This document shows, in pieces, positions 1-35,571 of a stretch of DNA of 35,571 nt. Within the stretch, counting starts at the first letter, position 1. Each line of letters begins with the position of its first letter. The DNA comes from Synergistaceae bacterium (GTDB lineage: Bacteria > Synergistota > Synergistia > Synergistales > Aminobacteriaceae). Below the pieces are notes generated by a model. That model was not told where the DNA came from. It searched no databases and saw only the letters and a program-made list of their open reading frames with translations. Made by a program: the position numbers and the translations under genes. The stretch is taken from contig JAISUL010000060.1 of assembly GCA_031272145.1 (NCBI GenBank), positions 1-35,571 of the forward strand, read 5' to 3'.

Positions 1-162
1 TTCAAGCTGTTCATGGTCAGCCTGGCCGCGAAGGGAACGCTGCGTGCCCTGCTTCACGGGCGCTTCGCGGATGCCGCCGCGATCTGGAGGGGCGTCTTCG
101 CGGCGCGGGCGGCTCTGCGCGAAAAACGCGGCAACGAGCTTTTTGGTATTGACACGGACTAA
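1..162 (+). CDS. C-terminal end of an unidentified protein (partial)
   Basis: An open frame enters from the left edge and stops with TAA at 160-162, giving 53 residues of a C-terminus rich in Ala, Arg and Leu and ending in LFGIDTD. The amphipathic, basic end recalls the tails of membrane-associated family 2 glycosyltransferases, but no catalytic motif is in view, so this is only a guess. The last codons contain the -35 box of the promoter that drives the downstream B12 operon, so this gene is probably not co-transcribed with tonB from that promoter. Confidence 0.6.
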   Translation, partial: FKLFMVSLAAKGTLRALLHGRFADAAAIWRGVFAARAALREKRGNELFGIDTD

Positions 163-177
163 TCCATCTGCTATCAT
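149..177 (+). promoter_or_regulatory. Sigma70 promoter of the B12 operon
   Basis: TTGACA at 149-154 and TATCAT at 172-177 are separated by exactly 17 bases. The -35 box is a perfect consensus and lies inside the end of the upstream gene. The predicted transcript start near 184 falls just before the first conserved base of the cobalamin riboswitch, which fits well. Confidence 0.8.
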
Positions 178-187
178 CAGGAATAAC

Positions 188-370
188 AATTAGCGTTTCG
201 GTGAACGGGAATCCGGAGCATCTTAGGGGAGCGCGGCAGCGCCCTCCGTGATGCACTAAGCCGGAGCGGCCCCGCCACTGTGATCGGGACGAAACCGCTT
301 TGTAGTCACTGCCCCTTGCCGGGCGGGAAGACGCGGGAGTAGGATGAACGAGAGCCAGGAGACCGGCCGA
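188..370 (+). promoter_or_regulatory. Cobalamin (B12) riboswitch
   Basis: The leader before tonB carries the ordered conserved elements of a cobalamin aptamer: the GGTGAACGGGAA-like segment near 199-211, the GCCACTGTGA core near 274-284, and the B12 box AGCCAGGAGACCGGCC at 353-368. The family binds adenosyl- or other cobalamins and normally represses B12 uptake or synthesis genes. Its position before a tonB/btuB operon agrees with this. The segment 371-430 has no clear hairpin plus T-run terminator. GCCGGTC at 399-405 is complementary to GACCGGC at 361-367 in the B12 box, which could form a switching helix, so control of translation is more likely than of transcription. Confidence 0.92.
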
Positions 371-473
371 AGCGACGTGTATTTTTGCGCGCGCGGGCGC
401 CGGTCGGTTCTTTCGTGAACCACCCCAGTCAGTGGAAACACCGCCCTCGCGCCGCACGAGGAGGGCGGAAACA

Positions 474-1154
474 ATGAGTAACAGTATACGATGGATTGCC
501 TCGCTGTCGGCAAGCGTTGTTCTTCACGCTGCCGTTTTGCTTTCCCTTTTCCCCCTTCTCTCGATGCCGCCCTTGCGCGACGCCGTCCCGCGCGGGACGA
601 ACCGTATGGCCGTGTCCATCATGTTCGCCGCGCCGGAGCGGGCAGCACCTGTCCAAGCACCTGTTCAAGCTGCGCCCGTTCAGGCTGCGCCTGTCAAGCC
701 CAGGCCTGCCCCTAATCCTGTCCCCAAATCTGCTCCCAAGCCCGTCACGAAGGCCGAGCCGGTTCCGAGAGCGCAGGAGCCCTCGTCTGAAGGCGGCCAT
801 GAGGCAGCTGCCCAGCCGCCCGCCGGTGCCATGCCAAATGCTGCGTCAGGCGCTGCCCGCGGTTCCGCCGCTGCGTCCGGCGTGAGGGAGCTATCCGAGC
901 TCGGCGCCGTCCAGAGGGTCAGGCCAGACTATCCGGTCATGTCGCGCAAAAGAAGGGAGGAAGGTACGGTTACGCTTCTGATAGCTCTGAGGGATGGCTC
1001 GGTCTCCGACGTGAAGATCGAGAGGAGCAGCGGGCACGCGGCACTGGACGAGGCGGCCGTGTCGGCGGTAAGGAAATGGCGCTTCACCGCCGTCGGGTCG
1101 CTTTACGCCCGTGTGCCTATAACGTTTCGGCTTAACGGCCGAGGGGGTATATAA
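474..1154 (+). CDS. tonB: TonB family energy transducer
   Basis: The 226-residue protein couples inner-membrane energy (ExbB/ExbD) to outer-membrane receptors. It has one membrane anchor at residues about 8-30, a Pro/Ala/Lys/Val-rich periplasmic linker with tandem APVQ units, and a C-terminal TonB domain with VRPDYPVMSRKRREEG and a following DGSVSDVKIERSSG. The ATG at 474 is chosen because GAGGAGGG at 458-465 precedes it at a good distance; an in-frame ATG at 432 lacks such a site and adds an unneeded N-terminus. It is the first gene after the riboswitch and is followed after 2 bases by the propeller gene, so it is probably dedicated to the BtuB-like receptor. exbB and exbD are not in the window. 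Confidence 0.9.
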   Translation: MSNSIRWIASLSASVVLHAAVLLSLFPLLSMPPLRDAVPRGTNRMAVSIMFAAPERAAPVQAPVQAAPVQAAPVKPRPAPNPVPKSAPKPVTKAEPVPRAQEPSSEGGHEAAAQPPAGAMPNAASGAARGSAAASGVRELSELGAVQRVRPDYPVMSRKRREEGTVTLLIALRDGSVSDVKIERSSGHAALDEAAVSAVRKWRFTAVGSLYARVPITFRLNGRGGI

Positions 1155-1156
1155 AT

Positions 1157-2395
1157 ATGAAGCTTTTTAGGCTTAGGCCTGGGAAAATGCTCGCCGTTGC
1201 GCTTGTGGTTGCGGCGCTGACCGGGACGGCGGGGGCGGACGTGATGTACACGACGTCGGACTACACGAACGGCGCGCTCGGCGCTATATCGCTGGCTAAG
1301 GTTGAGGCCAAACTCGTCGAGGGCTTCGCGCTACTAGGGGGGGACACAGCGCTGTTCTCGTTAGGCGAGGGTGATGCTGCCCGCGTCCTGTTGGTGGAGC
1401 ACAACATAACGGACGGTGACAGGGCGTACGTATTCAGTCCGTCGGAGCCGTCTGATGTGCTCTTTAACCCAGCTTGGAGCACCATCAACAACACCTACGA
1501 CGCGGCCATGCTGAACGGCAAGCTGTACGTAGCTGACAATGGGCTGTATGCTCCGGCGACGAATGGGCCTGTTGTGGAGGTTAACACGACCGACTATATG
1601 CCGACTAACACGTCGTATTCCTATACAGCCTCTGAAGGCAACACCTCCCACGCTGTAAAAGTCGCGGCCGTCGGCGACAGCCTCTACGCCCTCTTCACGC
1701 TGGCGAGCGGCGACTATCCATATGACTACGCGCAAAGCGTCATTATGAAGTTGAGCGCTAGCATGGAAGAACTCGGCAAAAAAGAGGTCGGCGAAAACGC
1801 CTCCGATATGGCTGGCATAGTGGCGGTGGGCGAGGACAAAATCGCCGTGGCCTACAACGGCGGCGCTCAGGAGTCGGGTAATGTCGGTGGGATCGACATC
1901 GTGACCTTCTCATCTGGAGGCATAAGCTCAGAACCACTAGAACTTCCCAGCAACGTAGGGGAGATAGCCGCCGTTTGCTACGACGGATCGAAACTCTACT
2001 TCATCGGCGTCAATTATGCCTCCTCCGAAAAGACGCTCTACTCGACGCCGGTAGACCATGATGCGCGCAATGTAGTAAGCGTAGACACGGTAGAGACGAC
2101 GAGCTACGTCCCTCCTCGGGTCGAGTATGACCCTTACAACAACGTTATCGTCGCCCTGATCGGGGACGAGATTCGGATATATGGAAGCGACGGTCACATC
2201 GATTTCGATAACAAAGACCTCGGCGGCTATCCCTACTCGATCGCCATAGTCCCGTCCTCCTCCACCCCCCAGCCCGGCGGCAGCAGCGGCGGGTGCGGCG
2301 TCTTTGGGGCGGCGGGGCTGCTTGCCCTGCTTGCTCCCTGGGTTTTACTTAGGCTCAGGCTCAGGCTCAGGCCCAGGCCCAGGAGGAGTGCTTAA
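1157..2395 (+). CDS. Exported beta-propeller-like protein with Synerg-CTERM tail, B12 operon
   Basis: 412 residues. A signal peptide (residues 1 to about 27, ending TGTAGA) leads into repeated short strands such as KLYVADNG, SLYALFT, KIAVAYNGG, KLYFIGVNY and NVIVALIGD, a spacing typical of WD/YncE-like beta-propellers. The C-terminus has a Ser/Pro/Gly linker, GGCGVFG at about 378, a hydrophobic stretch and an Arg-rich tail, matching the Synerg-CTERM sorting signal. The gene sits 2 bases after tonB and just before btuB behind a cobalamin riboswitch. I infer a surface cobalamin-capture protein comparable in role to Bacteroides BtuG, which is also a propeller partnered with BtuB, but anchored differently. 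Sequence homology to BtuG is not claimed. The propeller fold is inferred from strand pattern only. Confidence 0.75.
   Translation: MKLFRLRPGKMLAVALVVAALTGTAGADVMYTTSDYTNGALGAISLAKVEAKLVEGFALLGGDTALFSLGEGDAARVLLVEHNITDGDRAYVFSPSEPSDVLFNPAWSTINNTYDAAMLNGKLYVADNGLYAPATNGPVVEVNTTDYMPTNTSYSYTASEGNTSHAVKVAAVGDSLYALFTLASGDYPYDYAQSVIMKLSASMEELGKKEVGENASDMAGIVAVGEDKIAVAYNGGAQESGNVGGIDIVTFSSGGISSEPLELPSNVGEIAAVCYDGSKLYFIGVNYASSEKTLYSTPVDHDARNVVSVDTVETTSYVPPRVEYDPYNNVIVALIGDEIRIYGSDGHIDFDNKDLGGYPYSIAIVPSSSTPQPGGSSGGCGVFGAAGLLALLAPWVLLRLRLRLRPRPRRSA
2351..2380 (+). repeat. Hexanucleotide tandem repeat in the Synerg-CTERM tail
   Basis: Five 6-base units in a row, AGGCTC three times then AGGCCC twice, encode the alternating Leu-Arg and Pro-Arg tail. 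The following AGGAGGAG (2381-2388) is the ribosome-binding site of btuB. Unit gain or loss would keep the frame and change only tail length. Confidence 0.85.
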
Positions 2396-2397
2396 CA

Positions 2398-4473
2398 TTG
2401 CTATACTTCACCCGAACGAGGGTTTCCACCTCCTTATCTCTCGAACGGGATTTCATGCCCTTTCTAACGGGCCGGGGGGCTTTGTCTACCCCGGCCTCCT
2501 CTTTATTTGCCGCGATCGCAGCACTGGCCTTGCTCTTGTCGTTCACGCAGCCATGCCTGGCTGAGACGGTCGAGCTTGACGAGGAGGTCGTCTCGGCCTC
2601 GCGCATCGATGAGGATCGATACAGGTCGCCGGGCAGCGTCACGGTCGTGCACGCCGACGAGCTTGAGGGCGAGAACCGGTCTCTGCCGGATATGCTCGAA
2701 CATGTGCCGGGGCTGAACGTCATACGGCTGCGCGGGCGCGGGGCCTACACCGTGGCGTCGGTGCGCGGCAGCACCTCGGCTCAGGTGGCGGTCTACGTCG
2801 ACGGAGTGCTTCAAAACACCGGGAGCGACGCGGCTGTTGACCTCTCGGCCATACCTGCTGGCGAGGTCGAGCGAGTCGAGGTCTATCGGGGCTACATACC
2901 GGCTCGCTTCTCCGAGGCTGGCATGGGCGGAGTCATCAACGTCGTCACGCGCGCGCCCGAATCGGGGAAGGCTCGTACCAGCGTCAAGGCGGGGATCGGG
3001 TCGTTCGGCGAGGTCAGCTTCGGCGCGGCGGTCTCCGGCGGAACGGGAAAGGATAAAGACAAGGGAAAATTTCTCGCGGCTGTGAACCACGCGGGGACTC
3101 GCGGGGACTTCCCATATAGGAACGACAACGGCACGCCTTACAACACGGCAGACGACTACGACGCCGACAGGAAGAACAACGGGCGCGACATGACGGACGT
3201 GCTGCTCAAGTGGGAGGACGGCGGCTGGGCAGCGCGCCTGAACTGGAACAGGGACGACCGCGACCTGCCCCTGCCGGCGCCGGGGAACGATAAGCCGACG
3301 TCGCCAAGGGGGGCCGAGCTCGATACAGACAAGCTTGAGCTGTCCATCTCCAACTCGCGCCGCGCCGGGGCAGTCGACTGGGGCTGGAGCCTAGGATGGA
3401 TGCGGCGCAGCAGGGTCTACGACAACCCGGACGGAACTCTCGGAGGGCTGGGCGAGCGGCACAACGAGTACATCACCGAACGGCTCTCCGCCGCGCTGAA
3501 CGCGTCGTGGTCGCCAAGCGAGAGGCACTTCGTCGAGGTTCTGGCCGAGTGGAGCGGGGAGACGCTCGACGCGCGGGGCGACATAGTGGACATGTACCTC
3601 GGCACGCCGCGCTTCGACCAGAACGTATGGCGGGCGGTCGTGCAGGACTCAATAGCACTGACAAGGGACGGGAAGCTTATTCTTACCCCATCGGTGCGAT
3701 GGGATTCCTCTGACGGCGAGTCGAAAACGGCGTGGGCTGCGGCGCTGGAGTACCGGCCGTCGGAGCCGTGGCTCTTCTCGGCCACCTTTGGGAGCTACTC
3801 CCGCGCGCCGAACCTCTACGAGCGCTACGGCGACGGGGCGACGATCCGCCCGAACGCCGGACTGAAATGGGAGACTGGCCTCCAGTGGGACGCTAGGGCT
3901 GCCTGGCACGGAGCCGTGAAGAACGCGGACGTCAGCTTATCGCTGACGTACTTCGGGCGCAAGACGGACGACCTGATCGAGTTCATCATGACGAGCCCGC
4001 GCTACGGCATCTACGAGAACATAGCGAAGGCCTCCGTCAACGGCGTGGAGCTGGAGGGAACGGCGGTGAAGGGCCCGTGGAAGCTGTCGCTCTCCGCGAC
4101 CTGGATGAGCGCCCTGAACGAGACGCCGGACAGCTACCGCGAGGACAAGCGGCTGCCAAACGCGCCTCTGTGGGCTTGGACGGCGCGGGTGACCAGGGAG
4201 TTCAGCGCCAGGCTCTCCGCGTTCGTGGAGTGGCGGTTCGTCGGGGCCAACTACTTCGATCAGAACGAGCTGGTGCGCTACGACGACATGAGCCTGCTGA
4301 ACGTCGGGGTGAAGTGGACGAACGGGGACACAGACGTGGCGCTCGGCGTGAACGACCTTTTCAACGATGGGCCTGGCATAGGCCTGAAGACGACCCCCTC
4401 AGCACCAGAGCGCATGAACTGGTATCCGCTTGAGGGCCGCAGCTTTTACCTTACCGTGAGCAGGAAGTTTTGA
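2398..4473 (+). CDS. btuB: TonB-dependent outer-membrane cobalamin receptor (BtuB type)
   Basis: 691 residues from a TTG start. The protein has a signal peptide ending near QPCLAE, a TonB-box-like segment ETVELDEEVVSASR, a plug domain with PDMLEHVPGLNV, YVDGVLQN and VERVEVYRGYIPARF then GGVINVVT, and a long beta-barrel ending in the outer-membrane signature LTVSRKF with terminal Phe. The family imports cobalamin or iron complexes; the riboswitch in front makes cobalamin the likely cargo. The TTG at 2398 follows AGGAGGAG (2381-2388) at 9 bases, inside the end of the preceding gene, so translation is coupled. An in-frame ATG at 2455 would also keep a signal peptide but has only a weak ribosome site. 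Confidence 0.9.
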   Translation: MLYFTRTRVSTSLSLERDFMPFLTGRGALSTPASSLFAAIAALALLLSFTQPCLAETVELDEEVVSASRIDEDRYRSPGSVTVVHADELEGENRSLPDMLEHVPGLNVIRLRGRGAYTVASVRGSTSAQVAVYVDGVLQNTGSDAAVDLSAIPAGEVERVEVYRGYIPARFSEAGMGGVINVVTRAPESGKARTSVKAGIGSFGEVSFGAAVSGGTGKDKDKGKFLAAVNHAGTRGDFPYRNDNGTPYNTADDYDADRKNNGRDMTDVLLKWEDGGWAARLNWNRDDRDLPLPAPGNDKPTSPRGAELDTDKLELSISNSRRAGAVDWGWSLGWMRRSRVYDNPDGTLGGLGERHNEYITERLSAALNASWSPSERHFVEVLAEWSGETLDARGDIVDMYLGTPRFDQNVWRAVVQDSIALTRDGKLILTPSVRWDSSDGESKTAWAAALEYRPSEPWLFSATFGSYSRAPNLYERYGDGATIRPNAGLKWETGLQWDARAAWHGAVKNADVSLSLTYFGRKTDDLIEFIMTSPRYGIYENIAKASVNGVELEGTAVKGPWKLSLSATWMSALNETPDSYREDKRLPNAPLWAWTARVTREFSARLSAFVEWRFVGANYFDQNELVRYDDMSLLNVGVKWTNGDTDVALGVNDLFNDGPGIGLKTTPSAPERMNWYPLEGRSFYLTVSRKF

Positions 4474-4479
4474 TAAAAT
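4451..4479 (+). promoter_or_regulatory. Possible promoter of cardiolipin synthase gene
   Basis: TTACCG at 4451-4456 and TAAAAT at 4474-4479 are 17 bases apart, with TGA just before the -10 box giving an extended -10. It overlaps the stop codon of btuB. The -35 match is weak. Confidence 0.4.
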
Positions 4480-4521
4480 CTCCGACTGCAAGACTTTTTC
4501 TCGCTCACGGAGGGATGCGCG

Positions 4522-6087
4522 CTGAAACACGTCCATATAAAGACGATCGCCGCCGCGGCACTAGCGGCGTTTACGCTCGGCCTGCTGGTCGCGCTCATCG
4601 GGTCGCCGAGCCGGATTGAGGACATAGGGCACGCAGGCGCGTTCCTTCTCGCCGCAGTTCGTGGCTTCCTGCCATTCATAATCTTCGCCTACGGCCTATG
4701 CGCGGCTGTCTTCATCTTCTTCGAGCACCGCAACCCCGACGGAACGCTGCTCTGGCTTATGACTCTCATATTCCTCCCCGTTTTGGGCATAGCCCTCTAC
4801 CTTTTTCTGGGGCCTGACATGAGGCGGCTCAAGAACCACCGGCTCTTCAAGCCGACGCGAGCCGTGCCGTCGGTCGACCGCCCCGCCCTGGAGGGAGGGG
4901 TGCCGAACGCCGTGGCCCGCGCCGCCACTCTGGCCTTCCGCGCGTCGGGTGCCGAGGTCAGGCGGGGCGAGGTAAAGCCGCTCTTCGACGGGGCCGAGGC
5001 GTTCCCCGCGATACTCGACGCACTGAAAAAGGCCGATAGGTACATCCACTTGGAGTACTTCATCTTCCGCGACGACAGGCTGGGTCGCGAGATAGCGGGA
5101 GTACTGTCGGCGAAGGCGCGGGACGGCCTGACCGTGAAGGCCATGTTCGACGGGGTCGGGAGCTGGAACATAGGGCGCCTGATCCACAACATGAGGGAGG
5201 CGGGGGTCGACGCAAGGGTGTTCATGCCGGTGTCGCTGCCGTTCTTCCGAAGCGTGAACTACCGCAACCACCGGAAGATAATAGTAGTAGATGGAGAGAC
5301 GGCCTTCACCGGCGGCCTGAACGTCGGAACCGAGTACATGGGCGAGGGCAGGCTCGGGCACTGGCGCGATACTCACCTGATGCTGCGCGGCTCGCCGGTG
5401 CAGGCCCTTGACGAGGTCTTCCGCCGCGACTGGGCAGCGGGAAGCAAAGGAAAGGGAAAGGGATCATTTGGCCCCTGTGAACAGGCTAACTCCTATGAAC
5501 AAAAGGGCGGCGCACAGCGCACGCCCAACTCGCCCAACTCGGCTGTTCAGATCGTGCCGGGCGAGGCGGGCGCGGCGTGGCACGCCATCGAGAAGATGTA
5601 CTTCCTTATGATAGCCGAGGCGCGGAAGAGGATATGGATCACCACCCCGTACCTCGTCCCGTGCGCGGCGATTCTGGAGGCGCTGAAGTCCTCCGCTCTG
5701 TCGGGCGTCGACGTCAGGATACTCATGCCGGCCAAGGCCGACCACTTCCTGTCCTACTGGGCGGGGCGGGCCAACATAGAGGACCTCCTGCGGAGCGGGG
5801 TGCGCGTGTGGCGCTACAACCGCGGGGGCTTCGTCCACGCCAAGACCCTCGTGATGGACAGCAGCGTCGCCTCGGTCGGCACTGCCAACCTCGACAACCG
5901 AAGCCTCGCGATAAACTTCGAGGTTCAGGCGTTCATATACGACCAGGCGGTCTGCCAGACCCTCGCGGACAAGTTCCTGTCCGACCTGAGCGCATCGGAG
6001 GAGGTCGACCTGTCGGTATGGGAGCGGCGCAAGGTGGGCGTGAGGGTGCTGGAGTCGCTCGGCAGCCTCTGGTCTGCCCAGATATGA
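4522..6087 (+). CDS. cls: Cardiolipin synthase (PLD family), apparent CTG start
   Basis: This inner-membrane enzyme joins two phosphatidylglycerols to make cardiolipin. Two HKD motifs are present: NHRKIIVVDG near residue 249 and VHAKTLVMD near 439, plus TANLDNRS after the second. The first ATG in frame (4759) would cut off a coding-like segment holding two hydrophobic helices (TIAAAALAAFTLGLLVAL and FLPFIIFAYGLCAAVFIF). In-frame stop TAA is at 4474 and no ATG, GTG or TTG lies between. CTG at 4522 follows GGAGGG (4509-4514) at 7 bases and gives 521 residues, close to the usual family length. A hydrophilic Gly/Lys/Ser/Asn-rich stretch (nucleotides about 5440-5545) sits between the HKD domains. 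An ATG at 4515 is in another frame. Confidence 0.88.
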   Translation: MKHVHIKTIAAAALAAFTLGLLVALIGSPSRIEDIGHAGAFLLAAVRGFLPFIIFAYGLCAAVFIFFEHRNPDGTLLWLMTLIFLPVLGIALYLFLGPDMRRLKNHRLFKPTRAVPSVDRPALEGGVPNAVARAATLAFRASGAEVRRGEVKPLFDGAEAFPAILDALKKADRYIHLEYFIFRDDRLGREIAGVLSAKARDGLTVKAMFDGVGSWNIGRLIHNMREAGVDARVFMPVSLPFFRSVNYRNHRKIIVVDGETAFTGGLNVGTEYMGEGRLGHWRDTHLMLRGSPVQALDEVFRRDWAAGSKGKGKGSFGPCEQANSYEQKGGAQRTPNSPNSAVQIVPGEAGAAWHAIEKMYFLMIAEARKRIWITTPYLVPCAAILEALKSSALSGVDVRILMPAKADHFLSYWAGRANIEDLLRSGVRVWRYNRGGFVHAKTLVMDSSVASVGTANLDNRSLAINFEVQAFIYDQAVCQTLADKFLSDLSASEEVDLSVWERRKVGVRVLESLGSLWSAQI

Positions 6088-6097
6088 GAGGCCGCTG

Positions 6098-6106
6098 TGG
6101 TACAAT
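6098..6106 (+). promoter_or_regulatory. Extended -10 promoter upstream of the lpt-linked operon
   Basis: TGGTACAAT, an extended -10 element, lies 37 bases before the start at 6143. No good -35 box is visible. The same TG-C/G-TA form recurs before other operons in this window. Confidence 0.45.
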
Positions 6107-6142
6107 GGCCGCACATCCAAAACACGAGGAGGGAGCATCTTT

Positions 6143-7327
6143 ATGAGAACACGGATTATGGTTTTGCTTTTGGCGGTCTTTTACTGCTCGCTTTGCCCGC
6201 TATCTCAGCCGGCGCTTGCGGCTGATTCGGTTGCGGCTGCCGAGGAGAAGAGCTCGTCCATGCAGATGATGGAGCGCATCGAGACGATCCTCTACGGCGA
6301 GCCGAGCAAGGGCGGGCTGATCGACCGGCTGAACGCCGTCGAAAAGGACCTGTTCGGGCGCAGTCTGCCTGGCAGCATATCGGAGCGCCACACGGCGATC
6401 CTGAACTTCCTGGAGGTTGGCACGGCGGACCAGCCGTCGATGCTGTTCAAGCTCGGGGTGGCGGAGTGGATCGTCGGTCAGAGCGTCCAGGTGCAGAAGG
6501 CGGCTTTGAAGCGGCTCGAGGCCCTCGAGACCGACCTGAGCGGCGACATGCGCTACGGCCAGCCCATAGCGATGAGGCTTGAGACCATCCTGAGGACGCT
6601 CGTCTCCGACCCTGTGACGTTCAAGGAGCTCGTCCTGCCTGGCGCCACCGTGCTGAAGACGCGCCTGTTGGCGGAGCTAAGCCCGGCGAAGTCGCGAAAG
6701 GGCGACCCGGTCTGGCTCACTCTGACCAACGACCTGCTTCTCGACAACACGCTGATCGCTCCGAGGGGGACTCTGGTCGACGCCCGCGTCCGGGAGGTCA
6801 AGCAGCCGAGGGCGTTCGGGGTTCCGGGCGAGGTCAGGGTGGACTTCCATTCGCTGATGGCGCTTGGGCCTCAGCATCCGCTCGTGACCGTCGGCGACGC
6901 GGCTAAAAAAGCTGCCGAGCTAGCCAAGCAGGCGCCGGACAAGGGCGAGGGAGGCATAATCGGGGCCGGCGCTGCCAGCATAGGCGGGGCAGTTCTCCTC
7001 GGGCCTCTTGGCCTCGTGGCAGGAGCGGCGGTGCGCGGAAACGCCCTGAAGATACCCGAGGGCTCGACGATATTCCTGGAGACGTCGGGCGACGCGGTGG
7101 TCTCAGGCTACCCCGTGCCGAACAGCCTCAAGGTGGACCCCAACGCCACGATACGCGAAAGCATAGTGCCGGTGACGACCGTGACGACAACCACCACGAC
7201 CGTGAAGACGACCACGATGACCCCGGCGTCGCAGGCACGTCCCTCCCAGTCATCTAAGTCCACGACCTCATCGACCATTGTGGAGCGCGAGACCATCGAG
7301 CTTCCGGCGGAGCAAAAGGTTGAATGA
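6143..7327 (+). CDS. Exported protein of unknown function, first gene of lptCD operon
   Basis: 394 residues with a signal peptide (cleavage near QPALA-ADS). The first half is helical and charged. The middle (about residues 175-240) reads KGDPVWLTLTNDLLLDNTLI then APRGTLVDARV, a beta-rich pattern recalling VirB10/TrbI-like periplasmic domains, though I do not claim homology. Residues about 268-300 are a Gly/Ala-rich glycine-zipper-like segment (GGIIGAGAASIGGAVLLG), which may insert in a membrane. A Thr/Val-rich run follows near 342-360. The ribosome site GAGGAGGGAG is near 6128-6136. The stop overlaps the next start (ATGA), so the two genes are translationally coupled and lead into lptC and lptD. 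An envelope role is inferred. Confidence 0.8.
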   Translation: MRTRIMVLLLAVFYCSLCPLSQPALAADSVAAAEEKSSSMQMMERIETILYGEPSKGGLIDRLNAVEKDLFGRSLPGSISERHTAILNFLEVGTADQPSMLFKLGVAEWIVGQSVQVQKAALKRLEALETDLSGDMRYGQPIAMRLETILRTLVSDPVTFKELVLPGATVLKTRLLAELSPAKSRKGDPVWLTLTNDLLLDNTLIAPRGTLVDARVREVKQPRAFGVPGEVRVDFHSLMALGPQHPLVTVGDAAKKAAELAKQAPDKGEGGIIGAGAASIGGAVLLGPLGLVAGAAVRGNALKIPEGSTIFLETSGDAVVSGYPVPNSLKVDPNATIRESIVPVTTVTTTTTTVKTTTMTPASQARPSQSSKSTTSSTIVERETIELPAEQKVE

Positions 7328-8571
7328 AACGGTATGTTGCAGTTGTAGCGCTGGCGCTCGCGCTGGCCATACCTGCTTATGCTTATGAGAACCCGGCTGA
7401 AGAGACCATCCGAATCCTGGAGGGCGAGACGGTCTTCCACTGGGGGAGGGACTGCCTGGTCTGGGTCGTCCACTACCCTGAGAGCCTCATCGCTCCCTGG
7501 GTCGAGGCCGAGGCGCAGAGGTCGGGCATGTCGGAGGCTCAGCGCATAGCATTCAGGTCGGACTTCGTGTCGCGCCTGTCGCTCGGATCGGCGGAGGCGT
7601 TTTTGTTTACGGTCTACGCCTTCGGGCGCTCCGTGAACCTGTCGCCCCTGTCCGACAACGTCGCGCTGATCAGGCCCGACGGCACCAGGGTCAAGCCCAT
7701 CCGCTACGACCGAACTCTGGACGGCTCGGTTAGCGGCGTCGCCCAGGGCTTCGTGTTCTTCCCGAAGCAGGACGGCAGCTTTGCCCTGGCCGTGCGCGGC
7801 ATGGGCGTGCACGACGAGCGCCTCTTCGCGTTCGACGGCGCGCTTCCGCCTCCCGTCGTCGTGGTCGAGGTCGAGCCCGAAGAGGAAGACGACGTCGTGA
7901 TAGTCGACCTGCCATCTGCCCCGACGAAAGAGGAAAAAGCGGTGGCAAAGGCAGAGGTGAAAGAGGCACCGAAACCTCCAAAGCCCAAGCCCGCAGCAGC
8001 CGATAAAAAAGCGAAAGCCCCCGGCCCGACGGGTCCTGTGGAGATAGAGCGCCCGACGCCCCCGACCCCGCCGCCCATGCCGACGGTCACGATAGAGCCG
8101 GAGGACGAGGGCGAAGAAACGCAGAGCATGGCGGAGTTCGTCGAGGCTCTGAGAAACAGAAAGCGCCCGGCCGCGGTCTCCGGTGACGCCGGAGATGTCA
8201 GTGACACCGCGGACACCGGGGGCACAACCGCGTCTTCCAATTCTGCGGAGGCGGAGCGGCAGGCCTCGTACATATCGCGGGACAGGACGGTCAGGAAGTT
8301 CCTGAGCCTATGGGTCGAGAACAAGCCTGATGAGATGTACCGGATGCTGTCGGCGGAGACGCAGCGCAGGGTTCCGCTGGAGCGCTTCACGATCGAGACG
8401 CGCGGCGCGTCGGACTTCCGTGCCGCGGTGGGAGACGGGTACACGCTTGAGTGGCCGTCCATCGATCGGGTGAAGGTCGTGGCGGTTCAGCGCCTGCTGG
8501 TGCTTCGCGTGTTGATCGAGCGGTCGTTCGGCCTGACGCGCGAGGACTCCGAGTGGAAAATAGTTTGGTAA
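7324..8571 (+). CDS. Exported protein of unknown function with charged Pro-rich linker
   Basis: 415 residues. Signal peptide of about 20 residues (AIPAYA-YEN). The N-terminal domain to about residue 175 has no family I recognise. It is followed by a long Glu/Lys/Pro-rich linker (about 178-300; acidic EPEEEDDVV then PKPPKPKPAAA), as in proteins that span the periplasm or peptidoglycan. The C-terminal 100 residues (RKFLSLWVENKPDEMYRML to the end EDSEWKIVW) look like a small NTF2-like alpha/beta domain. It overlaps the previous gene by 4 bases and is followed by lptC after 4 bases, so it is probably an envelope protein made with the LPS-transport proteins. Confidence 0.8.
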   Translation: MKRYVAVVALALALAIPAYAYENPAEETIRILEGETVFHWGRDCLVWVVHYPESLIAPWVEAEAQRSGMSEAQRIAFRSDFVSRLSLGSAEAFLFTVYAFGRSVNLSPLSDNVALIRPDGTRVKPIRYDRTLDGSVSGVAQGFVFFPKQDGSFALAVRGMGVHDERLFAFDGALPPPVVVVEVEPEEEDDVVIVDLPSAPTKEEKAVAKAEVKEAPKPPKPKPAAADKKAKAPGPTGPVEIERPTPPTPPPMPTVTIEPEDEGEETQSMAEFVEALRNRKRPAAVSGDAGDVSDTADTGGTTASSNSAEAERQASYISRDRTVRKFLSLWVENKPDEMYRMLSAETQRRVPLERFTIETRGASDFRAAVGDGYTLEWPSIDRVKVVAVQRLLVLRVLIERSFGLTREDSEWKIVW

Positions 8572-8575
8572 CGGC

Positions 8576-9136
8576 ATGAAAAAGCGCCTGATCGTCGTTC
8601 TCGTCCTGCTTGGGGTGGCAGTTATGGTTCAGTACGTCTTCAGGGATATAGAGCTCGGCGACGCGCTTTTGCGCGAGGCACTCGAACACATGCCAGGCGT
8701 CGTCATGGAGAATCTGGAGTTCGAGCGCGAGGTGTCGGGCGACCTATGGCAGGTGTCGATATTCCGCGCGGAGCGGCGCGCTGGCGTGGTGACTCTCACG
8801 TCGGTCGACGTGTCGCGGGAGCCGGTTTCTAGCGGGGACGACCAGAGGTGGCGCGTCTTCGGGGACTACGGGGTTTACTCCGAGGCCGGCGAGTCGGGAG
8901 ACCTGTTCCGTCCCCGCGGCGTTTTGGAGTTCGACGGGCGTCCGATAGACTTCAGCGGGCCGCGCCTCTCCTACGCGCGGGTCGAGGGCGAGGCCTCTTT
9001 ATCGTTCCCCGACGGGATTCTGCTAAGCGGCGACGATATTTCGATTTCAGCGGACGCGGCTAGAGTTGACCGCTCCGGAGTTATTTTTTTTGACAGAGGG
9101 GGCGTCCTCAGATGGACAACACAAACGAAAGAATAA
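8576..9136 (+). CDS. lptC: LptC-like LPS transport protein
   Basis: 186 residues with one N-terminal membrane helix (RLIVVLVLLGVAVMVQYVF) and a beta-rich periplasmic region. LptC forms the inner-membrane end of the periplasmic bridge carrying lipopolysaccharide. Similarity to the family is weak but the size, topology and repeated strand pattern (SVDVSREPV, VFGDYGVYSEAGE, DGILLSGDDISISADAARVD) fit, and the downstream overlap of 25 bases with an OstA/LptD gene strongly supports it. No lptA or lptB is present in the window. Confidence 0.75.
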   Translation: MKKRLIVVLVLLGVAVMVQYVFRDIELGDALLREALEHMPGVVMENLEFEREVSGDLWQVSIFRAERRAGVVTLTSVDVSREPVSSGDDQRWRVFGDYGVYSEAGESGDLFRPRGVLEFDGRPIDFSGPRLSYARVEGEASLSFPDGILLSGDDISISADAARVDRSGVIFFDRGGVLRWTTQTKE

Positions 9137-10962
9137 CCCGCACGCGATTTTTATTATTGCCGATCTTGCTCTGCCTGCTGCTCGTCTTTTTGGGCCGGGT
9201 CGACGCAGCTGAAGCGCCGGCTCCAGCCGAGGCAACTGCGCCAACTGAGGCTGCTGTCTCGGCGCCTGACGGTGTCGAGGCTCAGATTCCGCTCAGGCAG
9301 GTCACGCTGGACGCCGACACGGTGGTCTACGAGGACGAGACCGGCAGGGCGACGGCGGAGGGCGGCGCGGTTCTGTCCTACGGGGACGCGGTCACAATAG
9401 AGGCGGAGCGGATAGACTACGACGCCGTGTCGAACAAGGTCAAGGCGTCCCCCATGCCAGGCGAGTCGGTGCTGCTGCGCGTGAACGACGCCAAGACCGG
9501 CGAGGTCAGAGAGGCGCGCGGCGACGGACTGCAGTACGACATGAACACGGGCGAGGGGGTAATGACAGGCGTCAAGACCTCTGCCCCCATAGGCAGCGGG
9601 ACTCTCTACATATATGGGGGCAGCATTCAGGTGATGCCCTACGACATGGCCGAGTCGCTCGGCATGGTGAGGCGGCGGGGGGACGCCACACACGTCATAA
9701 TTTGGGACGACGCAGTCGCCACGACGTGCGCGCTGGAGCACCCGCACTACCGCCTCGAGAGCAAGCGCGTCATCTTCACGCCGGGCCGAGTCGCCGTCGC
9801 CAAGAAGCCGCGCATCTACCTCGGCAATACCTACATCCTGACCTACCCCATGGACTACATAATCCGAATCGACCGCCTGGGCATGAAGCGCTCGATATTT
9901 CCATACGTACAGAGAAGCAGCGAGAAGGGGACGGGCGGAGGCCTGAGCGGGGCTTTTAGCTGGAACGACCGCGACCCGGACAGGCAGGGCTCGATCGCCC
10001 TGGGCCTGGCCTACTGGAGCGACGCAAACCTTGAGTGGACAGCCGAGCTCGAGCAGGGTTTGGGCGGCGGCTTCGGCGTGATGCTAGGCTCTAGCTACGC
10101 GTGGCACAGCGCGTGGTCGGAGAAGATACACACGGTCAGGGGGTCGCTGTACTACGATCGCTACGGATGGCGCGTCTTCGCGAACTGGATCGACAGGGAG
10201 TACATCGGAGACCAGAAGGACGCCTTCTACAAGTACGAGGGCTACGTCACGCGCCACGGCGAGCTCAGCGTTCTGACCCCGTGGTTCAGGGACAAGGCGT
10301 TCGACCTCGGCTGGTTCCGGCTCGGCGCGTCCTGGGGACGGTACAGCGAGGAGTTCCCGCCCGCGGAGCAGACGGACGGAACGGTGATGCGCTACGGGCC
10401 CGAGGCCAGGAGCTACGTCGAGGTGCCGCTTTCATCGTCGTTCCCCAGGGCGTCGGCGCCGAACCTCTTCTGGAACATACGCTACAACGCATGGTTCTAC
10501 GACGACGCCGACGACATGAACCAGGAGGTTCTGCGCGGGTTCATGGGCATAAGGTGGCGCCTCGGGGCGTTCGAGCTAGGCTCCGGCTACGAGCGGCGCT
10601 TCGCATGGGGAAGCTCGCCTATGGAGTGGGACCAGTACTACGGATACGACGCGGAGAAGGTGCGGCAGAAGGTGCGCTTCCCCCTCGGTAAAGAGGTGTT
10701 CCTGGCCGCTCAGGGAAGCTACGACTTCAACGGCGAACTGGTGGACCAGGCCTATTACGCCCTGCAATGGATCACGGACTGTATGAAGTGGGAGCTCTCG
10801 TATCTTGACGACCGCACGTCCGGCGACGACGACTACTTCACCCTGCACGTATCGCTGAACGCCCTGCCCCGCACGCCGTCGTCGTTCGGCCAGTACCGGT
10901 TTGAAGACCCGTTCGAGCGCCCATGGGACCTGCCCATGCCGCAGTCAAGCAAGCGGCAATAA
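9112..10962 (+). CDS. lptD: LptD-like outer-membrane LPS assembly protein
   Basis: 616 residues. The signal peptide (LLLPILLCLLLVFLGRVDAA) is followed by an OstA/LptA-like jellyroll: VTLDADTVVYEDETGRATAEG, then VLSYGDAVTIEAERIDYD and ARGDGLQYDMNTGEG. A barrel region rich in aromatic beta strands fills the rest. The conserved stretch before the barrel (TTCALEHPHYRLESKRVIFT) is typical of LptD. LptD takes LPS to the outer leaflet with LptE. It is shorter than the roughly 780 residues of E. coli LptD, and no LptE is seen. The start overlaps lptC by 25 bases, and the end lies 2 bases from the converging sbcD stop. Confidence 0.85.
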   Translation: MDNTNERITRTRFLLLPILLCLLLVFLGRVDAAEAPAPAEATAPTEAAVSAPDGVEAQIPLRQVTLDADTVVYEDETGRATAEGGAVLSYGDAVTIEAERIDYDAVSNKVKASPMPGESVLLRVNDAKTGEVREARGDGLQYDMNTGEGVMTGVKTSAPIGSGTLYIYGGSIQVMPYDMAESLGMVRRRGDATHVIIWDDAVATTCALEHPHYRLESKRVIFTPGRVAVAKKPRIYLGNTYILTYPMDYIIRIDRLGMKRSIFPYVQRSSEKGTGGGLSGAFSWNDRDPDRQGSIALGLAYWSDANLEWTAELEQGLGGGFGVMLGSSYAWHSAWSEKIHTVRGSLYYDRYGWRVFANWIDREYIGDQKDAFYKYEGYVTRHGELSVLTPWFRDKAFDLGWFRLGASWGRYSEEFPPAEQTDGTVMRYGPEARSYVEVPLSSSFPRASAPNLFWNIRYNAWFYDDADDMNQEVLRGFMGIRWRLGAFELGSGYERRFAWGSSPMEWDQYYGYDAEKVRQKVRFPLGKEVFLAAQGSYDFNGELVDQAYYALQWITDCMKWELSYLDDRTSGDDDYFTLHVSLNALPRTPSSFGQYRFEDPFERPWDLPMPQSSKRQ

Positions 10963-10964
10963 AA

Positions 10965-12077
10965 TTATAACTCCTCGTTCATGGCCTCGCGCGCGATCCT
11001 CTCCTGCTCCTCGTTCATCGGCCTGCCCCACGCCGCCTCGAAGAACGAGCGGAAGAGCAATAGGGGGTCGCGCGCGGCTATGTCAGCCGGCACTGCGTCA
11101 GCATACGCGTCGGCCTGTGCGTCTGCTATCCCGCTCCACTCTATGCTCATTATGTTGGGGTAGACCCTTTTCAGCTGCCCGAAGGCGTCGCGCACCTCTT
11201 CCCGATCCGTGAGGGCGGCGTGCACGTAGTCGTACTCCGTGCTGGCAGCGAGCAGGCCTGCCAGAGTCCCCTTGATTATTCTCATGTCTCGCAGCGGCGT
11301 CAGGGGCAGAAGCGTCACGGACACGTCGCCCTTCTCCCGAAGCTCCACGAGCGGCACGGATTTTTCGCCGCCCTTCATCCGGCACTCCGAGGCCGAGTAC
11401 TTCAGCGGCGACCCTGCGTAGCGCAGGCTCTCGCGCCTCAACGCCTGAGGGACGTGCAGGTGGCCGAGGGCTGCGTAGTCGAATGGCTCGAACAGGGATA
11501 AGTCAACCCAGTCGCTGCCTCCGACTGACAGCTCGGAGTCGGAGAGCATGGGCGGAGTCGAAGAGCACGTGAACTGGTGCGCCATGATGACGTTCCGTTT
11601 GCCGGGGTCGAGGCTCAGCTTGGACATCACGGTGCGCACCGGGTCGCTGCAGTCCTCGCCGAAAAACGGCCGGGCGTTGGAGACCCGCAGAGAGGGCAGC
11701 ATGTGTATGACGACCTCGCCCCACTCGTCCTGCACCGTCTCCGAGCGGACGCTGCCGTCGAACACGGAGTAGACGTGCACGTTAGTCATGATTCGGCACC
11801 CGAAGCTGAGGCGCTCCGGCGAGTCGTGGTTGCCCCCTATGATGAAGACCTCCGCCCCGGCTCGGACCATGCCCGTTAGGAAGTCGTCGAACATGGACAC
11901 TGCCTCCGGGCCGGGCGTCTGCCTGTCGTACACGTCGCCGGCTATCAGCACCGCGTCCGGGCCTATGTCCTCCGTCATTTTCAGCATCGCGTTCAGGATG
12001 TGCCTCTGATCCTCCAGCATTGAGAAGCCGTTCACCGACTTCCCGATGTGGAGGTCGGCCATGTGAAGAAACCTCAT
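10965..12077 (-). CDS. sbcD: Exonuclease SbcD (Mre11 family), no adjacent sbcC
   Basis: 370 residues with the calcineurin-like metal motifs in order: MADLHIG (D8, H10), AGDVYDR (D48), GGNHDSP (N83, H84, D85), AHQF and GHLHVP. With SbcC it makes the SMC-like nuclease that opens DNA hairpins and blocked ends. The ribosome site AAAGGAGG lies upstream of the ATG at 12077. It stands alone between two forward operons; sbcC, which usually follows, is not in the window, and lptD occupies that position. It converges on lptD with only 2 bases between stops and no terminator. Confidence 0.92.
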   Translation of the reverse strand: MRFLHMADLHIGKSVNGFSMLEDQRHILNAMLKMTEDIGPDAVLIAGDVYDRQTPGPEAVSMFDDFLTGMVRAGAEVFIIGGNHDSPERLSFGCRIMTNVHVYSVFDGSVRSETVQDEWGEVVIHMLPSLRVSNARPFFGEDCSDPVRTVMSKLSLDPGKRNVIMAHQFTCSSTPPMLSDSELSVGGSDWVDLSLFEPFDYAALGHLHVPQALRRESLRYAGSPLKYSASECRMKGGEKSVPLVELREKGDVSVTLLPLTPLRDMRIIKGTLAGLLAASTEYDYVHAALTDREEVRDAFGQLKRVYPNIMSIEWSGIADAQADAYADAVPADIAARDPLLLFRSFFEAAWGRPMNEEQERIAREAMNEEL

Positions 12078-12092
12078 TTAATACTCGCCTCC

Positions 12093-12121
12093 TTTCAGGC
12101 AATTCTAACATCTGCTATACT
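12093..12121 (+). promoter_or_regulatory. Promoter of the YbhN-like gene
   Basis: TATACT at 12116-12121 is preceded by TGC, giving an extended -10. TTTCAG at 12093-12098 is a weak -35 at 17 bases. It lies in the 81-base divergent gap between sbcD and the membrane-protein gene. Confidence 0.55.
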
Positions 12122-12158
12122 GAGCCGTTGGAAATTTTAGGATCGGGAGCGGAAGAAC

Positions 12159-13109
12159 ATGAGTGAACGGGGCCGGAGCGTCCTGTGGAACTGCGTCAAG
12201 TACGGCGTGTCGGTTTTGTGCCTTATCTACGCCTTTCGGGGCGTGCCGCTCGGCGACCTATGGGCTGTGCTGTCGCGCTACCCGATACTTCCGATGGGCG
12301 CGGTCGTGGCGGTGTCGTTCGTGGCCTACGCCATAATGGGGCTCAGGCTCTCGCGCATGAGCCCGCCGGGCATGGGGCCGTTCTCCTTCGGCTCGGCCTT
12401 CGGCGCGACGCTCGCGTGCCTGGCTGTGAACAACGTACTCCCCGCAAAGGCCGGCGAGGTCGCGAAGGCCCTCTGGCTCTCCCGCGCCGGCGGCATACCC
12501 TTTCAAAAAACTCTCGGGATGGTGTTCATGGAGCGGTTCTTCGACGTGAACGTGCTCGCCCTGTTCAGCCTGTGGTTCCTTTGGCTCAACGACATGCGCG
12601 GGACCGTCGCGGCGTTCGCGGCGTGCCTCGCGGCAGGGTGGTGCCTGCTCGTGCTGTTCAGGCGGAGGCCTGACCTGGCCGAGCGCTTCGCCGGGCTCTT
12701 CGGGCGCGGCGTCCTTCACGGCCTCGTGTCGGGCGGGCTGGCGGGGGTTCTGGGCAACATGTCCCCGCGCCGCGTCGCTTGGCTCACAGTCACCTCCCTC
12801 GCGACGTGGTCATGCTACTGCGCGGAGACGGCGCTCAGCCTGAACTCGGTCTCGGAGCTCGGCCTCTCATGGACGGGGGTCGTGTCCGCGTTCGCCGTCG
12901 GAGGGCTTGGGATGCTGCTGCCCGCGTCGCCCGGCGCAGTCGGGGTCTACGAGGCCTTCATGGTCACAGCCCTCAGGGGCTTCGGCGTCGAAGCCGACGA
13001 GGCGCTGGCCGCCGCGCTCTTCTCGCACATGGCGCAGTTCCTTCCTGTGACAGTCGCCGGCGGACTGTGCTGCGCCTTTTTTCCCGCTCCGTCCGGCGAA
13101 TCTAGTTAA
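12159..13109 (+). CDS. YbhN/UPF0104-type lysylphosphatidylglycerol synthase-like membrane protein
   Basis: 316 residues, almost all hydrophobic helices, without the soluble catalytic domain of full MprF. Typical family signatures are NNVLPAKAGEVAKALWLSR (the N-x-hydrophobic-PAR/KxGE motif) and the late LLPASPGAVGVYEAF. Family members are flippase-like or act in lipid or glycoconjugate transport; the substrate here is unknown. The ribosome site GGAGCGGAAG precedes the ATG. It is a single-gene unit with its own promoter and is followed by another promoter before gspN. Confidence 0.85.
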   Translation: MSERGRSVLWNCVKYGVSVLCLIYAFRGVPLGDLWAVLSRYPILPMGAVVAVSFVAYAIMGLRLSRMSPPGMGPFSFGSAFGATLACLAVNNVLPAKAGEVAKALWLSRAGGIPFQKTLGMVFMERFFDVNVLALFSLWFLWLNDMRGTVAAFAACLAAGWCLLVLFRRRPDLAERFAGLFGRGVLHGLVSGGLAGVLGNMSPRRVAWLTVTSLATWSCYCAETALSLNSVSELGLSWTGVVSAFAVGGLGMLLPASPGAVGVYEAFMVTALRGFGVEADEALAAALFSHMAQFLPVTVAGGLCCAFFPAPSGESS

Positions 13110-13136
13110 AAACACGGAGTCGATATTCGCTTTTGA

Positions 13137-13145
13137 TGCTACAAT
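13137..13145 (+). promoter_or_regulatory. Extended -10 promoter of the type II secretion operon
   Basis: TGCTACAAT at 13137-13145, an extended -10 with no clear -35. Between it and gspN, the block GGATGGCC occurs twice (near 13164 and 13182) in similar A-rich surroundings, which could be an operator or chance. Confidence 0.5.
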
Positions 13146-13211
13146 GTCGGCAATTCGCGGCAAGGATGGCCCAAAAAGGCAGGGATGGCCAACAAATAGA
13201 AGGGGAAGGCC

Positions 13212-13829
13212 ATGAGGACGATCAAGATCATTCTTAAGGGGCTGCTTTTCCTCGCCGGGGTCTGCGCGGCGGCGTGGTTCTTCATGCCCTGGCGCCAGAT
13301 CGGGGAAAGCGTCATCATTCGTGCCTCTAAGACGGCCACCGTGTCCTACTCATCTGTGAAGGACGCGTCGGGCGGCTTTGAGGTGCGCGGACTGAAGCTC
13401 CAGCGGCTGGCGGGGATGGCCGACGTGTCCTGCGAGAGCTTGACCGTCAGGCTCGACCCGACTGCGTCGCTCCTCTCGCTTGCCCCGACGTTCCACCTGT
13501 CGTTCACCGGGGCCGCCGTCGGGGACATATCCATGCTGGCCAAGAAGATGCCAGGCGTCTCGTTCGGGGACGGGCGCGCCGAGGTGTCCGTCGGCCTCGG
13601 GGGGATCCTCATAGACGGCATCCGCAGCAACGGCGACCTCTCCCTGTCCGGCCTCATGCTCCTGAATATGGGCGCCCCTCGCCCGATAGTCCGAGCTGAG
13701 GTGTCGATGAACGTGAAGGACGAGGCGTTCGAGACGGACACTCTCTCCAACCTAGGGAAAATGCTGCCCATCACGCAGGAGTCGCCAGGCCACTGGGTTA
13801 TGCGCCGCGCGCCCAACGATAGGACGTGA
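13212..13829 (+). CDS. gspN: Type II secretion protein GspN-like
   Basis: 205 residues. One N-terminal membrane helix (LLFLAGVCAAAWFFMPW) precedes a beta-rich periplasmic domain with the GspN-like strand pattern (FEVRGLKLQRL, LTVRLDPTASLLSLAPTF, GDGRAEVSVGLGGILIDGI). GspN is an optional bitopic component of the secretion system. Assignment rests on this weak pattern plus its place before gspC. The stop TGA overlaps the GTG start of gspC by 4 bases. Confidence 0.7.
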   Translation: MRTIKIILKGLLFLAGVCAAAWFFMPWRQIGESVIIRASKTATVSYSSVKDASGGFEVRGLKLQRLAGMADVSCESLTVRLDPTASLLSLAPTFHLSFTGAAVGDISMLAKKMPGVSFGDGRAEVSVGLGGILIDGIRSNGDLSLSGLMLLNMGAPRPIVRAEVSMNVKDEAFETDTLSNLGKMLPITQESPGHWVMRRAPNDRT

Positions 13830-14908
13830 TTCCCACGAGCCGGATTGGTGCGAAAATTAAGAGCTTTAAGAGCTTTATTACCCCACGCTTCGCAGGCGGG
13901 CTGGGGGGCATCTTTGGCAAGGGCCGCAAGGCTCAGCCGGAGAGTGCGGACAAGGCCGCCAAGCCGGCGCTGGACAACAAGGAGAGCAACGGAAGGATCG
14001 CCCGCGCTTGGGCATGGGTTCTGCCGGTCATGCTCGGAGGCACGGTCGGGTGGTTTTGCGTGACCTGCGCTGGCCTCTACCTCGACTCCGTCAACGAGAA
14101 AAACAGGCCGGCTGCAGCTGCGTCTGCCTCGGCCACGGCCGCGAAGTCCGACTCCAAGGCGATTACGATGTCGGCGTTTCTGAGCGCGAACCCGTTCAGG
14201 GCGAGCCACCTGGTCGTGGAGGACGACGCGGCGTCGGCGGATCAGACCGCTCAGGCCGTCAGCGATGACACAGTCCAGATAGTGGGCTCCCTGGCAACGG
14301 CGATCTTGCGCGGCACGGCGCCGGGCTTTCTGGCGTGGCTGGAGAGCGAAGGCAAGCTCTACGTGGTCGGGGTTGGGGACAGCTTCGACGTGTACACTCT
14401 TGAAAAGGTCGACTACATAGAGGCGGTCTTCGCCAAGGGGGATGACCGCGTGGTGAAGGAGCTCTACGTGAGGCAGCCTGTAGCGGCGGCCCCGGCCAAG
14501 AAGGCCGCGCCTGCCCCGAGGGATAGGCCCGCCCCTGCCCCGCAGCCTGCGGCGGCAGCCGCGGCTCAGCAGGTCGTGCCGGCGGACGCGGATAAGGGCA
14601 CGCCTGGCGAGGTCACGCGCGAGCTCGTCAACACGCTTCTTGAGAACCCGTTCGACGAGATGAAAAAGGTGCGCATCCGCCCCTCTTCGGACGGAAACGG
14701 GCTTCAGATCCAGTGGATACAGAGGGACAGCCTGCTGAACCGCCTGGGCGTCAAGCGCGGAGACGTGATAAACTCCATCAACGGCATTCAGCTCCACAAC
14801 GTCATGGACATAACTAACTCGGTCAACTCGCTCATGAACAGCGACAGGTTCGACCTGGACATAAAGCGCGGAGGGAACAGCCAGGCCCTCCAGTACGTGG
14901 TGAAATGA
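13826..14908 (+). CDS. gspC: Type II secretion protein GspC with PDZ domain
   Basis: 360 residues from GTG. A basic cytoplasmic segment, a membrane helix at about 61-86, a homology-region domain (FLSANPFR; VQIVGSLATAILRG; GKLYVVGVGDSFDVYTLEKV) and a Pro/Ala linker are followed by a C-terminal PDZ domain (LLNRLGVKRGDVINSINGIQ). GspC links the inner-membrane platform to the secretin and helps select substrates. The start overlaps the gspN stop (GTGA); its end overlaps the prepilin start (ATGA). No independent ribosome site is evident, so translation is probably coupled. Confidence 0.88.
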   Translation: MIPTSRIGAKIKSFKSFITPRFAGGLGGIFGKGRKAQPESADKAAKPALDNKESNGRIARAWAWVLPVMLGGTVGWFCVTCAGLYLDSVNEKNRPAAAASASATAAKSDSKAITMSAFLSANPFRASHLVVEDDAASADQTAQAVSDDTVQIVGSLATAILRGTAPGFLAWLESEGKLYVVGVGDSFDVYTLEKVDYIEAVFAKGDDRVVKELYVRQPVAAAPAKKAAPAPRDRPAPAPQPAAAAAAQQVVPADADKGTPGEVTRELVNTLLENPFDEMKKVRIRPSSDGNGLQIQWIQRDSLLNRLGVKRGDVINSINGIQLHNVMDITNSVNSLMNSDRFDLDIKRGGNSQALQYVVK

Positions 14909-15255
14909 GACGCGGGTTCACGCTCATGGAGGTGCTGGTGGCCGTGGTGATAGTCGGCATGACCGCCGCCGCGGGCTACGGTTTGATAGGCGTCTCTCTG
15001 CGCTCGCTTGCGGCAGCGGACGTGGAGCGGGAGCTCGTGCAGGAAGCCCAGCTGGTCTACATGGACTTCCTCACCAAGAGCGATATGCCGGACAAGGGGG
15101 AAAAACACGACTTGAAAGAGACCGATAACATGGTCAGATGGTCTACCGACCCGGATTCCATCCCAGTGGCGGAGGGCGCGGAGCTCACGTTCCGCACGCT
15201 GACCGTGGAGTACCGCGACCGCGAGATGACCCTGTACCTGCCGGACGTGAAATAA
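14905..15255 (+). CDS. Type II secretion pseudopilin (GspI/H-like)
   Basis: 116 residues with the type IV prepilin leader MRRG-FTLMEVLVAVVIVG: cleavage after Gly, Phe at +1 and Glu at +5, followed by one hydrophobic helix. Small size and place between gspC and gspD fit a minor pseudopilin, most like GspI. The major pseudopilin GspG with its calcium-loop region is not seen. It overlaps gspC by 4 bases, and gspD begins on its stop codon (TAATG). Confidence 0.85.
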   Translation: MRRGFTLMEVLVAVVIVGMTAAAGYGLIGVSLRSLAAADVERELVQEAQLVYMDFLTKSDMPDKGEKHDLKETDNMVRWSTDPDSIPVAEGAELTFRTLTVEYRDREMTLYLPDVK

Positions 15256-17408
15256 TGGCGGGCCGGGGACTCACTCTCTTGCCGCGGGCTCTGCTTTTTG
15301 CCTTGTGCCTCGTGATGGCAGGCATGGTCGTGCTGAGCGAGCCGGCTGACGCCGCCACCAGACGGAGCACGCGCAGGGCCGAGGCCAAAAAAGCCGAGCC
15401 GCCCGCCACCACGTCGTGGGACGTCACGCCGGACGACGACGGCTGGTTCGCGGCCGTGTCCCAGTCCTCCGACAAAAAAACCACCGCCGCCACTGATGAC
15501 GCCGCCACCGCCGAAAAGGCCGAGCAGGACGAGCGCACTCTCATCAACGCCGCGCGCATGATGCGGCGAGCCGGCATGGTTCAGTTCAACTTCACGGAGA
15601 TGGAACTGCCGAAGTTCATACGCTTCATGTCGGAGCTCTTTCAGGAAACAATCGTGCTCCCGCCGAACATAAACGGCAAGATAACGATCATATCCCCGAA
15701 GGCCTGCACCCTTCCCGAGGCGAGGCGGATAATCGTCTCTGTCCTGCAGACCAACGGGTTCTCCATACAGGACATGGGGGACTACAGCAAGGTCGTCCAG
15801 GGCGGGAACAGCGTCGACCCCAACGTGTACAAGGGCCGCGGCGGCCCAGGCTCCGGCGAGGAGACCACGACGTACATAATCCCGCTCAGCTACATAGTGG
15901 CGGACTACATCGTGCAGGCTATGCAGCAGGCCTTCGGGCAGAGCGTGATGGTCATCCCGCTGACGACCGGGCGCGACGTGCTGCTTCAGGGGCGATCCAC
16001 TGACGTGAACAAGGCCGTGGAGTTCATACGCGAGCTCGACGTGCCGGCCACTGCCCGCGTCCACCGCACGCTCAAGCTCAAGTTCGGCGACCCGACCATC
16101 ATAGCCAACCAGGTGAACGCCGCCGCTCAGGCCAGCGCCCCGCTGCGCGGCGTGGTCGCCATACCGGACGCGACGACCAAGCAGGTCATAGTCATAGGCG
16201 AGGAAAAGGTCATCGCGTCGGCCTCCAAACTGGTGGCAGACCTCGACCTCGACACCAAGACCGGCGACTTTCATATATACAAGCTCAAGAACATCGACGC
16301 CACAGTCGCGGCGGAGCAGGTCGGGAAGGTGCTCGCCGCCGCCGCCATGCTCCAGCCGAACAAAGAAGGCCAGTTCACCCCGACGGTCGTGCCTGACCTG
16401 ACCACGAACAGCCTGATATTCGCCGCGACCCAGATTCAGTACGACGCGCTCAAGAAGATCCTAGACGAGATAGACATCCTGCCCAAGCAGGTGCTCATAC
16501 GCGGCTTCCTGGCGGAGGTCAACGTCACGAACCTGAACAAGGCCGGCATAGACTGGTCGATCCTTGGCGGCCAGATGTGGGATAACTTCCTGCTCGGCGC
16601 CCAGGGCACGCTCGGCGAGAGCGGCATACCGGAGCAGTTCATAAGCTGGTTCAACAACCTGTCGCAGACCCAGGTCGCGGCGCAGTATGACCCTGTTACC
16701 GGACGCATCACTCAGGAGGGCTACACGACCTACCGGCCTCTTGCCCTCGCCTACTTGACGATCGAGATGCTGAAGAAGTACGACGCCGTGAACATCCTCT
16801 CCATGCCGCGCCTGATGTGCACGGACAACAAGGAGAGCTCGTTTCAGGTCGGGCAGGTCGTCCCGACCCTGTCCGGCACGACCGCCGACACGACCAACCC
16901 GAGCTCCGTGCAGAACAGCTACAACTACAAGGACCTGGGCCTGACTCTGACTGTCACGCCCCACATACGCAACGACGACGTCATAGCGATGGACATTGAG
17001 CAGACGACCGAGGAGCTGCTCACAGCCATAGGCAACGTTACGCCTGTGACGGCCAAGCGCCAGGTCAAGACCTCCGTGGTGGTCAAGGACGGGGAGACGA
17101 TCGTGCTCGGCGGCATGGTCAAGGAGGTCGAGAGGTCGCTGAAGCGCCGCGTGCCGGGACTGTCATTCATACCGCTCATCGGCGGCCTGTTCCAGAAGGT
17201 CGAGAAGGACAGGGAGAAGGTGGACTTCATAATCTTCCTGACGCCTCAGATAGTCCGCAACGCCGAGGATTCCCGCGCCGTCACCGAGGAGGCGGCGATG
17301 TCCGACAGCACCCGCTTCGGCGTGGACAAGTCCGAGCTGAGCCCGGAGGAGCTGGAAGTCGACAGGCGCTTCCGAGAGCTCTACCGCCGGAGCGCCAAAA
17401 CACAGTAG
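15255..17408 (+). CDS. gspD: Type II secretion secretin GspD
   Basis: 717 residues from the ATG at 15255, which overlaps the previous stop by one base and opens a signal peptide (LLPRALLFALCLVMAGMVVL). An Ala/Glu/Lys/Thr-rich spacer leads to an N0-like domain (VQFNFTEMELPKFIRFMSEL), ring-building N domains (YIIPLSYIVADYIVQAMQ; HIYKLKNIDATVAAEQVGKVL) and the secretin domain from about residue 420 to 655, with VGQVVPTLSG and VPGLSFIPLIGGLFQ. It forms the outer-membrane channel. The frame stays open upstream to 15138, but that stretch has no signal peptide and runs through the prepilin gene. No GspS pilotin is seen. Confidence 0.93.
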   Translation: MAGRGLTLLPRALLFALCLVMAGMVVLSEPADAATRRSTRRAEAKKAEPPATTSWDVTPDDDGWFAAVSQSSDKKTTAATDDAATAEKAEQDERTLINAARMMRRAGMVQFNFTEMELPKFIRFMSELFQETIVLPPNINGKITIISPKACTLPEARRIIVSVLQTNGFSIQDMGDYSKVVQGGNSVDPNVYKGRGGPGSGEETTTYIIPLSYIVADYIVQAMQQAFGQSVMVIPLTTGRDVLLQGRSTDVNKAVEFIRELDVPATARVHRTLKLKFGDPTIIANQVNAAAQASAPLRGVVAIPDATTKQVIVIGEEKVIASASKLVADLDLDTKTGDFHIYKLKNIDATVAAEQVGKVLAAAAMLQPNKEGQFTPTVVPDLTTNSLIFAATQIQYDALKKILDEIDILPKQVLIRGFLAEVNVTNLNKAGIDWSILGGQMWDNFLLGAQGTLGESGIPEQFISWFNNLSQTQVAAQYDPVTGRITQEGYTTYRPLALAYLTIEMLKKYDAVNILSMPRLMCTDNKESSFQVGQVVPTLSGTTADTTNPSSVQNSYNYKDLGLTLTVTPHIRNDDVIAMDIEQTTEELLTAIGNVTPVTAKRQVKTSVVVKDGETIVLGGMVKEVERSLKRRVPGLSFIPLIGGLFQKVEKDREKVDFIIFLTPQIVRNAEDSRAVTEEAAMSDSTRFGVDKSELSPEELEVDRRFRELYRRSAKTQ

Positions 17409-17424
17409 GAGCAGTGGCGTAGCG

Positions 17425-19041
17425 ATGGAAGCAGTTGACCTTACTAAACCTGACGAAGCAGGCCTAACGGCAGACGCAGCAGGCGGACATAATCCGGCGT
17501 TTGGCTCGCCGACCATGGGTGCGTTCGACTCGGCGCTCGCCGTCCTCAACGACCCGTTTTCCCACCACCCCCTGCCCGAGGCCAAGGAAATATCCGAGCT
17601 CCTGCCGGAGGCCATGGGGCTCGACGTGCTGCGCCTGTCGAAGATGCTCCCCCTGAGGATCGAGGACGGAGTGCTGGTCATCGGGTCTCCCTCGGTTGAA
17701 GCGTATCCGAGGGCGCAGATGCTTGGCGCGGCTCTGGGCTACCCTATATCGCTCGAGCTCCACTCGGACAAGGACATCTCCGAGCTGCTTCACACTCTAT
17801 ACGACATACGGAGCGTCGCTGCGGACGAGGCGGTCAAGAACATGGAGGGCATAGAGGACATCGACGACCTCAGCCGCGAGGACGTGCTGAGCGACTCGGT
17901 GGACGTGCCGGTCATAAGGCTGGTGAACGGCCTCTTCGTTGACGCCCTGAAGCAGCGCGCGACTGACATCCACGTCGAGCCATACGAGAACGAGGTGCTG
18001 ATACGCTTCCGCGTGGACGGGGTCTTGCAGGACAGGCTGCGCCTGCCCCGCACGCACCAGGCGCCCCTCACCAGCCGCATCAAGGTCATGGCCAAGATGG
18101 ACATAGCCGAGCACATGGCCCCTCAGGACGGGCGCATCGGCATAACCTTGGGCGATCAGGCGGTGGACATCCGCGTCGGCCTAGTCCCGACCCAGTACGG
18201 CGAGAGAATAGCCATGCGAATGCTGGATAAGGGGCACGGCCTCCTGACCCTCACCGACCTCGGCATGGAGGCGCACGAGCGCGAGGTCATGGACGGCCTC
18301 ATAAACAGGCCTCACGGGATGATACTCTTCACGGGCCCGACCGGATCAGGGAAAACCACGAGCCTCTACGCCATCCTTCAGGCGCTGGCGAAGCCCCAGG
18401 TGAATATAATCACTGTGGAGGACCCCATCGAGTACTCGCTACCCGGCGTGGGGCAGATACAGGTCAACGAGAAGGCGGGCGTGACGTTTGCGTCTGCCCT
18501 GCGCTCGATTCTGCGCCAAGACCCGGACATAGTGATGATCGGAGAGATGCGCGACTTCGAGACGGCGCACATCGGGGTTCAGGCGTCGCTGACGGGGCAC
18601 CTCGTGCTGTCGACGCTCCACACGAACGACTCGATAGGTGCGCTGATGCGTCTGGTGGACATGGGCGTGGAGCCGTACCTTGCCGCCGGCTGCATAATCG
18701 GCACTGTGGCCCAGCGCCTGGCGCGCCGCCTCTGCCCTGCCTGCCGCAAACAGGTCGCCGTCCCCCCGTCGATGGCGCGCTTCGGAGTGCAAAGCGCCTG
18801 GGAGCCCGTCGGCTGCCCGAAGTGCAACAACACCGGCTTCCACGGCCGGGTCGGCCTCTACGAGCAGTTCGTCGTGACGGAGAAGATTCAGGAGGCCGTC
18901 ATAGCCGGAGCCGCCGCGTCGAAGCTAAGGGAGATAGCCAGAGAGAACGGCTTCAAGACCCTGTGGGAGATCGGCCTCGACGCGGTGAGCACGGGCAAGA
19001 CCTCGCCGGACGAGCTGATACGGGTGGCAGGGGAGGAGTAA
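17425..19041 (+). CDS. gspE: Type II secretion ATPase GspE
   Basis: 538 residues. A GspE N-terminal domain is followed by the GspII/PilB ATPase core: ATDIHVEPYE and RFRVDGVL, Walker A GPTGSGKTTS near residue 303, VEDPIEYSLPGVGQIQVN (Asp box), Walker B region DPDIVMIGEMRD near 368 (usual family form GEIRD) and the His box STLHTNDS. The zinc-binding domain has CPAC near 436 and CPKC near 463. It powers pseudopilus assembly. GspF, GspG and the other platform proteins do not follow; instead a forward promoter and converging reverse-strand genes begin within 30 bases. Confidence 0.93.
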   Translation: MEAVDLTKPDEAGLTADAAGGHNPAFGSPTMGAFDSALAVLNDPFSHHPLPEAKEISELLPEAMGLDVLRLSKMLPLRIEDGVLVIGSPSVEAYPRAQMLGAALGYPISLELHSDKDISELLHTLYDIRSVAADEAVKNMEGIEDIDDLSREDVLSDSVDVPVIRLVNGLFVDALKQRATDIHVEPYENEVLIRFRVDGVLQDRLRLPRTHQAPLTSRIKVMAKMDIAEHMAPQDGRIGITLGDQAVDIRVGLVPTQYGERIAMRMLDKGHGLLTLTDLGMEAHEREVMDGLINRPHGMILFTGPTGSGKTTSLYAILQALAKPQVNIITVEDPIEYSLPGVGQIQVNEKAGVTFASALRSILRQDPDIVMIGEMRDFETAHIGVQASLTGHLVLSTLHTNDSIGALMRLVDMGVEPYLAAGCIIGTVAQRLARRLCPACRKQVAVPPSMARFGVQSAWEPVGCPKCNNTGFHGRVGLYEQFVVTEKIQEAVIAGAAASKLREIARENGFKTLWEIGLDAVSTGKTSPDELIRVAGEE

Positions 19042-19047
19042 TTGGGC

Positions 19048-19076
19048 TTGCACTTCGCTTCGGCCTATGGTATATT
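19048..19076 (+). promoter_or_regulatory. Strong forward promoter facing into the nuclease 3' end
   Basis: TTGCAC at 19048-19053, a 17-base spacer, then TATATT at 19071-19076 preceded by TGG (extended -10). Predicted start near 19083. No forward gene follows for 1.7 kb, so it would make RNA antisense to the reverse-strand nuclease gene or a separate small RNA. Confidence 0.65.
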
Positions 19077-19811
19077 CTGGCCAACAGAGTCGCTTTCCCC
19101 GTAGCGCACGCTGACACCTCCTTCCGGCCTAGCGGAGGTGCCGGAGGCAAGCGGGACCCGCGCCGGAGCGGGAGACTGAGAGACGGTGCCTCCAGACGAA
19201 AGCGACTTCTGTTTTCTGACCGTTCTTTTGTTAGCGGCGTAGACGGAGATAAGCGTGTAGTGCCCACCTACGGTCGGCCGATCTTTCCACGCGACCACAG
19301 CGCAAGGCGATGCCCTATCTCCGTCCCTTTCCACCACCATAAAATGTTTCCCGCCGCTGATTGGCAGGAAAGACGTGGCGTTTTGGAAGATGTAGTCAAT
19401 AAAATTTTCCACCGACGGCCGTTCGCCCATTTGAACGTCCGACCCTTGAATCTCCCTTTCGTGCTTTTTGGCGTGTATCAGGCCGGTTTCCGCATTCCCG
19501 ACCTGGACGCGGAGCTCCCCTGGGCTGCTGCGTCCCAGCGCAAGCTCTTCCGTAACACGCCCCCACACGGGGGAGCCGTTCTTAAGTACAAACTCATCAG
19601 GGGCAGCATCGGCAAGAGGTTTTCCGGAGGCCAGCGTAAAGCCTGCCCCCATGCTGTAATCGGGAGAGTTCCCCTCTTTTTCACGCTCGGCCGCTTTGTC
19701 TCGGATAAAGCGCTTCCCGTCCGATGCCACAACGTAGTGCCGCTCGCCGCACCAGAAGCTGGCCCTACCCTGTTGCCTCGCCTCTCGTGCGGCTTCGACG
19801 TACTCTCGCAT
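19065..19811 (-). CDS. Putative BECR-fold (barnase/EndoU/ColE5-like) nuclease of phage polyvalent-protein type
   Basis: 248 residues. The first 105 residues form a small module (REYVEAAREARQQGRASFWC, GERHYVVASDGKRFI). The second module starts TGLIHAKKHEREIQG, then SVENFIDYIFQNATSF, HFMVVERDG and GGHYTLISVYAANKRTVRK: a His-rich helix, a helix and a four-strand sheet, the arrangement of phage-associated barnase-EndoU-ColicinE5/D-RelE-like nucleases. The Ser/Pro/Gly-rich tail (SARPEGGVSVRYGESDSVGQ) is like the disordered ends of MuF-type polyvalent proteins. No other phage gene is next to it. The fold is judged by pattern, so confidence in function is moderate. It follows the 59-residue gene by 11 bases, suggesting a pair. 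Confidence 0.6.
   Translation of the reverse strand: MREYVEAAREARQQGRASFWCGERHYVVASDGKRFIRDKAAEREKEGNSPDYSMGAGFTLASGKPLADAAPDEFVLKNGSPVWGRVTEELALGRSSPGELRVQVGNAETGLIHAKKHEREIQGSDVQMGERPSVENFIDYIFQNATSFLPISGGKHFMVVERDGDRASPCAVVAWKDRPTVGGHYTLISVYAANKRTVRKQKSLSSGGTVSQSPAPARVPLASGTSARPEGGVSVRYGESDSVGQNIP
19088..19207 (+). repeat. Nested inverted repeats, candidate structured RNA
   Basis: AGTCGCTTTC (19088-19097) pairs perfectly with GAAAGCGACT (19198-19207). Inside lie CACCTCC/GGAGGTG (19115-19121 with 19134-19140) and GGAGGCA/TGCCTCC (19143-19149 with 19187-19193), which encloses CCCGC/GCGGG (19157-19161 with 19168-19172). Together they form a closed multi-branched fold starting about 5 bases after the predicted start of the forward promoter; TTCTGTTTTCTG follows it. 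The DNA also encodes the nuclease tail on the other strand, so either strand could be the functional one. I match it to no known RNA family. Confidence 0.5.
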
Positions 19812-19822
19812 GGCATATGTCT

Positions 19823-20002
19823 CTAAGCCCTGCCTTCCCGAACGTCGTCTACGCTGACGACCTTGAGGCCGTAGCGCTCGATGATGGGGTCGGTGAGCTT
19901 GTTGATGTACGCCAAGCGCTCTGGTATCGTCATGTTCTTCGTCGCTTTATACAGCTTGCGCCGAGCGGCGTAAATCCAGTCATCCGGTGTCCTTTTCGCC
20001 AC
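19823..20002 (-). CDS. Small protein upstream of the nuclease, possible antitoxin or immunity protein
   Basis: 59 residues from a GTG at 20002, placed 8 bases after GGAGGT (20016-20011), a site that lies within the last codons of the hydrolase gene. The sequence is helical and charged (DDWIYAARRKLYKATKNMT, then PERLAYINKLTDPIIERYG) and resembles short phage or antitoxin-like proteins of the type xxTKxMTxxERxxYIxxxxxPxxxxYG, but I cannot name a family. It begins 4 bases after the hydrolase stop and ends 11 bases before the nuclease, so the two are likely made together. Confidence 0.6.
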   Translation of the reverse strand: MAKRTPDDWIYAARRKLYKATKNMTIPERLAYINKLTDPIIERYGLKVVSVDDVREGRA

Positions 20003-20006
20003 CCCG

Positions 20007-20717
20007 TCACACCTCCAGCGAATCACCCACGGCCATAACCACAACCTTCACCTCGGCCTCCGATAGGTACTCGTCCGCCTCGACGCTTGCCTTGAACGCC
20101 TCCGCGTCCTGCGCTATGATCGGCCACGTGTTGTAGTGCATCGGAATCACTATGCTCGGGCGTACCAGCCGCGACGCCCTCAGCGCGTCCCTCGGGCCCA
20201 TCGTGAACTTGTCGCCTATCGGCAGCAGGGCAACGTCAATCCTCTCGTCGCCCAAAAGCGTCATGTCCATCGTCAGAGCCGTGTCGCCGGCGTGGTACAC
20301 CTTGACCGACTCCTTGAGGTCGACGGCGCCCTTGGGGTCGATCGTCCCGGCATCTATGATGAAGCCGCATGCCACGCCGCCCGGCGCTCCGCTGCCGTGG
20401 ATAGCCGACGTGAACTTCACCCGACCAAAGGCCGTGGGCACCCAGCCGCCCGGCTGCCCGACTTCCTTCTTGACCGTGTCTGGCAGAAGCGCAGCCGTCT
20501 CCACCGTGGCGTAAACCGTCGCGCCGCAGCGCACCGCTATGGCCTCAGCATCGCCCAAGTGGTCGGCGTGCCCGTGCGAGACAAGAATGTGCGTCGCGTC
20601 CACCTCCGAGGCCTTGATCGCGGCGTGCTCGTTCCCGTCCAAAAACGGGTCGGTCAGGATTTTGTAGTTCCCAACCGTCATCAAAAAACACGAATGCCCA
20701 AGATACTCTATCTTCAT
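20007..20717 (-). CDS. UPF0173-type metal-dependent hydrolase (metallo-beta-lactamase fold)
   Basis: 236 residues with MKIEYLGHSCF at the N-terminus, the zinc motif SHGHADHLGD (H48, H50, D52, H53), HAGDTALT and a late PMHYNTWPI. These are signatures of the YtkL/UPF0173 branch of the metallo-beta-lactamase fold. The substrate is unknown. The start has GGGAGGAA about 6 bases upstream. Its last codons carry the ribosome site of the 59-residue gene, joining it to the small-protein/nuclease pair. It is divergent from the M20 amidohydrolase gene. Confidence 0.9.
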   Translation of the reverse strand: MKIEYLGHSCFLMTVGNYKILTDPFLDGNEHAAIKASEVDATHILVSHGHADHLGDAEAIAVRCGATVYATVETAALLPDTVKKEVGQPGGWVPTAFGRVKFTSAIHGSGAPGGVACGFIIDAGTIDPKGAVDLKESVKVYHAGDTALTMDMTLLGDERIDVALLPIGDKFTMGPRDALRASRLVRPSIVIPMHYNTWPIIAQDAEAFKASVEADEYLSEAEVKVVVMAVGDSLEV

Positions 20718-20762
20718 GGCAAATTTCCTCCCCTGGGGTGAGTAATAAACCTTCCTTTAGTA

Positions 20763-20768
20763 TACAAT
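20763..20768 (+). promoter_or_regulatory. Possible promoter of the amidohydrolase-arn operon
   Basis: TACAAT at 20763-20768, within TATACAAT, 36 bases before the start at 20805. No convincing -35 is visible. The 87-base gap also has to hold the promoter of the divergent hydrolase. Confidence 0.35.
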
Positions 20769-20804
20769 GATCCGGCAGTTTTATTTTGCTGGAGGCAGTA
20801 GGAA

Positions 20805-21989
20805 ATGGACGTAAGAACACGCGCGCTGGAGCTGAACGGCTACATGGCCTCCATAAGGCGCGCGCTCCACTCACACCCCGAGGTCGGCCACGACCTCCCG
20901 TTCGCGGAGAGCGTCATAGCCGACGCCCTAGAGAACGCGTGGGACGTCAAGCCGGGGCAAGGGCGGGGGCACGGGGTTATCGCCACGCGGGGGGGTGGCC
21001 ATCCCCTTATCGCCATCAGGGCGGATATGGACGCGCTGCCCATCGAGGAGCGCACAGGCCTTCCCTTCGCCTCCCGCAACGGGTGCATGCACGCGTGCGG
21101 ACACGACGCCCACGTGGCCATGCTGCTCGGGGCCGCGAAAATCATCGCCGAGGCAGGGGAACTGGCTCTCAGAGGCGTTCGTCTGATCTTCCAGCCAGCC
21201 GAGGAGACCACGGGCGGCGCCGAGTCGATGATAGAGAGCGGCGCCCTCGATAGCGTCGGCGAGATAATCGCACTCCACACCGGGAACCTGTTCGATTTCC
21301 CCGGCAAAGGCGGAACAATGGGCGCCATAGGCTGCCGCCCCGGCCCGCTCATGGCAGCCTCGGCGCTGCTGGACGCCGTGTTCATTGGCCGAGGGGGGCA
21401 CGGAGCCATGCCGCACTTGACCGTAGACCCCATAGTCATGGCGTCCGAGGCGATTATGCGGCTCCAGACCATCGTCAGCCGCGAGATGAACCCCTTCGAC
21501 ACGGCCGTCATCACGGTCGCCTCGATAAGCAGCCCCAGCCCCTCCAACAACGTCATCCCCGACACGTGCGAGATGCACGGGACAATCCGTGCGTTCAGCG
21601 CCGAAAACATCACCTTTCTTATGGAGCGCGCCAAGGCAGTCATAGAGGGAGCTGCAGCAGGGGCGCGCGGCCATGCCGAGGCCAGCTTAACGCGCAACCT
21701 CCCGCCGCTCGTGAACGACGCGGGCGTCGTGATGCGCATGAGGAACGCAGTCATAAGGACTCTGTCATCTGACTTCCTAATCGGCCCTGAGGACGTGGCC
21801 CCATCGACCGGCGCCGAGGACTTCTCCCGCTACCTAGCGCTGGTGCCTGGCGCGATGTTCTATCATCGTTCTGGGCTAGGCCATCCGCATCACAGCTCCG
21901 AGTTTGACGTGGACGAGTCCGTGTTATGGACAGGCGCTGCGGCGCTTGCTTCGTATGTTTTGGGGTCTGAGACCCCTGAGGGTGCTTAA
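20805..21989 (+). CDS. M20 family amidohydrolase (hippurate/N-acyl amino acid hydrolase type)
   Basis: 394 residues. Metal site residues are visible in MHACGHDAH (C98, H100, D101, H103), QPAEETTGG (E133, E134) and the late STGAEDFSRYL. The dimerisation domain carries GRGGHGAMPH. Family members hydrolyse N-acyl amino acids, hippurate or indole-amino acid conjugates. Peptide and amino-acid use is common in Synergistota, so a nutritional role is plausible. Start chosen after TGGAGGCAGTAGGAA. It ends 2 bases before arnC, an odd partner for lipid A genes. An inverted repeat GGGGTC-TGA-GACCCC (21962-21976) lies just before its stop. Confidence 0.9.
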   Translation: MDVRTRALELNGYMASIRRALHSHPEVGHDLPFAESVIADALENAWDVKPGQGRGHGVIATRGGGHPLIAIRADMDALPIEERTGLPFASRNGCMHACGHDAHVAMLLGAAKIIAEAGELALRGVRLIFQPAEETTGGAESMIESGALDSVGEIIALHTGNLFDFPGKGGTMGAIGCRPGPLMAASALLDAVFIGRGGHGAMPHLTVDPIVMASEAIMRLQTIVSREMNPFDTAVITVASISSPSPSNNVIPDTCEMHGTIRAFSAENITFLMERAKAVIEGAAAGARGHAEASLTRNLPPLVNDAGVVMRMRNAVIRTLSSDFLIGPEDVAPSTGAEDFSRYLALVPGAMFYHRSGLGHPHHSSEFDVDESVLWTGAAALASYVLGSETPEGA

Positions 21990-21991
21990 GC

Positions 21992-22963
21992 ATGAATAAT
22001 AAGGTTTCCGTGGTTATTCCCGCCTATAACGAGGAGGAGACGCTCGGCGTGCTGTTCGGGCGGCTTTTCCCCGTGCTGGACTCGCTCGGACGTCCGTATG
22101 AGGTCATCTTCGTGAACGACGGCAGCCGCGACGCGTCGCTTGCGATGCTGCTGGCGGAAAAAGCGCGCCGCGCAGGGCTTGGTCAACCCCAAGGGGCTAG
22201 TCAACCCCAAGAGGGAGATAACTCCTTCAAGATACTCGACCTCGGCGGCAACTTCGGCCAGCACATGGCGATAATGGCTGGCTTCCAGCACGCGACGGGG
22301 GACGCGGTCGTCACCCTCGACGCCGACCTCCAGAACCCGCCTGAGGAGATACCCCGAATAGTAAAGCTGATCGACGAGGGGCACGACGTGGTTGGCACTA
22401 TTCGCGTCGACCGCCGCGACAGCCTGTTCAGGAAGGTCGCGTCACGTGCCGTGAACCGCATAACCAACCGCATAACTGGCCTGGCCCTGCACGACTACGG
22501 CTGCATGCTGCGCGGCTATCGGCGGGACATAATCGACATAATCAACGAGGCTGGGGAGGCGGCGACGTTCATACCGGCGCTGGCCCAGAAGTTCGCGTCT
22601 AACCCAACCGAAATCGCCGTTGCACACAGCGAGAGGGGGGGCGGCACGTCGAAGTACGGCCTGCTCCGCCTGATTCGCCTGAACTTCGACCTCATGACCG
22701 GCTTTTCTCTGGCGCCGCTTCAGGCCGTCACGATGGCCGGGCTGCTTATATCGGCGCTCAGCTTCCTGTTCGCGGCGTTCATGCTTGTCAGGCGCCTGCT
22801 GGTCGGGCCTGAGGCCGAGGGGGTGTTCACTCTGCTGGCGCTGCTGTTCCTGCTGACCGGCGTCACCATCCTGTGCGTCGGCATCGAGGGCGAGTACGTC
22901 GGAAGAATATACCAAGAGGTGCGCAAACGCCCAAGGTACGTCGTTAGGAAGGTGTATGAGTAA
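21992..22963 (+). CDS. arnC: ArnC-like undecaprenyl-phosphate glycosyltransferase
   Basis: 323 residues, GT2 family. VVIPAYNEEETL, VNDGSRD and TLDADLQNPPEEI (DAD at 110-112) form the nucleotide-sugar site; YGCMLRGYRRDI and SKYGLLRLIRLNFDL follow; two membrane helices lie near 235-262 and 272-296. ArnC moves 4-deoxy-4-formamido-L-arabinose from UDP to undecaprenyl phosphate. Other GT2 polyprenyl-phosphate enzymes look alike, but the two following genes are the formyltransferase and deformylase of the same pathway. The stop and the next ATG abut (TAAATG). A GQPQGASQPQEG stretch near residue 64 stems from an 18-base duplication. Confidence 0.88.
   Translation: MNNKVSVVIPAYNEEETLGVLFGRLFPVLDSLGRPYEVIFVNDGSRDASLAMLLAEKARRAGLGQPQGASQPQEGDNSFKILDLGGNFGQHMAIMAGFQHATGDAVVTLDADLQNPPEEIPRIVKLIDEGHDVVGTIRVDRRDSLFRKVASRAVNRITNRITGLALHDYGCMLRGYRRDIIDIINEAGEAATFIPALAQKFASNPTEIAVAHSERGGGTSKYGLLRLIRLNFDLMTGFSLAPLQAVTMAGLLISALSFLFAAFMLVRRLLVGPEAEGVFTLLALLFLLTGVTILCVGIEGEYVGRIYQEVRKRPRYVVRKVYE
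22182..22211 (+). repeat. Short tandem duplication inside arnC
   Basis: GTCAACCCCAAG occurs at 22182-22193 and again at 22200-22211, a period of 18 bases or six codons. It encodes QPQ-containing units in a surface loop between the NDGS and DADL motifs and keeps the frame. Confidence 0.8.
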
Positions 22964-23785
22964 ATGACTGCCGTTGTTTTCGCATATAGCTCGGTCGGAT
23001 GCGAATGCCTTGAGGAGCTCCTCGACTCCGGCGTCGCTGTCCCCATCGTGTTCACTCACGAGGACGACCCTGGCGAGGAGCGCTGGTTCCGCTCGGTGCG
23101 AGAGTTGGCCGAGGCGCGGGGAGTTCCGGTGATACTGACGCCGCAGCGCCTTGGACAAGAAGAGGCCGGCACGATCCGCGCGGCTGCTCCGGACGTCATA
23201 TTTTCGTTTTACTACCGTTTCATGATACCTGAGGCAATTCTGGCTCTGGCGCCGGCGTTCAACATGCACGGGTCGCTGCTGCCGCGGTACCGCGGGCGGG
23301 CATGCGTCAACTGGGCGGTGCTGAACGGCGAGGCCGAGACGGGCGTTACGCTCCACCACATGGTAGCCCGCCCCGACGCCGGACGCATCGTGGATCAAGA
23401 GGCAGTCTCCATAGGGCCGGACGAGACGGCGATAGAGGTGTTCCGCAAGATAATCCCCGCCGCGCGGATATGCCTCCGCCGCGCCCTGCCCGACATCATA
23501 GCCGGGCGCGCCTACGGAGTCGAGCAGGACGAGTCGAAGGCGACGTACTTCGGGCGCAGGCGCCCGGAGGACGGCCTCATCGACTGGTCAAGGTCAGCCC
23601 GCGAGGTTCACAACCTAGTCCGCGCCGTGACCCACCCGTTCCCAGGGGCGTTCACGTTCGTAGACGGGCGCAGGCTTTTCATATGGTCGTCCGCGGTGTC
23701 AGAAGGCGGGGGCAGCCACCCCCAAGGCGGCATACCGTGCGGCGGCGGCGGAGCGCTGATTATAAAGGAGGCGCAGTGGGAATAA
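22964..23785 (+). CDS. arnA: UDP-L-Ara4N formyltransferase, ArnA N-terminal domain only
   Basis: 273 residues, matching only the formyltransferase half of ArnA. The catalytic set N100, H102 and D138 (NMHGSLLPRYRGRA; ARPDAG) corresponds to N102, H104 and D140 of E. coli ArnA, and YFGRRRPEDGLIDW and VRAVTHPFPGAFTF follow as in the enzyme. It formylates UDP-L-Ara4N with 10-formyl-tetrahydrofolate. The UDP-glucuronate decarboxylase half is absent, so that activity must be encoded elsewhere. A Gly/Pro-rich tail (SEGGGSHPQGGIPCGGGG) ends the protein. The stop overlaps the arnD ATG (TAATG). Confidence 0.88.
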   Translation: MTAVVFAYSSVGCECLEELLDSGVAVPIVFTHEDDPGEERWFRSVRELAEARGVPVILTPQRLGQEEAGTIRAAAPDVIFSFYYRFMIPEAILALAPAFNMHGSLLPRYRGRACVNWAVLNGEAETGVTLHHMVARPDAGRIVDQEAVSIGPDETAIEVFRKIIPAARICLRRALPDIIAGRAYGVEQDESKATYFGRRRPEDGLIDWSRSAREVHNLVRAVTHPFPGAFTFVDGRRLFIWSSAVSEGGGSHPQGGIPCGGGGALIIKEAQWE

Positions 23786-24672
23786 TGGGGCAAATTCTCG
23801 CCATCAAGGTCGACGTCGACACGCTGAAAGGCTATCTGGAGGGCGTCCCGCGCCTGCTGGACATCTTGGCGGAGAGGAAGGTTAGGGCCTCCTTCTTCTT
23901 CTCTATGGGGCCGGACAACTCCGGCAAGGCGATAAGGCGCATCTTCCGAAAGGGCTTCCTCAGGAAGATGCTTCGCACGAACGCGCCCGGCTCCTACGGC
24001 CTGAAGACGCTGTTCTACGGGACTCTGCTGCGGGCGCCGATGATAGTCGCGTCCAACCCCGACGTGCTGAGGCGCGCCGCCGCCGAGGGCCACGAGTGCG
24101 GCATACACTGCTGGGACCACGTCGCGTGGCAGGACTGCCTGCCTAGCATGTCGAGGCAGGAGATACGCGCCGCGCTGGACAGAGCCGCCGGCCTCTTCTC
24201 CGAGGCAACCGGCGCCGCGCCGAAGTGCTGCGCCGCGCCCGGCTGGCAGGTGTCAGCAGACAGTCTGAGCGTCCAGGACGACATGGGGTTGGACTACGCC
24301 TCGGACGCGAGGGGAACATCTCCCTTCCTGCCCCGCATGGATGGCCATGCATTCCGGACGCCGCAAATCCCGACGACCCTTCCGACGCTGGACGAGGTAT
24401 GGGGCGCGGACGGCATAGACGATACGAACGTGGTCGAGTACTACATGGGTATGATGGCGCCGGACAGCTTGAGCGTCCACACAGTCCACGCCGAGATGGA
24501 GGGCGGGCGGCTGAGCGGGATATTCGCCGACCTAATGGCGCGCTGCGTCGAGGCGGGGGTGTCCTTCACGACTCTTGGGGAGGCGGTAAAGAAAAGCGCG
24601 GCACCCGTGTGCGATCTGGAGATGGCGGAGATAAGGGGCCGGGCTGGGAAAGTGGCGGTGCAGAAACTCTGA
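23785..24672 (+). CDS. arnD: ArnD-like 4-deoxy-4-formamido-L-arabinose-phosphoundecaprenol deformylase
   Basis: 295 residues from the ATG at 23785 (E. coli ArnD has 296). This polysaccharide-deacetylase-fold enzyme removes the formyl group from the undecaprenyl-linked sugar. Family signatures: KVDVDTLKGYLEGVPRLLDIL, FFFSMGPDNSGK, GIHCWDHVAWQD, CCAAPGWQ, DARGTSPFLP and PQIPTTLPTLDEV. AAGGAGG at 23765-23771 is 13 bases from the ATG and only 4 from an in-frame GTG at 23776, so either start is possible. ArnT, the final transferase to lipid A, and ArnB and ArnE/F are not in the window. Confidence 0.9.
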   Translation: MGQILAIKVDVDTLKGYLEGVPRLLDILAERKVRASFFFSMGPDNSGKAIRRIFRKGFLRKMLRTNAPGSYGLKTLFYGTLLRAPMIVASNPDVLRRAAAEGHECGIHCWDHVAWQDCLPSMSRQEIRAALDRAAGLFSEATGAAPKCCAAPGWQVSADSLSVQDDMGLDYASDARGTSPFLPRMDGHAFRTPQIPTTLPTLDEVWGADGIDDTNVVEYYMGMMAPDSLSVHTVHAEMEGGRLSGIFADLMARCVEAGVSFTTLGEAVKKSAAPVCDLEMAEIRGRAGKVAVQKL

Positions 24673-24681
24673 AAATCATCC

Positions 24682-25300
24682 TCAGGCCGCCGTAGTTTTG
24701 GGCTTGACTTTCCCGCCATGGCGTGTTATGCTTCCCCCTGTAGCGGCATTGCTTACCTGCGACTTCGAGAGCGCGGGATTCGTTATGGACGTATATGGCA
24801 GGGCCGCCGTTTCTTTCCACATCGTAACGAGGTCGAGAGTTTTTCCGTTCGTCGATATTTCCATAACGACCGTGTAATTTAAGCCGTCTAGCTGCGCCCT
24901 AAACTCCAGTCTATTCCCACCCAGGGTACCCCTTATTCGTGCTGGCCTTAACGCTGCCGTTGTTCACCACAGCTACAATTTTCCCGAAGTCATCTGGCGT
25001 CAAGGGTACCTGATTCTGGGCGAGGTTCTTTCCGTCTGGCCCATGCTGCCCATAGGCGTGCCTAACTTGGGGGCCAGAAATTCTCATGACTCTATTGAAT
25101 ACGTTATCCGTGGTTGCGGTTCTGACATGGCTTGCTGCCTTGTTGTCGACGGTGCCGAGTGAAGAAACCATCCGTTCCGCAAGCTTCCCACCGGCTTTTG
25201 TGATCGCAGCACACGCCATCTGGACGGCATCCGTGTAGCCGCCTTTCCTGACCTGCCTCTCGGCATCATGCTGTGCCTCGATCTCTCGTGCTTTATCCAC
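24682..25300 (-). pseudogene. Frameshifted phage-type BECR nuclease
   Basis: Reading starts at GTG 25300 and runs 129 residues to a TAG at 24911-24913. It contains RISGPQVRHAYGQHG, then VPLTPDDFGKIVAVVNNG, the His-helix and helix of phage barnase/EndoU/ColE5-like nucleases. Coding sense resumes in the next frame: NRLEFRAQLDGLNYTVVMEI, TNGKTLDLVTMWKE and a tail ending GGKVKPKTTAA, the expected sheet and the phage-type end. Removing one G from the GGG near 24916-24918 would join both parts as GYPGWNRLEF, about 205 residues. A single-base insertion, a sequencing error or a +1 frameshift at the stop would all explain it. It converges with arnD, 9 bases away. Confidence 0.65.
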
Positions 25301-25319
25301 GCCTTCACCCCGGTACCCA

Positions 25320-25664
25320 TTATACCCCCTTCCTAATCATCAAGAACATGCGATATATTCTGTGGGCAGTAAACAAACCCATCTGGTGCACGGTGGGCTT
25401 CTGGCCGCTCCTCGCGATCTTGTGCGCCGCGGCATAAGCCTCCTGTGTTCTCCGCGCCGCCTCTTAACTCTTGTCCCCTACCCCTAGCCCCTGCCACATG
25501 CCGCCTATGGCCTTATCCTGCTCCGCAACCAAAATCTTCGCTATCTCGCTGTAGCGCTTAGCGTTCTCAGCATAATTGATAGCGGAAGCGCCTACCAAAA
25601 TCAAAACCACCAGCGCCATCAAGGCATTCCAGCCTGCATTCCACCAGCTTGTCTGCGTAGGCAA
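25320..25664 (-). pseudogene. Degraded phage-like gene with internal stop
   Basis: From a TTG at 25664 the frame gives 66 residues with one membrane-like helix (ALMALVVLILVGASAINYA), then TAA at 25464-25466. The same frame continues for 47 coding-like residues (TQEAYAAAHKIARSGQKPTV, HQMGLFTAHRIYRMF) to TAA at 25320-25322. A CAA-to-TAA change would explain the inner stop. No ribosome site precedes the TTG. The family is not recognised; a structural or polyvalent phage protein is a guess from its neighbour nuclease. The DNA looks less GC-rich than its surroundings. Confidence 0.45.
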
Positions 25665-25839
25665 CGTAAGCTACGCTCAAAGCCTCCGGCATAGTGACGC
25701 TAACTCCACGGGCTTTCAAGGCCGCGCGCAGTTCGCTCATGACGATCTCGTTGCCAAGCACACGCTGGGCTAGATAGTTTTTCTCGCTAAGCGCCTTGCT
25801 CACGCTGGGGTCGCTGAACAACGCCCCAATCGCACACAA
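25567..25839 (-). CDS. Possible small orphan or remnant ORF
   Basis: A 90-residue frame from a TTG, with a plausible helical first part (SKALSEKNYLAQRVLGNEIV, SELRAALKARGVSVTMPEAL). The last 30 residues overlap the membrane-helix frame next to it and look like out-of-frame sequence. It may be the end of an older gene fused by a frameshift to that neighbour. No ribosome site is seen. The stretch 25840-25913, up to the tRNA, holds no gene. Confidence 0.3.
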   Translation of the reverse strand: MCAIGALFSDPSVSKALSEKNYLAQRVLGNEIVMSELRAALKARGVSVTMPEALSVAYVAYADKLVECRLECLDGAGGFDFGRRFRYQLC

Positions 25840-25913
25840 TTGGGATCATGGAAGGCCACGCCCATGGTGAAGGCATGGTTAAACGCTGAGGGGGTAGGCC
25901 TCATTTTTGAACC

Positions 25914-25989
25914 TGGTGCGCCTGGCGAGATTCGAACTCACGACCTACGGCTCCGGAGGCCGCCACTCTATCCACTGAGCTACAGGCGC
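25914..25989 (-). tRNA. tRNA-Arg (anticodon CCG)
   Basis: The reverse strand folds as a cloverleaf: acceptor GCGCCTG with CAGGCGC, D arm GCTC/GAGT, anticodon stem GCGGC/GCCGT with loop CTCCGGA (anticodon CCG, codon CGG), T loop TTCGAAT, discriminator A and an encoded CCA at 25916-25914. Without CCA it is 73 bases (25917-25989). Its 3' end faces the phage-derived region 24682-25839, the usual side for integration into tRNA genes. Confidence 0.95.
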
Positions 25990-26003
25990 AGTATTTTAAT
26001 GCC

Positions 26004-26020
26004 GGGGAACGAGCTTCCCC
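26004..26020 (-). promoter_or_regulatory. Hairpin in the tRNA-Arg leader
   Basis: GGGGAA and TTCCCC pair around a 5-base loop, between the predicted transcript start (about 26024) and the tRNA 5' end at 25989. No T-run follows on the reverse strand, so it is not an ordinary terminator of the msrA operon. It may mark the 5' leader removed from the tRNA. Confidence 0.4.
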
Positions 26021-26030
26021 TGACTGACTA

Positions 26031-26059
26031 ACTATACCCCATCGGCGGGGTTAGGTCAA
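26031..26059 (-). promoter_or_regulatory. Promoter of tRNA-Arg
   Basis: On the reverse strand TTGACC (26059-26054), 17 bases, then TATAGT (26036-26031). The predicted start is about 35 bases before the tRNA. Confidence 0.7.
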
Positions 26060-26062
26060 GAC

Positions 26063-26115
26063 TGAACGAAGGGGGCTCATGCCCCAAAATGAACGAGGGG
26101 GCTCATGCCCCAAAG
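26063..26115 (-). repeat. Tandem hairpin repeat over the msrA stop codon
   Basis: Two near-identical copies, 26063-26089 and 26090-26115, each contain GGGGC-ATGA-GCCCC, a short hairpin. One copy includes the msrA stop codon TGA. The copies differ by about one inserted base. They may slow 3' end degradation or act as a weak end signal. Confidence 0.8.
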
Positions 26116-26627
26116 TGTATGTGACAGTAGCCGTTCGGGTTCTTCTCCAGGTACTCCTGATGGTACTCCTCGGCTCGGTCAAAACGCACCAGCGGCAGGA
26201 GCTCCACGGCCAGAGGGCCGCCGCGCTTGCCCTCCTCCGCGGCGAAGACCTTCTCGGCCACAGCCCTGTCTTCGCCGTTCGTGTAGTAGACTCCGGTGCG
26301 GTACTGCACTCCCTCGTCCTCGCCCTGCTTGTTCACGCTCAAGGGGTCGATCACCGAGAAGAAACGCTCCAAGAGCGCCTCCAGCGACACCTGCTGGGGG
26401 TCGTAGCGAACCTCCACGGTCTCGGCGTGGCCGGTGCCTCGGTACTTCACGTCGTCGTACGTGGGGTTCTCCGTGCTGCCGTTGGCGTAGCCCACGACCG
26501 TCTTCGCCACGCCAGGCACGCGGGCCATGAACGCCTCCACGCCCCAAAAGCAGCCGCCGGCCAGGTATATAGTCCTGAGGGCGGCAGCATTAAACTCCTT
26601 TCCTTTGTTAGGGTTGCTCGGCAGCAT
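26103..26627 (-). CDS. msrA: Peptide methionine sulfoxide reductase MsrA
   Basis: 174 residues. AGGCFWGVE carries the catalytic Cys26; YANGSTENPTYDDV, GHAETVEVRYDP, FFSVIDPLSVNKQGEDEGVQYRTGVYY and EYHQEYLEKNPNGYCHIHFG follow as in the family. It reduces methionine-S-sulfoxide in proteins. The ATG at 26627 overlaps the end of pssA by 20 bases and has no clear ribosome site. A good site, AAAGGAAAGGAG, lies further in but points to an ATG in another frame, so the true N-terminus may begin closer to residue 19. It is the last gene of the gyrA-psd-pssA-msrA run. Confidence 0.93.
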   Translation of the reverse strand: MLPSNPNKGKEFNAAALRTIYLAGGCFWGVEAFMARVPGVAKTVVGYANGSTENPTYDDVKYRGTGHAETVEVRYDPQQVSLEALLERFFSVIDPLSVNKQGEDEGVQYRTGVYYTNGEDRAVAEKVFAAEEGKRGGPLAVELLPLVRFDRAEEYHQEYLEKNPNGYCHIHFGA

Positions 26628-27381
26628 TTTGATATTCTCGCGCGAGCATCCACTCGCCCCAGTCGAAGCGCAGAAGGCCGCTCGCTATATATATAATGAA
26701 GAGAGCCAAAGGCGCGGCGCTTCCGAGGAACGCGAACGACGCCGTGACCATCGCCCCAACGAGCCCGCAACGCCTGCGGTCGGCGCTCTTCTTGGTCAGC
26801 TTCTTCAGGTTGGCGTAGGGCACGCTCGACACCATCAGCAGGCCTGTGGCGGCCAAGACTGCGGCGGTCAGATGGCCTCCCAGAGACACGCCGGCCAGAG
26901 TGAACGAGGCAACGAACAGCCCCCCCGCCGGACTGGGCAGTCCCTGAAACGGGCCAGGCACGTGAACCACGTTGAACCGCGCCAGCCTCAGGGCGACGCA
27001 CAGGGCGAAGAAGCACGCGGCCACCGCGCCAAGCATCCCAATATCCCTCATGGACGAGAGGTACGCCATGATCCCCGGCGCCACGCCGAAGCTGACCAGA
27101 TCGGCCAGGCTGTCGAACTCCAGCCCGAACTGCGAGCCGCCGCCCAGGCTCCTCGCCACCTTGCCGTCAAGCCCGTCGAAGATAACCGCGAAAAACACCA
27201 TCCACGCCGCCGGAACGAACCTCCCGTTCACGGCCAAGATCAGCGAAAACATCCCGCAAAGCAGGTTGCCGCTCGTGACCATGTTCGGAACTATACGCCT
27301 GAACGAGATCGGAGTCAGCCGGCGCGCCTTCCTGCCCTTTTCCTTAAGCCCCTTAAATCCCTTGAACCTGAAAATCCTCAT
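26608..27381 (-). CDS. pssA: CDP-diacylglycerol-serine O-phosphatidyltransferase
   Basis: 257 residues, an integral membrane CDP-alcohol phosphatidyltransferase. The motif D-G-x2-A-R-x8-G-x3-D-x3-D is complete: DGKVAR at 72-77, G86, D90 and D94. It makes phosphatidylserine from CDP-diacylglycerol and serine, which Psd turns to phosphatidylethanolamine. Several hydrophobic helices follow the motif. The start is preceded by GGGAGG at about 12 bases and, further up, by the strong hairpin at 27405-27426. Its neighbour psd lies immediately upstream in the same direction, so the pathway is complete here. Confidence 0.95.
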   Translation of the reverse strand: MRIFRFKGFKGLKEKGRKARRLTPISFRRIVPNMVTSGNLLCGMFSLILAVNGRFVPAAWMVFFAVIFDGLDGKVARSLGGGSQFGLEFDSLADLVSFGVAPGIMAYLSSMRDIGMLGAVAACFFALCVALRLARFNVVHVPGPFQGLPSPAGGLFVASFTLAGVSLGGHLTAAVLAATGLLMVSSVPYANLKKLTKKSADRRRCGLVGAMVTASFAFLGSAAPLALFIIYIASGLLRFDWGEWMLAREYQNAAEQP

Positions 27382-27404
27382 CTAAATACTGCCGCCTCCC
27401 TTTT

Positions 27405-27426
27405 GGGGGCACCGTGAGGTTCCCCC
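27405..27426. other. Strong hairpin between psd and pssA
   Basis: GGGGG-C-ACC-GTGA-GGT-T-CCCCC forms a stem of 8 pairs with one mismatch and, on the forward strand, a GTGA tetraloop. No T-run follows on the reverse strand, where the operon is read, so it is unlikely to end transcription. It lies 24 bases upstream of the pssA start. Confidence 0.6.
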
Positions 27427-27432
27427 TTAGAC

Positions 27433-28047
27433 TTAGAAAACACCTACGACGGAGCTTCCGGCTTTGAGCCTGTCGCCCCGCACAACCGTCAATTTTACTC
27501 CTCGCGGGATGTAAAGGTCAACCTTTGAGCCCAGCTTTATCATGCCGTAACGCTCGCCCGCGGACAAGACGTCACCGCGCCTGAGGCGGCACACTATCCG
27601 GCGCGCCAGCAGGCCCGCTATCTGCACCATGAGGACGGGGCCGTGCTCCGTGCTCAGGCCGACGTAGTGGCGCTCGTTGACCTCCGAGGCCTTGGGCGCG
27701 AAGGCCGCGATCTTCCTGCCCGGCACGTACTTGAGGTACTCCACCGTGCCGGCGCAGGGCGACCTGTTGACGTGGACGCTGAACGCGTTCATGAATATCC
27801 CGACCTTCACGGCAGGGCCGGTGAACGGGTGAACGCAGTCCTCTATCTCGACGACCCTCCCGTCCGCCGGAGAGACGAAGACATTAGCATCGGACGGCGT
27901 GACTCTGTCCGGGTCGCGGTAGAACCACAGGGCGAACCCGGTCAGCAAAACCATCGCAGCCGCCGCGGGAACCGAGAACAGGAATGCCACGGCCGTCAGG
28001 ACGACGCAGCACACTATCGTCGGGATTCCGTCGTTCGCGAACTTCAA
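27433..28047 (-). CDS. psd: Phosphatidylserine decarboxylase proenzyme (short type)
   Basis: 204 residues, the short PSD-A/archaeal-like form. An N-terminal hydrophobic pair of helices is followed by [32 protein letters not shown] and the self-cleavage site [11 protein letters not shown] (G173-S174), where Ser becomes the pyruvoyl group. It turns phosphatidylserine into phosphatidylethanolamine. The TTG start overlaps the gyrA stop by 4 bases (TTGA), so it is translated by coupling to gyrA. Confidence 0.93.
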
Positions 28048-30641
28048 TTTGGCTGCTCCTCGGACGCGCCGGGCTGGGGTTGCGCGCTGGACTGATCCGC
28101 GTCCACCCGGATTATGCTGCAGTCGGCGACTTGGTCTCCCTCGTCGAGCTTGACCGTTATGTTGCCCATAGCCACGCGGCTGAGGAGCGGCGTCTCCTTC
28201 AGGGCCACCCTGATGACTCGGCCCCGCGCCGTGACAGCCATGAGCTCGTCGCGCTCGCTCACAGACCAGCAGCCCACGAGGCGGCCCGTCTTGGGGCCTA
28301 GGTTCATCGCCTTCACGCCGCTGCCGCCCCGGTGGTGACGCGTGAACTCCGAGAAGCGCGACCTCTTGCCTATGCCGTGCTCGCTCAATATAAATATGTA
28401 GCTCTCGTCCACAGGCGGCAAGTTCCCAGCGGGGGACTCGCCATCCGAGGCCGCGTCGCTGGGCGCTTCGGCGATCACGTCGCAGCTTATAATAAAATCC
28501 CCCTCGTCCAGCCGCATCGCCCTCACGCCGCGCGCGCTCCTGCCCATCGCCCGGAACTCGTCCTCGGACACGCGCAGGGCCTGAGCCCCTGCCGTCATGA
28601 GGAGCAGGTCGTCCGAGCCGCGCGTGAGGCGAACCTCGGCTATCTCGTCGCCCTCGTCGAGGGTTATGACGCGCCTCGGCCTGTCGGAGCTCGCCAGATC
28701 GGACAGCTCGATGCGCTTGGCCGTGCCCAGCTTCGTTATGAAAAACACGTAGCCCACGCCGTCGGTGTTCTCGCCGCCGTGAACGGTCACGATGCTCTCC
28801 CCAGGCTCCAGAGGCAGTATCTTCGAGATGTGCTTGCCCTTGCCGGTCTTCATCTCTGGCAGCATGTGCCCCTTGATCGCCAGCACGCGCCCGCGGTTGC
28901 TGAAGAAGTAGACGGGCCTGTGGGTGTGGGTGACGCTTATGGACTTTATCGCGTCCTCCTCCTGGACGAACGCGCCCTTCCTCCCCTTGCCGCCGCGGCT
29001 CTGAACGGAGTAGCTCTCCAAGGCCTGACGCTTCAAGTAGCCGTCCTTGGACAGGATGACCGCTATGTCGCTCTCCTGGATCAGCTCCTCGTCTGTGGAC
29101 TCCTCGTAGCGGTCGAGTATCTCCGTGCGGCGGTCGTCGCCGAACTTCGCGGCCAGCTCCGACAGCTCGCCACGTATCACTCCGTCGAGCTCCGCCGCGT
29201 CCCCGAGTATCTTTTCGTACTCCGCCATGTCGATGCGCAGCTGGCGGAGCTCCTCGGCCAGCTTGTCGCGCTCCAGGCCCGTCAGCCTCTGGAGGCGCAT
29301 CTCCATGATGGCGTTCGCCTGGACGTCGGAGAAGCCTAGCCGCTCGATGAGGCCGTCCCTCGCCTCTGCCGCGGTCTTGGCCGCGCGTATGATGGCTATG
29401 ACCCGCTCGATGTCCCCAAGCGCCTTCGACAGCCCCTCGACTATGTGTGCCCTCGCCCTCGCCTTCTCCAGGCGAAACTGCGTCCTCCGCCTCACGACCT
29501 CCCGGCGGTGGTTCAGGAACAGGGAAAGCATCTCTATAATAGGAAGCTCCCTAGGACGCCCTCGGTCTATGGCCAGATTTATCACCCCGAACGTGGACTG
29601 GAGCGGGGTGCGTTTGAAGAGCTGCCGGATGACGAGCTCAGGGTCTCCGTCGCGCGACAGCTCCACGACGATCCTCATGCCATCGCGGTCGGACTCGTCG
29701 CGTATGTCGGACACCCCGTCGACGTTCTTCTCCTGCACCGCCGTCACCATCGACTCTATGAGGGTGGTCTTGTTCAGCATGAAGGGGATTTCCGTTATGA
29801 TCACCGAGACGCGCCCGCGCTTGCCCTCCTCGACGTGGGTTCTGCCCCTGACCAGCACGCGCCCCCTGCCTGTGGCGTAGGCGTCTCGTATGCCGCCGCG
29901 CCCGAGTATGACCCCGCCGGTCGGGAAGTCCGGCCCCGGGAGGAGCGCCATCACCTCGTCGAGCGAGACCGGCTCCCCGCGGGCGTCGATGATCAGGCAC
30001 AGGGCATCCACGACCTCGCGCAGGTTGTGCGGCGGTATGTTCGTGGCCATGCCTACCGCTATTCCCGACCCGCCGTTGACCAGGAGGTTCGGGATGGCGG
30101 ACGGCAGGGCTATGGGCTCCTTGAGGGATTCGTCGAAGTTCGGCGTCCAGTCTATCGAGTCCTCGTCGATGTCGGCCAGCATGAGCTCGCCAAGCTCGAA
30201 CAGCCGCGCCTCGGTGTACCTCATCGCCGCCGCGCTGTCCCCGTCGACCGAGCCGAAGTTCCCCTGCCCGTCCACGAGGGGGTAGCGCAGGCTCCAAGGC
30301 TGCGCCATGCGCACCATCGTGTCGTATATCGCGCTGTCGCCGTGCGGGTGGTACTTGCCCATCGTGTCGCCGACGACCGTCGCGGACTTTTTGTAGGATG
30401 AACTGTGCCTCAGGCCGAGGCCGTCCATGGCGTAGAGGATTCGGCGCTGAACGGGCTTGAGTCCGTCCCGAGCGTCGGGCAGCGCCCGCCCGATGATGAC
30501 GCTCATCGCGTAATTGAGGTAGCTCTCCTTGATCTCGCTCACCAGAGGCAAGGAGATGACCTTGCCGTCCGTTGGCGTCCCCTGCTCGCCCTCGCCCTCG
30601 TCGTCGAACAGGCCAGGGTCCTTCGTTTCTTCCATTTTCAC
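28044..30641 (-). CDS. gyrA: DNA gyrase subunit A
   Basis: 865 residues. The breakage-reunion domain holds [20 protein letters not shown], the quinolone region [19 protein letters not shown] with Ser103 and Asp107 in the sensitive form, and catalytic Tyr142 in AMRYTEARL. The C-terminal domain carries the GyrA box [10 protein letters not shown] and the DNA-wrapping blades, with a Ser/Asp/Gly/Pro-rich insertion near residue 735. The ribosome site GAGGG is 4 bases from the GTG at 30641 and 10 from an ATG at 30635; either could start. gyrB is not here. The stop TGA overlaps the psd start, so gyrase heads a phospholipid operon. Confidence 0.96.
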
Positions 30642-30688
30642 ACATCCCTCGCATCGAGACGCGCGGCTTGCGTCCCGCGCTCCGGGGT

Positions 30689-30697
30689 ATTATAGCA
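30689..30697 (-). promoter_or_regulatory. Extended -10 promoter of gyrA
   Basis: On the reverse strand TGCTATAAT, a full consensus extended -10, lies 48 bases before the gyrA start. No -35 consensus is seen, as expected for extended -10 promoters. Confidence 0.65.
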
Positions 30698-30721
30698 CGG
30701 CGGGGCCGGAGTAGAGTCGGG

Positions 30722-31041
30722 GTAGAGGAGGAGGAGCTGGCCAATTTCCGTCTCAGCATCAGCTTCCAGCCCAAGCAGGACGTCAATAGCAACCCTAACG
30801 ACAGGCGCTTCGAGCCCGCCACGCCCGCGTCCGACCTGACGCTCGACACGGAGCTGCTGAGCGGCGACAGCAGCGTCAAGTCCGCTGTGGAGCAGGCGCT
30901 CGGCAAGACGCTGGTCGTGCCGGCGGCTGCGCGACGGGCCTGCCCCTGTTCATGGTTTTACTCACGCTCGCGCTCGCGCTCGCGCTGTCCTGCTTACTCG
31001 GGCTGCGATTTTCTCTGCCGAGGAGCTCAAAACCTGATTGA
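30722..31041 (+). pseudogene. Remnant of a Synerg-CTERM surface protein, truncated and frameshifted
   Basis: An open, start-less frame from about 30722 reads EEEELANFRLSISFQPKQD and later LLSGDSSVKSAVEQALGKTL. After about 30920 the sense moves to the next frame: GGCATGLPLFMVLLTLALAL, then basic residues and TGA at 31039-31041, a Synerg-CTERM end. SVKSAVEQALGKTLVVP resembles DVMSALRQALGGREPVV of the next gene, so it is probably a decayed paralogue. The 5' part is missing; the gyrA promoter region takes its place. The gap 30642-31109 holds this remnant, the gyrA promoter and the promoter at 31038. Confidence 0.7.
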
Positions 31042-31066
31042 CTTATGTTAGTTTCTGGGGTACTAT
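31038..31066 (+). promoter_or_regulatory. Sigma70 promoter of the 809-residue surface protein gene
   Basis: TTGACT at 31038-31043, 17 bases, TACTAT at 31061-31066. The -35 box includes the stop codon of the remnant gene. Predicted start near 31073. Confidence 0.75.
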
Positions 31067-31109
31067 GTTCTGAAAGCTTTTCCAAGTCTGCCGGAGGGGT
31101 GGAACAAGA

Positions 31110-33539
31110 GTGTGGGCGTACGTTAAATTTTTGATGGCATTTATTCTGATGTTTGCGTTATTTTCAGCATCTGCCTCAAGCGCAGAGCCACTTGTCGTCG
31201 GCCATTTCGCCGTGAGCGGCGAGGCGTCCCCGTACGACTTGACGTTCACGTGCGACGGGACGGACGCGTATACGTACACTGCGGAGTTCGGGGAGCTCAT
31301 GACGGCGCTGAACCCAATCGAGTTCAAGACCATCAGAGTCCTCAGGGCGGCAACCACCGCCGACTGGGCTCAGGCTCTGGACATAGTGCCGCGTTACGCG
31401 ACGCCGGACGCCGACTTCAGCATAGAGGCAGACGCGGTTCCGTCCGAGATAGCGTCGTCGAGCCCTATGCCGGAGCCATACGCCTCCGACGAGTACAATT
31501 CGTGGCGCGAGTGCTGGGCGGTACTGGCCAATAAGAGCACCCTGACCAACGGGCTGCGCATCAGCATCAGCTTCCTGACCACGCAGGGGAATGCCTACGC
31601 CAACGAGCTGCTGAGCTTCCTTAGCTCTAGCTCGTGCTCCGCCCGCTTCGAGAAAATCTCCATCCTGAACGGCGCGGCCATAGAGATTCCGGTCTTCCTG
31701 AACGTCAAAAGCATCGCGGTTGCCACCGATTCCACGCTGGGACTCTCGGCGTTCGGCACCGATGACCTGAACGCCTCGCTCGCGAGGAAGGTCACGTTTT
31801 TGGGCAACCTCGCCATCGTCAAGTTCCCCGCGCTCACCTACGATTACGACGACTTCTACAACGCGCTCATGGTGATCCAGTCCAACGAGACCCAGAGCGG
31901 CATAGTGGTCAGAGCGGAGGCCGGCACCGCGCAGAACCCCGTGCAGAAGTACGTGACGCTGAAGGAAGCGCTGCCCGTGTCCGTCAGCCAGAGCGCCGTG
32001 CCGGACGTGAAGAGCCCGGTCGCGGGCGAGGTGCCGGTGAGGGAGTTATCGTGCCCCCAGTACTCCGGCACGGTCAGGTGGCTGCCCGACGCCCCTCTCA
32101 CCTTCGAGCTCAACTCGACGTACACCGCTCTGATAAACCTGACCGCCGCGAATGGCTACACGTTTGCCGGCCTGGCCGACCGGTTTTTCGACGTGGACGG
32201 AACGGAGGCCCAGACGCTGGCCGCCAGCAACACCGGCGACAAAGTGGCCCTGGTGGTCTTCTTCGAGTCCGGCACGAAGCCCATCACCTCCTTCGACATC
32301 CCCGGAGTCGGCCTGCCCGTGACCGGCAAGAGGCCGCCCATAACCATAGGCACGTCCGCCACACAGTACAACGGCTCGATCACCTGGACGCCGGCGACCG
32401 AGTTCTTTGAGGCAAACACGATCTACACGGCCAACATCAAGCTGACCCCGAAGAACGGCCACACCCTGGCCAGCGTTCCCGAGAACTCCTTCACCGTGGA
32501 TGGCGCCGAATCCGTCACCAACCCCGCGGGCAGCGGCGCTGTGACCGCGGTATTCCCCGTGACCGTGCAGGCCATCGACTCCCTGAACATCGCCGGCATC
32601 GAGCCGCCGAGCAGCGGCGTGGCCCCGGCGAAGAGGGTAACCGAGACCGACCAGTACACCGGCACAGTCACCTGGGAGCCCGATGACGCGTCCTTCAAGC
32701 CGGCCACGGCCTACACGGCCACGATCACCATCGTGCCGAAGAACGGCTTCACCGTGCACGGCGTGCCGGAGAACTCCTTCAAGGTTACTGGGGCCAGCGC
32801 CACCAACGCAGCGGACAGCGGCGTCGTGACCGCGGTCTTCCCGCTCACGAGGGCCGACATCACCCTTGCCCCAGGGCTGCTTACCGCCGACGTCATGTCC
32901 GCCCTGAGGCAGGCGCTGGGCGGCAGGGAGCCGGTCGTGGCCGCGGAGACTCTGCCAGAGAGGCAGGTCATGTCCCTAGGAGAGATAAGCCAGATAGGCC
33001 GGACCGCGTTCTCGGATGTTCTGACCCCCGTCGGCATGTCCGAGGGCGCCCCCAACGTGACGGTCCCCCTGCCCTCCGGCAGCAACCCCGGCGGCCAGGC
33101 CTACGTGCTGCCCCTGAAGTTCACCTTCACCCTGACGGCGGAGGACCTCAGCACCCTGGTTCTGTCGGGCACGTCTTCTCCGACCCTCACCTCGCTCAAG
33201 AACAGGGGGCTGGAGTTCTACAAGCTTCAGACCGACGGAGGCGAGCTTCTTCAGGATTTCACCAGCGCCGTGGAGAAGAAGAGCTTCGAGGCCTCCGACA
33301 TGACCTTCACACTGAGCTACATAATGGTCAACGGCGACGGCTCCCCCATGTCGGTGGAGGGCATCCCTGTGCTCTTCGACGGCGCGGACAACGGCACGCT
33401 GAACGACCCCATACTGCTCTTCAAAAGGGAGCTCGCCGCGAGTTACGGCACCGCCATGGATACGGGAGAAGGCTGCTCCGCGTGGCCGCCCATGGTGGGT
33501 CTGCTCGTCATGTGCGCGTGGATGGCTCGGAGAAAATAA
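31110..33539 (+). CDS. Synerg-CTERM surface protein with Ig-like repeats
   Basis: 809 residues from GTG, 10 bases after GGAGGGG. A signal peptide (FLMAFILMFALFSASASSA) opens the protein. The region 30-290 has no known match. Three repeats of about 90 residues (nucleotides about 31990-32310, 32310-32590, 32590-32870) share Y-x-G-x-(V/I)-x-W near the start, T-x-YTAxIx(L/I)xxKNG in the middle and ENSFxVxGA near the end, in the style of small Ig-like beta sandwiches. A distinct C-terminal region follows. The tail GEGCSAWPPMVGLLVMCAW then ARRK is a Synerg-CTERM signal. An adhesin or surface-layer role is inferred. A terminator follows directly. Confidence 0.85.
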   Translation: MWAYVKFLMAFILMFALFSASASSAEPLVVGHFAVSGEASPYDLTFTCDGTDAYTYTAEFGELMTALNPIEFKTIRVLRAATTADWAQALDIVPRYATPDADFSIEADAVPSEIASSSPMPEPYASDEYNSWRECWAVLANKSTLTNGLRISISFLTTQGNAYANELLSFLSSSSCSARFEKISILNGAAIEIPVFLNVKSIAVATDSTLGLSAFGTDDLNASLARKVTFLGNLAIVKFPALTYDYDDFYNALMVIQSNETQSGIVVRAEAGTAQNPVQKYVTLKEALPVSVSQSAVPDVKSPVAGEVPVRELSCPQYSGTVRWLPDAPLTFELNSTYTALINLTAANGYTFAGLADRFFDVDGTEAQTLAASNTGDKVALVVFFESGTKPITSFDIPGVGLPVTGKRPPITIGTSATQYNGSITWTPATEFFEANTIYTANIKLTPKNGHTLASVPENSFTVDGAESVTNPAGSGAVTAVFPVTVQAIDSLNIAGIEPPSSGVAPAKRVTETDQYTGTVTWEPDDASFKPATAYTATITIVPKNGFTVHGVPENSFKVTGASATNAADSGVVTAVFPLTRADITLAPGLLTADVMSALRQALGGREPVVAAETLPERQVMSLGEISQIGRTAFSDVLTPVGMSEGAPNVTVPLPSGSNPGGQAYVLPLKFTFTLTAEDLSTLVLSGTSSPTLTSLKNRGLEFYKLQTDGGELLQDFTSAVEKKSFEASDMTFTLSYIMVNGDGSPMSVEGIPVLFDGADNGTLNDPILLFKRELAASYGTAMDTGEGCSAWPPMVGLLVMCAWMARRK

Positions 33540-33544
33540 CATCA

Positions 33545-33577
33545 CGGGGCCTCATTATGGCCCCGGTTTTTTCTTTT
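33545..33577 (+). terminator. Intrinsic terminator
   Basis: CGGGGCC (33545-33551), a 7-base loop and GGCCCCG (33559-33565) are followed by GTTTTTTCTTTTC. It ends transcription of the 809-residue protein gene, 6 bases after its stop. Confidence 0.93.
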
Positions 33578-33594
33578 CTACCGATTCGATCGAC

Positions 33595-33609
33595 CCAGGC
33601 CTCGCCTGG
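33595..33609. other. Perfect inverted repeat before the last gene
   Basis: CCAGGC-CTC-GCCTGG lies 44 bases before the start at 33653, and GCAC-TTTT-GTGC follows near 33620-33631. Either may be an operator or leader hairpin. No convincing promoter boxes are seen here. Confidence 0.4.
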
Positions 33610-33652
33610 TGAGTTATTTGCACTTTTGTGCTCTTGAGGAGTGAAGACAAGG

Positions 33653-35571
33653 ATGTTTATACGCTCAAAATTTTCTATAACCTTGGCACTGGCACTGGCG
33701 CTTCTGGCAGCGGGCATAACCCCGGACTGGGCTGACGCATGGCCAGTATGGCCAGGCGATTTCAGTGTGTTGCGCACCGCGTCTCCGTATGAACTTAGGT
33801 TTGACTACAACGGAGTATCCCTAAAGGATTTGTGCACCGTGTTTGACAAGGACGTTATATTGGATAGTCTGGATCACGGAGCATCCACTACAGAGCAAGC
33901 TAAGGGTGAGGTTAGCTTCGACAAAATCACGGCCACGGATATTAACTCGACGGACGCGTATGCGTTTTTGGGTAGCATTCTAAACGAGTGGGTGGACAGC
34001 AAGGACGGCAACATATCTCTTGACGTCACTGCGACAAGGGTTCCGGCGGGTGTTTTCCCAGGCAGTCCTAGCCCTGATCCAAGTTGGTGGCCAACCGTCA
34101 GTTGGGATGTGATTTGGACAGGGCTTGCCAATATTAGCACAAAGCGTGCCTCGACCATCAACGTCACCTTCATAGGCAACACCTTGGAGAGCGCGGACGA
34201 ACTTCTGAAGCTCTTGAGCTCTCCTGACAGCTTGGTCAGCTTCGATAGTATAACCGTGGATCGCGCGACCATCAAGCTGCCGGCGACGGTGGATGTCGGC
34301 AGTCTTAACGTGTACGCTGCCTCTGTGGACTTGACGGCGTTTACTACCAAAAGTGCGCTGACCTCCAAGCTTGGGGGCAAGGTCACGTTTTCGTCGTGGT
34401 ACTTAGCCCCCGATCTCACCGTGGTGTTTTCCTCCTCGCTCGACGTGAGCGGTGCCCCTGCCGTCGCGAAGCTGCTCAAAACTCTTGCACCGGGGCTCGA
34501 CATGGAGGCCACGATTGTTAATGTGCAGGGCATCAACGGCATCGACCAAATACCGACGCAGATCACGCGCTTAGACGTGCCGGACGTGAGGAAGCCTGTG
34601 AGCGGTGATCACCCCGTGTTCACAGTGAATTCGGATCAGTACTATGCCGACAACGGCGAGATTTCTTGGACGCCGGCCTTGTCCCCGGACGTCGAGCTGA
34701 CTTCAGCCGACGTGTTCGTCGAGGGCGTGGCGTACACCGCGGACATTTTCTTGAACGCCAAGACCGGCTACACGTTCATGCGCTTGGACCCAGGCCTCTT
34801 CTCGGTCGACGGCGTGTCTGTCGATCGCACCCAGTCCACCGATGGCAGCGCGGATATACACCTCGTTGTCTCCTTCGACCGCACCGGCTCTGGCGACGTT
34901 GACATTAGACCGGTTACCCAAACGGCAGTTCCCGTGGAAGCCCCGGCTGTCGGCGCGTCACAAGATGTTTCAATTGAAACGGTACAGTACACCGGAACGG
35001 TCGCGTGGGATCCAAACGACGATCCCTTCAAGTGGCGGGAGCAATACACGGCGACGATAACGCTGACCGCAGCGAAAGGCTACACGTTCAACGGCGTACC
35101 GCCGGCGAGCTTCGATGTTGACCCTCACCCCGACGGAACGAGCGTCTCCGCGAAGCTCTACGGCTCGCAGATGGTCGTGACGGCGGCGTATCCAGCGACG
35201 TGCGTGACCGTCGACGTGAACTCCATCGGCATCCCGTCGACGCCCCCTGTATGGGGTCAGAAGGCGGAGTATGCGATCACTCCTACCGCTGAGTACAGCG
35301 GATCTGTTGTGTGGAACAATCTCGACCCTTCTGGCGTGTTCAAGCCGGCCACGGTCTACACGGCGAAGATAACCCTGACGGCGCAGGATGGTTATACCTT
35401 CGACGGAGTACCCCAGGACTGGTTCAAGGTCACGGGTGCCGTGAACACGGAGAACTCGGCTAACAGCGGCGTCGTGACGGCGACTTTCCCGATCACGGGG
35501 AATGGGATGTCGGCCGCGTCGGCGAGCATCATCACGGATGCCATATCGGAAGACCTGGCGAAAGTGCTGGG
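33653..35571 (+). CDS. Paralogous surface protein with Ig-like repeats (3' end outside window)
   Basis: The frame runs open from ATG 33653 to the right edge, about 639 codons. An in-frame GTG at 33641 has no room for a ribosome site; GAGGAG at 33635-33640 serves the ATG at 12 bases. The signal peptide is ITLALALALLAAGITPDWADA. The region about 60-300 aligns by eye with the preceding protein (ELLKLLSSPDSLVSFDSITV against ELLSFLSSSSCSARFEKISI; KVTFSSWYLAPDLTVVF against KVTFLGNLAIVKF). Three repeats follow (about 34575-34910, 34910-35220, 35220-35500) with QYTGTVAW, YTATITLTAAKGYTFNGVP and similar. The end, DAISEDLAKVLG, matches the start of the C-terminal region of the neighbour. The first half is visibly less GC-rich. 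A Synerg-CTERM tail is expected beyond the edge. Confidence 0.85.
   Translation, partial: MFIRSKFSITLALALALLAAGITPDWADAWPVWPGDFSVLRTASPYELRFDYNGVSLKDLCTVFDKDVILDSLDHGASTTEQAKGEVSFDKITATDINSTDAYAFLGSILNEWVDSKDGNISLDVTATRVPAGVFPGSPSPDPSWWPTVSWDVIWTGLANISTKRASTINVTFIGNTLESADELLKLLSSPDSLVSFDSITVDRATIKLPATVDVGSLNVYAASVDLTAFTTKSALTSKLGGKVTFSSWYLAPDLTVVFSSSLDVSGAPAVAKLLKTLAPGLDMEATIVNVQGINGIDQIPTQITRLDVPDVRKPVSGDHPVFTVNSDQYYADNGEISWTPALSPDVELTSADVFVEGVAYTADIFLNAKTGYTFMRLDPGLFSVDGVSVDRTQSTDGSADIHLVVSFDRTGSGDVDIRPVTQTAVPVEAPAVGASQDVSIETVQYTGTVAWDPNDDPFKWREQYTATITLTAAKGYTFNGVPPASFDVDPHPDGTSVSAKLYGSQMVVTAAYPATCVTVDVNSIGIPSTPPVWGQKAEYAITPTAEYSGSVVWNNLDPSGVFKPATVYTAKITLTAQDGYTFDGVPQDWFKVTGAVNTENSANSGVVTATFPITGNGMSAASASIITDAISEDLAKVL

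Follow-up and report, generated by a model that had tools for sequence, protein, structure and literature searches.

A predicted, divergent BtuG-like beta-propeller encoded beside btuB in a riboswitch-associated operon of Synergistota

Introduction

The surface protein BtuG has been described as exclusive to Bacteroidetes, and BlastP searches at a threshold of 1e-10 detected none outside this phylum in human gut genomes (eLife 2018, PMC6143338). As BlastP at 1e-10 could not see an identity of 12–15%, this earlier search was blind to propellers as divergent as those described below. In our literature search for BtuG, or for BtuB and B12, in Synergistetes/Synergistota, no title or abstract described such a system.

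In this study, a contig of 35,571 nucleotides from a Synergistaceae bacterium (hereafter, the window) was analyzed. Near its start it carries what is most likely a B12 (cobamide) uptake operon, in which a surface propeller, a probable divergent homologue of BtuG, would bind cobamide and pass it to BtuB. The features considered here are as follows (all lie on the forward strand of the window, except the last, which is given by its own locus):

149–177, promoter-like site, sigma-70-like (TTGACA-17-TATCAT)
182–385, cobalamin riboswitch (RF00174)
474–1154, tonB, energy-coupling protein
1157–2395, BtuG-like secreted beta-propeller of 412 aa (AlphaFold2 model, Foldseek, family profile)
2282–2392, Synerg-CTERM-like sorting tail of the propeller (TIGR04564, sub-threshold here)
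2398–4473, BtuB-type TonB-dependent receptor
15138–17408, GspD-type secretin, candidate export machinery outside the operon
17425–19041, GspE/PilB-type secretion ATPase
1249–1800 of locus L148 (genome G000, contig C75), MrtS; no other Rce1-like protein was found in this genome

Organization of the operon

The riboswitch matches RF00174 over its full length (1–189 of 189) with 96 bits (E=6e-23), against a gathering score of 31.5, and it is the sole cobalamin riboswitch found in the source genome. Plain RNA folding over the same region was uninformative (z of -1.4) and therefore the call rests on the covariance model. Just upstream lies the promoter-like site, a consensus match only (11 of 12 positions, with a TG before the -10 element); two sigma-70-like sites were counted in the promoter region versus 0.7 in shuffled sequences.

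Downstream of the riboswitch, the genes for TonB, the propeller and the receptor follow one another almost without gaps. The tonB gene (PF03544, 3.3e-15; TIGR01352, 65.3 bits) starts at the ATG at 474 or the GTG at 432, and the propeller gene begins directly after its stop codon. The propeller protein comprises a signal peptide (residues about 1–27), the propeller itself (about 28–366), a linker and the C-terminal sorting tail. The receptor, starting at TTG 2398 or ATG 2455, has Plug (PF07715, 4e-20) and barrel (PF00593, 1e-33) domains and a TonB-box-like EEVVSASR after the signal peptide. Thus, the order read in the initial annotation (cobalamin riboswitch, tonB, propeller-like protein, btuB) is borne out by RF00174, the domain matches and the open reading frames, and its coordinates were correct within a few bases.

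The best NCBIfam model for the receptor is TIGR01779 (TonB-B12), with 142 bits, which is below the equivalog cut-off of 599.7; given this score, the receptor is named BtuB-like because of the riboswitch and the context. A BtuF-BtuD-BtuC-like set is present on another contig of the source genome (the FecCD permease is a Pfam match, the other two genes were read from sequence). In relatives, the btuB-propeller units also include a Peripla_BP_2 protein, a FecCD permease, an ABC ATPase and ExbB and/or ExbD.

Predicted fold of the propeller and its relation to BtuG

A Pfam search assigned the window propeller to no family, its homologues gave only weak, unspecific Pfam matches, and single-sequence phmmer against PDB sequences returned zero matches with the window protein, so that profiles were needed. 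The AlphaFold2 (AF2) model, built from an alignment of 17 family members, is all-beta and propeller-like (mean pLDDT 84.9, pTM 0.81). When it was compared with 350,542 PDB chains using Foldseek, BtuG3 (8okv) and BtuG2 (8bmy) ranked first and second (TMt of 0.68 and 0.69, respectively), in agreement with the propeller-like fold proposed in the initial annotation; the number of blades (seven) is taken from this BtuG match. As the lead of BtuG over other propellers was modest, the fold test was repeated with a distant homologue, the lipoprotein L119 from another Synergistota order (AF2 pLDDT 92.8, pTM 0.88). In this case, BtuG entries filled ranks 1–14 (E as low as 9e-14, TMt reaching 0.80), followed by an archaeal YVTN propeller (4e-11) and, further down, by E. 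coli YncE. According to these models, the nearest solved structures of the window propeller are the B12-binding BtuG proteins of Bacteroides, to which the modelled propellers are 12–15% identical.

Sequence profiles gave a similar picture. A profile of 40 btuB-linked members (A3) found 8ptf/8ptd as its best match among PDB sequences (E=1.9e-9), entries whose PDB titles name BtuG with cyanocobalamin, and then 8blw_B (E=2.5e-6), which belongs to the BtuB1G1 complex (PMC10404256). The best aligned stretch to BtuG was short (about 80 residues). When the profile was built from just the four lipoprotein forms, it missed BtuG among PDB sequences and gave a weak match to another propeller protein and chance matches to ribosomal S4, although by fold L119 does lead to BtuG. 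Homology between the window-type and lipoprotein-type propellers extends along the entire domain (hhalign 99.5%, 339 columns), and an HMM built only from the 17-sequence alignment A1 matches the lipoprotein form at an E of about 1e-20. The family and BtuG have in common GxNA and a YV..GG motif, a comparison made by motif, as the published list of BtuG ligand residues is partial. Net charge was also considered as a distinguishing property and was set aside: the window protein is acidic (-30), but the copies unlinked to btuB are acidic too, and charge does not discriminate between them.

The initial annotation went on to suggest that a different phylum had reached the same capture design independently. 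This would mean that an unrelated propeller was recruited beside BtuB and that its likeness to BtuG is the general likeness of seven-bladed propellers, and it would suit both the low identity (12–15%) and the fact that beta-propellers are common, kelch and designed propellers matching the family profile as well. Nevertheless, among natural PDB chains BtuG gives the best match to the sequence profile, BtuG holds the first 14 fold ranks for the better model (L119), ahead of YncE and other propellers, and the lipoprotein form of one family (f11) is, like BtuG, N-terminally lipid-anchored. Such a recruitment therefore appears unlikely. BtuG comes out on top of the PDB by fold and by sequence profile alike. 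Shared ancestry is accordingly the more parsimonious interpretation and better supported than an independent origin, and a BtuG-type B12-capture device probably exists in Synergistota too.

Conservation of the btuB neighbourhood in Synergistota

The initial annotation had named homologues lying mostly away from btuB and cobalamin riboswitches as evidence that would count against it. The linkage between propeller and receptor genes was surveyed with the receptor, not the propeller, as the query, to avoid bias. This BtuB-only search gave 78 receptor matches in 60 of 188 genomes; 76 receptor genes were tallied with their flanks, and eight of them run into contig ends, leaving 68. A propeller gene was found within 400 bp and on the same strand at 63 of these 68 receptors. 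The propeller is a near-fixed neighbour of btuB across Synergistota, and the initial annotation withstands this check. Among the five exceptions, L097 and L100 have a truncated propeller tail at a contig end, and L129 has a propeller 1.1 kb away. A cobalamin riboswitch precedes 55 of the 78 receptors (within 7 kb upstream, same strand), and many of the others are at contig ends. A locus search with five family sequences gave four contigs, assigned to Synergistales or Synergistaceae.

These data bear on the ligand. It could be argued that the receptor and the propeller form a pair for another compound, like XusA-XusB for siderophores, with the riboswitch being incidental, since XusB too is a propeller with seven blades that partners a TonB-dependent transporter (PMC13142918) and the receptor of the window scores under the strict BtuB cut-off. 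However, cobalamin riboswitches precede most such loci across many genera, the receptor is matched best in NCBIfam by the B12 receptor family, and XusB is absent among the 50 listed structural matches, which makes a ligand other than B12 very improbable.

The genome G157 has at least four propeller genes (L048, L061, L063 and L065). One of them adjoins a BtuB-like receptor, and the remaining ones sit on short contigs or at the end of a contig. Further large Synerg-CTERM proteins adjoin btuB-propeller loci in L060 (4734–8069), L107 (9093–10457), L110 (9279–10415), L130 (9510–13085), L133 (7541–9988), L139 (2773–4833) and L143 (6897–11345). These were considered as B12 binders, but no DUF4465/BtuH domains were found in them; their domains are Ig-like, beta-helix, GLUG, InlB-type and similar repeats.

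Propellers encoded away from btuB

Of 102 surveyed propeller genes, 34 have no adjoining BtuB, a fraction that is not unbiased, as the survey pools loci found via the propeller and via BtuB. In a maximum-likelihood tree, 27 of these 34 fall into one supported group, mostly from the genus g11, whose listed genomes are without BtuB and mostly without a cobalamin riboswitch. The window protein, a basal branch of this group, nevertheless retains the motifs and the linkage to btuB. Two diverged g11 propellers, L050 (4317–5465) and L052 (6349–7461), have Synerg-CTERM-like tails and lie near a TolC-like gene.

Six residues (N112, Y124, Y191, G212, N214 and G235) are conserved in the linked copies and mostly lost in the unlinked clade; of the four distant lipoprotein forms, at least three keep the same six. 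Judging from the alignments, this pattern fits a constraint that is tied to BtuB and relaxed away from btuB. It also touches on whether the propeller might serve BtuB without binding B12, as a structural lid or an assembly partner. Neither linkage nor fold is proof that a ligand is bound, but the top-ranked structures that have been characterised belong to BtuG proteins that bind B12, and the motif residues persist where the propeller is linked to btuB and are mostly gone from the unlinked clade; we regard a non-binding lid as quite unlikely and cobamide binding as the preferred reading.

Anchoring and export of the propeller

The initial annotation described the propeller as bearing a Synerg-CTERM tail instead of a lipid anchor, and the first part of this description holds for the tripartite layout of the tail. 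The window protein itself scores 12.8 bits against TIGR04564, below the cut-off of 22.5, whereas proteins of related genomes exceed this cut-off, and 14 of 17 family members match the model (best 2e-9). Its tail is tripartite, with GGSSGGC ending in the cysteine C380 (invariant in 17 of 17 sequences of alignment A1), a hydrophobic helix and an R-rich end; in most members the protein closes with a Gly/Ser-rich stretch, the cysteine (conserved in 98% of linked tail-bearing copies), a hydrophobic helix and basic residues. MrtS (NF040589), the predicted Synerg-CTERM protease, is encoded in the source genome (235.6 bits, cut-off 130), and thus the Gly/Ser-rich motif, invariant cysteine, hydrophobic helix, Arg-rich end and protease are all present. 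Of 11 tail-bearing genomes tested, 10 have an MrtS above the cut-off; the remaining one, G018, is 81% complete.

The second part of the description is doubtful. In Myxococcus, lipidation of the tail cysteine has been predicted, the tail is cut off by the myxosortase MrtX, and delivery to the surface is the task of the type II secretion system (T2SS; PMC11980579). Given this predicted lipidation, the contrast with a lipid anchor drawn in the initial annotation may be mistaken, and by analogy the Synerg-CTERM tail of the propeller may itself be a C-terminal lipid anchor. The window protein has no lipobox cysteine, and it is not classified as a canonical BtuG because it is without the N-terminal lipobox and the Bacteroidetes LES (lipoprotein export signal).

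The window also encodes the GspD-type secretin (PF00263, 1.5e-42; GspD N0, 8.5e-14; 343.7 bits against TIGR02517, cut-off 351) and the GspE/PilB-type ATPase (PF00437, 5e-129); this pair of type II secretion genes lies about 11 kb downstream of the operon. An anchor in the inner membrane, or a periplasmic location, would be an alternative to the surface, given that surface display is transferred from MYXO-CTERM (PMC11980579) and that experiments on Synerg-CTERM processing or export were not found. With MrtS above its cut-off in 10 of 11 tail-bearing genomes and GspD/E in the window, we hold such a placement to be decidedly unlikely and prefer the surface.

A second form is found in the family f11 (L119, L120, L121 and L123), in which the propeller beside btuB has an N-terminal lipobox (LWGC) and no tail. 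The units around it also include exbB, btuF, exbD, tonB and btuC-like genes, the domains of which were checked in L119, and MrtS-like proteins in f11 genomes are at most sub-threshold. Hence, as predicted from these signals, one phylum has one propeller with two anchors, an N-terminal lipoprotein form (f11) and a C-terminal cysteine tail. A propeller has its two termini side by side, so that with either anchor the lid could keep its hinge on BtuB, which would make a swap of anchors easy. One idea, on which we are evenly divided, is that BtuG has long accompanied BtuB in several phyla and is not a Bacteroidetes invention, and that Synergistota kept the lid and changed the anchor.

Proposed uptake pathway

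Taken as a whole, the operon probably works in the following way, in which cobamide binding, the complex with BtuB, surface exposure, lipidation and the order of events are what we infer, while the gene order, the riboswitch, the predicted fold with its BtuG ranking, the conserved linkage and the MrtS and GspD/E genes are what the data show. At low intracellular cobamide, the riboswitch would permit expression of tonB, the propeller and btuB, as its class suggests. The propeller would be exported and held at the surface by its C-terminal tail, with MrtS acting on the cysteine-containing Synerg-CTERM and the T2SS acting afterwards, by analogy with MYXO-CTERM. Sitting as a lid on BtuB, it would bind cobamide and hand it to the receptor, TonB would power entry, and the BtuF-BtuD-BtuC-like set encoded on the other contig would move cobamide across the inner membrane.

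If this is true, propeller-lidded B12 capture is more widespread than described, which bears on competition for B12 in the gut and in other anaerobic communities. A single phylum with both anchoring forms would constitute a natural experiment on the role of the anchor, and the propeller would give the Synerg-CTERM/MrtS sorting pathway a defined cargo with which it could be tested.

Comparison with known systems

The E. coli BtuB-BtuCDF system likewise consists of a BtuB-type receptor with separate BtuF, BtuC and BtuD-like genes, and E. coli BtuB is not known to have a propeller partner. The XusA-XusB system of Bacteroides also combines a TonB-dependent receptor with a seven-bladed surface propeller (PMC13142918), but its ligand is a siderophore, and XusB was not among the listed structural matches of the propeller studied here. 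With MYXO-CTERM/myxosortase (TraA, MrtX) are shared the tripartite tail, the invariant cysteine, a protease of the CPBP family (here MrtS) and T2SS genes, although Synerg-CTERM and MrtS are a separate predicted pair. The closest system is BtuG1/2/3-BtuB of Bacteroides thetaiotaomicron, in which a propeller that binds cobalamin very tightly and forms a complex with BtuB is likewise encoded beside btuB under a cobalamin riboswitch and which provides the best PDB fold match and the best natural profile match; the Synergistota propellers differ from it in being only 12–15% identical and, in most families, in having a C-terminal sorting tail where BtuG has an N-terminal lipobox and LES.
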